From Thermoflavifilum sp. (GTDB taxonomy: Bacteria > Bacteroidota > Bacteroidia > Chitinophagales > Chitinophagaceae), in NCBI RefSeq assembly GCF_014961315.1, contig NZ_CP063141.1:2232001-2296000 (forward strand): a DNA stretch of 64,000 nucleotides, written 5' to 3'. The notes under the pieces were generated by a model. It did not search any database and had not been told where the DNA came from. It was given only the letters and a program-made list of their open reading frames with translations. This document shows positions 1-64,000 of this stretch, piece by piece. Every line of letters starts with the position of its first letter. Positions within the stretch are counted from its first letter, which is position 1. The position numbers were made by a program, and so were the translations under genes.

Positions 1-1061
1 TCCGCATCAGCATCGGGGCTTCCGACCTGAACCGTTCTGCATTTACTTACGATGATATGCCGGCAGGGCAAACCGATACGGGATTACAATATTTCAATCT
101 GGGCGCCGATCAGTATGACCTCATTCCCGTGCTGCAAAAAATCCTGCAGATCAATCCCCATCTACATATCCTGGCCACGCCCTGGTCGGCTCCGGCCTGG
201 ATGAAGACCAACCAGAGCCTCATCGGCGGCAGTCTCGACACAGCCTATTATGGCGTCTATGCCCGATATTTCGTAAAATACATCCAGGCCATGGAAGCGC
301 AGGGCATTCCCATCGAAGCTATCACCCCGCAAAACGAACCCCTTTACGGCGGAAATAACCCGAGCATGGTGATGCAGGCAAACGAGGAATTGCGTTTTGT
401 GAGGGATAATTTAGGTCCGGCACTGCGCCGGGCCGGACTGCCCACCCGAATCATCGTGTATGACCATAATTGCGATCGGCCCGACTATCCGCTGGCGATA
501 TTGCAGGACAGCATAGCTCGACAATATGTTGACGGGTCGGCTTTTCATCTCTATGCGGGCAATATCACCGCCCTTTCGCAGGTGCACGACGCTTTTCCCG
601 ATAAAAATGTGTATTTCACCGAACAGTGGACGGGTGGCCCCGATCAATTTGGTCCCGACCTGGCCTGGGATATCCAGAACCTGATTATTGGCGCCACACG
701 CAACTGGAGCCGCTGTGTGATCAAATGGAACCTCGCCGCCGATCCCGATTATCAACCGCATACCCCGGGAGGATGTTCCACCTGTCTCGGCGCATTAACC
801 ATCGGTGCAACCATCACACGCAACTCACCGTATTACGCCATTGCCCATGCATCGAAGTTTGTGCCCTCCGGTTCGTTGCGTATCTATTCGTCCATGCCGA
901 ACGGCCTGCCCAACGTGGCTTTTCGCACGCCCGACGGCAGCAAGGTGTTGATCGTGTATAATGCCATGCAAACCGCACAGCCATTTACCATTGCGTTTCA
1001 TGGAAAACAGGTAAGCCCTGTTTTACCGGCAGGAGCGGTGGGCACATTTGTCTGGAGATAA
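1..1061 (+). CDS. GH30 family glycoside hydrolase (5' end outside window)
   Basis: The reading frame is open from the first bases, so the gene starts upstream of the window; the visible part is about 352 residues. It is a GH30 (beta-glucosylceramidase/beta-1,6-glucanase-type) TIM barrel. The strand segment TPWSAPAWMKT is typical of clan A GH30. The acid/base Glu lies in PQNEP (codon 336-338) and the nucleophile Glu in YFTEQW (codon 621-623). The C-terminus FVWR closes the small beta-domain that GH30 enzymes carry. The sequence differs from the second GH30 of the window (24089-25315), which has the xylanase-type motifs, so this one probably acts on a beta-glucan or another glycan. It converges with the flippase gene at 1119-2645. 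Family assignment is secure; substrate is unknown. Confidence 0.9.
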   Translation, partial: RISIGASDLNRSAFTYDDMPAGQTDTGLQYFNLGADQYDLIPVLQKILQINPHLHILATPWSAPAWMKTNQSLIGGSLDTAYYGVYARYFVKYIQAMEAQGIPIEAITPQNEPLYGGNNPSMVMQANEELRFVRDNLGPALRRAGLPTRIIVYDHNCDRPDYPLAILQDSIARQYVDGSAFHLYAGNITALSQVHDAFPDKNVYFTEQWTGGPDQFGPDLAWDIQNLIIGATRNWSRCVIKWNLAADPDYQPHTPGGCSTCLGALTIGATITRNSPYYAIAHASKFVPSGSLRIYSSMPNGLPNVAFRTPDGSKVLIVYNAMQTAQPFTIAFHGKQVSPVLPAGAVGTFVWR

Positions 1062-1118
1062 CATCATATCAATCTTTTCCTCAACTGGTCAATGCTGGAC
1101 AATTGATCTGAAAAACCT

Positions 1119-2645
1119 TTACAGGCGGTTTTCACCATCATTTTTCAGCTTTTGCCACCATTTTTCAACCAGTTGATTTACATCTTCCGAAAAGCGGAAA
1201 TACAATACGGTTGCGCCGAATAAACCGATATAAACCAGGCCTCTTAAAACGGCATCGATCAGATAAGCCATTACGCCCGTGTCCTGTCCGTGAACAAAAG
1301 GCAAAGGCAGGGACGTTGCAATCACATAAGCTGCTATACCCGATAACAAGATACCTGCCGTTGCCTTCCGGAAAGGTTGCATCCGAAAACGCCAGTAGAT
1401 AAACACGCATCGAATGAAATTAAACAAGCTCAGCGAGAGTGCAGCGGTGATGGCTGCGCCTAACATCCCGAAACGATGCACCAGAAAATAATTCAGGATG
1501 ATGCTGATGACGGTAAAAAATATATTCGTGTAAAAATCAAATTTCCAGAAATGCGAAGTTTGAATCACCTGATTGTTCACGCCGGTACCCAGGTCAATCA
1601 ATTTACCTGCGCCCAGAATCCACACCACCCAGCTAATGCCGCGGTATTTCTCGGGTAAGACATATTGAATATCCCTCAGGTCTGTGCAAATCAAGCCCAG
1701 GATCGCAAGCCCGGCAATCAACAGCGTGGCCGATGATTTATGATAAAGCTTCTCGATCTCACGATAATCTTTATTTTTCCAGTGTACGGCCAGCAGGGGT
1801 GTGGTGATAGAAGCCATGCCTCGCTGGGGCACTTCCATCAGGCGAATGATATAGTCGGCTATGGAATATACACCCGTTTGCGCAAGCCCATTGATACTGG
1901 AAATAAAAAAGATTTCCATGGTTTTGGCAAATACATTAAACACATTGCTGCTAAACACATAAAGGCTAAAGGAAAGCATGCGTTTCCATAATCTCCGGGT
2001 CACGGAACTCATCCGTATGTGCAGTTGAAATTGTCGACTGCGAATCAATACTACTAACAACACCAGTGCGGGAACGGCAAACAATCCGCTGTAGAGCTTA
2101 ATGAAGGTATCTACCGATATCCATCGCAAAGCCACGCCTGCAATCAGCACCGTACCATACAGTCGCACGATGGTTTCGCGCAGCAGGTTGGTGAGCACCG
2201 TTTTCCGCAAACCCCATGCAAAGCTTTCCAGCAGCGTGAAAAACAACATGAAAAAAACCATCGGAAACAACCAGAAATAATATTGCACAAACAGGGGCGA
2301 ATTACCCGAGAACTTGCGAATGATGAGTCCCTTGCCCAGCCAGCCCGCCAGTATAAACAGACCGAAGCCAATCAGGCAAATGCAAATCACCAGCAACGGC
2401 AAATCGTTTCTAGCGGGTTTCAAATATTCATGATAAAATGGAAAAAACTTATTCACCACCGGAACGGTACCCAGAGTAGCCAGCGCGGCCATCAATGCCG
2501 CGGCATTGACCATCAGCTGAATCAATCCGAATTGTTCGGGACTTAAAAAATGGGTAAACAACACCAGCACATTAAACGCACCAATGGCAAATCCGGCATA
2601 AATGAAGATGGTAGACTGAATGCTCTGGCGCCTGACAATACCCAT
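1119..2645 (-). CDS. Oligosaccharide flippase (Wzx/MOP superfamily)
   Basis: A 508-residue polytopic membrane protein with about 12-14 hydrophobic segments spread along its whole length, short loops and a positively charged C-terminal tail. The N-terminal segment with HFLSPEQFG is typical of polysaccharide-biosynthesis flippases of the MOP exporter superfamily. Such proteins move undecaprenyl-diphosphate-linked oligosaccharides across the inner membrane. The start ATG is at 2643-2645 on the minus strand. A TAnnTTTG-type -7 box (2671-2678, minus strand) lies 25 nt upstream. The neighbouring GT4 and FkbM methyltransferases (3058-6006) support a role in surface glycan synthesis. The exact glycan cannot be told from sequence. 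Confidence 0.88.
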   Translation of the reverse strand: MGIVRRQSIQSTIFIYAGFAIGAFNVLVLFTHFLSPEQFGLIQLMVNAAALMAALATLGTVPVVNKFFPFYHEYLKPARNDLPLLVICICLIGFGLFILAGWLGKGLIIRKFSGNSPLFVQYYFWLFPMVFFMLFFTLLESFAWGLRKTVLTNLLRETIVRLYGTVLIAGVALRWISVDTFIKLYSGLFAVPALVLLVVLIRSRQFQLHIRMSSVTRRLWKRMLSFSLYVFSSNVFNVFAKTMEIFFISSINGLAQTGVYSIADYIIRLMEVPQRGMASITTPLLAVHWKNKDYREIEKLYHKSSATLLIAGLAILGLICTDLRDIQYVLPEKYRGISWVVWILGAGKLIDLGTGVNNQVIQTSHFWKFDFYTNIFFTVISIILNYFLVHRFGMLGAAITAALSLSLFNFIRCVFIYWRFRMQPFRKATAGILLSGIAAYVIATSLPLPFVHGQDTGVMAYLIDAVLRGLVYIGLFGATVLYFRFSEDVNQLVEKWWQKLKNDGENRL

Positions 2646-2670
2646 GAAGCCTGAATTCGGTTAGGAAAGC

Positions 2671-2678
2671 CAAAAATA
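2671..2678 (-). promoter_or_regulatory. Putative -7 box for the flippase gene
   Basis: On the minus strand this reads TATTTTTG, a full match to the Bacteroidota -7 consensus TAnnTTTG, 25 nt before the flippase start. No well-spaced TTTG -33 element is seen, so the call rests on one box. Confidence 0.35.
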
Positions 2679-2789
2679 ATATTTTTGGTTTCAAATCATC
2701 CTGCCCACCGGCAGATAAGTATTGCGAATACAGATATGACTGCACATTTTTTCCGCCGGCGCCGACTGAGCCGGGAAGTTTCCGGTCCC

Positions 2790-3053
2790 GCCCGAGATTC
2801 ATCCACGCGTACGCCAGCGTCTGTTGTACGTGAAAATGGCTTTGAAGTGGTGGATATCATAGGCATACAGGGCCTTGCTTCGGTTGGCTTTCAATTGGTG
2901 CAGGATGCATTTTTATTTCGATTACCTGCTGTTGTAAAATGGTTTTTTGTTCCTGTCATGCAGCTCAGCATTGCATTAGCCGATCGGTTTCACACATCAA
3001 ATCATCGAAAAAAAGATGCTTGTGTGTTTATGATAGTAGCACAAAAACAATAG
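2790..3053 (+). pseudogene. C-terminal remnant of a SAM-dependent methyltransferase
   Basis: About 85 codons ending in TAG at 3051-3053 resemble the C-terminal end of class I methyltransferases found in glycan clusters. ENGFEVVDI is followed by a hydrophobic stretch of about 40 residues and a final FMIVAQKQ strand. The SAM-binding Rossmann part (GxGxG) and an N-terminus are absent, and the sequence upstream of about 2790 has no matching coding potential in any frame. The fragment ends 4 nt before the GT4 start at 3058, a spacing expected of a former operon partner. I infer a gene truncated by deletion or rearrangement. The alternative, a chance reading frame, is less likely because the methyltransferase-like signature and tail are coherent. 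Confidence 0.55.
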
Positions 3054-3057
3054 GTTA

Positions 3058-4200
3058 ATGAAAATTTGTATTACTCGATCCAATGCACAGGCTTATTCCG
3101 AAACTTTTATTGCGCAGCAGATTACATCCTTACAATCTATTTTTGGTGAAGAACACGTTTATACGATTTATGAAGGATGGCTCCCTCAACGTGACCCATC
3201 GGGTGGGTTACTCAATCCGCTGCCTTTGTTCTTGTTGAGCAAATGCCTAAAAAGATTTTTTCATATAGAAGATAGCATCATCAACCTGTATGGATTAATC
3301 CAATTCTTGAGCAAACATAAGTTTGATGTAATGCTTGCTAACTATGGGGTTACAGGAGCAAAAATATGGAAAGCCTGTGCTCGAGCACATGTTCCATTAA
3401 TTGTTCATTTTCATGGATTTGATGCTTTTCATAAGTCCACGTTAAGCAAGTACAGCAGAGCCTATCAAGACATGTTTCAATATGCCAGTTATATCATTGC
3501 GGTATCCGAAGATATGCGCAGGCAGTTGATAGCATTAGGTGCAGATCAGCAGAAAATTATCAGGATACCTTATGGGATCAATACAACGATTTTTGTGCCC
3601 GGCGATCCTTGCATAGCGCCACCCGTATTTCTGGCCGTGGGTAGGTTCACCGCCAAAAAAGCGCCTCAGCTTACCATCCAGGCTTTCAGCTCGGTGGTTC
3701 AGCAGGTGCCTGAATCCAGGTTGATCATGGTGGGCGATGGAGAATTGCTCGAGACGTGTGTGAAGCTTGCAAAACATTTGCATCTATCCGATAAAATCAC
3801 GTTTAAAGGTGTATTGCCGTTGGGTGAAGTTGCCCTGCTGATGCGTCAGGTGCGGGCTTTTGTACAACATTCCATGACAGCACCGGATGGGGATAAAGAA
3901 GGCATGCCCGTAGCTATTCTGGAGGCGGCATCCAGTGGCTTACCGGTTGTCAGCACATATCACGCAGGTATTCCTGAAGCAGTATTGCACGGGCAGACGG
4001 GATTTTTAGTAGAAGAAGGAGATGTAGATGGCATGGCGGCATACATGGTTAAACTCGCAACCGATCCCCTGCTGGCCCGCAATTTAGGTCTGGCTGCAAG
4101 AAAACATGTAATAAATCAATATGCAATAGATAGGCAGATTCGAGCACTTTCTGAGATTTTTATTCAAACGGTTAATTTTGATCGAAATAAGCAAGATTAA
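3058..4200 (+). CDS. Glycosyltransferase family 4 (GT-B)
   Basis: A 380-residue retaining GT-B glycosyltransferase of the GT4/WaaG type. The N-terminal acceptor domain contains HFHGFDAF and the linker segment IAVSEDMRRQ. The C-terminal donor domain begins with AVGRFTAKKAP and carries the E-x7-E nucleotide-sugar motif in GMPVAILEAASSGLPVVST. It presumably adds one sugar to a lipid-linked glycan on the cytoplasmic side of the membrane. The ATG at 3058 follows the methyltransferase remnant by 4 nt. The FkbM methyltransferase at 4259 is downstream on the same strand, so both may be cotranscribed. Donor and acceptor are unknown. Confidence 0.92.
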   Translation: MKICITRSNAQAYSETFIAQQITSLQSIFGEEHVYTIYEGWLPQRDPSGGLLNPLPLFLLSKCLKRFFHIEDSIINLYGLIQFLSKHKFDVMLANYGVTGAKIWKACARAHVPLIVHFHGFDAFHKSTLSKYSRAYQDMFQYASYIIAVSEDMRRQLIALGADQQKIIRIPYGINTTIFVPGDPCIAPPVFLAVGRFTAKKAPQLTIQAFSSVVQQVPESRLIMVGDGELLETCVKLAKHLHLSDKITFKGVLPLGEVALLMRQVRAFVQHSMTAPDGDKEGMPVAILEAASSGLPVVSTYHAGIPEAVLHGQTGFLVEEGDVDGMAAYMVKLATDPLLARNLGLAARKHVINQYAIDRQIRALSEIFIQTVNFDRNKQD

Positions 4201-4258
4201 AATGAAAATGTAAAACCTGTGTATATTAAAACGCGCTTATTCTAAAAATGAACTCAAC

Positions 4259-4972
4259 ATGGAATTTTTTAATTATTTGTGTCATTTTATACTCAGATCA
4301 CGAAAATTGTTGATGGGTAAAGATTTATACGTTCGAAAAGACATTTCCATATCAACTAAAACTTTAGGCAATAGACATGCATGCTGGACCTTTATTCCAA
4401 CTTTGTTAAATCAAAGCAGTATAGTTTATTCATTTGGTGTCGGCAGGGATATATCATTCGATCTTCATCTTATCAATATGTTTCATCTGCATGTCTTCGC
4501 TTTTGATCCCACTCCGTCTTCTATTGAATGGATAAAGAATGAAAATGGCCGGTTACCCGATGAATTTCATTTTTATGATTTCGGAATTGCATCTATTGAC
4601 GGTAATATTTCATTTTATCCGCCCGAATATAAGAATTATGGATCGTACTCTATTATTAAAGATGTTTATCAATCCTCATCCGTTATGCTACCCGTGAAGC
4701 GCTTGACAAGTATTATGCAGGAATTACATCACAATCACATTGACCTGTTAAAAATGGATGTAGAAGGAGCGGAGTATGCCGTTATTGAAGATATGGTGAA
4801 AAGCAACATTTTTCCAAGGCAATTGTTAATTGAATTTCATCATCGCTTTAAAAACATAGGAGTTCAGAAGACTAAGGAGATTATACATCTTCTTAAGCAA
4901 AATGAATATCACATATTCCATGTATCACCAACAGGGGCAGAAATTTCTTTTTTACGACTTGATCATGCATAA
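4259..4972 (+). CDS. FkbM family methyltransferase
   Basis: A 237-residue protein with the FkbM-type O-methyltransferase fold. A SAM-binding strand SFGVGRDISFD sits near residue 60, an acidic strand FAFDPTPSS follows, and the family hallmark LLKMDVEGAEY occurs near residue 165. FkbM enzymes methylate hydroxyl groups, and in surface-glycan loci they are usually taken to methylate sugars. The gene lies 58 nt after the GT4 gene on the same strand and is more AT-rich than the genes around 1 kb and 7-34 kb. An upstream ATG at 4248 is out of frame, which supports the start at 4259. Substrate is inferred only from context. Confidence 0.85.
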   Translation: MEFFNYLCHFILRSRKLLMGKDLYVRKDISISTKTLGNRHACWTFIPTLLNQSSIVYSFGVGRDISFDLHLINMFHLHVFAFDPTPSSIEWIKNENGRLPDEFHFYDFGIASIDGNISFYPPEYKNYGSYSIIKDVYQSSSVMLPVKRLTSIMQELHHNHIDLLKMDVEGAEYAVIEDMVKSNIFPRQLLIEFHHRFKNIGVQKTKEIIHLLKQNEYHIFHVSPTGAEISFLRLDHA

Positions 4973-5055
4973 AAGCGAGTAAAGATATTATTATTCTCTA
5001 TAATAATAAAAATTTAGTTCTGGGTTGTACCTAACTTAACATTAAATAGTAGAAA

Positions 5056-6006
5056 TCATTTGTGCAAAAATTTCTTTTTTAATTCATCTATAAATCGCAG
5101 ATGGATCACATTGCTTTTGATTTTCTTAATGGCAAACCGTTCCAGATCGTTGAAGATAGCATCATTAAAGTGCAATTTCGCTTTTCTGGATAGCTCTAAG
5201 GCAAAGCCATATTCCTCATTTAGTAAGGCTATCACGATACCAAGCATATAATCCCGAATTTCTCTAACGTCATCTTCATCGAACGTATTCAGGTAAAGCA
5301 TTTCCACCCATCCAGCATTTTTCTTGTGTGAAGCTGCAATTAATCTTTTGAAAATGGAGTTACGCGTAATTTCATCGATATGCTCCGGCGAAATACGACT
5401 GATGCCTTTCACGTGCAATTCACTTAAGAAAAACGGATATTTTTCCATAAATGATAAAATATGATGCAACTTATCTTCTCCATCATAGGTATCCATGATT
5501 CCGGGCTCCAGCTCGGCTGCGATGATACCTTTGATGAGCTTATCGCCTAATGCAGAAAATATGTGTAAGTCCAATCCCTGAGAATCTGCTTTAAACCAGT
5601 CGATGTATGCAATATTCAACTCCCTGAGCACAGATTTTATCGTTTTTATCTCGTAACTCACCTCACGCTCTATCATATATTTTCGAGCAAACGCATAAGG
5701 TTTCAGCTTTTCTGCATTTGGTTTTAAAAAGCTTGAACAATAAGGTGAGCGGGTGAGATAAAACGTACGACTTGCCTGATCTTCATCACCGACTCCACAA
5801 TGCATCGTGTAGAGTTTTTTATAGTGTTTATGTTCCTGTTCTACATATGCATATTCTCGCGTATCGGGGTCAAACGTAATGCAAACACTATAAGGAGCAA
5901 TCGCTTTCCAGCGCGAATGAATGGCTCCCGAAGCTCCAATATCTATCAATACAGGGGGCCTTTGCTCAAATTCTTTTCTTCGTAATACTTGATCAACGAT
6001 ATGCAT
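5056..6006 (-). CDS. FkbM-like methyltransferase with C-terminal extension
   Basis: A 316-residue protein. The N-terminal part holds a SAM-binding strand VLIDIGASGAIHSRW (residues about 19-33), an acidic strand ITFDPDT, and an FkbM-like motif WFKADSQGLDLHIF in which DSQG replaces the usual DVEG. The last ~100 residues are helical and charged, with no family I recognise. It faces the other FkbM gene (4259-4972) tail to tail. The two methyltransferases may modify the same glycan at different positions. The start ATG at 6004-6006 (minus strand) is the only good candidate. Confidence 0.78.
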   Translation of the reverse strand: MHIVDQVLRRKEFEQRPPVLIDIGASGAIHSRWKAIAPYSVCITFDPDTREYAYVEQEHKHYKKLYTMHCGVGDEDQASRTFYLTRSPYCSSFLKPNAEKLKPYAFARKYMIEREVSYEIKTIKSVLRELNIAYIDWFKADSQGLDLHIFSALGDKLIKGIIAAELEPGIMDTYDGEDKLHHILSFMEKYPFFLSELHVKGISRISPEHIDEITRNSIFKRLIAASHKKNAGWVEMLYLNTFDEDDVREIRDYMLGIVIALLNEEYGFALELSRKAKLHFNDAIFNDLERFAIKKIKSNVIHLRFIDELKKKFLHK

Positions 6007-6364
6007 AATTGTACTTTTTTCGAAATGAGATGTGGGCTATATTACATATCTCAGCAGACAACGCGATGGAGTTTATTGGTTCGTAGGATGTATTTTATTC
6101 CGATTACATCATGGTGATTTCAATATGCTGATCGTTTCATGAAGTTCGGTGAAATCTTACATGTTGTGCCGGTAAATAAGCCAGGTATTGCACGGGTATA
6201 GCTTAAAAACATAGGTTTCGGTATTTGTTTCTTTAAAACGATTGATGGATGCTTTTTCGAAGAAGTAAAGTTAGAAAAATCAGGTGAAGTTTTTATCTAT
6301 TTTAACTATCCCAACTTTGCTTCCTGCTGATCGGTGGATATTTTTAATTTCTTCATGCCATGTA
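6007..6364. other. 358-bp intergenic region, nothing recognised
   Basis: This gap lies between the FkbM-like gene and the 3' end of murB, both on the minus strand. Reading frames in it are short and unlike known proteins. No convincing hairpin terminator or TAnnTTTG box was found. Confidence 0.4.
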
Positions 6365-7411
6365 TCACCATACATTCACTTCTCTTTCGAGCATGATGCC
6401 GAAGCGTTCATACACGCTCTGGCGAATGCGTTCCGCAAGTTCGAGGATTTGCTTTCCGGTGGCTTTGCCATAATTCACCAGCACCAGTGCCTGATGGGCG
6501 TGCACACCGGCATCGCCTTCGCGATAGCCCTTCCAGCCGCATTGTTCAATGAGCCAGGCCGCCGGAATTTTCACGGTATGCTTGTCCACCGTGAAAGCAG
6601 GTAAATCTGGAAACTGTGCCTTCAATGTCTCATATTGTGCAACAGACATCTGTGGATTTTTGAAAAAACTACCCGCATTACCAATCTTAGCAGGATCGGG
6701 CAATTTCCGGGTTCGGATACGAATTACTGCATCGCTGATGGCTTTCAGGCTGAGTGCTTTTATTCCGGATCTATCCAGCTCTTCTCGCAAAGCGGCATAC
6801 TCGGTATGAAAGATGGGATGCTTGCTGAGCCTGTACACGACCCATATAATCATCAGTTTGCCTTGATACGTGTGTTTAAAGATACTGTCGCGATATCCGA
6901 ATGCACAATCGCTATTCGAAAAATGCATCAGCTCCTGTGTTTCCAGATGCCAGGCCACTACTTCATCGATCACATCCTTTACTTCCACACCATAAGCACC
7001 GATATTCTGTACCGGACTGGCGCCCACACTGCCCGGTATCAACGCCAGATTTTCCACACCCGCATAATGATTGCCCACACAGAACATCACGAATCGATGC
7101 CAGTTCTCGCCGCCGCCTACTTTTAACCACACTTCATCGGCGGTTTCGCGGATTACGGCAATACCTTTGATTTCATTTTTCAATACCAGTCCATCCACAT
7201 CGCGGGTGAAAAGGATATTACTCCCTTCACCCAGCACCAGTATGGGCATGGTTTTCCAGATATCGGCAATCAGCAATTCTTTTAGTTCATCCAGCTGCCG
7301 GATTGGGGCGAAATAACGTGCAAAGGCTTCCACGCCAAATGTGTTGTGCCTTTTCAGGGAATAATGTTCTTCCAGTGGCATAGGGAATGGTTGAGGCTTT
7401 CCTGCTTGCAA
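6365..7411 (-). CDS. murB: UDP-N-acetylmuramate dehydrogenase MurB
   Basis: A 348-residue cytoplasmic flavoenzyme that reduces UDP-GlcNAc-enolpyruvate to UDP-MurNAc with NADPH in peptidoglycan precursor synthesis. The FAD-binding part shows NTFGVEAFA, VLGEGSNILF (about residues 59-68) and PGSVGASPVQNIGAYG (126-141). The catalytic Ser is in GNAGSFFKNP (S248) and the terminal Glu region reads MLEREVNVW. The insert with FGYRDSIFK and the length match the type I (Escherichia coli-like) enzyme. It is divergent from the GH51 gene. Confidence 0.96.
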   Translation of the reverse strand: MQAGKPQPFPMPLEEHYSLKRHNTFGVEAFARYFAPIRQLDELKELLIADIWKTMPILVLGEGSNILFTRDVDGLVLKNEIKGIAVIRETADEVWLKVGGGENWHRFVMFCVGNHYAGVENLALIPGSVGASPVQNIGAYGVEVKDVIDEVVAWHLETQELMHFSNSDCAFGYRDSIFKHTYQGKLMIIWVVYRLSKHPIFHTEYAALREELDRSGIKALSLKAISDAVIRIRTRKLPDPAKIGNAGSFFKNPQMSVAQYETLKAQFPDLPAFTVDKHTVKIPAAWLIEQCGWKGYREGDAGVHAHQALVLVNYGKATGKQILELAERIRQSVYERFGIMLEREVNVW

Positions 7412-7456
7412 AATAATCAGAAAAAGATCCAGATTTCCCGAAAAAATTTAAACGTA

Positions 7457-7488
7457 TTTGTAACACTTAAAATAATTTTCTACTTTTA
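7457..7488 (+). promoter_or_regulatory. Promoter of the GH51 gene
   Basis: A -33 box TTTG (7457-7460) is separated by 20 nt from a -7 box TACTTTTA (7481-7488), close to the Bacteroidota consensus TTTG-N19-21-TAnnTTTG. The GH51 start codon follows at 7531. A transcript would begin near 7494. Confidence 0.6.
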
Positions 7489-7530
7489 CGCGAAGAACAT
7501 CCTTATTTCCACGAACCTAAATGATTGCTT

Positions 7531-9087
7531 ATGAAACGTACAAGCTGGCTGCTATTGGCCATATTCTGGGTGGGCGCATCGGTCGCACAGGCTCAGTCAC
7601 AGGCCACCCTGGTGCTTAACGACGCGCAGGCACATCAAACCATCAGCCGTTACATTTATGGTATGTTTTCCGAACATCTGGGCCGAGATATTTACGACGG
7701 CATCTGGGTAGGGAAGCAGTCATCCATTCCCAATAAAGATGGGATCAGGCTTGATGTGGTAGAAGCCCTTAAGCGCATCCATGTGCCGGTGATGCGCTGG
7801 CCCGGGGGCTGCTTTGCCGATGAATACCACTGGAAGGATGGCGTGGGTGATCCCGCACAGCGGCCAAAGACCATTAACACCAACTGGGGTGGCGTTACCG
7901 AAACCAATGCGTTCGGTACACATGAGTTCCTGGAATTCTGTCGACTGGTAGGTTGTGATCCCTACATTGCCGGTAATGTAGGCAGCGGCACGGTGCAGGA
8001 AATGTCGGAATGGGTGGAATACCTGAACTCCAATCAGGAAAGCAGCATTACCGATTGGCGCAGGCGCAATGGGCAGGATTCGGCCTGGAAGGTGCCTTTC
8101 TGGGGTGTAGGCAATGAAAGCTGGGGTTGTGGCGGCAACATGACGCCGGAATATTATGCCGATCTATATCGCCGTTATGCATCGTTCTGTAAAAATTATC
8201 CCGGCGCTCCGTTGAAAAAAATTGCCAGTGGCCCCAACGGTAATGATCTGCACTGGATGGAAGTGCTGTTGCAGGATATTCCGCACTGGATGATGTGGGG
8301 CATATCGCTGCATTATTATACCGTGCCTACAGGCAACTGGAGCCATAAAGGCTCGGCCACACAATTCGGCGAAGACGAATATTTCAGCACGTTGAAGCGG
8401 GCGTTGTTCATGGACCGCATCCTTCATGACCAGGAAGCATTGATGAATCGATATGATCCGCAAAAACGACTGGCGCTGGTAGTAGATGAATGGGGCGTGT
8501 GGACCGATGTGGAACCCGGTACCAATCCTGCTTTCCTGTACCAGCAAAACAGTCTTCGCGATGCCCTGGTAGCTGCTTCCACATTGAATATCTTCAACCA
8601 GCATTGCGACCGCGTGCGTATGGCCAATCTGGCACAAACCGTGAATGTGCTGCAATCGGTGATCCTCACCCATGGTGCACAAATGTTGCTCACACCCACC
8701 TACTGGGTTTTTGATCTGTATCAGGTGCATCAGGATGCCAGATTGGTGCCCCTGCAGCTGCTTGCGCCCTACTACGTCTTCGGCAATGATTCCCTGCCGG
8801 CCGTCAATGCCTCAGCCTCCATCGACAGTACGGGTGCCCTGCATATTTCGCTGGTAAATATTGACCCCGCGCATACCATTCCGGTGAAGATGTCATTCGC
8901 CGGGTCGATGAACTGGAAATTTGCTGGTGGTCAATTGCTGACTTCCGCGCATGTCAATGATTGTAATACGTTCGAACATCCCGATCTGGTTCATCCTGTG
9001 AGCTTCAGCGATGTCCGGCAAACGGGCGACATCTGGACCGTGAATATGCCCGCTAAATCCGTGGTAGTATTGACGCTGAAGAAGTGA
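7531..9087 (+). CDS. GH51 alpha-L-arabinofuranosidase
   Basis: A 518-residue secreted enzyme that releases alpha-L-arabinofuranosyl side chains from arabinoxylan or arabinan. A signal peptide covers about residues 1-22 (hydrophobic core, then VAQAQ). The family signatures YGMFSEHLGR and RWPGGCFADEYHW precede the catalytic domain. The acid/base Glu is E196 in GVGNESWG and the nucleophile is E320 in VVDEWGVW; a C-terminal beta-sandwich ends at SVVVLTLKK. I prefer ATG 7531 to the in-frame TTG two codons earlier because it gives a clean signal peptide. It has its own promoter and stands 7.5 kb from the main xylan operon, but its activity fits the same substrate. Confidence 0.95.
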   Translation: MKRTSWLLLAIFWVGASVAQAQSQATLVLNDAQAHQTISRYIYGMFSEHLGRDIYDGIWVGKQSSIPNKDGIRLDVVEALKRIHVPVMRWPGGCFADEYHWKDGVGDPAQRPKTINTNWGGVTETNAFGTHEFLEFCRLVGCDPYIAGNVGSGTVQEMSEWVEYLNSNQESSITDWRRRNGQDSAWKVPFWGVGNESWGCGGNMTPEYYADLYRRYASFCKNYPGAPLKKIASGPNGNDLHWMEVLLQDIPHWMMWGISLHYYTVPTGNWSHKGSATQFGEDEYFSTLKRALFMDRILHDQEALMNRYDPQKRLALVVDEWGVWTDVEPGTNPAFLYQQNSLRDALVAASTLNIFNQHCDRVRMANLAQTVNVLQSVILTHGAQMLLTPTYWVFDLYQVHQDARLVPLQLLAPYYVFGNDSLPAVNASASIDSTGALHISLVNIDPAHTIPVKMSFAGSMNWKFAGGQLLTSAHVNDCNTFEHPDLVHPVSFSDVRQTGDIWTVNMPAKSVVVLTLKK

Positions 9088-9143
9088 AGCTCAATAACGC
9101 CATGCAGAGTACTTCGGGTATATCAATCCATTTCTCCTTGCAT

Positions 9144-9187
9144 GCGCTGCATCCATCTGATTGCCTGTCGTGGGCTTGATGCAGCGC
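9144..9187. terminator. Hairpin after the GH51 gene
   Basis: Ten-base arms GCGCTGCATC (9144-9153) and GATGCAGCGC (9178-9187) are perfect complements around a 24-nt loop, followed by a short AGCTTTT. It lies 57 nt past the GH51 stop. The loop is long and the T-tract short, so a terminator role is plausible but not sure. Confidence 0.4.
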
Positions 9188-9229
9188 AGCTTTTCGTTAT
9201 GGATCAGCGGGTTTTGCTGCATTTATCCC

Positions 9230-9237
9230 TAACTTTG
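9230..9237 (+). promoter_or_regulatory. Putative -7 box for the aminotransferase gene
   Basis: TAACTTTG is an exact TAnnTTTG match, 35 nt before the preferred ATG at 9273. A TTTG occurs upstream but at 13-nt spacing, shorter than usual. Confidence 0.4.
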
Positions 9238-9272
9238 CGGCTGATTTTTTGAACATTTTCAATGAAAAATCC

Positions 9273-10463
9273 ATGCAACTTGCATCACGTCTAAACCGCA
9301 TTGCGGAATCGCAAACCATTCGGATGGCCAAGCTGGGCCGGGAATTAAAAGCTCAGGGTATTGATGTGATTGATTTGAGTATCGGTGAACCTGATTTTGA
9401 CACACCGGCTCATATCAAAGAAGCCGCAAAAAGGGCACTGGATGAAGGTTATACCCATTATCCGCCTGTCGCCGGTTATCCGGAATTACGCAGGGCAATT
9501 GCCGAAAAATTAAAAACGGAAAACAACTGGGAAGTACTTCCCGAACAGATTGTGGTATCGAACGGTGCCAAGCAGGCCATTGCCAATGTTATGCTCAGCC
9601 TGTTGAATCCCGGTGATGAAGTAATCATTCCCACGCCCTACTGGGTATCTTACGCCGATATTACCAAACTGGCCGAAGGCACGCCGGTATTTGTGCATTG
9701 TGGTTTTGAACAACAGTACAAACTCAAACCCGAACAGCTCGAACAGGCCATTACACCGCGTACCCGAGCAATTATTTATTCCTCACCCAGCAATCCCACA
9801 GGTGCATTGTACAGCAAAGAGGAACTTGCCGCTCTTGCCGAAGTACTTCGCCGACATCCGCATGTATTCATTATCTCAGATGAGATTTACGAATACATCA
9901 ATTATGTGGGTAAGCATCAAAGCATTACTCAGTTCCAGGACTTAATTCCCCGCACTATTGTAATCAACGGGTTCAGCAAGGGTTTTGCCATGACGGGCTG
10001 GCGTTTGGGTTATTCCGTTTCACCCCTGCCTATTGCGAAAGCGTGCGACACCATACAGGGACAGTTTACTTCGGGGGCCAATGCTTTTGCTCAGCGTGGT
10101 GCACTGTATGCCCTGCAAAGCAGTCGTGATGCCTGTCAGCAAATGGTATGTGCATTCAGGGAAAGAAGAGATTTTATAGTGAAAGCCCTGCAGCAAATTC
10201 CTGGCTTGCGTTTTCATGTGCCTGAGGGTGCGTTTTATCTGTTTCCTGAAGTAAAAGCTTATTTCGGGAAAACCGACGGCAAACAGCAAATTCAAAATGC
10301 CGATGATTTAGCCATGTACTTGCTTCATCAGGCACATGTATCCACCGTTACAGGCACTGCATTTGGTGAGCCCGACTGCATCAGGCTTTCTTATGCCAAT
10401 TCATTGGAAAAACTATCCATTGCTATGCAACGCATCCGCGAGGCCCTACAGCAGCTGCATTAA
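9273..10463 (+). CDS. aspC: Aspartate aminotransferase-type PLP enzyme (class I)
   Basis: A 396-residue fold-type I aminotransferase, probably aspartate:2-oxoglutarate transaminase. Visible marks are LSIGEPDFDTP (N-terminal substrate loop), THYPPVAGYPELR, SNGAKQA, SSPSNPTGA, SDEIYEYI, and the PLP Lys K236 in NGFSKGFAMTGWRLGY. The length and the pattern match the thermophile-type AspC subgroup (Ib). ATG 9273 is chosen over TTG 9249 because homologues of this subgroup start at about MQLASRL, and a -7 box lies 35 nt upstream. The protein is cytoplasmic and not functionally tied to its neighbours. The amino-acid specificity is inferred. Confidence 0.9.
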   Translation: MQLASRLNRIAESQTIRMAKLGRELKAQGIDVIDLSIGEPDFDTPAHIKEAAKRALDEGYTHYPPVAGYPELRRAIAEKLKTENNWEVLPEQIVVSNGAKQAIANVMLSLLNPGDEVIIPTPYWVSYADITKLAEGTPVFVHCGFEQQYKLKPEQLEQAITPRTRAIIYSSPSNPTGALYSKEELAALAEVLRRHPHVFIISDEIYEYINYVGKHQSITQFQDLIPRTIVINGFSKGFAMTGWRLGYSVSPLPIAKACDTIQGQFTSGANAFAQRGALYALQSSRDACQQMVCAFRERRDFIVKALQQIPGLRFHVPEGAFYLFPEVKAYFGKTDGKQQIQNADDLAMYLLHQAHVSTVTGTAFGEPDCIRLSYANSLEKLSIAMQRIREALQQLH

Positions 10464-10493
10464 AAGATATATTCGCTATTTTCCAGAAATTAT

Positions 10494-10540
10494 AAAAAGC
10501 ATCTGTCATCATCGATGAACAGATGCTTTTTGTTTTATTT
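10494..10540. terminator. Bidirectional Rho-independent terminator
   Basis: Arms AAAAAGCATCTGT (10494-10506) and ACAGATGCTTTTT (10519-10531) pair perfectly around a 12-nt loop and run into TGTTTTATTT. The A-run on the left makes it usable on both strands. It sits between the convergent aminotransferase and YfhO-like genes. Confidence 0.88.
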
Positions 10541-10580
10541 CCTATACCATCACTCCATGCCTGATATCATTACTTATGTA

Positions 10581-13133
10581 TCAGGATGATCTATGTTGCA
10601 CATATCTTCTCCATTCCCGGATGAGAGCGGCTGCAACAACGAGAAGCAGCAACAGAGAAGCCCAGAATGATATGCGCTGGCCAAGGAAATAGGTATGCGG
10701 ATGGAAGCGGAATATAATCTCATGTGTGCCTGCAGGAATATACAATCCACGCAACAGATAATTCACCCGTACGATGGGCGTTTCTTTTCCATCCACAAAA
10801 GCTTTCCAGCCGGCAGGATAATAAATATCCGAAAACACGGCAAATCCATCATGCTTATTTTGAGCCGCATAATGCAACTCATTCAGTCCGTATCGGGTGA
10901 GCCGGATTTGTGTACTGCTGTCGGTTTCAAAATGATCTTCGGGGACCAGGCTGTGATATCGGCGATCGATGATAACCGTGGTGGCCGGATCGAAATTATT
11001 CAGGCTTAACATTTCAGAATCGGCATTGGCGGCCCATTGTACATGATCAATAAACCAGGCGTTGCCCAGTGCATGTGTATTTTTCACCGGTGTAGCCTGT
11101 GGATTGAGGATGAAATAGCGCGTGTTTAACATATTCAACACGGGCGACTGGCTGAAGATGTTCAGCACCATGCTGTCCGATTGTGTAGTGCTCTGTAAAA
11201 TGCTGTACAGACGGGTGATGGCGGGCATCAGCTGGTAATCAATCAAATCCTGATAACGCCACAATTTAGCCGGACTATATCCACCGATGGACTTTACAAA
11301 ATAGGAGGTTAAGGCATCGTTGAAAATACCATTTAATCCTACACTTAAATTCAATACCCTGAAATATGGATCAGGATCCTGCTGGATGTGTTGAATGGCG
11401 GGAGATGGCTGAAAAATTTGTTGAAGTGAAATCTCATCCGTAAAACTCTGATCGTTCAGGTATCTTTTATCCACAGCCCACAGGTCGATGAGGATGGAGA
11501 GCCCGGCAATGATAAAAAACAAATGAGGCTTGATTTTATGCTGTATCCACAGCCAGACGAGCACAGCCATGATGGCTATCCAGATGAAACTTCGCAACGC
11601 ATCGTGATGCAAAAGCGAAGCCCGGTCGGCTCGCAAGGCATTTACTATCGTTTGTGCCAGCTGTGCATTACCGATGGCCTGCATCAGCTGATCATCATTG
11701 GGTGATGTGTAATTCACCAGAAATCCGCCTCCCACAACCAGCAACAGGATGCCGGTGATCAGGGCTGTATATTTGAATACCCGCAACAGATCAGGCTTTT
11801 TCCATTTGCTGTGGATGAGTTCCTGCAATGTCCAGGAAGCCATCCATACAAAGGTCAGCTGCGGAATTACCATGGCCATGGAAGGCGATCGAAACTTGTT
11901 GTAAAGCGGTAAATGATAAAACAAAAAGTCATTGATGAATGCCAGATTTTTTCCCCAGCTGAGGATGATACCGATAACCGTGGCTGCAATTAACCACCAT
12001 TTGTGCGGACTTTTTATGAGAAAACATCCCAGCAAAAACAAAAAACAAATGATTGCACCAAAATAAACAGGCATGGTAAATGGTTGCGGCCCCCAGTAAG
12101 CATATTGCAAAATCTGCGTAGCCACATTATTGGCCTGTTGGCCCGTTATGCCCTGTTGATTGAGCGTTTGATACACGTGTGAATTCTCCACCTGGGCAGG
12201 AGTTAAGGGACCGCCATACACATTGGGAATAAGAATGGAAAAAGTTTCCAATTTACCCAGGCTCCATTGAAAAGCATAATCGATATTCAATCCGCCTTTC
12301 ACCACCTCATTATTTTTTCTGGCCAGCGTAAGTTCGCTCTGGCTATCGCGGATGGAATATTTTGCATATTCCCGGGTGATCAACAAATTGTCGGCTGCAG
12401 GCAATAAAGCTAAGATGGCTGAAGCAATTAAAATAAGCGTAGCGATCAAAAATTGTTTCCATGCATGTTGCCTTAAATGGATAATCAGGAAACCCACCAC
12501 CATGCAGGCACCAATAATAGCGGAATAATACATGATCTGGAGATGGTTGTTATACACCATCATCGCGCCCATCAATGCAGTCATCACACCTCCGACGATC
12601 CATTTGCCCCGATACAACAACCACATACCCGCAAGTACCATGGGCAAATAAGCCATACTCATCATTTTGGTGATATGTCCGGCATTGATGATGATCACAT
12701 TATACGATGAAAAACCGAAAGCCACCGCTCCTATCAAGCAAATCATATAATCGAATCCCAGCACAGCAAGCAATACATACATCCCCAGCATGGCCAGAAA
12801 TAACATGTTTACCGGAGATGGAAGGTTAAGTGTAAACACCCGGTTTCCGTATTTCAGCAGATTGGCAGAGGGCCCTGTGAATATGAAATAACTGGGCATA
12901 CCACAGAACATGCTGTTCGTCCACAAGGGATGCTCGCCGGTTTGTGCATAGAAATCTTTCGCCTCTTTGCTCATCCCTTCCACCTGTATCATGTCTGATT
13001 GTTGCAGCACCTCACCTTGCAACACGGGGCTACAGTAAGCAAAGCCGAGGATGATGAAAATACCAATTGCAATGATGTGGGGATAAATCTTCCGCCATAG
13101 ATGTACAGGCTGTTTACCGGTTGAATTTTGCAT
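10581..13133 (-). CDS. YfhO family membrane protein
   Basis: An 850-residue integral membrane protein with about 12-14 transmembrane segments in residues 15-600 and a C-terminal extracytoplasmic domain. Features of the YfhO family (GT-C-like fold) include the N-terminal QSDMIQVEGM region, a large loop with NSMFCGMPSYF, and the C-terminal SDIYYPAGWKAFVDG with GLYIPAGTHEI. In Gram-positive bacteria YfhO glycosylates lipoteichoic acid. In Bacteroidota the substrate is not established, but transfer of a sugar from a lipid carrier on the periplasmic face is the likely role. It is a single gene bounded by a bidirectional terminator downstream. Confidence 0.88.
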   Translation of the reverse strand: MQNSTGKQPVHLWRKIYPHIIAIGIFIILGFAYCSPVLQGEVLQQSDMIQVEGMSKEAKDFYAQTGEHPLWTNSMFCGMPSYFIFTGPSANLLKYGNRVFTLNLPSPVNMLFLAMLGMYVLLAVLGFDYMICLIGAVAFGFSSYNVIIINAGHITKMMSMAYLPMVLAGMWLLYRGKWIVGGVMTALMGAMMVYNNHLQIMYYSAIIGACMVVGFLIIHLRQHAWKQFLIATLILIASAILALLPAADNLLITREYAKYSIRDSQSELTLARKNNEVVKGGLNIDYAFQWSLGKLETFSILIPNVYGGPLTPAQVENSHVYQTLNQQGITGQQANNVATQILQYAYWGPQPFTMPVYFGAIICFLFLLGCFLIKSPHKWWLIAATVIGIILSWGKNLAFINDFLFYHLPLYNKFRSPSMAMVIPQLTFVWMASWTLQELIHSKWKKPDLLRVFKYTALITGILLLVVGGGFLVNYTSPNDDQLMQAIGNAQLAQTIVNALRADRASLLHHDALRSFIWIAIMAVLVWLWIQHKIKPHLFFIIAGLSILIDLWAVDKRYLNDQSFTDEISLQQIFQPSPAIQHIQQDPDPYFRVLNLSVGLNGIFNDALTSYFVKSIGGYSPAKLWRYQDLIDYQLMPAITRLYSILQSTTQSDSMVLNIFSQSPVLNMLNTRYFILNPQATPVKNTHALGNAWFIDHVQWAANADSEMLSLNNFDPATTVIIDRRYHSLVPEDHFETDSSTQIRLTRYGLNELHYAAQNKHDGFAVFSDIYYPAGWKAFVDGKETPIVRVNYLLRGLYIPAGTHEIIFRFHPHTYFLGQRISFWASLLLLLVVAAALIREWRRYVQHRSS

Positions 13134-13152
13134 GGGATGAAATTGTTTCAGC

Positions 13153-13160
13153 CAAATATA
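13153..13160 (-). promoter_or_regulatory. Putative -7 box for the YfhO-like gene
   Basis: On the minus strand this reads TATATTTG, a perfect TAnnTTTG, 20 nt before the start codon. A matching -33 element at the normal distance is not clear. Confidence 0.4.
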
Positions 13161-13314
13161 GAAGGATTTTGCAAAACAATGCTTATGGAATGAGGCATCA
13201 GACCATGCTCACCGACGATCATCCGCTACAGGCAGGCAAGAGAAAGGTTGATGATTGTCTCGCATGCTGGAAATAGGGTTCTCACTGCATGTTCGAAAAA
13301 ACGATGGAATTACT

Positions 13315-14517
13315 TCAGGAGCCGTATGCATAATCTTCCAGATAGCAAAAACGAGGGGTAAGCTTACCTTTTTGCAGGATAGTGGCTTTTTCTAAAATTG
13401 GGCTATCGGGTTGCAATAATTCGGGAATCACGTATTTGATAAGTTGTTCTCCGAAATAGCGCGAAGCATCGCGGGGAAGCTCATCCGGCAGATTGCCCAC
13501 GCACATCATATCCACCGTATGAGGTAAATAGGGTGGCAATTTCTGTCGGGTGCAGCGATCCACGCCATACACGGGATCGTCGATGGTACTATCGCCCAGA
13601 TTACAGGGGATAGATCCGCCGGGATCGTTGGTAATGTCGGCGATAACACGGATGCGAAAATGTGGGTTGCACAGATCATCCCAGCTAAACAGGGGTGCCA
13701 TGCCCTGTTCCCAGTAAATGCCATTCATCAGGATGTCGGCTGCGGTGGTAAATGGCAAAAACTTGCATTCGTATTCGTAAGGATGTGCATGAAAGTGTTC
13801 ACGTGAATAGCTGCGCTCGGATTTGTGCAGATAAAGATCCCCCGCCTTCAATTGGGTGTAAACGGGATACTGATATTCGTTAATCAAGAACTCTCCGGGT
13901 GTGATATCCTTAATGCCCAGCAGGCCCATCACTTCCAGGATACCGGCAGCCACGCGGCCCGAGCCGGTGATGGCGATTTTCAATGGAGGCAGCTTAATGC
14001 CGTAGTAACTTTCGGTAAGTTGCTGCAGGTCGCGACAGGTATAAGCACGCGGCAAATCGAACAGGCTGGTTTTTTTGCCATAGGCCATCAATCCATTGTG
14101 TGCGCCCACCACACCGGCGAAAAAGCCGAAGCCCAGCATGCGCTGGCCATCTTCGTGTATCAGGCATTCATAATCAATAAGCGTAATCTTTTTGTTCACA
14201 CAGGCCTGCATGAGCAGGCGGTTATGCGGTTGTTTTTTCTTGGTATGGGAAAAGAAAAAATAGGTTTTTCCGGGAATGAGCTGATCAATGGGCACTTCTT
14301 TAATGCCCATCAGCACATCGCAATCCTGCATATCTTCTACGACCTGGATGCCCGCCTGCTGGTATTCTTCGTCGGTGTAACTGCGAATGGGCGAATGTTG
14401 CACCATGATCTGAATCTGCGGCCAGCGTTGCATGATCCAGCGGCACTGAAAGGGGGTAAGTGCTACCCGATGGTCGGGCGGTTGTTTTCCTTCGCGAATG
14501 AGTCCGATTTTCAGCAT
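13315..14517 (-). CDS. Saccharopine dehydrogenase-like NAD(P) oxidoreductase
   Basis: A 400-residue protein of the alanine dehydrogenase/PNT-N and saccharopine dehydrogenase (lysine-forming) fold. The N-terminus IGLIREGKQPPDHRVALTP is the AlaDH/PNT substrate domain. A nucleotide-binding segment IAITGSGRVAAGILEVM lies near residue 185, and the C-terminal half has ADITNDPGGSIP and MCVGNLPDELPRDAS, as in Bacteroidota saccharopine dehydrogenase-like proteins. It would act in the cytoplasm on a lysine-related imine/amine couple. It lies 47 nt downstream of the SDR gene on the same strand, so lacI-SDR-this gene could share a transcript. Exact substrate is uncertain. Confidence 0.8.
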   Translation of the reverse strand: MLKIGLIREGKQPPDHRVALTPFQCRWIMQRWPQIQIMVQHSPIRSYTDEEYQQAGIQVVEDMQDCDVLMGIKEVPIDQLIPGKTYFFFSHTKKKQPHNRLLMQACVNKKITLIDYECLIHEDGQRMLGFGFFAGVVGAHNGLMAYGKKTSLFDLPRAYTCRDLQQLTESYYGIKLPPLKIAITGSGRVAAGILEVMGLLGIKDITPGEFLINEYQYPVYTQLKAGDLYLHKSERSYSREHFHAHPYEYECKFLPFTTAADILMNGIYWEQGMAPLFSWDDLCNPHFRIRVIADITNDPGGSIPCNLGDSTIDDPVYGVDRCTRQKLPPYLPHTVDMMCVGNLPDELPRDASRYFGEQLIKYVIPELLQPDSPILEKATILQKGKLTPRFCYLEDYAYGS

Positions 14518-14564
14518 TGCACAAAGGTAAGCCCTGCAGGGAAATCAGCATGCGCAGGCAGGGC

Positions 14565-15311
14565 TTAGAAACCGATTGCATTACCGCCGTCAACCCGGAG
14601 GATTTCGCCGGTGATGTAACGTGCGGCGGGAGAGGAGAGGAAAAACGCGGCCTCCGCTACATCGTTTGGGCAACCCAGCTGGCCCATGGGGGTGCGTTTC
14701 AGCACACGTTCCTTTCGCTCCGGATCATTATCCAGCGCGCCGGTCGACATATCGGTTTCGATGAATCCCGGTGCAATGCAATTGACCCGGATGCCATGCG
14801 GAGAAAGCTCCACGGCCATAGCGCGGGTCATGCCTTCGATGCCGGCTTTGGCAGCCGTGTAGGCCATTACCTGCGGAATGCCATACTGGGCCGCCATTGA
14901 ACTGATGTGCAGGATATGACCTTGTTGACGCTCCAGCATGTGGCGGGCCACCTCACGACTCAACACAAAAGGGGCGATCAGGTTGGTTTGTATCACGCGG
15001 ATGAATTCCTCGTTTTGGATGTCCTGCATGGGCTTTTTTAAATGAATGCCGGCATTGTTAATCAATACATCAATATGCCCGTGATCATTTAAAATCGATT
15101 GCACCAGATCGGGAATAGCATCAAAATGGGTGAGATCAAATGCATAGGTAAACGCGTGAGCACCTATCTGTTCTTTTGCCTGCCGGAGTCGCTCAGCGTT
15201 TCTACCGATGATGATGGTGGTATATCCACCGGTAGCAAAGCGTTTGGCCATAGCTAATCCCAATCCCGAGGCTCCTCCGGTAATCATGGCAATTGCTTGT
15301 TCTGCATACAT
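14565..15311 (-). CDS. SDR family oxidoreductase (FabG/gluconate dehydrogenase-like)
   Basis: A 248-residue classical short-chain dehydrogenase. The cofactor motif TGGASGLG is at residues 11-18, NNAG in the middle, the catalytic Ser in HISSMAAQYG, and the YxxxK pair in MAYTAAKAG. IAPGFIETDM and the C-terminal GEILRVDGG are typical. Close families are 3-oxoacyl-ACP reductase (FabG) and gluconate/2-deoxygluconate dehydrogenases. It begins 21 nt after the LacI-type regulator gene on the same strand. That linkage suggests a sugar or sugar-acid role in the xylan programme (for example uronate metabolism) rather than fatty-acid synthesis. Specificity is inference. Confidence 0.85.
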   Translation of the reverse strand: MYAEQAIAMITGGASGLGLAMAKRFATGGYTTIIIGRNAERLRQAKEQIGAHAFTYAFDLTHFDAIPDLVQSILNDHGHIDVLINNAGIHLKKPMQDIQNEEFIRVIQTNLIAPFVLSREVARHMLERQQGHILHISSMAAQYGIPQVMAYTAAKAGIEGMTRAMAVELSPHGIRVNCIAPGFIETDMSTGALDNDPERKERVLKRTPMGQLGCPNDVAEAAFFLSSPAARYITGEILRVDGGNAIGF

Positions 15312-15332
15312 AGCTTTTGATGGTTTTTTATT

Positions 15333-16382
15333 TTATGGTTCCTTTTTCTGATGAAGTTTACGAAGCGAAGACTGGCGAATGATGAGCTCGGAGTGAATGA
15401 TGATGGTATGGGTGTGCGTGAGGGGCATGGTACCCTGCAGATGATTGATCAGATGACGAGCCACCAGTTCACCCATTTCCTGTCCGGGATAATGAATGGT
15501 GGTTAAGGGCGGCTCCACCACCCGGCTCACCAGATCATCATTGAATCCTACGATGGCAATATCTTCGGGTATCCGGATACCCTTTTCTTTCAATGCCTGC
15601 ATGCAAATGGCCGCGAAGGTATCATTTGCCACAAACAGCCCATCCGGTAAAGGTCGCATAGCCGCAATCTGCCTGCCTGTTTCCCAGGCGCTTTTTTCAT
15701 CCAGCATGCTTACAATGACATCGGTTTCATGAAATGCCAGTCCGTGCGCCCTCAATGCCTGTTGATACCCTTTAAGGCGATCGGCATATACATTTCGCGT
15801 TAAATTTCCCGTGATATGCAAAATGCGCCGGCAACCCTGCTCAATCAAATGCTCTGTAGCCAGATATCCGGCTTTTTGATTGTCGATAATGATATGCGTG
15901 GAAGAAGGCAAATGCTGTTCAACCCGGTCGAAAAAAATCACCGGAATACCTTTTTTAAAAAAAGGATCAAAATGACTTAAATCCTGCGTGTCGAATGCCA
16001 GTGACACAATAAGGCCATCTACCCGGCTTTTGAACATGGTATTGGCATTGGCTATTTCTTTCTGGGCCGACTCGAGCGACTGCGATATGATAAGGTTGTA
16101 ACCGGCTTCATTGGCCACCTTTTCAATGCCGGCCAGCACGGCCGACACGAAATGACTGTTCAGCTTGGGTACGATTACTCCCAGGGTATTGGTGCGCTGC
16201 TTCCGCAGGTTGCTGGCGAAGGTATTGGAACGATAACCCAGCGCCTGGGCTACTTCAAGAATCTTCTGTCGCGTTTTTTTACTCACCGCCGGATGATTGT
16301 TTAATCCCCGGCTTACGGTAGCAGGTGAAATGTGGAGTTGCCTGGCTATATCATAAATGGTAACCTCTCTGGTATCTTTCAC
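15333..16382 (-). CDS. LacI family transcriptional regulator
   Basis: A 349-residue LacI/GalR regulator. The N-terminal HTH reads VTIYDIARQLHISPATVSR, followed by the hinge helix region with ALGYRSNTFASNLRK. The effector-binding periplasmic-binding-protein-like domain starts at TLGVIVPKLNSHF and includes FFDRVEQ, DNQKAGYLATEHL and IVGFNDDLVSRVVEPPLTTI. It is divergent from the GH3/SusC/SusD operon, and the gap between them holds a LacI-type palindrome (16496-16509). I infer that it represses or controls the xylan locus in response to a xylan-derived sugar. No hybrid two-component or ECF sigma/anti-sigma regulator, the more usual xylan-locus regulators in Bacteroides, is present. Confidence 0.93.
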   Translation of the reverse strand: MKDTREVTIYDIARQLHISPATVSRGLNNHPAVSKKTRQKILEVAQALGYRSNTFASNLRKQRTNTLGVIVPKLNSHFVSAVLAGIEKVANEAGYNLIISQSLESAQKEIANANTMFKSRVDGLIVSLAFDTQDLSHFDPFFKKGIPVIFFDRVEQHLPSSTHIIIDNQKAGYLATEHLIEQGCRRILHITGNLTRNVYADRLKGYQQALRAHGLAFHETDVIVSMLDEKSAWETGRQIAAMRPLPDGLFVANDTFAAICMQALKEKGIRIPEDIAIVGFNDDLVSRVVEPPLTTIHYPGQEMGELVARHLINHLQGTMPLTHTHTIIIHSELIIRQSSLRKLHQKKEP

Positions 16383-16438
16383 GGAATGTGTTTTACAGGT
16401 TTAAGTGAAATGATTGAACCTTGAAAACAAAAATTTGA

Positions 16439-16452
16439 TGAAATCGCTTTTC
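16439..16452. promoter_or_regulatory. Possible second LacI half-operator
   Basis: TGAAATCGCTTTTC matches the left half and the central CG of the palindrome at 16496-16509 (TGAAATCGGTTTCA), 57 nt away. The right half is degenerate. A 57-nt separation is about 5.4 helical turns, so cooperative binding is not clearly favoured. Confidence 0.35.
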
Positions 16453-16495
16453 CCTTTGCGGCACTAAATTAAAAATTTATTTTTTGGAAAATTTA

Positions 16496-16509
16496 TGAAA
16501 TCGGTTTCA
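16496..16509. promoter_or_regulatory. LacI-family operator
   Basis: TGAAATCGGTTTCA is an inverted repeat (TGAAA..TTTCA arms, CG centre) of the shape bound by LacI/GalR regulators. It lies between lacI and the GH3 gene and overlaps the likely -33 region of the rightward promoter, a place where bound repressor would block transcription. Confidence 0.7.
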
Positions 16510-16535
16510 ATATTTGAAAATTATTTCTACATTTA
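16505..16535 (+). promoter_or_regulatory. Likely promoter of the xylan operon
   Basis: A TTTC (16505-16508, one mismatch to TTTG) is followed after 19 nt by TACATTTA (16528-16535), one mismatch to TAnnTTTG. The same -7 variant stands upstream of the GH51 gene. The GH3 start codon is 77 nt downstream. Confidence 0.5.
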
Positions 16536-16612
16536 CGTGAAAAATGGAGTGAGGTCATCGATGGGCGGGCGGGTATGCTCCTGAGCTGTAAATTGAGTGA
16601 AAAATAGTTTGT

Positions 16613-18806
16613 ATGGTTAATAAGCCTTATTTCCGCACTACCTGGATAAGCTGCATGTTGTTCTGTGGAATCTGCTTTTCTGCTGCGGCCCAGGACACGC
16701 TTGCATTTTTGAATCCTTCTCTTCCGATCGACACGCGCATCCGGGATTTGCTACATCGGATGACGCTTCAGGAGAAAGTCTCACAGATGCAGAATGCCAG
16801 TCCGGCTGTCCCGCGTCTGCACATTCCCGCATATAACTGGTGGAGCGAAGCATTGCATGGGGTAGCTCGTTCGGGTGTAGCTACGGTATTTCCGGAGCCC
16901 ATCGGCCTGGCGGCGAGCTTTGACGATAGTCTTGAATATGAGATCGCCACGGCTATTTCCGACGAAGCCCGGGCCATGTACAATGCTGCAGCGGCCAGAA
17001 ACAGATATGAACAATATGGTGGATTGACATTCTGGACGCCCAATATCAATATTTTCCGGGATCCACGCTGGGGGCGCGGTCAGGAGACCTATGGAGAAGA
17101 TCCATATTTAACCGGCCGGATGGCCACGGCTTTCATTCGGGGCATGCAGGGTAATGATCCACGATATTTAAAAACGGCTGCCTGTGCCAAGCATTTTGTG
17201 GTGCATAGCGGTCCGGAGGGTTTGCGACATGAATTTGATGCCCGGGCCAGTCTGCATGACCTGTATGACACCTATCTGCCGGCCTTTCATGCCGCCGTAA
17301 AAGCGGGTGTGGAAGCGGTGATGTGTGCGTATAACAGCACCAACGGCGAACCTTGCTGTGCCAATACCTATTTGTTAGACACCGTGTTGCGGAAGGATTG
17401 GGGATTTCGCGGGCATGTGGTGTCTGATTGCGGGGCCATCAACGATATTTATGCCGGGCATCATTATGTGAAGAGTGAAGCTGCAGCTGCAGCCATAGCC
17501 GTAAAACGCGGGGTGAATCTGGATTGTGGAAATGAATATGCTTTGATACCGGAGGCCATTCAACAGGGTTTATTAACCGAAGCCGATGTGGATTCGGCTC
17601 TTAGTACCATTATTACGCACGCGATTCAAGCTGGGATTATTTGATCCACCGGCCTACAATCCTTACAACGCGATACCGCCAACCGTGATCAACAGTGAAG
17701 CACATCGGTTGCTGGCTCGTCGTGCGGCAGAAGAGTCGATCGTGATGCTCAAAAACGATGGCGTGCTGCCCCTGCGTAAGGATCTGGCCAAATACTTTGT
17801 CACCGGACCGAATGCCACCAATCTGGATGTGCTCCTCGGTAATTATTATGGTGTGAATCCCCGTATGGTTACCATACTGGAAGGCATAGCTGGTGCAGTG
17901 GCTCCGGGTAGCCAGGTGCAGTATAAGCCCGGATGCTTGCTGGCCTGGCCCAATGCCAATCCGATCGACTGGACCACCGGCGATGCGCATAGCGCCGATG
18001 TTACGATCGTAGTGCTGGGCCTGTCGGGGCTTCTCGAGGGAGAAGAAGGTGATGCCATTGCTTCACCCGACAGGGGTGATAGGGCTAGCTACGATCTGCC
18101 GGCGAATCAGATTGAATTCTTGCGTAAGCTCCGTGCTCATAACACAAAGCCCATAATAGCCATTATCACGGGAGGCAGCCCGGTAAACCTGGCACCGGTC
18201 GATAGTCTGGCCGATGCCGTGCTCATGGTCTGGTATCCGGGCGAAGAGGGCGGGAATGCCATAGCTAATGTGATTTTCGGGAAAACCTCTCCATCGGGCA
18301 AGTTGCCGGTTAGCTTTCCGATGTCCTATAGCCAGCTTCCGCCGTTTGACGATTACAGTATGCAGGGACGCACGTATCGTTATATGACGGCCACGCCCAT
18401 GTATCCTTTTGGATACGGACTTACCTATGGAAAATTTGAATTTCACGACGGAAGCCTGCAACAGCAGGATAGCAGTTTGTTGATTCGGGTACAGGTAAGC
18501 AATACGGGAAAATATGCTTCGGCCGATGTGGTGCAGTTGTATGTTACTCCTCCACAGGGCAAGACTTCTTTCCCCGTGCCGCGCTATGCTTTGAAAGGAT
18601 TTCAACGGATCTGGCTAAAGCCTGGAGATACGCAGGAAGTCTATTTTCAGCTTCCGCTCAGTGCCCTGCAGGTGGTCAATGCGGAAGGGAAAAAAGTATG
18701 GTTGAAAGGCAGCTATGAAATTGCAGTAGGGGAATCACTGCCCGACGCACGCAGTCAACAATTAGGCATGGCTGTGCCGGTGAAATTGAATTATGTATTG
18801 AAATAA
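16613..18806 (+). pseudogene. GH3 beta-xylosidase/beta-glucosidase, split by a +1 frameshift
   Basis: Two overlapping frames together encode one full-length GH3 enzyme of about 730 residues. The first (16613-17644) gives a signal peptide (cleavage near AAAQD) and the (beta/alpha)8 domain with WWSEALHGVAR, RDPRWGRGQETYGEDP, CAKHFVVHSGPE and the nucleophile D272 in VVSDCGAIND. It then runs out of frame into TGA at 17642. The second frame picks up at about 17619 with TRFKLGLFDPP and continues to 18806 with AAEESIVMLKNDG, the acid/base region LLEGEEGD and the fibronectin-III-like C-terminus. One extra base at or near 17618 (in CGCACGCG) explains the break. It is either a real inactivating mutation or a sequencing error; the rest of the gene shows no decay. 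A working product would cleave xylo-oligosaccharides in the periplasm. Confidence 0.85.
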
Positions 18807-18866
18807 AAAAGTACAAAAATGATGATGCCATTGATTGATGACACCAGCTAAAGCATCGACATCAAA

Positions 18867-18892
18867 AACGGGAATGCTGCCACATTCCCGTT
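18867..18892. terminator. Hairpin between GH3 and susC
   Basis: Arms AACGGGAATG and CATTCCCGTT pair perfectly over 10 bp around the 6-nt loop CTGCCA. No T-tract follows, so full Rho-independent termination is unlikely. It may be a partial terminator or an RNA-stabilising structure that sets susC apart from GH3. Confidence 0.45.
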
Positions 18893-18963
18893 GAAGGATA
18901 ATGTAACAGCGGCCATTGCGCCGTGCTACAGGTGTTTATTGTTAAACCTTCAATTGTAAAATT

Positions 18964-21900
18964 ATGAAAATTTGGTTTACCGCTAAGGATGTACAGTTGC
19001 GTACACCTTATCACCGCTACTTCAAAATCCTTTTTATCTTCAACCTTGTATTATTTGTTTGTTTTAGCTTTATTTTATCTCACCAGGCCCACGCAGATGT
19101 GTACTCATTTTCATGCATTCAACAACAGCAAATTCATGTAACCGGTCAGGTTGTAGATCAAAACGGTAATCCGCTTGCAGGTGTTTCCATCCGTGTCAGA
19201 GGCACCAATGCCGGGGCCATCACCGACAATAACGGACGTTTTCAGCTCGATGCGCCGGCGGGCAGTGTGTTGGAGATTTCATTCATTGGTTATCAGACCC
19301 AAACCATTACCCTGGGTAATGAAAACCAGAACTTGCGCATTCAGCTTCAGCAATCGGCCAGCGTGCTCAATCAGTTGGTGGTCATTGGGTATGGAACGCA
19401 GAGGAGAGAGGCCGTTACAGGTTCTGTTGCATCCATAACAGGTGCACAGATGAGAGAAGTTCCGGCATCCAACATTACGTATGCATTGCAAGGTCGATTA
19501 CCTGGTGTAGAACTCTCTCAAACAGACTCTAAGCCCGGAGCAACCATGCAAATTCGCATCCGGGGTACACGTTCTTTAACTGCAAGTAACGATCCTTTGA
19601 TTGTGCTGGATGGTATTCCTTTCCCCGGCTCAATTAGTGATATTGATCCGAACATTATTAAGAGTATTGATATTTTGAAAGATGCATCGGCAACTGCAAT
19701 TTATGGTTCGCGCGGTGCAAATGGCGTGATACTCATTACAACCGATAAGGGTACGGCCGGTGAAAAAGCAAGAATTAGTTACAACAGCTATGTGGGAATT
19801 AAAAAGGTATTTGCCGAATATCCGATGATGAATGGCCCTGAGTTTGTAGCTCTTCGCAAGGCAGCCGGTATGTATACCAATGGACCCGATGAGAATGATT
19901 CGATTAATACCGACTGGCAGTCGTTATTATATCGTACTGCATTTGTTACCAATCACGAATTAAGTGTAGCCGGTGGTACACAGCATGGGGGATATAATTT
20001 TGGAATAGGTTATTATCATGACGAATCCGTTATTCCTACTCAACAATATGAGCGCTATTCTCTGCATGGTACGCTGGATCAAGGCGTAGGCAAATATTTC
20101 AAGGTCGGATTCTCAACAAATAATAATTTCAGTATCAGCCAGGGTAATCAGATAGATCTGTATAATGTATTGAGCATGTCGCCCATTTCAAGCCCTTACA
20201 ACCCGGATGGATCTTTGAAAAGAATCATCCAGATGCCATTGGATCAGCAATGGGTGGAAACAAAATATATTATTGATAGTTTAAAGGATAAATGGCTGAG
20301 CCAGACAAAATCGTATGGATCTTACAACTCTTTGTATGGTGAAGTAAGCATACCCTGGGTGGAAGGATTAAAATACAGAATCAATTTAGGATTAAACTTT
20401 AGAAGCAGTGCCGGTGGAAGCTATACGGGCGAAGGGATTAACAGTTCCAATCCTACCACCCCATCAACCGCTTCTATCAGTAATTCTCTGACCACAGATT
20501 GGGTTGTTGAGAATTTGTTGACATATGATCATACTTTCAGGGAAAAACATCAGATCAATGTTACTGCGCTTTATTCTGCAGAACAATCCAGGTATAATAG
20601 TTCTTATATTTCTGCCAAGGATATTCCCAACGATGCTTTTCAATTTTATAATTTAGGTCAGGCCACTGGAGAAATTACCATCGATCCTAATAATCAGAAT
20701 TATCAGGAATCGGGCCTGCTCTCCTGGATGGGCAGGATTATGTATGCCTATAATGATAAGTACATGTTATCTGTGGCGGTACGTTCCGATGGGTCATCCC
20801 GATTAGCTCCGGGCCATCAATGGCACACGTATCCAGCCATATCTGCGGGATGGAATATTGCCAATGAATCATTCATGAAAGGCATCACGCAGATTAATCA
20901 GTTGAAACTCCGGGTGGGCTTCGGACAGACATCCAATCAGGCTATAGCACCTTATTCTACACTGGGTAGGTTAAGTACATTGCCTTACAATTTTGGGGAA
21001 AACACTTATGCCGTAGGGTATTATGTTTCCCAGCTACCGAACCCGAACCTGGGATGGGAATACTCTAAGACCTGGAATTATGGATTGGATTTCGCTTTAT
21101 TCAATAATCGACTTTCAGGTACATTTGAATACTATATTACAAACACAAATGATATTCTGTTAAGTGTCAACCTGCCCATCACTTCAGGCGTTGGAAGCTA
21201 TGTGGGTAATATTGGTGCTACACAGAACAAAGGTTGGGAACTATCTTTAAATGGTACGATACTCGATCGCCCCGGTGGATTTAGATGGGAAGCCGGATTC
21301 AATATCTACAGCAACCATAATAAGATCGTACAGCTTGCTTCCGGTACACAGCGAGACGAGGCCAACTGGTGGTTTGTTGGATATCCTATTAATGTGATTT
21401 ATGATTACCAGAAGATTGGTTTATGGCAGCAGGGTGATCCTTATCTCGATGTTCTGGAACCCGGAGGAAATGTGGGTATGATTAAGGTAAAATATACAGG
21501 TGGATATGATAACAATGGAAAACCGTTGAGGGCAATTGGACCAGATGATAGGCAAATCATGAAAGTAGATCCAGATTTTGAGGGTGGATTCAATACCAGA
21601 CTTTCTTACAAAGGATTTGATCTGACTGCAGTAGGAGTTTTTCAGCACGGTGGCATTCTGATCAGTACGCTCTATTCGGCAAATGGATATCTGGATCTGC
21701 TAACCGGAAGAAGAAATAATGTGAAAGTAGATTACTGGACACCGGATCATACGAATGCAAAATTCCCCAAGCCAGGTGGAATTATGAGCGGAGATAATCC
21801 CAAGTACGGATCTACACTGGGGTACTTTAGTGCTTCTTATCTTAAGATTCGTACCATCACGCTGGGGTATAATTTCACTTCTAATGGAAGGCTGAAAAAG

Positions 21901-22116
21901 ATTGGAATCGACAACTTGCGGATATATGCTACAGTACAGAATCCATTTGTGATGTTTTCTCCATTTCATAAAGAAAGCGGTTTAGATCCGGAAACCAATT
22001 CTTACGGAGATCAGAACGCAGCTGTAACCACTGCATATCCGCATCGGTTGCTTACATTGGGTACGAATGCACCATCGACACGGAATTACTTAATTGGTAT
22101 TAATTGTTCATTCTAA
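18964..22116 (+). CDS. susC: SusC-like TonB-dependent outer-membrane transporter
   Basis: A 1050-residue SusC/RagA family receptor that, with SusD, imports oligosaccharides across the outer membrane using TonB energy. A long signal/anchor region (residues about 20-45) is followed by the carboxypeptidase-like domain (VTGQVVDQNGNPLAGVSIRV), the TonB-box-like area VVIGYGTQRRE, the plug domain with RIRGTRSLTASNDPL and LKDASATAIYGSRGANGV, and a long beta-barrel ending at NYLIGINCSF (terminal Phe). The gene is 12 nt upstream of susD. Its place inside the xylan enzyme cluster indicates xylo-oligosaccharides, possibly methylglucuronate-substituted, as cargo. Confidence 0.95.
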   Translation: MKIWFTAKDVQLRTPYHRYFKILFIFNLVLFVCFSFILSHQAHADVYSFSCIQQQQIHVTGQVVDQNGNPLAGVSIRVRGTNAGAITDNNGRFQLDAPAGSVLEISFIGYQTQTITLGNENQNLRIQLQQSASVLNQLVVIGYGTQRREAVTGSVASITGAQMREVPASNITYALQGRLPGVELSQTDSKPGATMQIRIRGTRSLTASNDPLIVLDGIPFPGSISDIDPNIIKSIDILKDASATAIYGSRGANGVILITTDKGTAGEKARISYNSYVGIKKVFAEYPMMNGPEFVALRKAAGMYTNGPDENDSINTDWQSLLYRTAFVTNHELSVAGGTQHGGYNFGIGYYHDESVIPTQQYERYSLHGTLDQGVGKYFKVGFSTNNNFSISQGNQIDLYNVLSMSPISSPYNPDGSLKRIIQMPLDQQWVETKYIIDSLKDKWLSQTKSYGSYNSLYGEVSIPWVEGLKYRINLGLNFRSSAGGSYTGEGINSSNPTTPSTASISNSLTTDWVVENLLTYDHTFREKHQINVTALYSAEQSRYNSSYISAKDIPNDAFQFYNLGQATGEITIDPNNQNYQESGLLSWMGRIMYAYNDKYMLSVAVRSDGSSRLAPGHQWHTYPAISAGWNIANESFMKGITQINQLKLRVGFGQTSNQAIAPYSTLGRLSTLPYNFGENTYAVGYYVSQLPNPNLGWEYSKTWNYGLDFALFNNRLSGTFEYYITNTNDILLSVNLPITSGVGSYVGNIGATQNKGWELSLNGTILDRPGGFRWEAGFNIYSNHNKIVQLASGTQRDEANWWFVGYPINVIYDYQKIGLWQQGDPYLDVLEPGGNVGMIKVKYTGGYDNNGKPLRAIGPDDRQIMKVDPDFEGGFNTRLSYKGFDLTAVGVFQHGGILISTLYSANGYLDLLTGRRNNVKVDYWTPDHTNAKFPKPGGIMSGDNPKYGSTLGYFSASYLKIRTITLGYNFTSNGRLKKIGIDNLRIYATVQNPFVMFSPFHKESGLDPETNSYGDQNAAVTTAYPHRLLTLGTNAPSTRNYLIGINCSF

Positions 22117-22128
22117 AATTGAATTGCC

Positions 22129-24081
22129 ATGAAACGTATTCATATCGTACCGATTTTCAAAACACTCATCCTGATGTTCGCCTTATTCATATCAGGATGT
22201 TCGAAGATTCTCAAAGAAACGCCTCGTAGTATTTACACCCCCGAATTTTTCAAAACAGAAAAAGGTGTAATGGGAGGTGTAACCGCATTGTATTCCAACT
22301 TGCGGTACATCTTTGGAAATGCCTATTATTACAATACCTGCGAAACGGGCACAGATGAGGTCACTTATGCACAGAGTGCAGATCAGAATTTTAAAGTAAT
22401 GGATATCACAGGGGTAGGCGATATTACCTCAACCACGAGTCGTGCGGATGTCCTCTGGTATAATGCCTTTCCAGCTATCAATACAGCGAGCGGAATTATA
22501 GAATATGGTACTGAGGCGGGTGTACCTGCTTCCCTGATTGCAGAAGCAAGGTTTTTCCGCGCTTTCTATTATTTCATGCTTGTTCAAACTTTTGGTGGTG
22601 TGCCTCTTGATCTGGGAGCCGGAGAATTGAAGTTTAATACGAATCCGGTTCGATTATCTAAACGAAACACTGTACCGGAAGTTTATACCAAAGCGATCTT
22701 CCCCGATCTAATCCAGGCAATTAATGATTTGCCGGATAACCCCAGGCTTACGGGTACGGTTACTAAAACAGTAGCTCGCCTTTATCTGGCAAAAGCATAT
22801 TTGACATATGCCTGGTGGTTGCAGAATCCGAACAACATTCCCACTTATCCGGCTGCAGATCGTACCGACCCAGATGGGCATAATGCACAATGGTATTTTC
22901 AACAAGCTTACGACATCGCTACGTATGCGATTGATAATCCCGGGCCTTATGGGTTACAACCTACGTATTATGATGTAAACTGGGCACCGAATGATCGGAA
23001 TAATGAAATATTGCTGTATGCTGATCACACGGAAACCAGCGAATATTACAATGGAGCCAGCCTGACATACAGTGGTGGAGGAGGGCAAGATAATTTTGCT
23101 GGCTGGATGATGCAATGGAACTATACCGTAATTCGGAGCAGTTCTTCTCCTAGCACCTGGGTGCCTGTGAGCTCCGTACAGCGTGAAGCAGAGCAACATC
23201 TCGGACGCCCCTGGATTCGGATGTGCCCAACAATTGATGTGATTGAAAACACATTTGCTGATAAAACCAATGACTCTCGATATGATGGTACATTCACGAC
23301 TGTATATCGAGGCAACTGGAATAAAGCAGGCATCAGTGGCCCGTTGTATAATGCGAACTTTATGCAGGTTAATCCGGGTGATGCTATTTTAACCTTCTTA
23401 AATGATAACCCCCCTTCTCCACTGACTTATCCGAATGGACCCGGACATAGCAATGTCGGTGCAGCAGAAGTTCCCGGGAGATCTGATTTTGTAATTGCTC
23501 CTGAAGGAATTAGCAGAATTGTATATCCTGGATTATGGAAGCTTGGCGAGTATCGTACGGATAATGGAAATGGTTTAGGACAGCCTAACGCGGCAAGTAC
23601 ACGGCCATTTAATATTGCTAAGTTTTCCGAATTTTATTTTATCGCTGCAGAAGCTGCTGTTAAAGGGGCTAACACCCAGGTAGGCAAAACAGCCAGAGAT
23701 CTCATTAATGTAATTCGTGCAAGAGCCGGTAAATGGCGCTGGGATAATAACGGTGATTCTACGAAAATTGAAGACCATAGTGCACAAATGGTTGCTGCTA
23801 CGCCCGCTACCATTACCATTGATTATATCTTGCAGGAACGTTCACGTGAATATTACGGTGAAGGTTATCGTTGGTATGATCTGGTAAGAACCCAGAAATG
23901 GGGTGAGCTGGCTCAGAGCTATCGGATATGTGGGCCCACTTATGGAGATCATACACCTAAAACTTATACCCGGAATATACAGCCCTATATGTATTTGCGT
24001 CCTATTCCACAGGGTGAAATCGATGCCCTGCAAATGAGTGATGCAGATAAACAGGCCTATCAGAATCCTGGGTATAATTAA
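22129..24081 (+). CDS. susD: SusD/RagB-like outer-membrane lipoprotein
   Basis: A 650-residue sugar-binding lipoprotein that forms the lid of the SusC transporter. The lipobox FISGC places the acylated Cys near residue 24. The N-terminal helical repeat region shows LKETPRSIYTPEFFKTEKG, AEARFFRAFYYFMLVQTFGG and the TPR-like ARLYLAKAYLTYAWW. The C-terminal RagB domain has IVYPGLWKLGEY, KFSEFYFIAAEAAVKGA, INVIRARAG and ILQERSREYYGEGYRWYDL, all typical. It follows susC by 12 nt and precedes the glucuronoxylanase by 7 nt, so translation is probably coupled. Confidence 0.95.
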   Translation: MKRIHIVPIFKTLILMFALFISGCSKILKETPRSIYTPEFFKTEKGVMGGVTALYSNLRYIFGNAYYYNTCETGTDEVTYAQSADQNFKVMDITGVGDITSTTSRADVLWYNAFPAINTASGIIEYGTEAGVPASLIAEARFFRAFYYFMLVQTFGGVPLDLGAGELKFNTNPVRLSKRNTVPEVYTKAIFPDLIQAINDLPDNPRLTGTVTKTVARLYLAKAYLTYAWWLQNPNNIPTYPAADRTDPDGHNAQWYFQQAYDIATYAIDNPGPYGLQPTYYDVNWAPNDRNNEILLYADHTETSEYYNGASLTYSGGGGQDNFAGWMMQWNYTVIRSSSSPSTWVPVSSVQREAEQHLGRPWIRMCPTIDVIENTFADKTNDSRYDGTFTTVYRGNWNKAGISGPLYNANFMQVNPGDAILTFLNDNPPSPLTYPNGPGHSNVGAAEVPGRSDFVIAPEGISRIVYPGLWKLGEYRTDNGNGLGQPNAASTRPFNIAKFSEFYFIAAEAAVKGANTQVGKTARDLINVIRARAGKWRWDNNGDSTKIEDHSAQMVAATPATITIDYILQERSREYYGEGYRWYDLVRTQKWGELAQSYRICGPTYGDHTPKTYTRNIQPYMYLRPIPQGEIDALQMSDADKQAYQNPGYN

Positions 24082-24088
24082 TTAAGTG

Positions 24089-25315
24089 ATGATATTCAGA
24101 CTTTTGATTATCGTACTAATTGTTCTATTGTTTTCGGGTTGCAAGAAGGGGGAAACCCCTTCTTCACCTGGAAATAAGCCACCAATAGTAGATACATCTG
24201 CTGTAACCATTCAGATTGATGCCAGCCACGCTTATCAATTGATTTATGGATTTGGCGGAGCAGATATCGTCGAGTGGACTGGCGATTTGACTCCAGATCA
24301 GCGAATCAAGGCTTTTTCACCCGAAACAGGCATTGGGTTAAGTATTTTGCGGTTAAGGGTACCTGTAGATAGTAGCCGGTTTGCAGAAGCAAAAGCTACG
24401 GTGGATGCCTGTAAATCGTATGGTGGTATCGCTATCGCGACGGTATGGTCTGCACCGGCATGGATGAAAACAAATAATAGTACAGTGGGTGGAAAATTGA
24501 AACCGAGTGCTTATGGTGCGTTTGCAGCCTACTTAAGGGCATTTAATCAGGCTATTGGCGGCTTAACTGCGATCAGTCCGACTAACGAACCTAACATTCA
24601 GGTAGATTATGAATCCATGCAAATGACCGCCTCTGACGTGGCCGACTTTGTGGCTGCAGAAGGCGATAGTTGCGGCGCACCCATCATGGCTCCAGAGCCT
24701 TACAATATGGATCAAACTTTTATTAATGCCTATTTAAATAACAGTGATGCAAAAGCTAAAACCAAGTTTATCTGCGGACATATTTATGGAGCTACGCCAT
24801 ATCCATTATCGGTAGATAAGCCGGTATGGATGACGGAACATTTTACAAATTCAAATGTAAGTGGTGACGACTGGTCGAACGCCATGCAAGCGGCCAAAGA
24901 AATCAATGATTGCATGAATGCAGGATGGGGTGCTTATGTTTGGTGGTATATCAGGCGAAGTTATGGCCCCATAGGTGAAAATGGGCAGATCCAGAAAATT
25001 GGATATGTGATGGCGCATTATGCAAGATATGTCAGACCAGGTTATGTAAGAATTGATTGCACAGCAAACCCGGAATCAAATATTTATGCAACAGCTTATA
25101 CGAATAGTGCAAAGATTGTTGTGGTAGTTATCAATCAAAGGCATGATGATATTTATCAACGGTTTACCTTGAATGGAGCACAGGTCACAAAGCTTATTCA
25201 TTATTATACAAATGCATCATCAAATTTTGTTGCAGATTCCAGTGCTGTGAATAGTCAATTTGGAATCGTTTTGCCAGCATTGAGTGTAAATACCATTATT
25301 TTAAGTCATTTGTGA
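24089..25315 (+). CDS. GH30_8-type glucuronoxylanase (lipoprotein)
   Basis: A 408-residue GH30 endo-xylanase probably requiring a (methyl)glucuronic acid branch. A lipobox FSGC near residue 18 suggests a surface lipoprotein. YGFGGADI opens the barrel; the acid/base is E167 in SPTNEPN and the nucleophile E250 in WMTEHF. AYVWWYIRRSYGPI near residue 292 and VMAHYARYVRPGYVRID are hallmarks of subfamily 8, where an Arg in this loop contacts the glucuronate branch. ATG 24089 is preferred over the GTG one codon before. It is well placed to produce branched xylo-oligosaccharides for the SusCD pair. Subfamily is assigned from motifs, not from a tree. Confidence 0.88.
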   Translation: MIFRLLIIVLIVLLFSGCKKGETPSSPGNKPPIVDTSAVTIQIDASHAYQLIYGFGGADIVEWTGDLTPDQRIKAFSPETGIGLSILRLRVPVDSSRFAEAKATVDACKSYGGIAIATVWSAPAWMKTNNSTVGGKLKPSAYGAFAAYLRAFNQAIGGLTAISPTNEPNIQVDYESMQMTASDVADFVAAEGDSCGAPIMAPEPYNMDQTFINAYLNNSDAKAKTKFICGHIYGATPYPLSVDKPVWMTEHFTNSNVSGDDWSNAMQAAKEINDCMNAGWGAYVWWYIRRSYGPIGENGQIQKIGYVMAHYARYVRPGYVRIDCTANPESNIYATAYTNSAKIVVVVINQRHDDIYQRFTLNGAQVTKLIHYYTNASSNFVADSSAVNSQFGIVLPALSVNTIILSHL

Positions 25316-25454
25316 GGCAGTTGGATAAATTGATAAATAATCGATGATTTTTCATCTTAAACAAAATAACCGCATTCACGTGCATCTCTTGTTTATGGGT
25401 AAAGGGAAGAGTAGTGGGCTTTGTTTCGTTTCTGTTGTTTCATTCAGGCACAGT

Positions 25455-26597
25455 ATGCGCCTGGTGGGCAAGTATATCCACTGCTTTCAAAGGGGCTTTC
25501 CAGCCCCTTTATTCCCTTTTTTATGCTCGATCATCATGCTGTCCGGCTGTTTACTGCCGGCGCACGCCCAACCGCATCCCGGGCCTGTACTCCGCGATGT
25601 GGCTCCCATTCCCGTGGGCGTGGCTATTGGCTATTTCCCCATGATGCAGGATAGCGTGTATCGACGAATCGTTACGCAACAATTCAACCAGGTGACATTT
25701 GAATATGCCCTGAAAAATGGTGCTATTATCAGGCCCGATGGACGGCTCGATTTTCATCAGGCCGATGCACTGGTTCAGGTGTGTACCGATGCCGGCTTGA
25801 AGATTTACGGACATACCCTTTGCTGGTATCAAAACAATTCGCCTTACATGCAACGCCTGGCCGGTGATTCCGCCGCACTGGAAAATTTTCTCAAGCAATA
25901 TATCTACACGGTCATGCACCGGTATCCGCAAATTCATGCCTGGGATGTGGTGAATGAAGCCATCGACGATAGCACGGGCCGCTTGCGGGTAGATGGCCCC
26001 CGGCGACCGGGTTATTTTTACTGGGGCCGATATCTGGGTGCGCATTATGTGGCCCGCGTGTTTGCATATGCCCATGAAGCCAATCCCTCGGCCGAACTGT
26101 TTTACAACGATTACGACCTGGAGACCAATTCAAAGAAATTGGCCGGTGTGCTGCGACTCATCGATACCCTACGTGCACATCATGTGCCCATTACCGGTAT
26201 CGGCACGCAGATGCATATCAGCATATCGACGCCCGATAACGACATCGATCGGATGTTCCGGGCGCTGGCTGCGACGGGCCTGAAGGTGCGCATATCCGAG
26301 CTCGATATTCGGGTGAACCCGCATCATAATCCGCATATGGTGCTCACGCCCGAGCTGGAACGCTTGCAGGCACAAAAAGCGGCTCATGTCATCCGCTCGT
26401 ATTCTCGCTATGTGCCGCCCGCGCAGCGGCATGATATCACCTTCTGGAATGTGGGCGATCGCGACAGCTGGATTGTGCGCGCCCTGCATGAAACCGATTG
26501 GCCGACCATGTTCGATTCAACCTATCATCCGAAACCGATGTTCGATTCCGTATATCAGGCACTGCAGAAGGTGGAAAGAGCAGCAGCTTATCCTTAG
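25455..26597 (+). CDS. GH10 endo-beta-1,4-xylanase
   Basis: A 380-residue GH10 xylanase. The acid/base is E168 in AWDVVNEAIDD and the nucleophile E282 in RISELDIRV; GHTLCWYQN and YNDYDLET are family motifs. The canonical N-terminal AEN-x-MKW segment is replaced by TFEYALKNG, a variant often seen in Bacteroidota. I chose ATG 25455, which yields an export signal with a lipobox LSGC near residue 32 or a Sec cleavage at AHAQ. An in-frame ATG at 25344 would add 37 residues that look unlike a signal peptide, and the DNA there is AT-rich. It is retaining and cuts main-chain xylan. Confidence 0.92.
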   Translation: MRLVGKYIHCFQRGFPAPLFPFLCSIIMLSGCLLPAHAQPHPGPVLRDVAPIPVGVAIGYFPMMQDSVYRRIVTQQFNQVTFEYALKNGAIIRPDGRLDFHQADALVQVCTDAGLKIYGHTLCWYQNNSPYMQRLAGDSAALENFLKQYIYTVMHRYPQIHAWDVVNEAIDDSTGRLRVDGPRRPGYFYWGRYLGAHYVARVFAYAHEANPSAELFYNDYDLETNSKKLAGVLRLIDTLRAHHVPITGIGTQMHISISTPDNDIDRMFRALAATGLKVRISELDIRVNPHHNPHMVLTPELERLQAQKAAHVIRSYSRYVPPAQRHDITFWNVGDRDSWIVRALHETDWPTMFDSTYHPKPMFDSVYQALQKVERAAAYP

Positions 26598-26643
26598 TTT
26601 TGTTACGTAAACCATGATTTTTAAATCTTAAAAAACATCAATT

Positions 26644-27972
26644 ATGCAAGTGTTAACCGGCGACAAAGCCTATTTCAAAAACATTCCTCAAATCAAGTAT
26701 GAAGGTCCGGAAAGCGATAACCTGCTGGCCTTTCACTGGTATGATGAAAACCGTATCGTACGGGGCAAAACCATGAAAGAGCATTTTCGTTTTGCCTGTG
26801 CTTACTGGCATTCGTTCTGCAATACCGGTGCCGATCCTTTCGGCGTGGGCACGCACGATTTCCCCTGGAATCAGCATCCAGACCCCATTCAGCGAGCAAA
26901 AGATAAGATGGATGCGGCCTTCGAGTTCATGACCAGGATGAATCTGCCGTTTTATTGCTTTCATGATGTGGATGTGGTGGATTTCACCGATGATATTCTG
27001 GAAAATGAGCGTCGCCTGCAAACCATTGTGGAATATGCAAAAGAAAAACAACAAGCCAGCGGCATTCAATTGTTGTGGGGCACGGCGAACCTGTTTTCAC
27101 ACAAGCGATATATGAATGGAGCCGCCACCAATCCGGATTTTCACGTGCTGGCACATGCTGCCGCCCAGGTGAAAGCGGCGCTGGATGCGACGATCTACTT
27201 AGGAGGTGCCAACTATGTGTTCTGGGGCGGAAGAGAAGGCTATATGAGCTTGTTAAATACCAACATGAAACGCGAACGCGAGCACTTCGCCATGTTCCTG
27301 CACAAAGCCCGCGATTATGCACGCAGCCAGGGTTTCAAAGGCAATTTCTTCATCGAACCCAAACCCTGCGAGCCCACCAAACATCAATATGATTACGATG
27401 CTGCTACGGTGATTGGCTTTTTGCGGGAATTCGATTTGATGCAGGATTTTAAACTTAACATCGAGGTGAATCACGCCACACTGGCGGGCCATACCTTCAC
27501 CCATGAGCTGCAGGTGGCCGCAGATGCAGGTTTACTGGGCTCTATCGATGCCAACCGGGGCGATTATCAAAATGGCTGGGACACCGATCAGTTCCCGAAC
27601 AACATCAATGAGTTGGTGGAAGCCATGTTGGTTATCCTCGAGGCCGGCGGATTGCAGGGAGGTGGTGTGAATTTCGATGCCAAACGCCGCAGGAACTCTA
27701 CCGATCCGGAAGACCTGTTTTATGCCCATATCTGCGGCATGGATGCTTTTGCACGTGCCCTGCTCATCGCCGACCGTATCCTTGAAGATGGCCGCTATCA
27801 GGAGTTCAGGCGCCTGCGCTATGCTTCTTTTGATGAAGGACTGGGTAAGGAGTTTGAACAGGGGAAGGTATCGCTGGAACAGCTCCGTGAATATGCGATT
27901 GCACATGGCGAGCCGCGCCAGGTGAGCGGCCGGCAGGAATGGCTGGAACTGCTTATCAATCGGTTTATTTGA
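26644..27972 (+). CDS. xylA: Xylose isomerase XylA
   Basis: A 442-residue cytoplasmic metalloenzyme converting D-xylose to D-xylulose. It is of the longer class II type (about 440 residues). The catalytic pair is H107 and D110 in [10 protein letters not shown]; metal ligands E238 ([17 protein letters not shown]), E274 and H277 ([14 protein letters not shown]) and D302 (SIDANRGD) are all present. It lies in the middle of the secreted-enzyme operon (46 nt after GH10, 10 nt before the esterase), which joins breakdown of xylan to entry of xylose into metabolism. A xylulokinase gene, the next step, is not in this window. Confidence 0.97.
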
Positions 27973-27982
27973 AAGCTGAGCG

Positions 27983-29950
27983 ATGATGAAAAAACAATGG
28001 ATGCTGATGTTTGTCATGGGCTTGCTGATGCAGCAGGCCTTGGCTCAGGTGCGCCTGCCCCGGATCATCAGCGACGGCATGGTATTGCAACGCAACGATA
28101 GCGCGCGGATCTGGGGCTGGGCATCGCCACATGAACCGATTCGATTGATCTTTTTGCAGCATACCTATCAAACCCGGGCCGATGCTGAGGGACGTTGGCA
28201 GATCCGCCTGCGGCCAGCGCCGGCGGGTGGACCCTATGCTATGGAAATCGACGGGAAAAACCATATCACCCTGCATGATATCTATATCGGCGATGTATGG
28301 CTTTGCTCCGGCCAGTCGAATATGCAATTGCCCATGCGACGCGTGGAGCCGCGTTATGCCCATTTGATAGCACAGGTGCATCAGCCGGAGATCCGTCAGT
28401 TCCTGGTGCCCATGCAAATGAATTTTCAGCGTCCGGATACCGATCTTTCATCGGGCGTCTGGCTACCGGCAAACGACTGGACCGTACTGGACTTCAGCGC
28501 TACGGCTTATTTTTTTGCTCGAGCCCTGTATGAGAAATACCACGTGCCGATCGGGCTCATCAACGCCAGCGTGGGAGGCACACCCATCCAGGCCTGGATG
28601 AGCAGGGATGCGTTGCAGGACTTCCCGGAAGAGCTGAAGATAGCCGATCATTACGCCGATCCACAGGTTGTGGACAGCGTCATCCGCAAGAACTGGCAGC
28701 ATACCGTAAGCTGGATGGATCCGGCCTGGCAGAACGATAGCGGCTGGCAGGCCACACCACCCTGGTATGAAAAGCGCTCGCCGCAGGCTATGCATCTGTG
28801 GAAACCCGTGCGGGTGCCTGGATTCTGGAACGAGCCGCAGTGGAGCGATTTCTATGGCATCGTGTGGTTGAAAAAAACATTTACCATCCCCGCCGGGCTG
28901 CTGGCACGCTGGAAAAAACAACACGCACCCATCACCCTGTGGATGGGGCGGCTGGTGGATGCAGATTATACCTATTTGAACGGTGCTTTCGTGGGGAATA
29001 TCACCTATCAGTATCCTCCGCGCATCTATCCCGTGGCGGTCGACCTGCTGAAACCGGGTGAGAATGAAATCACCGTCAGGCTTATGCATCAGTCGGGCAT
29101 GCCCTGGGGATTTGTGCCTGATAAAACCTATGCCCTGGTGGCCGGCAACGACACGATCCCCTTGCGGGGAACCTGGTCTTACCGTGTGGGCGTGCGGATG
29201 CCTGCCATGCAGGGACAGGTATTCATTCAATACCAGCCCACCGGGCTTTTCAACGGCATGATCGCGCCCCTGTTGCCCTATACCATACGCGGCGCCATCT
29301 GGTATCAGGGTGAGTCCAATACGGCGCACCCGGAAAACTATGCTGACCTGTTCATGCATATGATCCGCGACTGGCGCGAGAAATGGCAGGAAGGCGATTT
29401 TCCCTTTCTGTTTGTACAACTACCCAACTATGGTTTTCCTACGAAGGATCCTAATCAGTGGAGCGGCTGGGCTTTGCTCAGGGCTGCCCAGGCCGAGGCT
29501 TTGCAGCTTCCCCATACCGGCATGGCCGTGACCATTGACATCGGCGAATGGAATGACGTGCATCCGCTCGATAAAAAAGATGTGGGCGATCGGCTGGCCC
29601 TGGCGGCGGAAAAGGTGGTGTTCGGCGTTAAAAACACCTCTCCCGGCCCGGAATGTGTGGGCATGGAGGTGAAAGATCATCATGCGGTGCTCACCTTCCG
29701 GAACGTGGGCAAAGGGCTCCAGGCAAAAGGCGGACAGGCCTTGCAAACATTTCAGATAGCAGGCAGCGACCACCATTTCGTGTGGGCTCAGGCACGCATC
29801 ATTTCCAGCAATCAGGTGGAGGTGTGGAATGATGCCATTGCCCGGCCGGTGGAGGTGCGCTATGCCTGGAGTGATAGTCCTGTTCATCCCAACCTGTACA
29901 ACAGCGATGGATTGCCCGCCATGCCTTTTCGAATTCGATTCAATCCCTGA
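27983..29950 (+). CDS. Sialate O-acetylesterase-type (SASA) esterase
   Basis: A 655-residue secreted SGNH-fold esterase, in this setting probably an acetylxylan esterase. A signal peptide ends at ALAQ (residue 22). The Ser nucleophile S112 is in the family motif CSGQSNMQLPM. A beta-sandwich jelly-roll insert (around residues 270-390, WLKKTFTIP to NEITVRL) interrupts the catalytic domain, as usual in this family. The block IWYQGESN and the Asp/His pair in EWNDVHPLDKKDVG complete the active site. It starts 10 nt after xylA and ends 2 nt before the CE15 gene. The substrate assignment comes from context; the family also contains enzymes acting on sialic acids. Confidence 0.88.
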   Translation: MMKKQWMLMFVMGLLMQQALAQVRLPRIISDGMVLQRNDSARIWGWASPHEPIRLIFLQHTYQTRADAEGRWQIRLRPAPAGGPYAMEIDGKNHITLHDIYIGDVWLCSGQSNMQLPMRRVEPRYAHLIAQVHQPEIRQFLVPMQMNFQRPDTDLSSGVWLPANDWTVLDFSATAYFFARALYEKYHVPIGLINASVGGTPIQAWMSRDALQDFPEELKIADHYADPQVVDSVIRKNWQHTVSWMDPAWQNDSGWQATPPWYEKRSPQAMHLWKPVRVPGFWNEPQWSDFYGIVWLKKTFTIPAGLLARWKKQHAPITLWMGRLVDADYTYLNGAFVGNITYQYPPRIYPVAVDLLKPGENEITVRLMHQSGMPWGFVPDKTYALVAGNDTIPLRGTWSYRVGVRMPAMQGQVFIQYQPTGLFNGMIAPLLPYTIRGAIWYQGESNTAHPENYADLFMHMIRDWREKWQEGDFPFLFVQLPNYGFPTKDPNQWSGWALLRAAQAEALQLPHTGMAVTIDIGEWNDVHPLDKKDVGDRLALAAEKVVFGVKNTSPGPECVGMEVKDHHAVLTFRNVGKGLQAKGGQALQTFQIAGSDHHFVWAQARIISSNQVEVWNDAIARPVEVRYAWSDSPVHPNLYNSDGLPAMPFRIRFNP

Positions 29951-29952
29951 TC

Positions 29953-31323
29953 ATGCGCATAAGGCAAATTCTCTGGTTAGGCATAGCTTTGCTCGGGTTG
30001 AACGCCCGGGCTCAACAGCAGGTAGACTCCGCCCTGCTGCGGCGTTACCGCCAGATGCAGGAGCAGATTCGCCTGGCATCGGAAAAAGATTATCGACTCA
30101 TGCTGGCTCAGCTGGGTATCGATTCCTTGCGGCCGGGTTATGATCCCAATCCGGGCTCGCAGCACCCGCCCAATACGGATGAGTCGAAGGCCAATCCCTA
30201 TACCCGCCTGCCCGATCCGTTGATCTGCAATGATGGTGAAAGAGTCACGACACCCGAACAATGGTGGCAGAAACGACGTCCGGAAATCGTGCACGATTTT
30301 GAAGCCTGTATTTACGGCCGTGTGCCCGCTCATACGCCGCCCGTGCACTGGCAGGTGGTGGAGGAAAAACACGATACGCTTTACAGGATACCCGTTGTGG
30401 TGCGGCATATCGTAGGGCATGTGGACAATAGTCTGGATACGGCTATTCATGTGGATATTCAGCTCACGCTCACCCTGCCCGCTCATATCACCCATCCGGT
30501 GCCGGTGATGATGGCGTTTGGCTTTGTGTTTCCACCCGGATTTCGCATGCCGGCCTTCATGCGCGATACATCAACGCCCTGGCAGCAGCTTGTTTTGCAG
30601 CAGGGTTGGGGATATGCCATCCTGGTGCCCACCAGCGTGCAGGACGACAATGGGGCCGGCCTCACCCGGGGCATCATCGGGCTGTGCAATCGGGGTAAGC
30701 CCCGTGAGCCCGACGACTGGGGAGCGCTGCGCGCGTGGGCCTGGGGCGCCAGCCGGGCTCTGGATTATCTGGAAACCGTGCCTGAGGTTAACGCACATGA
30801 GGTGGGGATTGAGGGCGTCTCACGCTATGGTAAGGCCGCTCTGGTGACGATGGCTTTCGATCAGCGTTTTGCCATCGGGTTGATTGGCTCGTCGGGCAAA
30901 GGCGGTGCCACGCTTTATCGACGCGACTTTGGAGAGGGGATCGGCAACCTGGCCAGCGTAGCCGAATATCACTGGTTTTGCGGCAATTTTTTGAAATATG
31001 ATGGTCCATTAACCGCTAACGATCTGCCCGTAGATGCCCATGAACTCATCGCCCTCTGTGCACCACGACCGGTATTCATCAGCGAGGGATCGCCTGAAGT
31101 GGAGGGAAACTGGGTGGATGATCGCGGACAGTTTATGGCCGAGGTGGCAGCCGGCCCGGTGTATCGTTTGTTAGGCAAAAAAGACCTGGGCACAACGGAA
31201 ATGCCGCCCATCGGTACAGCACTCATCAGCGGTGACCTGGCCTTTCGTCAACATTTCGGCGGACATACCGACGGGCCCAACTGGTCTTATTTTATTGCTT
31301 TTGCCAGGAAATATTTTCATTGA
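29953..31323 (+). CDS. CE15 glucuronoyl (methyl)esterase
   Basis: A 456-residue alpha/beta-hydrolase secreted through a signal peptide ending at ARAQ. CE15 enzymes split the ester between 4-O-methyl-glucuronate of xylan and lignin alcohols. The Ser nucleophile is S290 in GIEGVSRYGKAALV (family consensus GxSRxGK), and a late catalytic His lies in QHFGGHTDGPNW. TRGIIGLCNRG and DWGALRAWAWGASRALDYLE are also typical of the bacterial group. It overlaps functionally with GH115 and GH30_8, which handle the same glucuronate. Spacing of 2 nt to the previous gene argues for coupled translation. Confidence 0.9.
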   Translation: MRIRQILWLGIALLGLNARAQQQVDSALLRRYRQMQEQIRLASEKDYRLMLAQLGIDSLRPGYDPNPGSQHPPNTDESKANPYTRLPDPLICNDGERVTTPEQWWQKRRPEIVHDFEACIYGRVPAHTPPVHWQVVEEKHDTLYRIPVVVRHIVGHVDNSLDTAIHVDIQLTLTLPAHITHPVPVMMAFGFVFPPGFRMPAFMRDTSTPWQQLVLQQGWGYAILVPTSVQDDNGAGLTRGIIGLCNRGKPREPDDWGALRAWAWGASRALDYLETVPEVNAHEVGIEGVSRYGKAALVTMAFDQRFAIGLIGSSGKGGATLYRRDFGEGIGNLASVAEYHWFCGNFLKYDGPLTANDLPVDAHELIALCAPRPVFISEGSPEVEGNWVDDRGQFMAEVAAGPVYRLLGKKDLGTTEMPPIGTALISGDLAFRQHFGGHTDGPNWSYFIAFARKYFH

Positions 31324-31454
31324 GATGCTCCTGTCCCGCGGCCTCAGGCTGCATGGATGAAGCATCTGAAAATGCACCTGCATACCGATTGGCTTGATGT
31401 GAAAAAGTCCCTGGTTCCTTTACATCGGATTTTATTGATTCAAAATAAATAGCC

Positions 31455-34328
31455 ATGAACCGCGTAAGAAAAGGCTCAACAGGTATCGGATGGATATTTA
31501 TCTTGTTGTTGTATGTTGCACAAGCGCATGCACAGTATCATATTTTCACCGGGCGGGAACCCGGAGCTTTTCGGATTGCCGATGCCCGGCATGTATGCCA
31601 TATTTACGTGGATACGGCTGAAGATTTTCTGGTGCGTAAGGTGGCGCTGTGGTTACAGGGAGATATTGAAAAAGTTACGGGTAAAAAGCCGGAATTGATT
31701 CATGACATCCGTGAGGCTCGTGGAAACCTCATCATCCTGGGATCGCTGGCACATTCAGCGGCCGTGCAATCGCTGATCAAACGTCAGCTGTTCAATGATC
31801 AGCCGATTCGTCATCACTGGGAGGCTTTTCAGGTGCATTTGCTGTCGCATCCTTTTCCACATGTAGCGCAGGCACTGGTGATTGCAGGCGGCGACAGAAG
31901 AGGCACGGCTTATGGCGCCCTCACGCTCTCACGAAGCATAGGCGTTTCGCCGTGGTACTGGTGGGCCGATGTGCCGGTGAAACATCATCCCGTGTTGTAT
32001 GTGCGGCTACAAGCCCCTCTGGTTGACTCGCCCCGGGTGAAGTATCGAGGTATTTTCCTGAATGATGAAGCTCCGGCGCTTTCCGGATGGGTACATGAAA
32101 AATTTGGCAACTTCAATCATGAGTTTTATGAAAAAGTGTTCGAGCTCATCTTGCGGCTTCGGGGCAATTATCTATGGCCGGCAATGTGGGCCAATGCTTT
32201 TAATCTTGACGATACCTTAAACCCCATCGTGGCCAATCAATATGGCATCGTGATGGGCACTTCCCATCATGAGCCCATGATGCGATCCCAGCAGGAGTGG
32301 ATACGCCTGGGACATGGGCCCTGGAATTATCAAACCAACGACAGCGTGTTGCGCGCATTCTGGCGTCAGGGTATTGAACACATGGATCATCATGAAAGCA
32401 TCGTAACCATCGGCATGCGGGGCAATGGCGATATGCCGATGAGCGACACGGCCAATATTGCCCTGCTGGAAAAAATTGTGCACGACCAGCGGCAGATTAT
32501 TGCGGAAGTAACCGGCAAGCCGGCTGCTGAAACACCGCAGGTATGGGCTTTATACAAAGAAGTGCAGGAATATTATGATCGGGGCATGCGGGTTCCCGAC
32601 GATGTCACCCTGTTGTTTTCCGACGACAACTGGGGAAATATTCGTCGGCTTCCTGAATTAAAAGACAGCAATCGGCTGGGAGGATATGGCGTTTACTATC
32701 ATTTTGATTACGTCGGCGATCCCCGTAATTACAAATGGCTTAACACCAACCAGATCGAGCGGGTATGGGAACAAATGCACCTCGCCTATGCCTATCATGC
32801 TCGTCGCATCTGGATTGTGAATGTAGGCGATTTGAAACCCATGGAATTTCCCATCAGCTTTTTTCTGGATTATGCCTGGAATCCCGATCGGTGGCCGGCT
32901 TCCAGTCTACCCGATTATTATCGGCAATGGGCCGCTGAACAGTTTAACGACAGCCTGGCCGCTCCTGTAGCTTATTTTCTGGCGCAATACACCAAATTCA
33001 ATTCCCGGAGAAAACCCGAATTACTCACCCCATTCACTTACAGCCTGACGCATGATCAGGAGGCCGACCGGGTGGTATGCGATTATCAGCGGCTGGCCGA
33101 CAGTGCACAGTGGGTGTACCGGCGACTCGACAGTGCTTATCGGGATGCTTATTACCAGCTGGTGCTATATCCCATTCTGGCCTGCGCCAATTTGAACAAG
33201 CTGTATGTGACGGTGGGGAAAAACCGCCTCTATGCCTTGCAGGGCAGAGCCGCAACGAATGCCCTGGCCGACAGCGCACGCGTGCTCTACGTACGCGACA
33301 GCCTCCTGTCGTATACCTATAACCATGTGATGGCGCATGGTAAATGGAATCACATGATGGATCAGTCGCATATCGGATATATTTACTGGCAGGAACCGGG
33401 AAGAAATTATATGCCCATCACGGCCCGGGTGGAATTGCCGGATCGGGCGGAAATGGCTGTGAGCGTGGCTGATGGTCCATCGTTTGATCCCGAAGATCAG
33501 CAAACAATTTTCTACCTGCCCGTCTGTTCGCCGTTTCAAACCGATACACCCGTTTATTTCGATATCTATAACAAGGGATTACGTTCATTCACCTACCGCA
33601 TCCTGCACCGCCCGGCACCCTGGGTGATGCTTTCCGATACGGCCGGCACCGTTCACGACCAGCAGCGCATCACCGTGCACATCCGCTGGCCTCAGGCACC
33701 CCGTGGCACCGACACCCTCTGGCTGCATATATTGGCTTCCACGCATCAACATATCCAGGTCGGACTGATCACGTTTCTCCCCGATACCCTTGCATTGCGG
33801 GGGCGCCATGGCTTTGTGGAAAGCAATGGCTACGTGTCAATCGAAGCACCGCATGCCACGCGCATCGTCAACGACGCACAGGTGCACTGGATCGAGATCC
33901 CCAACCTGGGGCGTACCACTTCAGCCATGACCATCATGCCGGTAACGGCCTCCCCACGGGTAGCCAGCAACCAGCAGGCGCATCTGGAATATGATGTTTA
34001 TACCTTCGATACCGGAAAAGCCGTAATCACGGTCTATCTTTCTCCCACCTTACCTTTTCATCGCCGGGGTCTGCGCTATGCCATCGGAATGGATGATGAA
34101 ACCCCTCAGGTGGTGGATATTCATGCCGATCGCTCGGAAAGCGCCTGGGCCGAGCAGGTAAGCGATAATATCAATATCCAGAACACCATCCATCACATTC
34201 ATCAACCCGGCTGGCATGTGTTGAAGTTCTGGGCTATTGATCCCGGCATCGTATTGCAAAAGATTGTGGTGAATATGGGAGGGGTGAAATCCACCTATCT
34301 GGGGCCGCCCGAAAGCTACCGGCAATAA
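31455..34328 (+). CDS. GH115 xylan alpha-1,2-glucuronidase
   Basis: A 957-residue secreted enzyme that removes (4-O-methyl)-glucuronic acid from xylan, including internal residues. A signal peptide ends near AHAQ. The N-terminal domain (DARHVCHIYVDTAEDFLVRK) is followed by the TIM barrel with RVKYRGIFLNDEAPALSGW, LRGNYLWPAMWANAFN, GTSHHEPMMRSQQEW and LLFSDDNWGNIRRLP. The C-terminal half holds beta-sandwich domains seen in complete GH115 proteins. The 131-nt gap before it contains no obvious promoter, so it probably ends the xylan operon. Confidence 0.93.
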   Translation: MNRVRKGSTGIGWIFILLLYVAQAHAQYHIFTGREPGAFRIADARHVCHIYVDTAEDFLVRKVALWLQGDIEKVTGKKPELIHDIREARGNLIILGSLAHSAAVQSLIKRQLFNDQPIRHHWEAFQVHLLSHPFPHVAQALVIAGGDRRGTAYGALTLSRSIGVSPWYWWADVPVKHHPVLYVRLQAPLVDSPRVKYRGIFLNDEAPALSGWVHEKFGNFNHEFYEKVFELILRLRGNYLWPAMWANAFNLDDTLNPIVANQYGIVMGTSHHEPMMRSQQEWIRLGHGPWNYQTNDSVLRAFWRQGIEHMDHHESIVTIGMRGNGDMPMSDTANIALLEKIVHDQRQIIAEVTGKPAAETPQVWALYKEVQEYYDRGMRVPDDVTLLFSDDNWGNIRRLPELKDSNRLGGYGVYYHFDYVGDPRNYKWLNTNQIERVWEQMHLAYAYHARRIWIVNVGDLKPMEFPISFFLDYAWNPDRWPASSLPDYYRQWAAEQFNDSLAAPVAYFLAQYTKFNSRRKPELLTPFTYSLTHDQEADRVVCDYQRLADSAQWVYRRLDSAYRDAYYQLVLYPILACANLNKLYVTVGKNRLYALQGRAATNALADSARVLYVRDSLLSYTYNHVMAHGKWNHMMDQSHIGYIYWQEPGRNYMPITARVELPDRAEMAVSVADGPSFDPEDQQTIFYLPVCSPFQTDTPVYFDIYNKGLRSFTYRILHRPAPWVMLSDTAGTVHDQQRITVHIRWPQAPRGTDTLWLHILASTHQHIQVGLITFLPDTLALRGRHGFVESNGYVSIEAPHATRIVNDAQVHWIEIPNLGRTTSAMTIMPVTASPRVASNQQAHLEYDVYTFDTGKAVITVYLSPTLPFHRRGLRYAIGMDDETPQVVDIHADRSESAWAEQVSDNINIQNTIHHIHQPGWHVLKFWAIDPGIVLQKIVVNMGGVKSTYLGPPESYRQ

Positions 34329-34399
34329 TGGAAATGCATGATGGAAGCCATGTATCGTGACGGTAAAATATGTATTTTGCCGCCTAAATCAGCACAGCT

Positions 34400-34936
34400 A
34401 TGGCAAATAATGTGGGCATAGGCACCCGCGTCAAACATCCGACCTATGGCGAAGGTGTTATCTTCAAACAGGATCTGGTGTATTATCATATCATGTTTCC
34501 CGGCAGGGGAGCGGTGGAGATTGCCAGGAACTATGACGGATTAGAGGTAATTGAAGCTGTGAATCAGGACGAATCTTACATCACGCGTGAATATCTGGAA
34601 AACATTATCCGCCAGGCCATCGAAGAATATACCGATATCACGCCCCATGTACCGATGGGCAACAAATGGATCAAAGGCAAGCTGATTTTACAACCTTCCG
34701 ATGAACAATTAAAGCCCAAAGAAATACCCATTGAAGTGTTTTTTCATAAAATCGTGATGTTGCGTGATCGCCTGCGTGTACTGGAGCAGAAAATCAATAG
34801 TCATAAAGGATTGAGTGAAGAAGAAAAAATCGATCTGCAGCAATACATCACCCGTTGTTATGGCTCGCTGACGACGTTCAATGTATTGTTTCGCGATAAG
34901 AAAGATTGGTTTGTAGGTGAAGGCGATGGAACCTGA
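34400..34936 (+). CDS. Conserved hypothetical protein with CarD/UvrD-tail-like N-terminus
   Basis: A 178-residue cytoplasmic protein I cannot assign to a named function. The first ~50 residues include GTRVKHPTYGEGVIF, a beta-hairpin motif resembling the SH3/Tudor-like domains at the UvrD C-terminus and in CarD that contact RNA polymerase. The rest is charged and helical (around residues 100-150, KIVMLRDRLRVLEQKINSHKG). It lacks a signal peptide. It follows GH115 by 71 nt on the same strand but looks like a housekeeping or regulatory protein rather than part of the xylan set. A role in transcription or repair is speculative. Confidence 0.7.
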   Translation: MANNVGIGTRVKHPTYGEGVIFKQDLVYYHIMFPGRGAVEIARNYDGLEVIEAVNQDESYITREYLENIIRQAIEEYTDITPHVPMGNKWIKGKLILQPSDEQLKPKEIPIEVFFHKIVMLRDRLRVLEQKINSHKGLSEEEKIDLQQYITRCYGSLTTFNVLFRDKKDWFVGEGDGT

Positions 34937-35058
34937 ACTTGTTCAGGTATGTGGTAATGTAATCATTTCACGATTCAACTTCTCATCACCTGCATAGTAA
35001 AGCCTGCCTGTACGAGGTTTGTACTCTTCAAACCTATCGTTAAGAGACACAAAATTTT

Positions 35059-35090
35059 TTTGGTAGCTAAAAAGCGGTTCTCTAATTTTG
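35059..35090 (+). promoter_or_regulatory. Strong promoter of the exopolysaccharide cluster
   Basis: TTTG (35059-35062), a 20-nt spacer and TAATTTTG (35083-35090) match the Bacteroidota consensus without a mismatch. Transcription would start near 35096, about 120 nt before the regulator gene's preferred start. Confidence 0.8.
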
Positions 35091-35100
35091 GCGCAAGATT

Positions 35101-35143
35101 GAGTAAGTAAATTACTCGTTGTCAGTTCACTGCTGTGACTGAC
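35101..35143 (+). promoter_or_regulatory. Two-hairpin leader of the EPS transcript
   Basis: The predicted 5' leader holds two adjacent hairpins: GAGTAA (35101-35106)/TTACTC (35112-35117), and GTCAGTTCAC (35121-35130)/GTGACTGAC (35135-35143) with one bulged base. They begin within 10 nt of the predicted transcription start. They may control elongation or RNA stability; no T-tract terminator is seen. Confidence 0.45.
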
Positions 35144-35215
35144 GTGGCGAAGCATTCCATAGGCGCTTGCCATACAACGCTCATTCGGTTTATTTATTTT
35201 ATTGGTTGGTTTGCC

Positions 35216-35752
35216 TTGTTAGATTCTTTTATTTCATCACAAACACGGCTCAAGCTATTGTTGCGTTTATTTCTCAATCCTGCTTCCCGTGCTTATTTAC
35301 GGGGAATGGCCGAAGAATTTCATCAGAGTACCAATGCCATTCGTATCGAACTCAACCGTTTTGAAGAAGCGGGGATGCTGGTTTCAGAAAATCAGGGCAA
35401 TAAAAAAATATATCGCGCGAATACCGATCATCCGCTTTATCCTGATATCCGGAATATTCTGATGAAATATGTGGGGCTTGATCAGGTGTTGAAAGAGGTC
35501 ATAGAGCGACTGGGCCGATTAGAAAAAGTATATCTAACGGGCGATTATGCATCGGGTAAAGATTCCGGTATTATCGATCTGATATTTGTGGGAAAAATGG
35601 ATAAGAGCTATTTGGTGAAATTGATTGATAAGGCCGAAAAATTGATTCATCGGAAGATCCGATTTTTGAGTTATGATGTGGATGAATGGAAGCAAAACCA
35701 TCGTTCCCTTCTTGATCAGGAAAAATTTCTGCTGCTCTGGGAGAAAGAATGA
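35216..35752 (+). CDS. Winged-helix regulator with nucleotidyltransferase-like domain
   Basis: A protein of about 178 residues that often heads Bacteroidota polysaccharide loci. An ArsR-like winged helix (TRLKLLLRLFLNPASRAYL, then GMAEEFHQSTNAIRIELNRFEEAGML) is followed by a small domain similar to nucleotidyltransferase folds (VYLTGDYASGKDSGIIDLIFVG). I chose TTG 35216 because relatives begin at the equivalent of MLDSFISSQTRLKLL. The GTG at 35135 would lie inside a leader hairpin and add a hydrophobic N-terminus unlike the family. It is the first gene behind the EPS promoter and probably controls the cluster; its ligand is unknown. Confidence 0.75.
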   Translation: MLDSFISSQTRLKLLLRLFLNPASRAYLRGMAEEFHQSTNAIRIELNRFEEAGMLVSENQGNKKIYRANTDHPLYPDIRNILMKYVGLDQVLKEVIERLGRLEKVYLTGDYASGKDSGIIDLIFVGKMDKSYLVKLIDKAEKLIHRKIRFLSYDVDEWKQNHRSLLDQEKFLLLWEKE

Positions 35753-35832
35753 AGAAGATGGTTTGTTCAGGATAAAGAAAAAGTTTAAAAAAGCCGATTC
35801 AAACTTTTGTTCATCAGTTAAAACACATATTC

Positions 35833-38331
35833 ATGCAACATCCGGTTCGCTATTTACCTGTATGGATATTGCTTTTTGTCGTTTCAATGGGTATATCCAG
35901 CGTGTATGCGCAGCGTATTCCATCTACCATGAATCTCGGCAATGTACAGGTTGATAATTTATCTGATGAACAAATCCGGCAATTCATGTTGCAGGCTCAG
36001 CAAAGCGGCCTGAGTGATGCGCAGATCAGTCAGATGGCATTAGCCCGGGGTATGAGTCCGGCTGAATTACAAAAATTGCAGGCCCGGATTGCACGCATCA
36101 GAACTCAGGATAGCCTGCGCATCAAGACGCTTCAGCAAGCAGGTGTAGAAGATACCGGCATACGCCGTTTTGGTTATGGGATGTCCGACAGTGCCGCAGT
36201 GTCTCGTCTGGTTAATGCCTTGAACATGTTACGCCCACACATTTTCGGCGAAGAATTATTTCGAAATCCTAACTTAACCTTTGAACCGGATTTAAATATT
36301 CCAACTCCTAAAAATTATCAGGTAGGACCTGGCGATGAAATTGTCATCGATATTTATGGATATGCTGAAGCGAGTTATCGGCTTACCGTATCGAATGAAG
36401 GATCCATTAATATTCCTTATATCGGCATTGTATATGTAAATGGACTTACCATCGATGAAGCAGCTCAACGCATCAAATCAAAATTATCCACGGTATATTC
36501 TACCATCAATACAGGAAAAACATCCGTGCAGGTAAGTATAGGTCGCATTCGCAGCATTAAAGTTACATTATTAGGTGAGGTTACTCAGCCCGGTACTTAC
36601 ACTTTACCTTCGCTGGCCACCGTATTTAATGCTTTGTATGCCAGTGGCGGGCCCACACCCAATGGTTCTTTTCGCGATATTGAAGTCATTCGTAATAATG
36701 TAGTCATTGATACGGTGGATATTTACGATTTTCTGATGAAAGGTGATCAGCGTAAAAACATTCGCCTGCAGGATCAGGATGTGATTCGAATCCCGGTGTA
36801 CCAGACACATGTACAAATCAATGGTCAGGTAAAGCGGCCCGGAATTTATGAACTGAAACCCGGCGAAACCTTGCGTGATGTTATCCGTTTTGCTGGAGGT
36901 TTCTCAGATAGTGCTTATACCGCTAATATCAAGGTTATTCGCTTGACGCCTGAAGAAAAGAAAGTAATTGATGTACCGGCCGCGGAATTTGCACATTTTA
37001 TTCCACAAAATGGCGATCAGTTTAGTGTTTCTTCTATCCTCGATAAATATCAAAATCGGGTGCGCATCACAGGAGCCGTATATCGCCCGGGGGTATATGA
37101 ATTAACGGAAGGACTTACCTTACGGGATTTGATTTTAAAGGCGGATGGACTTCGAGAAGATGCATTTTTACCGAGAGGTTATATCATTCGGCTAAATCCC
37201 GATCTCACCACCTCTATTGTGCAATTTGATGTAGCTAAAATCATGAGTGGTACATCCCCCGATATTCCTTTACAAAAAGAGGACATTGTGCAGGTATATT
37301 CCATTTTTGATTTACGCGATCAATATGCAGTTTCGATAGAAGGAGAAGTACGTAATCCCGGTTCATATCCTTATGCAGATAGCATGACACTGGAAGATTT
37401 AATTATGCAGGCCGGAGGGTTTAAGGTAGGTGCAACGCCCATGCGTATTGAGGTGGCACGAAGGGTAACCAATAGTAATCCTCGATCGCTATCGGCAAGG
37501 ATAGCTCAGGTATTTGAAGTAAATGTTGAAAAGGATCTTTCTTTACAGGCACGTAAATTCATTCTTCAACCCTTCGACGTAGTGGTTGTGCACAGCTCGC
37601 CCGGATATGAAACGCAAAAACAGGTCCGTATAGAAGGGGAAGTCCTGTATCCAGGTACTTATACCATCACCTCACGTGATGAACGTATCTCTGATTTAAT
37701 TCAACGTGCAGGTGGTCTTACAGCTTTCGCTTATCCAGAAGGGGCCTCGTTACGACGCCCTTCGCAATTTTTAACCGATACAAGTTTAACTACAAAAGAA
37801 AGAATGGCACTTCTTGCTCGTTTGCAGAGTGGGATATCGTCGGATAGCTTAAGTAAAATGAGTAATACTGAGCTGGAGATGATGATGGGTCAGCGAAATG
37901 AATTGGTAGGGATTGAATTACCGAAAATCTTAGCCCATCCTGGTTCCAGATATGATCTTATTTTAAAAGAAGGAGATATACTCACGGTTCCATCGTTATT
38001 GCAAACCGTGCAAATCAATGGTGAAGTGCTCTATCCTTCCGCAACGCCATTTGTGAAAGGTAAAGGTTTGAAATATTATATTTCGCGTGCAGGAGGCTTT
38101 TCCATGAATGCCAAAAAAGGTAGGGTATATGTGTTATATCCCAATGGTTTTGTAAAAGGTACAGGACATATATTGTTTATTCGAGATTATCCGCATGTGG
38201 AACCTGGATCGCAAATTTTTGTACCGCGCAAGCCTGAAAGACAAAAGGTAAGTTTTGGAGAGGTGATGGGTGTAACATCCAGTATGGTTTCACTTACGGC
38301 AGCTATACTGGCTATAATCAGGTTATTGTGA
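35833..38331 (+). CDS. Outer-membrane polysaccharide export protein (OPX/Wza-like, SLBB repeats)
   Basis: An 832-residue exported protein. A signal peptide (to VYAQ near residue 27) is followed by a helical Gln-rich segment, the Poly_export domain (YQVGPGDEIVIDIYGYAEA, around residue 160) and five or more SLBB domains such as VTLLGEVTQPGTYTLP, VQINGQVKRPGIYELKPG, VRITGAVYRPGVYEL, VSIEGEVRNPGSYPYAD and VRIEGEVLYPGTYTI. A hydrophobic segment near the C-terminus (SSMVSLTAAILAIIRLL) may be a membrane helix. OPX proteins form the channel through which EPS or capsule leaves the periplasm, together with a PCP (39133-40215). The TGA stop coincides with the first bases of the palindromic repeat array. 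Confidence 0.92.
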   Translation: MQHPVRYLPVWILLFVVSMGISSVYAQRIPSTMNLGNVQVDNLSDEQIRQFMLQAQQSGLSDAQISQMALARGMSPAELQKLQARIARIRTQDSLRIKTLQQAGVEDTGIRRFGYGMSDSAAVSRLVNALNMLRPHIFGEELFRNPNLTFEPDLNIPTPKNYQVGPGDEIVIDIYGYAEASYRLTVSNEGSINIPYIGIVYVNGLTIDEAAQRIKSKLSTVYSTINTGKTSVQVSIGRIRSIKVTLLGEVTQPGTYTLPSLATVFNALYASGGPTPNGSFRDIEVIRNNVVIDTVDIYDFLMKGDQRKNIRLQDQDVIRIPVYQTHVQINGQVKRPGIYELKPGETLRDVIRFAGGFSDSAYTANIKVIRLTPEEKKVIDVPAAEFAHFIPQNGDQFSVSSILDKYQNRVRITGAVYRPGVYELTEGLTLRDLILKADGLREDAFLPRGYIIRLNPDLTTSIVQFDVAKIMSGTSPDIPLQKEDIVQVYSIFDLRDQYAVSIEGEVRNPGSYPYADSMTLEDLIMQAGGFKVGATPMRIEVARRVTNSNPRSLSARIAQVFEVNVEKDLSLQARKFILQPFDVVVVHSSPGYETQKQVRIEGEVLYPGTYTITSRDERISDLIQRAGGLTAFAYPEGASLRRPSQFLTDTSLTTKERMALLARLQSGISSDSLSKMSNTELEMMMGQRNELVGIELPKILAHPGSRYDLILKEGDILTVPSLLQTVQINGEVLYPSATPFVKGKGLKYYISRAGGFSMNAKKGRVYVLYPNGFVKGTGHILFIRDYPHVEPGSQIFVPRKPERQKVSFGEVMGVTSSMVSLTAAILAIIRLL

Positions 38332-38384
38332 CTCACCCTTTTTGGTTCCCCTCTCTACAGGTAGAGAGGGGATGTGGGAGAGAG
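38331..38384. repeat. Palindromic repeat, copy 1
   Basis: A ~54-nt imperfect palindrome: ACTCACCC, then a core hairpin with arms CCCCTCTCTAC and GTAGAGAGGGG around AG (CTCTCTACAGGTAGAGAG), then GGGAGAGAG. Its first base is the last base of the OPX stop codon. The loop type TACAGGTA is shared with copy 5. Confidence 0.85.
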
Positions 38385-38393
38385 AAAATAAAA

Positions 38394-38447
38394 ACCCACC
38401 CCTTTGGTTCCCCTCTCTATAAAAATAGAGAGGGGATAGGGGAGAGT
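38394..38447. repeat. Palindromic repeat, copy 2
   Basis: ACCCACCCC start, core arms CCCCTCTCTAT and ATAGAGAGGGG around an A-rich loop, end GGGGAGAGT. It lies 12 nt upstream of the DUF559 start codon, so it could influence that gene's translation. Confidence 0.85.
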
Positions 38448-38459
38448 CAGTTGTTCATC

Positions 38460-38819
38460 ATGAACAAAAGTAAAATTATATTATTAGCACGTGAACTCAG
38501 GAAAAAGCAAACGCCTGAAGAGAAGCTTTTGTGGGAAGAATTAAGGAATAGAAGATTGAATGGTTTAAAGTTTTTACGTCAACATCCTATTATTTATGAA
38601 AATGATCCCAACAAAGGATTATTATTTTTTATTGCTGATTTTTATTGTGCTGAAAAGCGATTGGTTATCGAGCTGGATGGAAAGATTCATGATTTTCAGA
38701 AAGAATATGATGCAAATAGAGATTTTATTTTAAAACAATTAAACTTGCGTGTACTGAGGATTAAAAATGAGGAGTTGAAAGATATGAAGGAAGTAAAGAG
38801 AAAGATATTGAATTGCTGA
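38460..38819 (+). CDS. DUF559 (Vsr-like) endonuclease-domain protein
   Basis: A 119-residue protein of the DUF559 family, related to very-short-patch-repair/PD-(D/E)XK nucleases. The N-terminus has ARELRKKQTPEEKLLWEELR, and NRRLNGLKFLRQHPI is the usual substrate-facing segment. The putative metal site is FFIADFYC (D60) and LVIELDGKIHD (E71, D73, H77). The ATG at 38460 is right because upstream codons would translate the palindromic repeats. It lies between two repeat copies on the left and four on the right, and its TGA stop overlaps the first base of copy 3. It splits the OPX and PCP genes, so it looks like an inserted nuclease-repeat unit. The function is not known. Confidence 0.85.
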   Translation: MNKSKIILLARELRKKQTPEEKLLWEELRNRRLNGLKFLRQHPIIYENDPNKGLLFFIADFYCAEKRLVIELDGKIHDFQKEYDANRDFILKQLNLRVLRIKNEELKDMKEVKRKILNC

Positions 38820-38870
38820 CTCACCCCTTGCGTTCCCCTCTCTATAAAATAGAGAGGGGTTGGGGGGAGA
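38819..38870. repeat. Palindromic repeat, copy 3
   Basis: Starts ACTCACCCC at the last base of the DUF559 TGA stop. The core arms CCCCTCTCTAT and ATAGAGAGGGG enclose AAA; the right end GGGGGGAGA is less symmetric than in copy 4. Confidence 0.85.
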
Positions 38871-38880
38871 AAAAATATAA

Positions 38881-38936
38881 ACTCACCCCTTTAATTCCCC
38901 TCTCTATTTTGTAGAGAGGGGTCAGGGAAGAGTGAG
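38881..38936. repeat. Palindromic repeat, copy 4
   Basis: The best full-length palindrome of the set: ACTCACCCC at the left pairs with GAGTGAG at the right, and core arms CCCCTCTCTA and TAGAGAGGGG enclose a TTTTG loop. It starts 62 nt after copy 3. Confidence 0.85.
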
Positions 38937-38980
38937 AAATAACTCATGTAATCTTTGTTTCTGCCTAAATAAAACTTAAA

Positions 38981-39037
38981 ACTCACCCCTTTTGATTCCT
39001 TCTCTCTACAGGTAGAGAGGGGATAGGGAAGAGTGAG
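38981..39037. repeat. Palindromic repeat, copy 5
   Basis: ACTCACCCC start, core TCTCTCTACAGGTAGAGAG with the TACAGGTA loop of copy 1, end GAGTGAG. A 44-nt AT-rich spacer separates it from copy 4. Confidence 0.85.
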
Positions 39038-39049
39038 AAAATACAAACA

Positions 39050-39099
39050 CACCCCTTTAATTCCCCTCTCTATAAGATAGAAAGGGGTCAGGGGTGAGT
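39050..39099. repeat. Palindromic repeat, copy 6
   Basis: ACACCCC/-type start with right end GGGGTGAGT, which pairs as outer arms. The core TCTATAAGATAGA carries one change (AAAGGGG for GAGGGG). It lies 33 nt before the PCP start codon. Confidence 0.8.
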
Positions 39100-39132
39100 A
39101 AGTAAAGTTTCTCCATCCATAACGCATTCGAT

Positions 39133-40215
39133 ATGACCGAAACACATCGCCCCATTCCCGTGGAGGATGAGATTTCGATTAAAGATCTCATCCTGAAATT
39201 CAGAGAATGGATATATTACTTGCGTACTAAATGGTTGACATTGTTGATATGTGGGTTAGTGGGTGCATTGCTGGGTTTAGCTTATGCCTGGTTGAAGAAA
39301 CCGAAATATGTCGCCACGCTCACCTTTGCGCTGGAAGAAAAATCCAGTAGTGGATTACTTTCTTCCTATGCAGGTTTAGCCAGTCAGCTTGGCTTTGATC
39401 TGGGAAGTACGGGTGGGGGCGTGTTTTCCGAAAGTAATATCATGGACTTGATGCAATCGAGGCTCATGATCACCCAGGCATTGCTGGATACGATTTATGA
39501 TATACATGGCCGCATGATGAGTCTGGCTGATTATTATATCGACATGAATCATTTGCGTAAAGCATGGAGCAAGAGCACGAATATACCTCCACATATTTCT
39601 TTCCCACCAGGTATTTCCGCCGATTCATTGACCTATATCCAGGACAGCCTGATGGGGACTTTCTGTACATATATCAACAAGCATTATCTGGATATTGAAA
39701 AACCGAATAAAGAAGGGAGCATCATTCAGGTAACCTGTACAGCACCCGATGAGTTGTTTGCGAAAAGATTTACCGAAGGTCTGGTTAAACATGTCTCTTT
39801 ATTTTATATCCAGACCAAGACAAAACGGGCGTCCCGGAATGTAGATCTTTTACAGGCCAGGCTCGATTCGGTCAGGCGTGCTTATTTAGGGGCTTTGTAT
39901 GGAACGGCTATTAGTACAGACCTAAATCTCAATCCTGCTCGTGCAGTAGTAAGTGTGCCAGCTATTAATAAGCAAACACAAGCACAAATTTTAGGAGCTG
40001 AATATGCCGAACTGGTGAAAAATCTCGAGATTGCAAGGATGACCCTGCTTCAGGAAACTCCGCTGATACAGGTGATCGATAAACCTATATTGCCGTTGAA
40101 GGAAATGAGACTGGGGAAGATAAAGGGTTTTATAATTGGTGGATTTCTCGGCGTATTATTAGCTGGATTTCTTCTTTCAATGATGAAAATGTACCATGAT
40201 ATTATGTATGGATAG
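39133..40215 (+). CDS. Polysaccharide co-polymerase / chain-length determinant (Wzz-like)
   Basis: A 360-residue inner-membrane protein of the PCP family. A cytoplasmic N-tail precedes transmembrane helix 1 (TLLICGLVGALLGLAYAW, near residue 36). A periplasmic domain with coiled-coil stretches follows, then the proline-rich LPLKEMR and helix 2 (IIGGFLGVLLAGFLLSMM) near the C-terminus. It lacks the C-terminal tyrosine-kinase domain found in Wzc. It would set polysaccharide chain length and connect the inner membrane to the OPX channel. In other EPS clusters it directly follows the OPX gene; here about 800 bp of repeats and the DUF559 gene intervene. Confidence 0.87.
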   Translation: MTETHRPIPVEDEISIKDLILKFREWIYYLRTKWLTLLICGLVGALLGLAYAWLKKPKYVATLTFALEEKSSSGLLSSYAGLASQLGFDLGSTGGGVFSESNIMDLMQSRLMITQALLDTIYDIHGRMMSLADYYIDMNHLRKAWSKSTNIPPHISFPPGISADSLTYIQDSLMGTFCTYINKHYLDIEKPNKEGSIIQVTCTAPDELFAKRFTEGLVKHVSLFYIQTKTKRASRNVDLLQARLDSVRRAYLGALYGTAISTDLNLNPARAVVSVPAINKQTQAQILGAEYAELVKNLEIARMTLLQETPLIQVIDKPILPLKEMRLGKIKGFIIGGFLGVLLAGFLLSMMKMYHDIMYG

Positions 40216-40324
40216 GAATGATGAAAAAAGATTATTGATTGCTTGTAAATAAGAAAAGATTACCCAGTTTTTTTAAGAATTAATTGGTTATTTCCTCTGG
40301 TTCAGGAAGATTATAAGCATATTT

Positions 40325-41857
40325 ATGAAGTTTTTTTTTCGGGCGGAAGGGTATAAGAAAGGAATTGTATATTCAATTCTATTCAGTGCCATTGCAAAGC
40401 TGACAGCATTTTTAAACATTGCACTCATAGCTTATATATTTGGAACAAATGGTCAGTCTGATGTCTATTTCTTTATCTTAAATGCGATTCAGTTAATTAG
40501 TTTTCTGATATCGGTGATGGAGTCTACGGTCATTATTCCAGAGTCTATGCGTTTACGGGAACAGGTGGGGAAGGATGAATCGATGTTGTTTGTTAATTAT
40601 TTTTTTAAACTCTATTTTATAATTGGTATTATTGTTACGATAATTATATTCATTAATCCACTTTTTCTTTTTTCTCATTTTTCTGGTTTTAATAGGGCCC
40701 TGCTGTCAGAAAATAAATATCTTTTATATGGTTCACCTTTATTATTGCTGTTGATTATTTATTCAAATTTACTTTCTGAAGTACTATCTTCTTACATGTA
40801 CTTTACAACCCCTATGATTGTAAATATAATTAATAATATTACTTCAGTTGTATTCCTTCTTAGTACGCATAAGTGTCTGGGAATTCTTTCCGTTTTGCTT
40901 GGACTTATGATTGGCTATCTAATAAATATTTTATTTCTTGTATATCATTTAATTTCTTCTTTAGGCTGGAAGTTTCGTTTTCCCGGATACTCGCTTACAT
41001 CAGCGGTTAAGAAGAACTTACTATACGCACACATTGGTAATATAACGGGATTTATTTACAACTATTTTGGATTATATTTATTAAGCTTTTTAGGCACTGG
41101 AGTCGTCAGTGCGATGAGTTATGGGAAACGGTTGAGCGATGTCCCTAATCATGTTATATGCGGGCAATTTTCCTCTGTATTGGGCATTAAATTTAACAAT
41201 GAGTTTGCGAGGGGAGATTTGGTTTCATTAAATAACACTTTAGTGAGGGGACTAAAAATACTTTTATTTATTGTAACTCCAATTGCTACTTATTCTTTTT
41301 TATTTTCAGATAATATTATTCATTTATTATTAGCTCGAGGTGCTTTTAATGCTTTTTCCATAAAAGAATCTTCATTATTTTTTAAATATTTTATTCTTTG
41401 CTTACCTTTTATTGCTATAAATACCGTTATGGCCAGATTTTTTATGTCGATTCAGCATGTTAGATTTTCATCTGCCATTCAAATATTATTTGCTATATCA
41501 AATGTGATTCTGTTATTGTTTTTAATTCATACATATAAGGAGATTGGATATGTATTATCATTTTTATTCTCATATTTCTTGATCACAATAATCTATCTTT
41601 ATATAAATTTTAGATTTATAAAATATATTGATTATTTTTCAGTATTTATTTATTTAATTAAGGTTTTTATTATTAATATTATTCTTGGATATGTTGTTTA
41701 TTCTATGATTCATATATTGTTTCATCAATTATTATGGAATCTATTTTTTGGTTTTCTCTTTTATTTTATTTTACTTATTTTTTTAAATAGCTTATTTTCT
41801 ATTAACACTGATATACGATTCTTCATAATTGAAAAATTAAAAAAAATCATATTGTGA
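40325..41857 (+). CDS. MurJ/MviN-like lipid-linked oligosaccharide flippase
   Basis: A 510-residue protein with about 14 transmembrane segments and few long loops. The N-terminal region YSILFSAIAKLTAFLNIALI followed by YIFGTNGQSDVYFF resembles MurJ/MviN-type flippases rather than classical Wzx. It probably moves the EPS repeat unit across the inner membrane. The gene is strongly AT-rich compared with the xylan genes, in both codon third positions and amino-acid content (Ile, Phe, Leu). It is 109 nt after the PCP gene. A housekeeping MurJ role is less likely given the EPS neighbours. Confidence 0.85.
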   Translation: MKFFFRAEGYKKGIVYSILFSAIAKLTAFLNIALIAYIFGTNGQSDVYFFILNAIQLISFLISVMESTVIIPESMRLREQVGKDESMLFVNYFFKLYFIIGIIVTIIIFINPLFLFSHFSGFNRALLSENKYLLYGSPLLLLLIIYSNLLSEVLSSYMYFTTPMIVNIINNITSVVFLLSTHKCLGILSVLLGLMIGYLINILFLVYHLISSLGWKFRFPGYSLTSAVKKNLLYAHIGNITGFIYNYFGLYLLSFLGTGVVSAMSYGKRLSDVPNHVICGQFSSVLGIKFNNEFARGDLVSLNNTLVRGLKILLFIVTPIATYSFLFSDNIIHLLLARGAFNAFSIKESSLFFKYFILCLPFIAINTVMARFFMSIQHVRFSSAIQILFAISNVILLLFLIHTYKEIGYVLSFLFSYFLITIIYLYINFRFIKYIDYFSVFIYLIKVFIINIILGYVVYSMIHILFHQLLWNLFFGFLFYFILLIFLNSLFSINTDIRFFIIEKLKKIIL

Positions 41858-42059
41858 TAGATGCCTGATAATCCTATAAAGTAATAGATTATAATGTATA
41901 TATTAATTCATTTTTATTTTTTTCATTAAATTTTTTAAATTACTTATGGATATTTTTTTAAGTGTTAATTGATTATTTATCTTAAACAAGTCTTTTTATT
42001 GAATTATTGTTGATAAAATTTATATTCATCAAATTTATATTGATCTTTCTTTGTCCTAT

Positions 42060-42968
42060 TCATTTTTCTGATTTTGCTAAAATAAAGCCAATTGGAAAAG
42101 TAATGATAATTAGAATACGAGATAGTGAATTCTTTTGTAGAAAATTTTTCCATGAAAGTAATTTTGAATGAAGGCCTAAACGAGTCCAATTAATGGCAAT
42201 TTTTATAAAATAAAACGGTCTATAACGAAAGTAGTGTGTTTCTTCATTCAGAATCTGCTCCATTAATATGTAATAGCCTGCGGAATCAGGTTTAACTGAA
42301 TGGGGTGTCATAATGCGATTTGTATGTCCTGTATGATAAATACGGAGTGCTTCATTTACAAATCGAGTTTTATACGTTCGAGCAATTGCTTTCCAAATAA
42401 TACTTTCAGGTACATATCCTGGGATATTTTCTGGGAAGGGATATTTTCTAAGGACATCTATTCGATGGAATCCCCATTTTTCACCTCGAATACAATATTG
42501 ATAGAATATGTCCAATGAATTTGAGTCGAAATATTTTTCACTTGGAAATAAATCTCCTATAATCTGTCCGTTTTCATCCATGCAATGCACTGTAATGCCA
42601 GTGAATTCATCTCGTTGATCTGCTGGTATAGATTCCCAATGATAAATAAATCTTTCAAGTGCATGAGGTACGCATTCATCATCACTATCAAACGGAAGGA
42701 AAAATTTCCCTTTTGCTTCTCTAACTGCTCGATTATGGGCTACTTTTTTATGACCATGTGATTGTTTTATATAACGAATGGGGAAATGCGCCTCTTTTTG
42801 CCAGCGGATAATGAGCTCTTCTGTATTGTCTGTAGAACCATCATCAATAACCAACCATTCAAAATCGGTAAAGGTCTGCCGCTTCAGACTATTATAAACT
42901 CGTGGAAGAAGATGCGCACGGTTATATGTTGGAGTGAATACCGTAAAGGTGTACGCCCTGCTGTCCAT
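42060..42968 (-). CDS. Glycosyltransferase family 2 (GT-A)
   Basis: A 302-residue inverting GT-A transferase. FTPTYNRAHLLPRVYNSL begins the nucleotide-binding fold, VIDDGSTDNTEELI follows, and the metal-binding DxD-like triad is FDSDDECVP. No multi-pass membrane domain is present, so it is a soluble or peripheral enzyme adding one sugar to the lipid-linked intermediate. It is one of the few minus-strand genes in the cluster, and a -7 box lies upstream at 43042-43049, so it is probably transcribed separately. The start ATG at 42966-42968 precedes a hydrophobic beta-strand as expected. Confidence 0.9.
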   Translation of the reverse strand: MDSRAYTFTVFTPTYNRAHLLPRVYNSLKRQTFTDFEWLVIDDGSTDNTEELIIRWQKEAHFPIRYIKQSHGHKKVAHNRAVREAKGKFFLPFDSDDECVPHALERFIYHWESIPADQRDEFTGITVHCMDENGQIIGDLFPSEKYFDSNSLDIFYQYCIRGEKWGFHRIDVLRKYPFPENIPGYVPESIIWKAIARTYKTRFVNEALRIYHTGHTNRIMTPHSVKPDSAGYYILMEQILNEETHYFRYRPFYFIKIAINWTRLGLHSKLLSWKNFLQKNSLSRILIIITFPIGFILAKSEK

Positions 42969-43041
42969 AGTTATATATAAATTTCAAGTGATTACCAGTT
43001 TGGCTAAATTCTTATAGATATTAAACTCATGATTTTTCCTA

Positions 43042-43049
43042 CAAATATA
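43042..43049 (-). promoter_or_regulatory. Putative -7 box for the GT2 gene
   Basis: The minus strand reads TATATTTG, a perfect TAnnTTTG, about 73 nt before the GT2 start. A TTTG (43076-43079 on the minus strand) lies 26 nt further up, somewhat beyond the usual spacing. Confidence 0.4.
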
Positions 43050-43236
43050 GAAATTCCGTTAAATAAAAAACTGTACAAATGAATCTGGGAATCTGATTAT
43101 TCTTTAGTTTATAGCACATATTTTGTGGATATGAATTTGCTTTTATTATATTTCTATATATTAGCGATTTTGATTTGTTTTTTGCTGGTAGTTTATCCTT
43201 TTATGTTGTTTAGCTTTTACTAATCTTTGTTATTAC

Positions 43237-44352
43237 ATGAAGGTACTTCATATCATAACAGGTTTAGGAGATGGTGGCGCGGAAATGATCTTGTATCAAA
43301 TCTGTAAGTTTGATGATTTAGACCGTCATGTCGTGATTAGCCTCTCCGGACCTGGTAAATATACTCAATTATTGCAAGAAATAGGTGTAAAAGTTTTTAC
43401 CTGTAATTTGCATTCCAACAAATTATTGGGTTTGTATTTATTGATCAAATATATTAGGCAAATTCGGCCCGATGTCATACAAACCTGGATGTATCACGGT
43501 AACTTGATCGGAGGTATTGGCGCTCGAATTTCCGGGTACAGAAAAATATTCTGGTCCATTCGAAATAGCGGACATAATCTATCACTTTTCAATTTTAAAA
43601 CGAGAGTTATTGTTAAATTAGGTGGCTTTTTTTCTTCTTTTATTCCGGTGAAGATCATTAGTTGTTCATCGGCTGCATTAGCTCCTCATATTCGGTTAGG
43701 ATATAAGTGTAATCAATTTGTGGTTATACCCAATGGGTATGACGTTGATAGGTTTTCAGTATGTCATCAAGATGCCGGCAAAGTTCGAAAGCAATATTTA
43801 CCTTCGTTTGATATACCTTTGTTGGGTATGGTTGCTCGTTTTGATCCCAGTAAGGATCATGAAAACTTATTTGCCGCACTTCATCATCTGGTTACAAAGG
43901 GTTGTGTTTTTAAATGTCTGTTAATAGGCAATGGTTTATCCGTTGATAACAAATCTATAACCGATCTTCTGGCAACGTATGGTATAGAAGATCACGTCAT
44001 ATTATTAGGCTCGCAGGCAAATATACCTTTATGGATGAAGGTATTAGACATCCATGTGTTATCGTCCGCGGCTGAAGCTTTCCCTAATGTGCTTGCAGAG
44101 GCCATGCTTTCTGGCACCCCCTGTGTGTCCACCGATGTGGGTGATGCCAGTTTAATCATAGGGGATACCGGATGGCTTGTTCCACCCCGCGATCCTGTAG
44201 CGCTTTCTCAAGCCCTATTAGAAGCTATTGAGGAGTTCAAAAATCCCCAGCAATGGTCCAGGCGAAAAGAATTGGCGAGAAAACGAATAATCGATAATTT
44301 TACGATTCAAAAAATGATCAATGCCTATCGTGAGCTCTGGTCATCTGCATGA
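43237..44352 (+). CDS. Glycosyltransferase family 4
   Basis: A 371-residue GT-B enzyme. The N-terminal motif GLGDGGAEMILYQIC is the Gly-rich nucleotide-fold start typical of capsule GT4 enzymes. RPDVIQTWMYHGNLIGG and IPNGYDVDRF lead to the donor domain VARFDPSKDHENLF, with the E-x7-E motif in AFPNVLAEAMLSGTPCVST. It follows a 268-nt AT-rich divergent spacer and starts a run of rightward EPS genes that continues to 51.9 kb. Donor and linkage cannot be read from sequence. Confidence 0.92.
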   Translation: MKVLHIITGLGDGGAEMILYQICKFDDLDRHVVISLSGPGKYTQLLQEIGVKVFTCNLHSNKLLGLYLLIKYIRQIRPDVIQTWMYHGNLIGGIGARISGYRKIFWSIRNSGHNLSLFNFKTRVIVKLGGFFSSFIPVKIISCSSAALAPHIRLGYKCNQFVVIPNGYDVDRFSVCHQDAGKVRKQYLPSFDIPLLGMVARFDPSKDHENLFAALHHLVTKGCVFKCLLIGNGLSVDNKSITDLLATYGIEDHVILLGSQANIPLWMKVLDIHVLSSAAEAFPNVLAEAMLSGTPCVSTDVGDASLIIGDTGWLVPPRDPVALSQALLEAIEEFKNPQQWSRRKELARKRIIDNFTIQKMINAYRELWSSA

Positions 44353-44384
44353 TTATTTTATGCAAATTTTGATATCTTAACTTG

Positions 44385-45572
44385 ATGGAAAAAACTTCGA
44401 ACCATAATCCTGTGCGCCTCGCCATAGTTTGCAATCAGGTTTTTTCTCTTATCCATTTTCGTAAACATCTTATCCGGGAGTTTACAGGCAGAGGTTATGA
44501 GGTATGTGTGTTTACCCCTTGTATCACTGCGGAGGAAAGTAAGCAAATCATTGCGCTGGGGGCAAGGCCTGTTGCATATATATTATCCAGGTCGGGGATC
44601 AACCCTTTTTTTGAACTTTTTTCTTTAATCAGTTTATACCTCAAGTTACGTCAATTCCGCCCTCATGTTTTGTTGACCATTATGTTGAAACCAAGTCTTT
44701 ATGGAGGAGTAGTAGCCAGATTGTTACGTATTCCCCGGTACTATTGTCTGATAACAGGACTTGGTTTTTCATTTACGCAAACAGATAAAAAACGCTTTGT
44801 CCGCTATATAGCGCGAAACGCCATCCAGTATCTGGCACAATTCTCCATCAAAACCGCCTCAGCTGTTATGTTTCAGAATACAGATGATATGCAATTATTT
44901 ATAAAAAATCGACTGGTTAGTTCCGATCAGGCATTTTGTGTAGGTGCTACGGGTGTTGATCTTTCTGAATGGCATCCTGTTCCATCGGTTTTAGATCCGA
45001 TTACTTTTTTACTTGCCGCCCGATTGATTCAGGAAAAAGGGATATTTGAATTTATTGAAGCCGCCAGATCAATCAAACAGCGGTATCCTGCTACTCGTTT
45101 TATTCTTCTGGGTGGGATAGATATAAACCCGGCAAAGCTGTCGCGTCAACAGGTGATGTTATGGGTTAACGAGGGCATTGTTGAATGGCCGGGGCATGCA
45201 GATATGAGATCCTGGTTGAAAAAAGCAAGTGTATTTGTTTTGCCATCTTACAGAGAGGGAGTGCCGCGCAGTACGCAAGAAGCCATGGCTATGGGCAGAC
45301 CTGTAATTACTACCGATGTCCCGGGTTGCAGGGAAACGGTTATCGATGGTGTCAATGGTTTTTTGATTCCCCCCAGAAATGCTTGGGCTCTCGCTCATGC
45401 CATGGAAAAGTTTATATTGAACCCGGTGTTGATTGAGATCATGGGAAAGGAAAGTCGAAGAATGGCTGAAGAAAGATTTAATGTGCATCATGCGAATATG
45501 CGTATTCTGCACGTTATGCAAATTTCCATGCAGCAGCCGTCGGAAGTGCATAATATGCTGACAAGCAATTGA
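44385..45572 (+). CDS. Glycosyltransferase family 4 (PglA/CapM-like)
   Basis: A 395-residue GT-B enzyme. AIVCNQVFSLIHFRKHLI, a hydrophobic stretch around residue 70 (NPFFELFSLISLYLKLRQF) and ITGLGFSFTQ resemble the PglA/WbpX-type galactosaminyl- and fucosaminyltransferases. The donor domain contains LLAARLIQEKGIFEFIEAA and the E-x7-E motif VPRSTQEAMAMGRPVITTD. ATG 44385 is preferred over TTG 44382. It starts 32 nt after the previous GT4 gene and ends 16 nt before asnB, so the three are probably one operon. The sugar is suggested only weakly by the resemblance. Confidence 0.9.
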   Translation: MEKTSNHNPVRLAIVCNQVFSLIHFRKHLIREFTGRGYEVCVFTPCITAEESKQIIALGARPVAYILSRSGINPFFELFSLISLYLKLRQFRPHVLLTIMLKPSLYGGVVARLLRIPRYYCLITGLGFSFTQTDKKRFVRYIARNAIQYLAQFSIKTASAVMFQNTDDMQLFIKNRLVSSDQAFCVGATGVDLSEWHPVPSVLDPITFLLAARLIQEKGIFEFIEAARSIKQRYPATRFILLGGIDINPAKLSRQQVMLWVNEGIVEWPGHADMRSWLKKASVFVLPSYREGVPRSTQEAMAMGRPVITTDVPGCRETVIDGVNGFLIPPRNAWALAHAMEKFILNPVLIEIMGKESRRMAEERFNVHHANMRILHVMQISMQQPSEVHNMLTSN

Positions 45573-45588
45573 TCAATACCAATGAAAC

Positions 45589-47607
45589 ATGTGTGGCATT
45601 ACTGGATTCATTGATGCAGGCACTCCGCGTTATGACGATTTATTCGGTGCCATCAAACGAATGACATCGGCCATTCGGCATCGTGGACCGGACGATGAAG
45701 GGATATGGATAGATGAAACTATTCCCATCGCACTTGGTCACAGGCGCTTATCTATTATTGATCTTTCTCCTTCCGGCCATCAACCCATGGTCTCGGCTCA
45801 TGGCCGGTATGTGATGGTGTTTAATGGCGAGATTTATAATTATCTTGATATTAAACAGCAACTGGAAGCTTCCGGTGATGCACCTGCCTGGAGAGGGCAT
45901 TCGGATACAGAAGTATTGTTGGCTGCATTTGAACGTTGGGGGCCCGAAAAGGCTATTCAGCAATGTACAGGGATGTTTGCCATTGCATTGTGGGATATTC
46001 AAGATCGTAAACTACATTTGATGCGTGATCGCATGGGTGAGAAACCACTCTACTATGGATGGTCAAATCAGGTACTTTTATTTGGCTCCGAATTAAAGGC
46101 GTTTTATGCTCATCCAAAGTGGATAGGTGAGATTAACCGGGATGCACTTTGTTTATATTTGAGATACAACTATATACCCGCACCTTATTCCATTTTTAAG
46201 CATGTTTTCAAGTTAATTCCAGGTTCAATCCTCACTGTGTCTCTGGAAGAGATTAAAAATGCTTCAATCCATGCCGAAGTTACCGATCTGCAGCCCAAAC
46301 CTTATTGGTCCATACATGATGTAGTTGATGACGGAATGCATCATCAATTGCATCTTTCAGATACAGAAGCTGTCGATCATTTGCATGATTTGCTGAAAGA
46401 TGCCGTTGGCAAGCAGATGATTGCAGATGTGCCATTAGGGGCGTTTTTATCAGGAGGTATTGATTCTTCCACGGTTGTAGCTATTATGCAGGCACAGAGT
46501 AGCAGGCCAGTAAGGACTTTTTCTATTGGCTTTCATGAAAAAGATTTTAACGAGGCGCATTATGCCGCAGCCGTTGCGAAGCATCTGGGGACAGATCATA
46601 CGGAATTATATGTAACTCCTGAGGAGGCTTATGATATCATTCCCCGCCTCCCGGAAATCTATGATGAACCTTTTGCAGACTCTTCGCAGATACCCACCTG
46701 TTTGATATCGGCACTGACCCGAAGGTATGTCACCGTCAGCTTGTCGGGAGATGGAGGCGATGAGCTATTTGGCGGATACAATCGCTATGCTAATGCAAAT
46801 GACGTATGGAACTGGATTCGAAAGATACCATATCCTGTGCGAAAAAGTGTATCAGAAGCTATTCAATGGTTCTCTCCGGAACAATGGGAACAAGCATATC
46901 AAGTATTTAAAAATTTTTTACCTTCCCGTTATCAGGTGAACAATGCAGGTGATAAAATCCTGAAGCTTTCCAGAATACTGGGCGTAAAATCATTGCAGGA
47001 AGTGTATAAGCAATTTATCTCTCACTGGAAAGTGCCCCATCAGGTTGTTCTTAATGGCATCGAACCCACGGCAAGATATGCTTACCATAAGCCTGCGGAT
47101 TTGGATGATTTTATTTCCTGGATGATGTATGTAGATGCCTTCACCTATCTTCCGGATGATATTCTGGTGAAAGTCGATCGTGCCGCCATGCATGTGAGTT
47201 TAGAGACGAGGGTGCCCATGCTCGACCATCGTGTGGTGGAGTATGTATGGAAGCTGCCTTTACACCTTAAATTAAGAAATGGTGAATCAAAATGGTTACT
47301 CAAGCAGGTACTTTATCAATATGTTCCACCGGGGCTGGTCAATCGTCCTAAAATGGGATTTGGTGTGCCCTTACAACATTGGTTGCGTGGCCCGCTGAGA
47401 GAATGGGCAGAAGATTTACTTGATGTAAAGCGTTTAAAAGAAGAAGGATTTTTCCATGTAGAAAAGATTCGGCAGAAATGGGAAGAACATATTTCGGGTA
47501 GGCGAAACTGGCAATATCATCTGTGGGATATCCTGATGTTTCAGGCCTGGTTAGCATCTTATGCACACCTGATTCATGAGAGCAAGACCCATACTCTTCC
47601 TGTTTGA
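45589..47607 (+). CDS. asnB: Glutamine-dependent asparagine synthase (AsnB-like)
   Basis: A 672-residue amidotransferase. MCGITGFIDAG places the catalytic Cys at position 2, and the glutaminase domain continues with RHRGPDDEGIW and LGHRRLSIIDLSPSGHQPM. The ATP-pyrophosphatase motif FLSGGIDSSTVVAI (about residues 287-300) starts the synthetase domain. The length fits the longer AsnB family of polysaccharide loci. There, relatives are thought to amidate sugar carboxylates (uronamides) instead of aspartate. The nucleotide-sugar dehydrogenase at 60826-62121 would supply a uronic acid. This substrate is inference; ordinary asparagine synthesis is possible. Confidence 0.92.
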   Translation: MCGITGFIDAGTPRYDDLFGAIKRMTSAIRHRGPDDEGIWIDETIPIALGHRRLSIIDLSPSGHQPMVSAHGRYVMVFNGEIYNYLDIKQQLEASGDAPAWRGHSDTEVLLAAFERWGPEKAIQQCTGMFAIALWDIQDRKLHLMRDRMGEKPLYYGWSNQVLLFGSELKAFYAHPKWIGEINRDALCLYLRYNYIPAPYSIFKHVFKLIPGSILTVSLEEIKNASIHAEVTDLQPKPYWSIHDVVDDGMHHQLHLSDTEAVDHLHDLLKDAVGKQMIADVPLGAFLSGGIDSSTVVAIMQAQSSRPVRTFSIGFHEKDFNEAHYAAAVAKHLGTDHTELYVTPEEAYDIIPRLPEIYDEPFADSSQIPTCLISALTRRYVTVSLSGDGGDELFGGYNRYANANDVWNWIRKIPYPVRKSVSEAIQWFSPEQWEQAYQVFKNFLPSRYQVNNAGDKILKLSRILGVKSLQEVYKQFISHWKVPHQVVLNGIEPTARYAYHKPADLDDFISWMMYVDAFTYLPDDILVKVDRAAMHVSLETRVPMLDHRVVEYVWKLPLHLKLRNGESKWLLKQVLYQYVPPGLVNRPKMGFGVPLQHWLRGPLREWAEDLLDVKRLKEEGFFHVEKIRQKWEEHISGRRNWQYHLWDILMFQAWLASYAHLIHESKTHTLPV

Positions 47608-47640
47608 TGATGCTTATCTAACATTTGTGTTTTAGAAGTC

Positions 47641-48762
47641 ATGAAAAAACCTGATCTTTATCATAATAAGATCAAATTATTTTTATTGATCCCAAGCCTC
47701 AAGGCAGGTGGTGCGGAAAGGGTTATGAGCTATCTGGCGAAATATATAAATGGAGAAAAGTTTGATGTTCATCTGGTAATCATAAATGCTCAGGATGCCG
47801 TATTTCTGGAGGAGATTCCAAATCACGTAAATATTATCAATTTAGGTGCGAAAAGGGTTCGATTTGCCTTATTTAAATTAATTCAATTATTCTGGCAAGA
47901 AAAACCGGATATTGTCCTGTCTATGTTAAGTCATTTGAATTTAGCTATAGGCATCATTCGACCGATTCTCCCATCAAAAACTAAGTTCATAGCCAGAGGG
48001 ACAATCATGTTAACTAAGATTATTCATAATAAATTTGAATTTTTTTTATATAGATTATCTCACCGTAGTTTTAATCATGTCATTTGTCAATCAGAGGAAA
48101 TGAAATCAGAATTTATTCATAAGTTTCATATTCCTCCTCAAAAATTAACCGTCATCTATAATCCGATCGATTACGATAGAATAATGTGTTTATCGAGGCA
48201 ACAGATATCGTATGATTTGGATTCAATCCCCCATTTTTTTGAAGAAGGCTATATTCGATTGGTTTCTGTAGGAAGACTCGAATTTCAAAAAGGATTTGAT
48301 TTACTTATTCGTGCATTATCTCTTTCGAAGAGAAAGGATATACTTATCTTTATAATTGGTAATGGGTCTCTGCTTAGCAACCTGAAAACATTGACCCAGG
48401 AATTGGGTTTAGAAAAACAAATTTATTTCTTGGGTTTTCAAAAGAATCCCTATGCCTGGATGTCTAAAGCCGATGCATTTGTATTGTCTTCTCGTTTTGA
48501 AGGATTGCCCAACGTTGTACTGGAGTCGCTCGCATTAGGTGTTCCTGTTATTTCCACTCCTTCGCCGGGTGGTGTTGTTGAAATTCTTCGTGATATTAAC
48601 GGATGCGTGATAACGAGAGATATTTCGGCTGAATCCATTGCGGAAGCCTTGCAGGCATTTAAACCAGGCAAAAAGATAGCTTCGGAGCTTATCAATCGCT
48701 TTTCAGTTTACAGGATTATTCCGGAATATGAACAACTTATGGAGAAGGTACTTTGTTCTTAG
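47641..48762 (+). CDS. Glycosyltransferase family 4
   Basis: A 373-residue GT-B transferase. The N-terminus LLIPSLKAGGAERVMSYLA is the capsule/EPS GT4 signature. It continues with IYNPIDYDRI and the donor-domain motifs VSVGRLEFQKGFDLL and RFEGLPNVVLESLALGVPV (E-x7-E). It follows asnB by 33 nt. Its 3' end lies 55 nt before the preferred start of the methyltransferase gene at 48818. The gene is AT-rich, like its neighbours. The sugar transferred is unknown. Confidence 0.92.
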   Translation: MKKPDLYHNKIKLFLLIPSLKAGGAERVMSYLAKYINGEKFDVHLVIINAQDAVFLEEIPNHVNIINLGAKRVRFALFKLIQLFWQEKPDIVLSMLSHLNLAIGIIRPILPSKTKFIARGTIMLTKIIHNKFEFFLYRLSHRSFNHVICQSEEMKSEFIHKFHIPPQKLTVIYNPIDYDRIMCLSRQQISYDLDSIPHFFEEGYIRLVSVGRLEFQKGFDLLIRALSLSKRKDILIFIIGNGSLLSNLKTLTQELGLEKQIYFLGFQKNPYAWMSKADAFVLSSRFEGLPNVVLESLALGVPVISTPSPGGVVEILRDINGCVITRDISAESIAEALQAFKPGKKIASELINRFSVYRIIPEYEQLMEKVLCS

Positions 48763-48817
48763 TGTTTATTCATATTTATTTTTCATTTTCTATTTTTTAC
48801 TCTTCAATACCCATGAT

Positions 48818-49672
48818 ATGAACGACACAGCTTATGCATTATCTGCGGAAAGAGAGATAGCAAGGGGTGAACGTTTTTCATTTGGGAAAAACTGGTCGAA
48901 ATTCTTGCGTGAATTGAATGATGAACGTATTGCCCTTGCCATGGCATCGTTGGAGCAGTATCTGGGAAAGGGATACCTGCATGGGAAATCATTTCTGGAT
49001 GTCGGTTCTGGAAGTGGACTGTTTTCACTGGCTGCAAGAAAATTAGGAGCAAGGGTGTTTTCTTTCGACTATGATCCTCAATCGGTTGCCTGTACACAGG
49101 AATTAAAAAGAAGATATTTCTCCGATGACCCCGACTGGATAGTTACTCAGGGTTCTGCTCTGGATCAGGCATTTCTGCATCAACTGGGGCAATTTGATGT
49201 CGTATATTCCTGGGGTGTATTGCATCACACGGGGAATATGTGGAGGGCTTTAGAAAATATGGTTCCATTGGTTAAGCCCGATGGGAAATTATATATCGCT
49301 ATTTACAATGATCAGGGAAAATGGAGCAGGTTCTGGTTACGCATAAAGAAATTGTATTGCCAATCTCCTGTTATAATAAAATACCTCATATTAGGCGTTG
49401 TATTTATACGGCAACGGGGTGTTCGCTTAATGATTGACCTGCTGCGAGGTAGGCCAGGGCATAGCTGGCGTAATTATGTAAAAAAAGGGGGTAGGGGCAT
49501 GTCGCCATGGTATGATCTGGTGGATTGGGTGGGAGGCTATCCTTTCGAGGTAGCAAAGCCGGAGGAAATTTTTGATTTTTATTATCAACGGGGGTTTCTG
49601 CTGGATAAGCTAAAAACTTGTGGAGGAGGAATAGGGTGTAATGAGTTTGTTTTTATTCGATCGAAAGGATAG
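48818..49672 (+). CDS. Class I SAM-dependent methyltransferase
   Basis: A 284-residue methyltransferase. After a variable N-terminus, the SAM site reads SFLDVGSGSGLFSLAA, then FSFDYDPQSV, then the post-motif WGVLHHTGNMWRALENM and LVKPDGKLYIAIYND. ATG 48818 is chosen because an upstream in-frame start at 48728 would overlap the preceding GT4 gene and add an unusual hydrophobic leader. Methylation of a sugar or a lipid-linked intermediate of the EPS is likely from its position between GT4 and the candidate polymerase genes. Substrate is unknown. Confidence 0.85.
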   Translation: MNDTAYALSAEREIARGERFSFGKNWSKFLRELNDERIALAMASLEQYLGKGYLHGKSFLDVGSGSGLFSLAARKLGARVFSFDYDPQSVACTQELKRRYFSDDPDWIVTQGSALDQAFLHQLGQFDVVYSWGVLHHTGNMWRALENMVPLVKPDGKLYIAIYNDQGKWSRFWLRIKKLYCQSPVIIKYLILGVVFIRQRGVRLMIDLLRGRPGHSWRNYVKKGGRGMSPWYDLVDWVGGYPFEVAKPEEIFDFYYQRGFLLDKLKTCGGGIGCNEFVFIRSKG

Positions 49673-49709
49673 TATTCTCGTATATCATTTTTTAAATTTA
49701 TTTCACTGA

Positions 49710-50864
49710 ATGCATCCTTTTGATTTAGTTAAATTAATCTGGCCTTCTCTTGGAATCGCTGTTTCAGGATTTATCATTTGTTTTGCATATACCCGATCGT
49801 TTTCTATATCTTTTTTTTCATCCTTAATTAAAGCGGTTTTTTTTATTACTTATTTTGGATTTTTCTTTGACGGTACTTATACATTTCTTGACGACTGGGT
49901 ATATTATAATGAAGCTATTTTTTTATTACATAAGCATGTTACACTTTTTAATTTAGCAGATAATTGGCAGTTGTTATTAAGTATTGGTGGAGGACAAAAT
50001 GTTTTATATTATCTTTTCAACGTTTATGCATTTAAAATTTTCGGAACGGGATATTATGCTCCTGTAGCCTTAAATATAATTCTTACCGGTTTTATTGCAT
50101 ATATCGGTTCCCGGCTGGCTGAGAAGGAATTTTATCTAAAGGATGATTTTCGTATCGTTTTTTTCATATTTCTTTTGTTTTATCCTGATATTCTCGCCTG
50201 GTCAAATATTATGAATGGAAAGGATATCCTGGTCCTGCTTCTTGAACTGATATTGATTTATGCTATTTCACATTTTTTAAGAGGAAAAGTCTTAAGATTT
50301 TTGTTGATAGCTATGCCTTTTGGTATTATGCTATTTTTTACCAGATTTTATGCCGTGTTCTTAATGGCGATAGCCGTTTTGCTCTCTATAATCTTTACTT
50401 CTATCACCTGGAGAAGAATGATTCTTTTGCTCGTTTCCGGAATTATGGCTTTTGTTATCCTTCATTTTTTAGGCATAGATACCCTTTTATATTCCTATCA
50501 TGATATTTTAAGAAAATTTGTGAATCCTGTTTATGGATTTATTCGCTTTCTTTTTACCCCTATTCCGTTTCATTCAGAGAAAAGTTATGCATTCTTGAAT
50601 TTACCGAGCCTGTTTCACTGGCTCATGATGCCTTTTCTTTTCCTGGGATTGATTTACATTTATCGATTGAAAACACCATTTTCACGATTTTTCGTATTTT
50701 ATGTTTTTGTTTTCTTCCTGCTATATTCGGTTTACGGAGAACTGCAAGGGCCCCGGCATCGCATTCAGTTAGATTATGCGTTGGCTGTTTTCCAATTTTA
50801 TGGATTATTGTGGGTAATGAAATCTTTAATTGTTAAAAAACCTAATCCGATTCCTGATTATTAA
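49710..50864 (+). CDS. Multi-pass membrane protein, candidate EPS polymerase (Wzy-like)
   Basis: A 384-residue integral membrane protein with about 10-11 hydrophobic segments and a periplasmic-type loop FFDGTYTFLDDWVYYNEAIF near residue 50. The pattern of a DDW-x-YY acidic loop between membrane helices is shared by GT-C-like transferases. The size and placement fit an EPS polymerase (Wzy) or a similar lipid-sugar transferase. Sequence similarity of such proteins is low, so the family is not assigned. It lies 37 nt after the methyltransferase gene and 13 nt before the next gene, within the AT-rich part of the cluster. Confidence 0.65.
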   Translation: MHPFDLVKLIWPSLGIAVSGFIICFAYTRSFSISFFSSLIKAVFFITYFGFFFDGTYTFLDDWVYYNEAIFLLHKHVTLFNLADNWQLLLSIGGGQNVLYYLFNVYAFKIFGTGYYAPVALNIILTGFIAYIGSRLAEKEFYLKDDFRIVFFIFLLFYPDILAWSNIMNGKDILVLLLELILIYAISHFLRGKVLRFLLIAMPFGIMLFFTRFYAVFLMAIAVLLSIIFTSITWRRMILLLVSGIMAFVILHFLGIDTLLYSYHDILRKFVNPVYGFIRFLFTPIPFHSEKSYAFLNLPSLFHWLMMPFLFLGLIYIYRLKTPFSRFFVFYVFVFFLLYSVYGELQGPRHRIQLDYALAVFQFYGLLWVMKSLIVKKPNPIPDY

Positions 50865-50877
50865 ACGTTTTATTTAT

Positions 50878-51915
50878 ATGCGATGGACTTTTATATGCTG
50901 GATTCTATCCCTCTATAGTGTAAGGGCGTATCCACAAAATATTTCTACACAGGACTTTTTTATGATGTCTCAACCGGACGTCAACAAGCTCATCGATTCT
51001 GCAAGAAGGCATGCATATCCCCTGGTTCGTGCCTTGCCTGCTGATTATGTAACAAATGGGACGGTCGATTATCGATATTATATACAACATGCAATTGATC
51101 AGCATGCTGTAGTTGCTTTTCCACCTTTTCCTGTTTTGATCAATGATTCAGGCTTAACGATACATAGTCATCAGTTGATCTTTTTTCCTCCCGGGTCTCT
51201 CATTAAGCTCTTACCGAGCAAACAACCCGGTTATCAGATTCTTCGTATTCATGATGTAGAACATGTGGCTGTTTTTTTCCCTCATATCGTGGGTGACGCT
51301 TCGCAGCATCTCGATAATAAAGGTGAATGGGGCATGGGTATATCGATACGTGGGTCGAGGGATGTACTGGTTTATCATCCTGATATACAATATTGCTGGG
51401 GAGATGGAATATATATTGGAGATGAAAAAAATCCGGTTTCCCGGGAAGTGAAAATCATGGGTGGAAATATTGCCCATAATCGGCGAAACGGTATATCGGT
51501 TATTTCTGCCGATAGTTTAATTATTGATAGTACTGTTTTATCGTTTAACACAGGTACATGGCCTAAAGCGGGTATTGACATTGAACCCAATGTATTTTCC
51601 AACACCATCGATCATATTACCCTGAATCGATTGCATACATACGGAAATTATGCCGGGATAATTATTAATTTAAATGCCCTGAATACGGGTGTAAAACCGG
51701 TTTATCCTCAGATCACTATTCAGGATCCTGTTGATTCTGCATCGACTTTTGGATTATGGTTTGTTAAGATTCGTCCCAATAAAACGAATACGAATCTTGT
51801 GCAGGGAGAAATTCAGGTGATTCATGGAAGATGGATGCGAAATAGTACTCCTGTTTTAATCAACGATTATCTCAATCAACATTTAGGTCCTCGTGTGCAA
51901 TTTCTATCCAGATAA
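50878..51915 (+). CDS. Secreted right-handed beta-helix protein
   Basis: A 345-residue protein with a signal peptide (MRWTFICWILSLYSVRAYPQ). Residues about 90-300 form short repeated beta-strands (for example REVKIMGGNIAHNRRNG and DSLIIDSTVLSFNTG), the pattern of pectate-lyase-like beta-helices. It could bind, modify or cut the polysaccharide; similar proteins occur in alginate and EPS loci (epimerases, lyases). No lyase-specific catalytic residues are clear. ATG 50878 gives the signal peptide. An earlier in-frame TTG at 50830 would overlap the upstream gene. It closes the AT-rich operon. Confidence 0.7.
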   Translation: MRWTFICWILSLYSVRAYPQNISTQDFFMMSQPDVNKLIDSARRHAYPLVRALPADYVTNGTVDYRYYIQHAIDQHAVVAFPPFPVLINDSGLTIHSHQLIFFPPGSLIKLLPSKQPGYQILRIHDVEHVAVFFPHIVGDASQHLDNKGEWGMGISIRGSRDVLVYHPDIQYCWGDGIYIGDEKNPVSREVKIMGGNIAHNRRNGISVISADSLIIDSTVLSFNTGTWPKAGIDIEPNVFSNTIDHITLNRLHTYGNYAGIIINLNALNTGVKPVYPQITIQDPVDSASTFGLWFVKIRPNKTNTNLVQGEIQVIHGRWMRNSTPVLINDYLNQHLGPRVQFLSR

Positions 51916-52003
51916 ATTATTTATCCTCATCTATAACGAGCTGCATCATTTCTTACGCTCAATTTCTCCTTCTTCCCGCTCTTCTTTTCTCCCCATCAAA
52001 TCT

Positions 52004-52011
52004 TAACTTTG
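52004..52011 (+). promoter_or_regulatory. Putative -7 box for the MprF-like gene
   Basis: TAACTTTG is a perfect TAnnTTTG, 17 nt before the ATG at 52028. The -33 area is T-rich without a clean TTTG. Confidence 0.4.
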
Positions 52012-52027
52012 TGGCATAATCAGCCAC

Positions 52028-54625
52028 ATGCCTGCATTTGATCAGATTCGTAGACGCTTTCTCAAAGGTGCTGTTTACTGGCGAGAAGTGCTTTCTTTGT
52101 TTTTTCTGCTGGTAGGTCTGTATTTTTTTCGCCGGCAGCAGGCCGATATGATATGGGCTCGCCAGCTCATCAGCGATCTTTCCTGGCCTTACTGGTTGCT
52201 TTTACTTTTGCTATGGACAGGTTATGTCCTTGTTCAGGTGATCAATTATCGTCTGACGTTTGCAGCGCTGCGTTCTCCAGTATCTTTCATCCTGTCTGCT
52301 GATTTCTTTTTGAAACGGTCGGTGGTCGACATTTTTTTGTCGCCCGAGCATGTGATTGCCGAACGATTTTTAACCATCTGGCGTACAAAAGCTGATGTAA
52401 GCCACACCAAGAGTCGTTTTTCCACCTATTTATTTTATTTTTTTCAGGCGGTAGCTTATGTGTTGATAGCATTGGCTACACTTATCTGGTGGGCACTTCA
52501 TCAGCTTATCGTGTATGGGCAACTACTTCCAGCGATAGGTACAGGTGTTGTTTTATTGTTTCTATTTTTACTCTTCTGGCGCCGTCCTGTTTGGGTGTAT
52601 GCCATCATTACGCGATTCTTCCCTGAAATGGACATCACATTGCAGGAGCTGGCGGGTAATCGGATAAACCAGCAGTTGATTCAACCTTTGATGCTGTTTT
52701 CGTTAATTGCGCAGTGGCTGGTTTTGTTGATGCTGGCCGCCGCCATCATGGCCATCACCGGTGCGGGTTCGGCCAGTATCAGCTGGCTGGATGTGTTTTC
52801 TGCTTATGCACTGGGTATGCTTTTTTTCCTGGCCATGCCCTTTCTCAAGGGTATGGGGCTGGTAGAGCTGGTGATGATCGTATTGTTCTTGCATCGTCAG
52901 TTCAGTTTGCCCGAAGCGGCTGCCGTGGTATTTCTCTTTCGTTTGTTTCAGTTCTGGTTGCCCGCACTGGGCGGCGTTTTCAGTTTTCTGCTCACGCCGG
53001 GCAGTTTTCTGTTACGCATTTATCCAGCTTTTCTGGTTTTTTTGCTCGGCCTCATCAACCTCATCTCAGGACTATCCCCGGCCGTACGCTGGCGCATGCA
53101 CCTCATCAGCCAGTACATGCCGTTGAGCACCATTCATGCGTCGAATGATTTTGTGATTGTAACAGGTGTAGTGTTGTTAATCACCTCCGTGTATTTGCTG
53201 CGTGGACTGCGCAATGCCTGGCGTATTGCCTTTGTTCTGGGATTACTCTCCTGTGTGGCCCATCTCATCAAGGATATTGACTATGAAGAAGCATTGTTCG
53301 CCCTGTTCAGCGTGCTCGTGTTGTGGATTACACGTAATGAATATCGGGTAAGAAGCAACCGGAAAATCGTGCGGGTGGGGCTGCGTATGGCGTTGGTGAT
53401 ATTGCTTTTCAGCCTGATATTTGGGGTGATTGGATTTTATTTTTTGAATGAAAAACAATTCGGTATTAACCTGAATCTCGCACAATCCATTCGATATACC
53501 CTCCAATATTTCTTTCTGATGAACGGCGATTTACAGCCGCATACCCGCTTTGCGTCGGGGTTTTTACGGGTCATCAATGCCATGGGTGTGGGTTCTATCG
53601 GATTGGTGTTATACAGTATTTTACGACCGCTGGTATTTCAGCAGGAAGAGGTGGAGTCGGATCTTCAGCGGGCGCGCGCACTGGTGCAACAATATGGTAG
53701 AAGCGCTATTGATTATTTTAAAACTTATCCGGACAAGTTGTTTTTCTTTGCTTCCGATGGTGATGGCTTTGTAAGTTATAAGGTGGGAAATGATTTTGCC
53801 GTTGTGCTGGGAGAGCCGGTATGTGCGCCCGATGATGCAGTGAAAAGCCGCATCATCAGCGAATTTGAAGCATTCTGTGAAGAACAGGGATTGAAGGTGG
53901 TTTATTATCGTGTGGATGAAGAGCGATTGCCGTTTTTCACACAGCAGCAAAAAAAATATTTACTCATCGGTCAGGAAGCCATCGTGGATGCTTTGCATTT
54001 CAGCATGGAAGGGAAGGCCCGGCAGAACTTGCGTACGGCCCGAAATACATTGTTGAAAAAAGGATATCATATCGAAGTCTTTCAACCTCCTGTGCCAGGC
54101 AATATCCTGCAACAGCTGAAAGCCGTGTCGGACGACTGGCTACAGAAGCTGCACAAAGAAGAGCTGGTGTTTTCGCAGGGCATGTTTTTAGAAGAAGAAA
54201 TCCGGGAGCACATCGTACTGGCGTTGATGGATGCAGAGCAGCGTATTGTGGCTTTTTTGGATTTAATACCTGATTATCGGCCGGGCGAAGTACGATATGA
54301 TTTGATTCGCAGGCTGGGTAATGTGCCCAGTACATGTATGGATTTTTTGATGGTAGGATTGATTGAATATTGCCAGCAACGACAGATACCTTATATCAAC
54401 ATGGGTATGGCGCCGCTGTCGGGCATCGAAGAGCCCAGAAATATTCAGGAGCTGACCATCAAAATGGCTTATGAAAAAATCAAACGTTTTCAACATTATC
54501 GGGGCTTGCGGTTTTTCAAAGAAAAATTTGATCCTGTATGGGAAAATAAATATTTGATTTACCAACATCATTTTGATCTTGTATTTATTCCTGCTGCACT
54601 GAATAAAGTGATGCGGGAGTTTTAA
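52028..54625 (+). CDS. mprF: MprF-like phosphatidylglycerol aminoacyltransferase/flippase
   Basis: An 865-residue protein with an N-terminal membrane domain (about residues 15-520, roughly 12-14 segments, flippase-like) and a C-terminal cytosolic DUF2156 (GNAT-like) aminoacyl-transfer domain. The latter has FFASDGDGFVSYKVGNDFAVVLGEPV, KARQNLRTARNTLLKKGY and INMGMAPLSGIEE. MprF proteins move aminoacyl groups (usually lysine or alanine) from tRNA to phosphatidylglycerol and flip the product, which lowers the negative surface charge and gives resistance to cationic peptides. It sits between EPS genes; whether it belongs to them is open. It has its own putative -7 box. Confidence 0.85.
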   Translation: MPAFDQIRRRFLKGAVYWREVLSLFFLLVGLYFFRRQQADMIWARQLISDLSWPYWLLLLLLWTGYVLVQVINYRLTFAALRSPVSFILSADFFLKRSVVDIFLSPEHVIAERFLTIWRTKADVSHTKSRFSTYLFYFFQAVAYVLIALATLIWWALHQLIVYGQLLPAIGTGVVLLFLFLLFWRRPVWVYAIITRFFPEMDITLQELAGNRINQQLIQPLMLFSLIAQWLVLLMLAAAIMAITGAGSASISWLDVFSAYALGMLFFLAMPFLKGMGLVELVMIVLFLHRQFSLPEAAAVVFLFRLFQFWLPALGGVFSFLLTPGSFLLRIYPAFLVFLLGLINLISGLSPAVRWRMHLISQYMPLSTIHASNDFVIVTGVVLLITSVYLLRGLRNAWRIAFVLGLLSCVAHLIKDIDYEEALFALFSVLVLWITRNEYRVRSNRKIVRVGLRMALVILLFSLIFGVIGFYFLNEKQFGINLNLAQSIRYTLQYFFLMNGDLQPHTRFASGFLRVINAMGVGSIGLVLYSILRPLVFQQEEVESDLQRARALVQQYGRSAIDYFKTYPDKLFFFASDGDGFVSYKVGNDFAVVLGEPVCAPDDAVKSRIISEFEAFCEEQGLKVVYYRVDEERLPFFTQQQKKYLLIGQEAIVDALHFSMEGKARQNLRTARNTLLKKGYHIEVFQPPVPGNILQQLKAVSDDWLQKLHKEELVFSQGMFLEEEIREHIVLALMDAEQRIVAFLDLIPDYRPGEVRYDLIRRLGNVPSTCMDFLMVGLIEYCQQRQIPYINMGMAPLSGIEEPRNIQELTIKMAYEKIKRFQHYRGLRFFKEKFDPVWENKYLIYQHHFDLVFIPAALNKVMREF

Positions 54626-54676
54626 GCGTGACATAAGTTTTTTCAGCATATCTATCTATATCAAAATATCATCATC

Positions 54677-55702
54677 ATGGCCCATGATGCATTTAGTTCT
54701 CCTCAAACCGATCTGGCGCCCATAGCGCTTTTTGTATACAATCGTTATCAGCTTACCTTACAAACCATTCAATATTTAGCTCAAAATAAAGAAGCCAGGG
54801 ACTCGTTATTATATATTTTTGCAGATGGTCCTAAACCTCAAGCCACTCAAGAACAATTAGCTCGCATAGAGCAGGTGAGAACGCTTATTTACGATCCATC
54901 ACTGCACCGGAAATTTAAAGAAGTAAGGATAATTGCCTCCGATATCAATAAAGGCCTCGCACGTTCCATTATTGAAGGTGTTAGCACAGTTGTGCAGGCA
55001 CATGGTCGGGTTATCGTGCTGGAAGATGATCTGGCCGTATCGCCTTATTTTCTCAAGTATATGAATGAGGCGCTTCATTTGTATGAGCATGAAGATCGGG
55101 TGCTTGCTATTCATGGATATGTATATCCGGTTGATCGCCTTTTTGCAGACAGGCATCGTATTCGACGAACTTATTCAGTTGAATTACCACAAACCACTTT
55201 TTTCATTCGTGAGCCGGGATGCCTGGGCTGGGCTACCTGGCAACGTGCCTGGCGTTTATTTGATTCAGATGCCAGAAAACTATATCAACTGATACGCAAA
55301 AACGGATTGAGCCGGGAATTTAACTTCTGGGGAGGTTATCCTTATATGCGTTTGTTGCGCATGCAGATTGCAGGGAAAATCGATTCATGGGCTATCTGCT
55401 GGCGTGCTGTGGCTTATCTGCATCATAAGCTTACCTTATATCCTCCTGTTACGCTGGTGAGTCATGAAGGTAATGTGCCTGAAGCTACGCATTCCTATTC
55501 CGGTGAAGAAGATCCATATCGAACCACGGTAAGTCAGCATCCTGTTGAAGTAAAGAAAATTCCTGTTGAAAACCATGAAGGAATGGAACGGCTTTTTGGA
55601 GCCTATTTGAGAAGATATTCCGGCATGAGCATACCCAGCAAGATCAAAAAACGATTGCGGAGATTATTTAAAATGCTATATCAGCATACAGGCCATCAAT
55701 GA
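54677..55702 (+). CDS. GT-A glycosyltransferase (GNT-I/GT2-like)
   Basis: A 341-residue transferase. It opens with LAPIALFVYNRYQLTLQTI and has a nucleotide-binding pattern like GNT-I-type enzymes, with the acidic metal motif VIVLEDDLAVSPYF (EDD near residue 118) and HGYVYPVDR. WATWQRAWRLFD follows as in related Bacteroidota glycosyltransferases. The C-terminal 60 residues are basic, suggesting membrane association. It starts 51 nt after the MprF gene and ends 2 nt from the convergent GT4. The sugar is unknown. Confidence 0.83.
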   Translation: MAHDAFSSPQTDLAPIALFVYNRYQLTLQTIQYLAQNKEARDSLLYIFADGPKPQATQEQLARIEQVRTLIYDPSLHRKFKEVRIIASDINKGLARSIIEGVSTVVQAHGRVIVLEDDLAVSPYFLKYMNEALHLYEHEDRVLAIHGYVYPVDRLFADRHRIRRTYSVELPQTTFFIREPGCLGWATWQRAWRLFDSDARKLYQLIRKNGLSREFNFWGGYPYMRLLRMQIAGKIDSWAICWRAVAYLHHKLTLYPPVTLVSHEGNVPEATHSYSGEEDPYRTTVSQHPVEVKKIPVENHEGMERLFGAYLRRYSGMSIPSKIKKRLRRLFKMLYQHTGHQ

Positions 55703-55704
55703 TT

Positions 55705-56952
55705 TCATGCTTTTTGTGTTGAGGATAATTCAGTGAATAGTTCAAAATATTTGCTTGCCGTATGATGAATATTGAAATGCTCTTCAGCAAATTTTCTGGC
55801 ATGTAAGCTCATTTCTTTTATTTTTTCCGGTGATTGAATAAGCGAGATGATTCTCTCCGCAAATAACGCGATATCTCCTGGTTGAATTACATATCCATTG
55901 AAATGATCCTGTATGATTTCGTTGCATCCACCCACATCAAAGGTTATGCACGGCACACCGCAGGCGATGGCTTCTATCAGGCTATTGGGTAAATTATCAG
56001 CTTTTGTAGGATAAATATAAATATCCGTTGCCTGTAAGTAGGCGATAAGCAGTTCTTCGTTCGCAATATATCCCGTCTGCAGGGTTTTTAATTTGTTGTA
56101 TGCTAAGGGTAGTTTATCTTTCCCAATCATCAGCATGAGTATATCGTGTTCTACCCTTTTATCTAACTCTTCCAGGATCCTCATGAATTCTTTCCCGCCT
56201 TTGTATTCACTGCTCATCAGTTTTTCAGAGGTGAATGTGAGTATGATTTTATCCTGTGGCAATCCCAGTTTTTTCCTCGCAAGGCTTTTGTTTCCAGGTG
56301 TAAAAAGATGCATATCAACTCCATTTGGAATATAGTATATTGCCTTTTCATGCAATAGGGGAGAATCATGTACAAGTTGATACAGCCATTTCGAAGGTGT
56401 AACAATCGTCAGGTTCGACCGTGCATAGGCGCGTTTTTTTCTATTGAATAAAAACTCAGGTCGAGAAATTCCAACCTTCGGGAAATGTTTGTTTTCCATT
56501 GGAAAAGAGTCTAATGTTTTCCAGTGTTCATGTCCAAAACTATGTGCTGCATGAGCCGTAATCGCCCACATATCGTGGAGTGTCCACACCAGAGGTGCAA
56601 TTTGTGATAGCCTGGGCAGTAAAGATAGATCGAAATAACCGCCATGCAGGTTATGAAGATGAATGATATCGGGTTTTAGTCTGGACGCAACGGTTAATAT
56701 TTTTTTTGTGGAGAAGGGGAAATAAATATATTGATATCCGAATAAAGAAGTCATATAATTCCATGCTTTCTCCACAAAATTTTCAATCCCTGGCTTCCTG
56801 GTTGGATATACATTAGCCAGAGATGAACGTTTTATTCCCACTAAAAAATGATTTTCAACGCTAAAATCTTTTTGCAATGCTTCGGCTATCCGCATGGCTG
56901 CAATTGCAGCCCCACCTGTGATGTCGTATTTGTTGATGATGAGTATTTTCAT
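55705..56952 (-). CDS. Glycosyltransferase family 4
   Basis: A 415-residue GT-B enzyme. The N-terminal KYDITGGAAIAAMRIAEAL contains the Gly-rich turn, and HLHNLHGGYFDLSLL with WTLHDMWAITAH is the acceptor side. NGVDMHLFTPGNK precedes the donor domain, whose E-x7-E motif is DNLPNSLIEAIACGVPCIT. It is the last gene of a leftward run (methyltransferase, deacetylase, GT4) reading 58683-55705 and is 36 nt downstream of the deacetylase gene. It lies tail to tail with the GT-A gene at 54677-55702. Confidence 0.9.
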   Translation of the reverse strand: MKILIINKYDITGGAAIAAMRIAEALQKDFSVENHFLVGIKRSSLANVYPTRKPGIENFVEKAWNYMTSLFGYQYIYFPFSTKKILTVASRLKPDIIHLHNLHGGYFDLSLLPRLSQIAPLVWTLHDMWAITAHAAHSFGHEHWKTLDSFPMENKHFPKVGISRPEFLFNRKKRAYARSNLTIVTPSKWLYQLVHDSPLLHEKAIYYIPNGVDMHLFTPGNKSLARKKLGLPQDKIILTFTSEKLMSSEYKGGKEFMRILEELDKRVEHDILMLMIGKDKLPLAYNKLKTLQTGYIANEELLIAYLQATDIYIYPTKADNLPNSLIEAIACGVPCITFDVGGCNEIIQDHFNGYVIQPGDIALFAERIISLIQSPEKIKEMSLHARKFAEEHFNIHHTASKYFELFTELSSTQKA

Positions 56953-56988
56953 GTGAACGCGTTCATGCAGTGCACCTGTATTCAGGTA

Positions 56989-57975
56989 TTAATAAGTATA
57001 TATTCTTTTCATAAACCTTTCAAATGTAGAAAGTTCCCAATTCCTTACTAATATTCGGGGAATAGTAAAAGGATTCTGGTTGCTATGAACCTGTCCGTAA
57101 TAGTTTGCCAGTCCAGTAGCCATATTCAGCTGCTTACATGCTTTTATAGTATCCTCGTTATAGAATCGCTTTTTACCGATCCATTTTTTTGATCCGAATG
57201 GATAGGAGATATATCGGATGGGATAACCGGTGATTTCCTCTAAAATATGATTGGCTTTATCTATTTCTTCCATTTGTTTTTCTAATGCTAAGATCCCTAA
57301 AGCAACGTGGTCATGCGTGTGATTTCCAATGGTGACATGGGTGTTTTTTGCTAATTGTTTGAGTTCATTTTTAGATAGCATTCTGTAGTTGGATTTTTCT
57401 TGATCTTTGATTTCTGATCTTGTACCTCCTATCTGCTGGTATATTTCCGATAAATATGCCTTGATTTGATGCACGGTTGAAAGCCTGAATAATCTCATCC
57501 AGATTTGATAGGTGTTCATCTTATCCTTAAAGGTTTTTGTAAGGTAAGTTTTTCCATTTAACGAAATCTTTTCCGGCCAATTTCGAGTAAAGCATAATAG
57601 GGTAAGTTCATCCCACCAGGGTATTTCATCGTTATCTACCCATCGCGTGGTTATAAAAAAAGTTGCAGGTAAATGATACTGATCAAGTATTGGAAAAGCT
57701 TCATGAAGATTATCCGCATATCCATCGTCAAAGGTGATGACCACCGTTTTAGGATAAAATCTTTTTCTTTTGTATAGATATTCGGTAAATTCTTCTATGC
57801 TCACAATATGATAATTTTTTTTCAAGAATTGCATCTGTTTATCGAAATGCTCAGGCGATACCGCCATTTCGAGTGGATCTACAGAAATATGGGTAACGCG
57901 ATGATAGGCTAAAACCACTGCGGGCTCATCCCATTGATTTTTTAAAAAACGAAACGGAGCGATAAACCTTTCCAT
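56989..57975 (-). CDS. Polysaccharide deacetylase (CE4/NodB domain)
   Basis: A 328-residue CE4 enzyme. The catalytic-metal motif VVITFDDGYADN (D83/D84) and the His motif GNHTHDHVALG are present; the C-terminus has ISYPFGSKKW. No obvious signal peptide precedes FRFLKNQWDEPAVVLAYHRV, so it may act on a cytoplasmic or membrane-bound intermediate, or use a non-canonical export route. Expected work is removal of N- or O-acetyl groups from the glycan. It is 15 nt after the methyltransferase gene (57991-58683) and before the GT4 gene, all minus strand. Confidence 0.9.
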   Translation of the reverse strand: MERFIAPFRFLKNQWDEPAVVLAYHRVTHISVDPLEMAVSPEHFDKQMQFLKKNYHIVSIEEFTEYLYKRKRFYPKTVVITFDDGYADNLHEAFPILDQYHLPATFFITTRWVDNDEIPWWDELTLLCFTRNWPEKISLNGKTYLTKTFKDKMNTYQIWMRLFRLSTVHQIKAYLSEIYQQIGGTRSEIKDQEKSNYRMLSKNELKQLAKNTHVTIGNHTHDHVALGILALEKQMEEIDKANHILEEITGYPIRYISYPFGSKKWIGKKRFYNEDTIKACKQLNMATGLANYYGQVHSNQNPFTIPRILVRNWELSTFERFMKRIYTY

Positions 57976-57990
57976 CCTCTCTATAATTAA

Positions 57991-58683
57991 TTAATGTTTC
58001 ACTGCTTTTACGCCAATAATCAATGGATAATCTTCATCATTTTCGTCTAATTCTTCTCGACTGAGCTCTTCGCTGGTGATTCCTTCAAGAAAAGAGATAG
58101 CCGTTAACACATTTCCATACGTATATACAACAACATGTTCCTTACCAAAAACATCTTCGAATAATTTCTTTGCAGCCAGGGGCGTTACCCTCCAGTAGTC
58201 GCCATATCTTTCCATATCATATCTGGAGATATGTGAGATACACGGTAATGTAGCAAGCAACACCCCACCGGGCTTCAGGATTTGATAGGTTCCCCGAATG
58301 GCTTCCTGTATGTGATAAATAAAACTTAAGGTTTGAACACAGATAAAGCAGTCTGCTATGCCTTGCGGCAAAGATGCATGCTTTGTTAAATCGGCTACAT
58401 GTGTAACCTGCGGACCGGGTGTGATATCTAATATGAAGGAATGATGAATATTTGAGCCAAATTTACGGGTATATCTATTTTCGGAAATCTCTATTATATC
58501 GTGTTGTATGTACGTTTGATATTCCTGTAGAAACCTTTCAATATAATATCGGTCAACCGGTGTGCCTCTTTCAACCCCAAATTTTCTTGAAATTGGATGT
58601 ACACTGCGTAAGTTCACCCAGGAAGGTCGACTCGCTTTTCGCGTCAGTGACTTCAGGATGAGCTGAATTTGGTCTTTTATCAT
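57991..58683 (-). CDS. SAM-dependent methyltransferase (Methyltransf_11-like)
   Basis: A 230-residue protein. DCFICVQTLSFIYHIQEAIRG and LKPGGVLLATLPCISHISRYD are the post-motif region of class I methyltransferases; the N-terminal SAM site (HHSFILDITPGPQVTHVAD) is shortened and lacks a clean GxGxG. It may therefore be a divergent enzyme. It is the first gene of the leftward deacetylase operon and ends 15 nt before the deacetylase. A 548-nt region without genes lies upstream. Confidence 0.75.
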   Translation of the reverse strand: MIKDQIQLILKSLTRKASRPSWVNLRSVHPISRKFGVERGTPVDRYYIERFLQEYQTYIQHDIIEISENRYTRKFGSNIHHSFILDITPGPQVTHVADLTKHASLPQGIADCFICVQTLSFIYHIQEAIRGTYQILKPGGVLLATLPCISHISRYDMERYGDYWRVTPLAAKKLFEDVFGKEHVVVYTYGNVLTAISFLEGITSEELSREELDENDEDYPLIIGVKAVKH

Positions 58684-59168
58684 ATTATTAAATTGATGTA
58701 TATTTCTTAAATCTCTTTGCGCGAATTTATCATTTAATTTGTTTAATTCTTGTTTCTCTGCCAGCTATATGATTGAATACTCATTTTACATTTTTAACGG
58801 CTATCCGTTTCCATTGGCCATGCGATGAAGCAATTGCATGAATCTGACTGCTTTTGTTAGAAATCCAGGCGTTCGAGATTACAAAACAAGTTTTGTCGCT
58901 ATGGGCTTTTCCTATGGCATGATTGTATAAGTTTACTTGTTTTCCAGCACAACATCTTCTGTTCATCCTCCGTAAATACATGAAGTCAATCCCATAAAAT
59001 AAATTGCCCATTCCATACCTGTTTCAACTCATCCAAAATTTTCTTTTCCCCTACTTGTTAAAAACGCATTCAGGTATGATTTTAATCCGGGGCAAAGGTG
59101 ATTGAAATCATCTTTTCTGATCGAGACATGTTTGAAATTTGTTTCCATGGCACAGCTTGAACGTAGGG

Positions 59169-59188
59169 TTTGTAACTCTAGTTACAAA
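59169..59188. promoter_or_regulatory. CRP/FNR-type operator upstream of the SQR gene
   Basis: TTTGTAAC, the 4-nt centre TCTA and GTTACAAA make a perfect 8+8 inverted repeat of the TGTAAC-N4-GTTACA shape typical of CRP/FNR-family regulators. Its centre lies about 42 nt before the expected transcription start, the usual class II activator position. Confidence 0.7.
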
Positions 59189-59207
59189 GCATTTTATAGA
59201 ACAAAAA

Positions 59208-59215
59208 TATTTTTA
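59208..59215 (+). promoter_or_regulatory. Putative -7 box of the SQR gene
   Basis: TATTTTTA has one mismatch to TAnnTTTG and ends 17 nt before the start codon. It gives the distance used to place the operator at about -41.5. Confidence 0.4.
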
Positions 59216-59231
59216 AATAAAAAATAAATGT

Positions 59232-60431
59232 ATGAAACAGCATTATTCCATACTTATTATTGGAGGTGGAAATGCAGGTATATCTGTTGCCGCTAAACTG
59301 CTACTCAAACGTAAGACGCTGGATATTGCGATCATCGAGCCTTCAGATAAGCATTACTATCAACCTGCGTGGACATTGGTTGGGGGAGGTGCTTTTGATA
59401 TTCACAAGACTGTGAGACCAGAGGCCAGTGTGATGCCCAAAGGCGTTAGCTGGATTCAAGATCGAGTTGAGCAGTTTTTTCCGGAAGACCGTAAGGTTCA
59501 AACGCTTTCAGGGGCTACTTATTCTTATGATTGGATGATTGTTGCCGCAGGCATTCAACTCGACTGGGATAAAGTGGAAGGCTTGAAAGCGTCTATAGGC
59601 AAACATGGTGTATGTAGCAATTATGCTTTTGATTATGCACCTTATACTTACACCTGTATAAAACAAATAAAGCCGGGACAAACAGCTATTTTTACCAGTC
59701 CATCTACACCGGTGAAATGTGGTGGTGCTCCACAAAAAATCATGTATTTAGCGGCTGATTATTTTCGAAAAAAGGGCATACTTCCACAGGTAAACGTACA
59801 CTTTTATTCTGGTGGAACAAAAATTTTTGGTGTACCCAAATACGCAGAAGCTCTCCAGAAATTAGTGGATCAATATGGTATCGGGCTTCATTTTCATCAC
59901 GATTTGATAAGTATTGATGGTGCGAATCAGGTAGCTACTTTTCTGGTGCACGAAGCAGATAATCGCGAACATAAGGTGGACGTACCTTTTGACATGATAC
60001 ATGTGGTACCACCGCAGAGCGCTCCCGACTTTGTTAAACGCAGTCCTTTGGCGGATGCCCAGGGATGGCTGGATGTTGATCAACATACTTTGCAGCACAA
60101 GCGTTTCCCGGAAATCTTTGGCATCGGCGATGTAACCAATACTCCTAATGCGAAGACGGGAGCTGCCGTGCGTAAACAAGCACCTGTACTGGTGGAAAAC
60201 TTGCTCGCTCTTATGGATCATAAACCTATGACTGCAAGCTATAATGGATATTCAAGTTGTCCGATTGTGGCTGGATACGGAAAGCTTATTCTTGCTGAAT
60301 TTGATTATGACAACCATCCCATGGAAACTTTCCCATTTAATCAAGCCAAACCACGGTGGAGCATGTGGGTTTTGAAAAAATATATTTTACCGTGGCTATA
60401 CTGGCATCGGATATTGAAGGGAACAATTTAA
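59232..60431 (+). CDS. Sulfide:quinone oxidoreductase-like flavoprotein (SQR)
   Basis: A 399-residue FAD-dependent disulfide oxidoreductase. The N-terminal dinucleotide motif IIGGGNAGISVAAKLL and IIEPSDKHYYQPAWTLVGGG are typical of SQR. The redox cysteines are C163 in VKCGGAPQK and C343 in YSSCPIVAGYG, and EIFGIGDVTNTPNAKTGAAVRKQA is the second FAD motif. This two-Cys arrangement and the C-terminal amphipathic segment (KKYILPWLYWHRI) resemble type II SQR. The enzyme oxidises sulfide and passes electrons to the quinone pool at the membrane, for detoxification or energy. It is a lone gene behind a CRP/FNR-type site. Confidence 0.88.
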   Translation: MKQHYSILIIGGGNAGISVAAKLLLKRKTLDIAIIEPSDKHYYQPAWTLVGGGAFDIHKTVRPEASVMPKGVSWIQDRVEQFFPEDRKVQTLSGATYSYDWMIVAAGIQLDWDKVEGLKASIGKHGVCSNYAFDYAPYTYTCIKQIKPGQTAIFTSPSTPVKCGGAPQKIMYLAADYFRKKGILPQVNVHFYSGGTKIFGVPKYAEALQKLVDQYGIGLHFHHDLISIDGANQVATFLVHEADNREHKVDVPFDMIHVVPPQSAPDFVKRSPLADAQGWLDVDQHTLQHKRFPEIFGIGDVTNTPNAKTGAAVRKQAPVLVENLLALMDHKPMTASYNGYSSCPIVAGYGKLILAEFDYDNHPMETFPFNQAKPRWSMWVLKKYILPWLYWHRILKGTI

Positions 60432-60825
60432 TGGATCGATTCTTTTATCTGCAATTTGATTGCATAATCCCGTGAAAATGTATGCCATTGCTGTTTGCCC
60501 GAAAAATAATCTGCTTTAAATTAATATTTGGTATCTCCATTATATGAAGTCATCTTCTTTTCTCTTATAGGTAATGTGTTATGCACAGATCATAACCAAT
60601 GATGCTTCCTGTGTTGCGTGAAGTGATGTTACATGCTTTTGCATAAACTTTCTTCTTCGTATCAAACATGCCTATCCGACATTTCTTACTCAAGCTAGAG
60701 TTTTTCTCTATTTAACATACCCAGGCAGATGCATGAATGCCCATGCCTGCCGTTTATCCATCTCCGGCTTGCTTCAATATATTTTCATGAAATCGCCTAC
60801 ATTTGCACGAGTTTAATGATAAGAT
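60432..60825. other. 394-bp AT-rich intergenic region
   Basis: No gene is seen. A weak hairpin GTTATG (60578-60583)/CATAAC (60591-60596) and a -7 box for the next gene at 60798-60805 are the only structures found. Confidence 0.4.
60798..60805 (+). promoter_or_regulatory. Putative -7 box of the nucleotide-sugar dehydrogenase gene
   Basis: TACATTTG is a perfect TAnnTTTG, 20 nt before the ATG at 60826. No TTTG at the normal -33 distance is clear. Confidence 0.45.
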
Positions 60826-62121
60826 ATGCATGATTTTCCACCCCGACAAATCGCAGTCATTGGTTTAGGTTATGTGGGTCTGCCGCTGGCGGTAGAATTT
60901 GCCAGAAAATATCGTGTCATAGGCTATGATATTAATCCCAGGCGCATAGCCTCGCTGCAAGATGGCATGGATCATACGCACGAAGTAGAATCACAAACGC
61001 TGAAGCAACTCATCGCATCGGGTAAACAACCTGATGGGGCGGGACTGGTCTGTACCAGCGTCCTGGATGATTTGCGGGATGCACAGGTGTATATTGTAAC
61101 GGTGCCCACGCCTGTGGATGAAAACAAAAAACCCGATCTGCGACTTTTGCTGGCAGCCTCGGCAACTGTGGGCAAAGTATTAAAGCCCAATGATATTGTG
61201 ATTTATGAATCGACTGTATATCCGGGTTGTACCGAAGAAGATTGTGTACCTGTGCTGGAGCAGCATTCCGGCCTACGTTTCAACCATGATTTTTATGTAG
61301 GGTATTCGCCCGAACGTATCAATCCGGGCGACAAGGCACACCGCGTATCCCAGATCAAAAAGATCACTTCCGGTTCTACGCCTGAAGTAGCAGATTATGT
61401 GGACCGGCTGTATGCATCCATTATTCAGGCGGGTACGCACAGGGCGCCGTCTATCCGCGTGGCTGAGGCCGCTAAAGTGATTGAAAATGCGCAGCGTGAT
61501 ATTAATATTGCTTTTGTAAATGAACTGGCCAAAATATTTCATTGCATGCAGATTGATACCCATGATGTGCTCGAAGCTGCGGCTACCAAATGGAATTTCC
61601 TGCCTTTTCAGCCTGGACTCGTGGGTGGGCATTGCATTGGTGTGGACCCTTATTATTTAGCGCAAAAAGCCCAGCAGGTAGGTTATCATCCCGAAATTAT
61701 CCTCGCAGGCCGCCGACTGAACGATGGGATGGGATACTATATCGCTCAGCAAATGGTGAAGCTGATGGTGCATCATGATATCAAAATTAAAGGAGCTGAA
61801 GTGCTGGTGATGGGTATTACATTTAAAGAAAACTGTCCGGATGTGCGTAATACGCGTGTGGTGGATGTAATTAAAGAGCTTCAGTCATTTGGTATTCGGG
61901 TGGATGTAACCGATCCATGGGCTGATCCGGAACAGGTTGCAGAAGAATATCATTTGCAATTAAAACCCAGAGAAGCGCTGACACAGTACGATGGCGTTAT
62001 TCTCGCCGTTGCCCATGCCTGTTTTCGCGAATGGGACATCCTTCAGTATAAAAAACCAAACGGCGTGATTTATGATGTGAAGGGATTTCTGGACAGGCAT
62101 CTGGTAGATGCCAGGCTTTAA
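60826..62121 (+). CDS. UDP-N-acetyl-hexosamine 6-dehydrogenase (TviB/WbpO-like)
   Basis: A 431-residue nucleotide-sugar dehydrogenase that oxidises C6 of a UDP-sugar to a uronate with 2 NAD. The NAD motif IAVIGLGYVGLPLA (residues 9-22) begins the Rossmann fold; VPTPVDENKKPDL, YESTVYPGCTEEDC and the catalytic Cys C270 in VGGHCIGVDPYY are family marks. The C-terminal domain has GITFKENCPDVRNTRVVD. The pattern is nearest to the Vi/O-antigen UDP-GalNAc or UDP-GlcNAc dehydrogenases rather than UDP-glucose dehydrogenase. The product could be a building block for the EPS cluster, and a substrate for the asnB-like amidase. Confidence 0.9.
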   Translation: MHDFPPRQIAVIGLGYVGLPLAVEFARKYRVIGYDINPRRIASLQDGMDHTHEVESQTLKQLIASGKQPDGAGLVCTSVLDDLRDAQVYIVTVPTPVDENKKPDLRLLLAASATVGKVLKPNDIVIYESTVYPGCTEEDCVPVLEQHSGLRFNHDFYVGYSPERINPGDKAHRVSQIKKITSGSTPEVADYVDRLYASIIQAGTHRAPSIRVAEAAKVIENAQRDINIAFVNELAKIFHCMQIDTHDVLEAAATKWNFLPFQPGLVGGHCIGVDPYYLAQKAQQVGYHPEIILAGRRLNDGMGYYIAQQMVKLMVHHDIKIKGAEVLVMGITFKENCPDVRNTRVVDVIKELQSFGIRVDVTDPWADPEQVAEEYHLQLKPREALTQYDGVILAVAHACFREWDILQYKKPNGVIYDVKGFLDRHLVDARL

Positions 62122-62217
62122 GCTAAACAAAAATAGTTTACGGAAACCCACCGGGAATGCCTGTTTGATAGGATAATGTAAAACTGACTGACTTCCTTTT
62201 CCTGCTATATGAAGCTG

Positions 62218-63297
62218 CTAATACCTCAGGTTCTTGAGTTTCTGTAGATCCGGTATGTAGATTTTTCCAGATCGGATTTGAATCAAGCCCTCGTCGCGAA
62301 AATCACTCAATATGCGAATCGTTGATTCCTTAGCCGTGCCGATGTATTGTGCCAGCTCCTCGCGTGTGATGGGAATAGGCTGTTTATCGGAAGATGCATT
62401 TCTGGCATAGATCTCTACCAGAGCGGCAGCCACTCGTTTGCGTAGCGAGCTATAAGCCAGTTGCAACAATCGTTCTTCCTTCTGATCAATAGCCTGTGAA
62501 AGCAGGCGAATGAAAGTAAGGGTAACCTGATGATCCTGAAAAATTTGTTGTAAAAAATATTCTTTCGGGATCAACAGCAGCTCGGTATTTTCCAGCGTAA
62601 TAGCCGTTTCCCGGTAAGGTTGATCTTCAATTAAGGCTACATAGCCGAAATAATCACCCTCGGTGAAGATATCCGAAATATATTCTTTCCCATCAGGATG
62701 CAAACGCGTGATTTTCACCCGTCCGGATTGAATGAGGTATAGATATTTTGCCCGTTCACCTTCCTGATAAATCGTTTTTTGTTTTGGGAAGGATGCCGAT
62801 TCGCATACGGAAGGTGGGAAAATCTCTTTACCGCTACGCGATTGCAGATCATGCAGAAAATGGTTGATATTCCCTTGTGCCTGGCCATAATATTGCTTCA
62901 GCCAGTTGGCCTTATTCAGCCTGGTATCCACAGCTGCTAAGAGTTCGGTATCATCAAAAGGTTTGGTGATATAGTCATCTGCTCCTAACTCCATTCCTTT
63001 GCGGAAATCGGCTCGTTCCGTCTTAGCCGTAAGAAAGATAAAGGGAATCGCTGCTGTTTGCGGATGTTTTTTCAACACATGCAACACACCATAACCATCG
63101 AGATCCGGCATCATGATATCGCAGATAATCAATTCGGGCGGGTGCTGCATAGCCTTATCAACGGCTTCTTTTCCGGATGAGGCCGTAATAACTTGATGTC
63201 CGGCCAGACTCAATATTTCAGAAATGTTTTCGAGGATTTCGGAATGATCGTCCACAACGAGTATGCTGGCCATGGCAAAAGACTCATTTTTATGCAA
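62218..63297 (-). CDS. Response regulator fused to CRP-like cNMP-binding/HTH protein
   Basis: A 359-residue cytoplasmic regulator. The receiver domain (about residues 11-130) has the acidic pocket VVDDHSE and the phospho-acceptor D60 in IICDIMMPDLDG, plus the conserved Thr/Lys in FLTAKT and TKPFDD. A linker leads to a cyclic-nucleotide-binding beta-roll (about 170-285, YQEGERAKYLYLIQSGRVKIT and GDYFGYVALIEDQPY) and a CRP-type winged helix (about 310-350, TREELAQYIGTAKESTIRIL). So phosphorylation and possibly a small ligand both feed into one CRP-like DNA-binding output. It ends 9 nt from the histidine kinase gene, which lies upstream on the same strand. An alternative start at 63273 (MASILVVDDH) is also plausible. 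Confidence 0.93.
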   Translation of the reverse strand: MHKNESFAMASILVVDDHSEILENISEILSLAGHQVITASSGKEAVDKAMQHPPELIICDIMMPDLDGYGVLHVLKKHPQTAAIPFIFLTAKTERADFRKGMELGADDYITKPFDDTELLAAVDTRLNKANWLKQYYGQAQGNINHFLHDLQSRSGKEIFPPSVCESASFPKQKTIYQEGERAKYLYLIQSGRVKITRLHPDGKEYISDIFTEGDYFGYVALIEDQPYRETAITLENTELLLIPKEYFLQQIFQDHQVTLTFIRLLSQAIDQKEERLLQLAYSSLRKRVAAALVEIYARNASSDKQPIPITREELAQYIGTAKESTIRILSDFRDEGLIQIRSGKIYIPDLQKLKNLRY

Positions 63298-63305
63298 GAT
63301 AACAT

Positions 63306-64000
63306 TTATATGGGGATCGAAAAATGCACCTCTGTTCCCCGGCCCTGCTCACTGTTAATGGTAATCTGTCCATTCAGCAAATCCACATATCGTTTCACGA
63401 TATGCAGACCCAGACCTGTACCCTGGATGTTGGTGGCATTACTGGCCCGGAAAAAACTCGAGAATAGATGATGTTGTTCGCGTTCTGGAATGCCCATCCC
63501 TTCGTCTTTTACGCTCACACGCAGCCAGCTAGTATCCCGATATAGTTCCAGGAGCACCGGTTTGTTTTCAGGAGAAAACTTACTTGCATTGGTTAATAAA
63601 TTGATCAGTATGGCTTTCAACATCTGTTTATCGGTGTGTACTTCGGCCTCCCCCGAAAACCGGCATTCGAGGTGTTGTCCGGGCTTAAAGAGCGGCACAA
63701 TTTCTTCTTTTACTTCATCCACGAGTTCAGATAAGGAAAAATATTCCTTCCGCACTTCCACTTTTCCTTCCTCCAGTTTACCCAGTGAAAGAAAATCCTC
63801 GAGCAGGTTATTCATGTGGGCTACAGCATCTTTAATACGATGCACATGTTTCTCGCGTTGCTGTTGTTGTTCGGCGCCTGTATAACGCAGGATAAGCGAG
63901 GCGGAAGATAAAATGGTGCTGAGTGGGGTACGAAATTCATGCGATGCCATGGATACAAAACGCGACTTGATTTCACTGAGTTCTTTTTCTTTTTGCAAAG
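63306..64000 (-). CDS. Sensor histidine kinase, C-terminal part (5' end outside window)
   Basis: The visible ~231 residues contain the complete kinase core. The HisKA phospho-acceptor His is in SMASHEFRTPLS. The HATPase_c domain shows N-box ILINLLTNASKFS, G1 VKDEGMGIPE, and G2 GTGLGLHIVKRYV. The N-terminal LQKEKELSEIKSRF continues without a start codon into DNA beyond the window, so the sensory part (often PAS domains in Bacteroidota kinases of this type) is missing here. It is upstream of the CRP-fused regulator (9 nt gap), which is the obvious partner. Confidence 0.92.
   Translation of the reverse strand, partial: LQKEKELSEIKSRFVSMASHEFRTPLSTILSSASLILRYTGAEQQQQREKHVHRIKDAVAHMNNLLEDFLSLGKLEEGKVEVRKEYFSLSELVDEVKEEIVPLFKPGQHLECRFSGEAEVHTDKQMLKAILINLLTNASKFSPENKPVLLELYRDTSWLRVSVKDEGMGIPEREQHHLFSSFFRASNATNIQGTGLGLHIVKRYVDLLNGQITINSEQGRGTEVHFSIPI

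Follow-up and report, generated by a model that had tools for sequence, protein, structure and literature searches.

In REPtrons, which pair REP or REPIN repeats with RAYT enzymes, short tagged hairpins lie singly or in pairs next to one enzyme gene, hairpins also occur elsewhere in the genome, and repeat and enzyme types are matched, as described in the relevant sections of two accounts (PMC3116915, PMC3733652). For palindromes of the CGTC type, the corresponding section of the latter account gives no dedicated transposase as known (PMC3733652), and Rickettsia palindromic elements are presented, in part of one report, as in-frame palindromes in unrelated metabolic genes (PMC10969869). Among proteins of the DUF559 family, a cyanobacterial gene has previously been placed in the EDxHD homing family, according to an excerpt of its description (PMC9403480), and a Caulobacter member triggers the SOS response without a cytosine methyltransferase, its authors hypothesizing, in the passages concerned, that it is a mismatch-repair nuclease (PMC12907096). 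No link between DUF559 and palindromic repeats was found in searches of an open-access library.

The window analyzed here (the whole stretch of DNA under study, 64,000 nucleotides) belongs to Thermoflavifilum sp. and contains a DUF559 gene bracketed by two hairpin units on the left and four on the right, with the OPX and PCP genes of an exopolysaccharide (EPS) operon on either side; all of these elements of the preliminary description were confirmed (Table 1). The block begins one nucleotide past the OPX stop codon. Each unit had been said to contain one core hairpin, which proved slightly overstated because only four units have the exact core, CCCCTCTCTA..TAGAGAGGGG; units 5 and 6 deviate, with an altered left arm (CCTTCTCTCTA) and an altered right arm (TAGAAAGGGG), respectively. 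Of the proposed outer arms, the left one (CTCACCCC) is retained with variants, but the right one, GGGTGAG, is exact in unit 6 only and is replaced in the other units by variants, among them GGGAGAGAG and GGGAAGAGTGAG. By eye, the feet of the six units have CTCACC/GGTGAG-like arms and do not carry GTAG. The exact core did not occur in 100 shuffles of the window, and RNA folding of units 1 to 6 gave z values of -2.7, -3.4, -4.7, -4.5, -1.7 and -3.2 (200 shuffles each, of which 2, 0, 0, 0, 6 and 2, respectively, folded equally well). In the whole genome the exact core is confined to these four places, so the exact repeat was rejected as a dispersed family of this genome. A looser core matched 19 places, four at the block and 15 in a cluster at 906-967 kb, which has hairpins of different inner sequence and a GIY-YIG gene but no DUF559.

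Table 1 Features of the DUF559 block and its neighbors (positions in the window).
Feature	Position	Strand	Core	Remarks
OPX-type polysaccharide export gene (Poly_export, SLBB repeats)	35833..38331	+		Stop codon 38329-38331
Hairpin unit 1	38332..38384		38347-38372	Left block end
Hairpin unit 2	38394..38447		38409-38436	
DUF559 nuclease-like gene	38460..38819	+		ATG at 38460, TGA ending at 38819; 119 aa; predicted Vsr/EDxHD fold
Hairpin unit 3	38820..38871		38835-38859	Starts at first nucleotide after nuclease stop codon
Hairpin unit 4	38882..38937		38897-38921	
Hairpin unit 5	38982..39037			Degenerate left arm; weakest fold (z -1.7)
Hairpin unit 6	39048..39100			One arm mismatch; right block end; GGGGTGAG at 39092-39099
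PCP gene (Wzz-type chain length)	39133..40215	+		Downstream neighbor of block

The adjacency of OPX and PCP genes, assumed in the preliminary description to be the usual arrangement, was upheld outside the genus, where an OPX-like tail (assessed by eye from the final 60 residues) lies upstream in 22 of 27 relative loci; of the remaining five, two lack an upstream gene within the sequence available, two are preceded by a different gene and one has a divergent tail. A search for relatives having the pair without the block had been proposed, and 20 of these 22 have the genes close together, with 10-104 bp separating the OPX stop from the point where the PCP match begins; the other two have spacings of 253 and 370 bp, by eye without such hairpins. 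Within the genus, the block was found in three of five members, those having PCP, with six, ten and three units by one pattern. The array of congener G113 resembles a plain tandem duplication, and no recent copying burst is visible in our block, since the mutual likeness of its units is 0.71 against 0.74 to the G113 units. The array might serve as a local regulator of the EPS operon, in the form of mRNA hairpins between OPX and PCP whose likeness to DUF559 flanks is secondary, and both the strong predicted RNA hairpins and the restriction of the block to PCP-bearing members of the genus would agree with this; we nevertheless hold it to be very improbable, given the short OPX-PCP spacing in 20 of 22 relatives, the unit number varying among congeners, no Rfam family at gathering score within 38200-39200 and the recurrence of the identical architecture at unrelated loci. 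The DUF559 gene and its hairpins would rather have entered as a cassette downstream of the OPX stop codon in a common ancestor of the three PCP-bearing species sampled, and the hairpin number would have been altered after entry, in G113 plainly through local duplication.

The nuclease gene is the single DUF559 copy in this 2.83 Mb genome and is under purifying selection (dN/dS 0.05-0.12, three congeners compared). Its product matched PF04480 (E 2.4e-28, in a search with the longer frame starting at 38328) and the EDxHD profile (E 4.4e-7), and only weak matches were obtained with PADLOC, the best being DpdF (2.3e-4). Residues E21, D60, E71, D73 and H77, which we take to be catalytic, are invariant across 30 proteins. 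Ranking of the predicted fold against known structures gave 3hrl (Z 13.5), I-Bth0305I (Z 11.1), Vsr (Z 8.7, rmsd 2.1 over 92 residues) and TnsA (Z 7.2, rmsd 4.4), values of Z 7-9 being unspecific because two mitoribosomal proteins rank between I-Bth0305I and Vsr (Z 9.4 and 8.9). The predicted fold resembles those of the homing endonuclease I-Bth0305I and of Vsr.

Hairpins beside DUF559 genes were surveyed in set D, the family's 113 highest-ranking DUF559 places (E <= 5.1e-26, weaker places left out), and in set E, the best 80 of at least 574 confirmed stretches from a genome-wide scan, with phyla taken from record titles. A C/T-first hairpin lay within 300 bp in 136 of 226 flanks in set D versus 5 of 214 control blocks, and in 101 of 148 flanks versus 4 of 269 controls in set E, which covers several phyla (Fisher p 7e-45 and 3e-54, respectively, with flanks treated as independent). 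Because the control blocks were mostly coding, coding and non-coding bases were tested apart; hairpins per kb amounted to 2.26 near DUF559 and 0.06 far from it in coding bases, and to 4.15 and 0.26 in non-coding bases. Near the DUF559 gene, 300 hairpins were C/T-first and 3 were G/A-first. The proposal that repeats flank DUF559 genes holds for most loci but not for all, no hairpin being present within 300 bp at 27 of 113 and, among the best 80 of at least 574 (set E), at 19. At least three hairpin copies were counted in 37 of 66 genomes with a strong DUF559 match and in 4 of 81 others, in tallies made by hand with ten genomes having only weak matches placed among those lacking the gene. The looser core reached up to 35 copies in other genomes of the family, and a reversed control pattern matched forward at 5 places, which lie in 4 of the 147 genomes. 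Repeats abundant in genomes without DUF559, which in the preliminary description would have made the link one of chance, do occur, but as a minority (2 of 23 genomes with at least nine hairpins lack a strong DUF559 match); neither G039 nor G045, with 35 and 15 hairpins, gave a DUF559 match at E <= 0.001. Hairpins without a nuclease are also present elsewhere in genomes, and among 41 hairpin loci fetched by pattern (12 of them from G039 or G045) no DUF559 was found by a motif recovering only 80 of 193 known domains. The association of these hairpins with DUF559 is general across several phyla.

A CTCACC/GGTGAG tag lay within 25 nt of 57 of 172 hairpins versus 4 of 280 background positions, and, in the best 80 of at least 574 stretches (set E), of 67 of 133 hairpins versus 4 of 215, which amounts to only 33% and 50% of the hairpins. 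Tags pointed outward in 94 cases and inward in 33, and 25 of the 41 pattern-fetched hairpins had the tag on one side and none on both. Of 92 cases compared, the two ends were inverted in 51, direct in 30 and tied in 11; strict terminal inverted repeats were rejected, inversion being the majority and not a rule.

Many of the nuclease genes are embedded in frame with at least 40 host residues on each side (53 of 113 in set D, and 22 of the best 80 of at least 574 in set E), the hosts including, by model matches, LeuRS, IleRS, MetH, chorismate synthase and several restriction genes. As read, embedded cassettes consist of the nuclease and hairpins within a single host gene with no additional gene, L006 with its GIY-YIG-like stretch being the exception. 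The reading frame is continuous through the inserts, and no intein family was among the matches at E 1e-6 in 20 embedded or end-joined proteins. The copy beside OPX is intergenic, unlike the in-frame copies of relatives. The LeuRS of G052 contains a cassette and an extra hairpin, that of its congener G138 neither, and the insert is missing at that site in 19 of 20 aligned LeuRS; G052/G138 was the sole filled/uninterrupted pair obtained, with borders blurred by divergence. DUF559 could alternatively be a conventional Vsr-like nuclease serving repair or restriction, with the hairpins as passive terminators or scars, as the Vsr-like predicted fold (Z 8.7), the restriction genes among hosts and, in the passages concerned, the SOS effect of the Caulobacter protein when a cytosine methyltransferase is missing (PMC12907096) might suggest. 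This seems improbable to us, since repair genes with hairpins would be unexpected in frame within LeuRS, MetH or chorismate synthase, terminators would be unexpected within reading frames, yet hairpins occur at 49 of 59 embedded Chitinophagaceae loci, and no methyltransferase is found among four other ORFs near our DUF559 gene (two without Pfam match, one for a glycosyltransferase and one for a MurJ-like flippase).

On a nuclease tree of 149 of the 193 loci, with host-site labels assigned by hand, the LeuRS site-1 nucleases required eight changes, at least three of them forced by starred branches. Related nucleases sit in different host genes, and the tree implies that the nuclease moved between host genes. 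Identical host sites are occupied across several genera. Nuclease and hairpin distances were correlated over 145 loci (Mantel 0/999; those with internal stops, short or duplicate domains or no hairpins were dropped), weakly overall (rho 0.16), and also over 77 within-genome pairs (rho 0.31, p 0.007), which are not independent. Another enzyme might spread the hairpins, with DUF559 as cargo or landing preferentially in existing hairpin clusters, a reading to which the hairpin-rich G039 and G045 without DUF559 match, the 15 related hairpins clustering with a GIY-YIG gene in our genome and, in the section of the account that covers them, the CGTC-type palindromes without a known dedicated transposase (PMC3733652) lend themselves. 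We regard it as unlikely in view of the embedded cassettes holding nuclease and hairpins alone (L006 excepted), the insert-free site in 19 of 20 LeuRS genes and the co-variation of nuclease and hairpin sequences, within genomes too.

The E. coli, Azospirillum, Sinorhizobium and G052/G138 comparisons yielded neither a target duplication nor an empty site exact to the base. In E. coli K-12, a tagged hairpin is adjacent to ycjD and the locus varies between strains, 5375 of 5426 genomes matching part of the 1.2 kb ycjD region and 3330 covering at least 80% of it. Six regions were read: ycjD is intact in L255 and truncated in L254, and L251, L252 and L256 (beside sapF) and L253 (beside fabI) have efflux genes there instead of an annotated DUF559 gene, with an additional IS4-type transposase in L252 and a TetR-type regulator preceding the efflux genes in L253. 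These ycjD-less regions, each read beside either fabI or sapF, are replacements or rearrangements, not clean empty sites. The seven Azospirillum megaplasmid records with at least 80% region coverage all cover 99-100%, and Sinorhizobium gave no clean gap among the matches listed and no suitable element in one 25 kb pSymB query. Plasmids or phages as the main route were unsupported: one DUF559 query matched 42 records among 72,556 from plasmids (some as long as a chromosome) and 3 among 50,697 from phages.

The earlier interpretation is, as a whole, partly supported, and its proposal of a REP/RAYT-like repeat family with a different nuclease strongly so, by multi-phylum enrichment, genome co-occurrence, co-variation and the OPX-PCP pairs of relatives that lack the block. 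The block is probably a resident mobile cassette, composed of a DUF559 gene and C/T-first hairpin ends with an often outward CTCACC/GGTGAG tag, and we read such cassettes as REPtron-like or homing-like, based on a Vsr/EDxHD nuclease, with solo hairpins as non-autonomous copies. The nuclease may nick or cut DNA at the hairpins, at new sites or at both, and a cassette or solo hairpin would then be copied into the break by repair or replication, in a manner roughly comparable to that of a homing endonuclease or REP/RAYT pair. In-frame inserts would be tolerated because the hairpins read as stop-free short linkers in which Pro, Ser, Gly and charged residues abound, so that the nuclease could be produced as an internal domain of its host protein. 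Recurrence in many bacteria, often in frame within essential genes, points to a little-noticed type of mobile element. We lean slightly towards the broader view of a pan-bacterial, largely overlooked class in which a lone DUF559 protein of Vsr/EDxHD fold mobilizes CTCACC-tagged hairpins as a third REP-like superfamily, also entering essential genes in frame without splicing, with E. coli ycjD as a member, living or relic. This view would give a testable role to a domain that is widespread but of unknown function, and a candidate source enzyme to the C/T-rich hairpin repeats of many genomes; a mobile element that may reside within essential proteins without splicing is indicated, and ycjD of K-12 brings the idea within reach of laboratory-strain testing.

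Compared with REP/RAYT, whose enzyme is an HUH/Y1 tyrosine transposase and whose hairpins have a GTAG tag at the foot, the present system has a nuclease of predicted Vsr/PD-(D/E)XK fold and a CTCACC/GGTGAG tag, and its cassettes often insert in frame, nuclease gene included. EDxHD homing endonucleases, which stand free or lie in a self-splicing intron or intein, cleave the uninterrupted allele at a long, specific site and are copied into it. With I-Bth0305I of this family the present system shares the predicted catalytic fold and the occurrence of a small nuclease inside conserved genes, but no intron or intein was seen around DUF559, the insert keeps the reading frame, hairpins are found at cassette ends and, nuclease-free, elsewhere, and the 119-aa protein has no added DNA-binding part. 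The likeness to Rickettsia palindromic elements in being in frame holds for the cassettes of relatives, and the elements described here carry a DUF559 gene; to our knowledge, the Rickettsia elements have no nuclease gene. Vsr mismatch endonucleases, which nick T:G mismatches adjacent to a cytosine methylation site, share the predicted fold, but DUF559 is accompanied by hairpin repeats and gene insertion, and by no methyltransferase among the neighbors tested. TnsA of Tn7 is likewise a nuclease of related fold serving transposition, with a middling structural match, but it acts together with other Tns proteins, whereas DUF559 stands alone.

The interval between the OPX and PCP polysaccharide-export genes is composed of six hairpin units and a single gene for DUF559, a 119-aa nuclease-like protein, with two units to the left and four to the right, as the preliminary description had proposed. 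Unit 1 starts one base past the OPX stop and unit 3 one base past the nuclease stop. The core CCCCTCTCTA..TAGAGAGGGG, previously ascribed to every copy, is exact in four units (contained in 0/100 shuffles) and the arms of units 5 and 6 are altered. The genome (2.83 Mb, one contig) holds a single DUF559 match and the exact core is restricted to this block.

Positions of the genes delimiting and occupying the hairpin block
Feature	Position
OPX gene stop codon	38329-38331
DUF559 gene	ATG 38460 to TGA 38819
PCP gene start	39133

The PCP gene was detected in three of five genomes of the genus, with no PCP match in the other two, and in all three the nuclease lies ahead of PCP with hairpins around it. 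Relatives outside the genus carry an OPX-like tail upstream of PCP in 22/27 loci (assigned by eye), and in 20 of these 22 the PCP match begins only 10-104 bp past that tail, providing the block-free gene pair predicted earlier. Because the block is present in the three PCP-bearing congeners and OPX and PCP are close in relatives, it is most likely an insertion older than the split of the three species. The dN/dS values of the nuclease among these species (0.05, 0.10 and 0.12) show that the protein is maintained by selection. Counted by one pattern, the window has 6 units, genome G113 has 10 and G014 has 3. The G113 units closely resemble one another (mean similarity 0.92), as would be expected of local duplication; those of the window are not alike to that degree (0.71 mutually vs 0.74 to the G113 units).

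The association between hairpins and DUF559 is general. Three or more hairpin-pattern copies were found in 37/66 family genomes with a strong DUF559 match vs 4/81 of the others (147 in total; p 2e-12), the reversed control pattern occurring at a total of five places. Hairpins with leading C/T flanked the 113 best family DUF559 places on both sides in 50 cases, on one side in 36 and on neither in 27 (136/226 flanks vs 5/214 control blocks 1-1.3 kb distant). For the best 80 of at least 574 stretches from a scan of named genomes the numbers were 44, 17 and 19 (101/148 flanks vs 4/269 controls). About a quarter of the DUF559 loci (27/113; 19/80, of the best 80 of at least 574) are hairpin-free by the criterion used, which counts against a nuclease-hairpin link. 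Also against such a link, genomes G039 and G045 contain 35 and 15 dispersed hairpins of this kind, respectively, with no DUF559 match, the kind of genome named beforehand as damaging. At least one C/T-first hairpin was present in 17/18 loci of Cyanobacteria, Chloroflexi, Patescibacteria or Proteobacteria (phylum taken from titles, in some cases through the genus name). Computed separately, the excess near the gene was 35-fold in coding and 16-fold in non-coding DNA, with 300 C/T-first vs 3 G/A-first hairpins. Nuclease identity correlated with hairpin similarity weakly but clearly (rho 0.16, 0/999 permutations), as it did for 77 non-independent within-genome pairs (rho 0.31, p 0.007).

A tag, CTCACC (GGTGAG on the opposite side), lies within 25 nt of 57/172 and 67/133 hairpins vs 4/280 and 4/215 background positions, pointing away from the nuclease in 94 cases and towards it in 33; its presence at only a third to half of hairpins also speaks against the link. 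Among 41 pattern-fetched hairpins, 12 of them from the two DUF559-less genomes, the tag was one-sided in 25 and two-sided in none. By eye, paired inverted hairpins with tag CCCTCACCCTAA stand either side of the nuclease in Sinorhizobium meliloti Ak57, and CCCCTCACCCTAACCCTCTCCCCAGAGGGGCGAGGGG adjoins the DUF559 gene ycjD in E. coli K-12. The ycjD locus (L244, fabI-ycjD-sapF) varies between strains: at least 80% of its 1.2 kb region is present in 3330/5426 genomes, and four other E. coli genomes, read on one side, have efflux genes near sapF or fabI.

In structural comparison, the predicted window protein (pLDDT 92.7) scores Z 13.5 against gonococcal 3hrl, Z 11.1 against I-Bth0305I, a homing endonuclease, 9.4 and 8.9 against two mitoribosomal proteins and 8.7 against Vsr; TnsA is a weaker match (Z 7.2). 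Foldseek gave E <0.001 for 3hrl alone, and sequence profiles concur for 3hrl and I-Bth0305I. Residues E21, D60, E71, D73 and H77 do not vary among 30 aligned proteins. The window protein is a predicted nuclease of homing-endonuclease/Vsr-like fold.

At 53/113 and 22/80 loci (the latter from the best 80 of at least 574) the DUF559 domain has at least 40 in-frame residues on each side. Family models, applied to 25 embedded or end-joined proteins (further hosts were labelled by eye), identified among the interrupted hosts leucyl-, isoleucyl- and methionyl-tRNA synthetases, methionine synthase, chorismate synthase, CinA, riboflavin synthase, HsdR, HsdM and a UDP-GlcNAc 2-epimerase. DUF559 is joined in frame to one end of further proteins, such as PurQ (L201, Hymenobacter), ArgB (L035, Chitinophagaceae) and a HisA/HisF-type protein (L172, Pedobacter). 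Translated hairpins form linkers such as LTPNPSPKERG and PSPLERELEGEV. The LeuRS gene of G052 carries the cassette (nuclease gene plus hairpins) and an extra hairpin, both missing from its congener G138. One HsdR-like frame of G052 (L006) combines, by eye, a DUF559 domain, hairpins and a GIY-YIG-like stretch. On a nuclease tree of 149 domains and 107 columns, with many forks unresolved, host labels had to change 16 times for all groups (least possible 10, shuffled mean 45.8) and 8 times for LeuRS site 1 alone, at least three forced by starred branches; from these changes, the nucleases are mostly site-faithful, yet have evidently moved between host genes.

A looser core occurs 19 times in the window's genome, 15 of them clustered at 906-967 kb without DUF559. 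These 15 (G000:C1:906018-967204, L066-L080) form a second hairpin family, most with a CCTCACCCTGT-like tag, and GIY-YIG matches lie in the same 60 kb at 943.9 and 909.1 kb. Elsewhere in this genome, GIY-YIG genes come immediately after tRNA genes (G000:C1:158816-159675, L280-L282; 2555644, L284; 1941828, L279) and are followed by a partial tRNA copy (tRNA parts by eye) with a G/C-rich palindrome in, or replacing, its middle, e.g. GTCCCGGCTCAGCCGGGAC and CCTGCCTGCCGGCAGGCAGG. At 158.8 kb the unit of gene and tRNA fragment occurs three times with a spacing of 325 bp. These units look like a parallel nuclease-plus-palindrome cassette directed at tRNA genes.

As read from the sequences, members of several phyla carry the DUF559 cassette, either intergenically or inside a gene, related nucleases occupy different host genes, and nuclease-free hairpins exist elsewhere. 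The nuclease probably makes a break or nick, at the hairpin, the tag or the empty target, and thereby allows a copy of the cassette, or of a hairpin, to enter a new place. Against a mobile cassette, a base-exact empty site was not found among the E. coli, Azospirillum, Sinorhizobium and G052/G138 comparisons, and a Caulobacter DUF559 protein is hypothesised by the authors of a recent paper, in an excerpt of PMC12907096, to be a mismatch-repair nuclease. A DUF559 gene of a hot-spring cyanobacterium has already been assigned to the EDxHD homing endonucleases (excerpt of PMC9403480); our searches of open-access papers brought up none connecting DUF559 to palindromic repeats or to insertion in frame. 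Akin to both groups but assigned here to neither, the cassette would work like homing endonucleases, where an empty site is cut and the element copied in, as favoured by the predicted fold, or like REP/RAYT, where hairpin ends are cut and joined, as favoured by the cassette anatomy; the hairpins share the layout of REP elements and differ in the tag.
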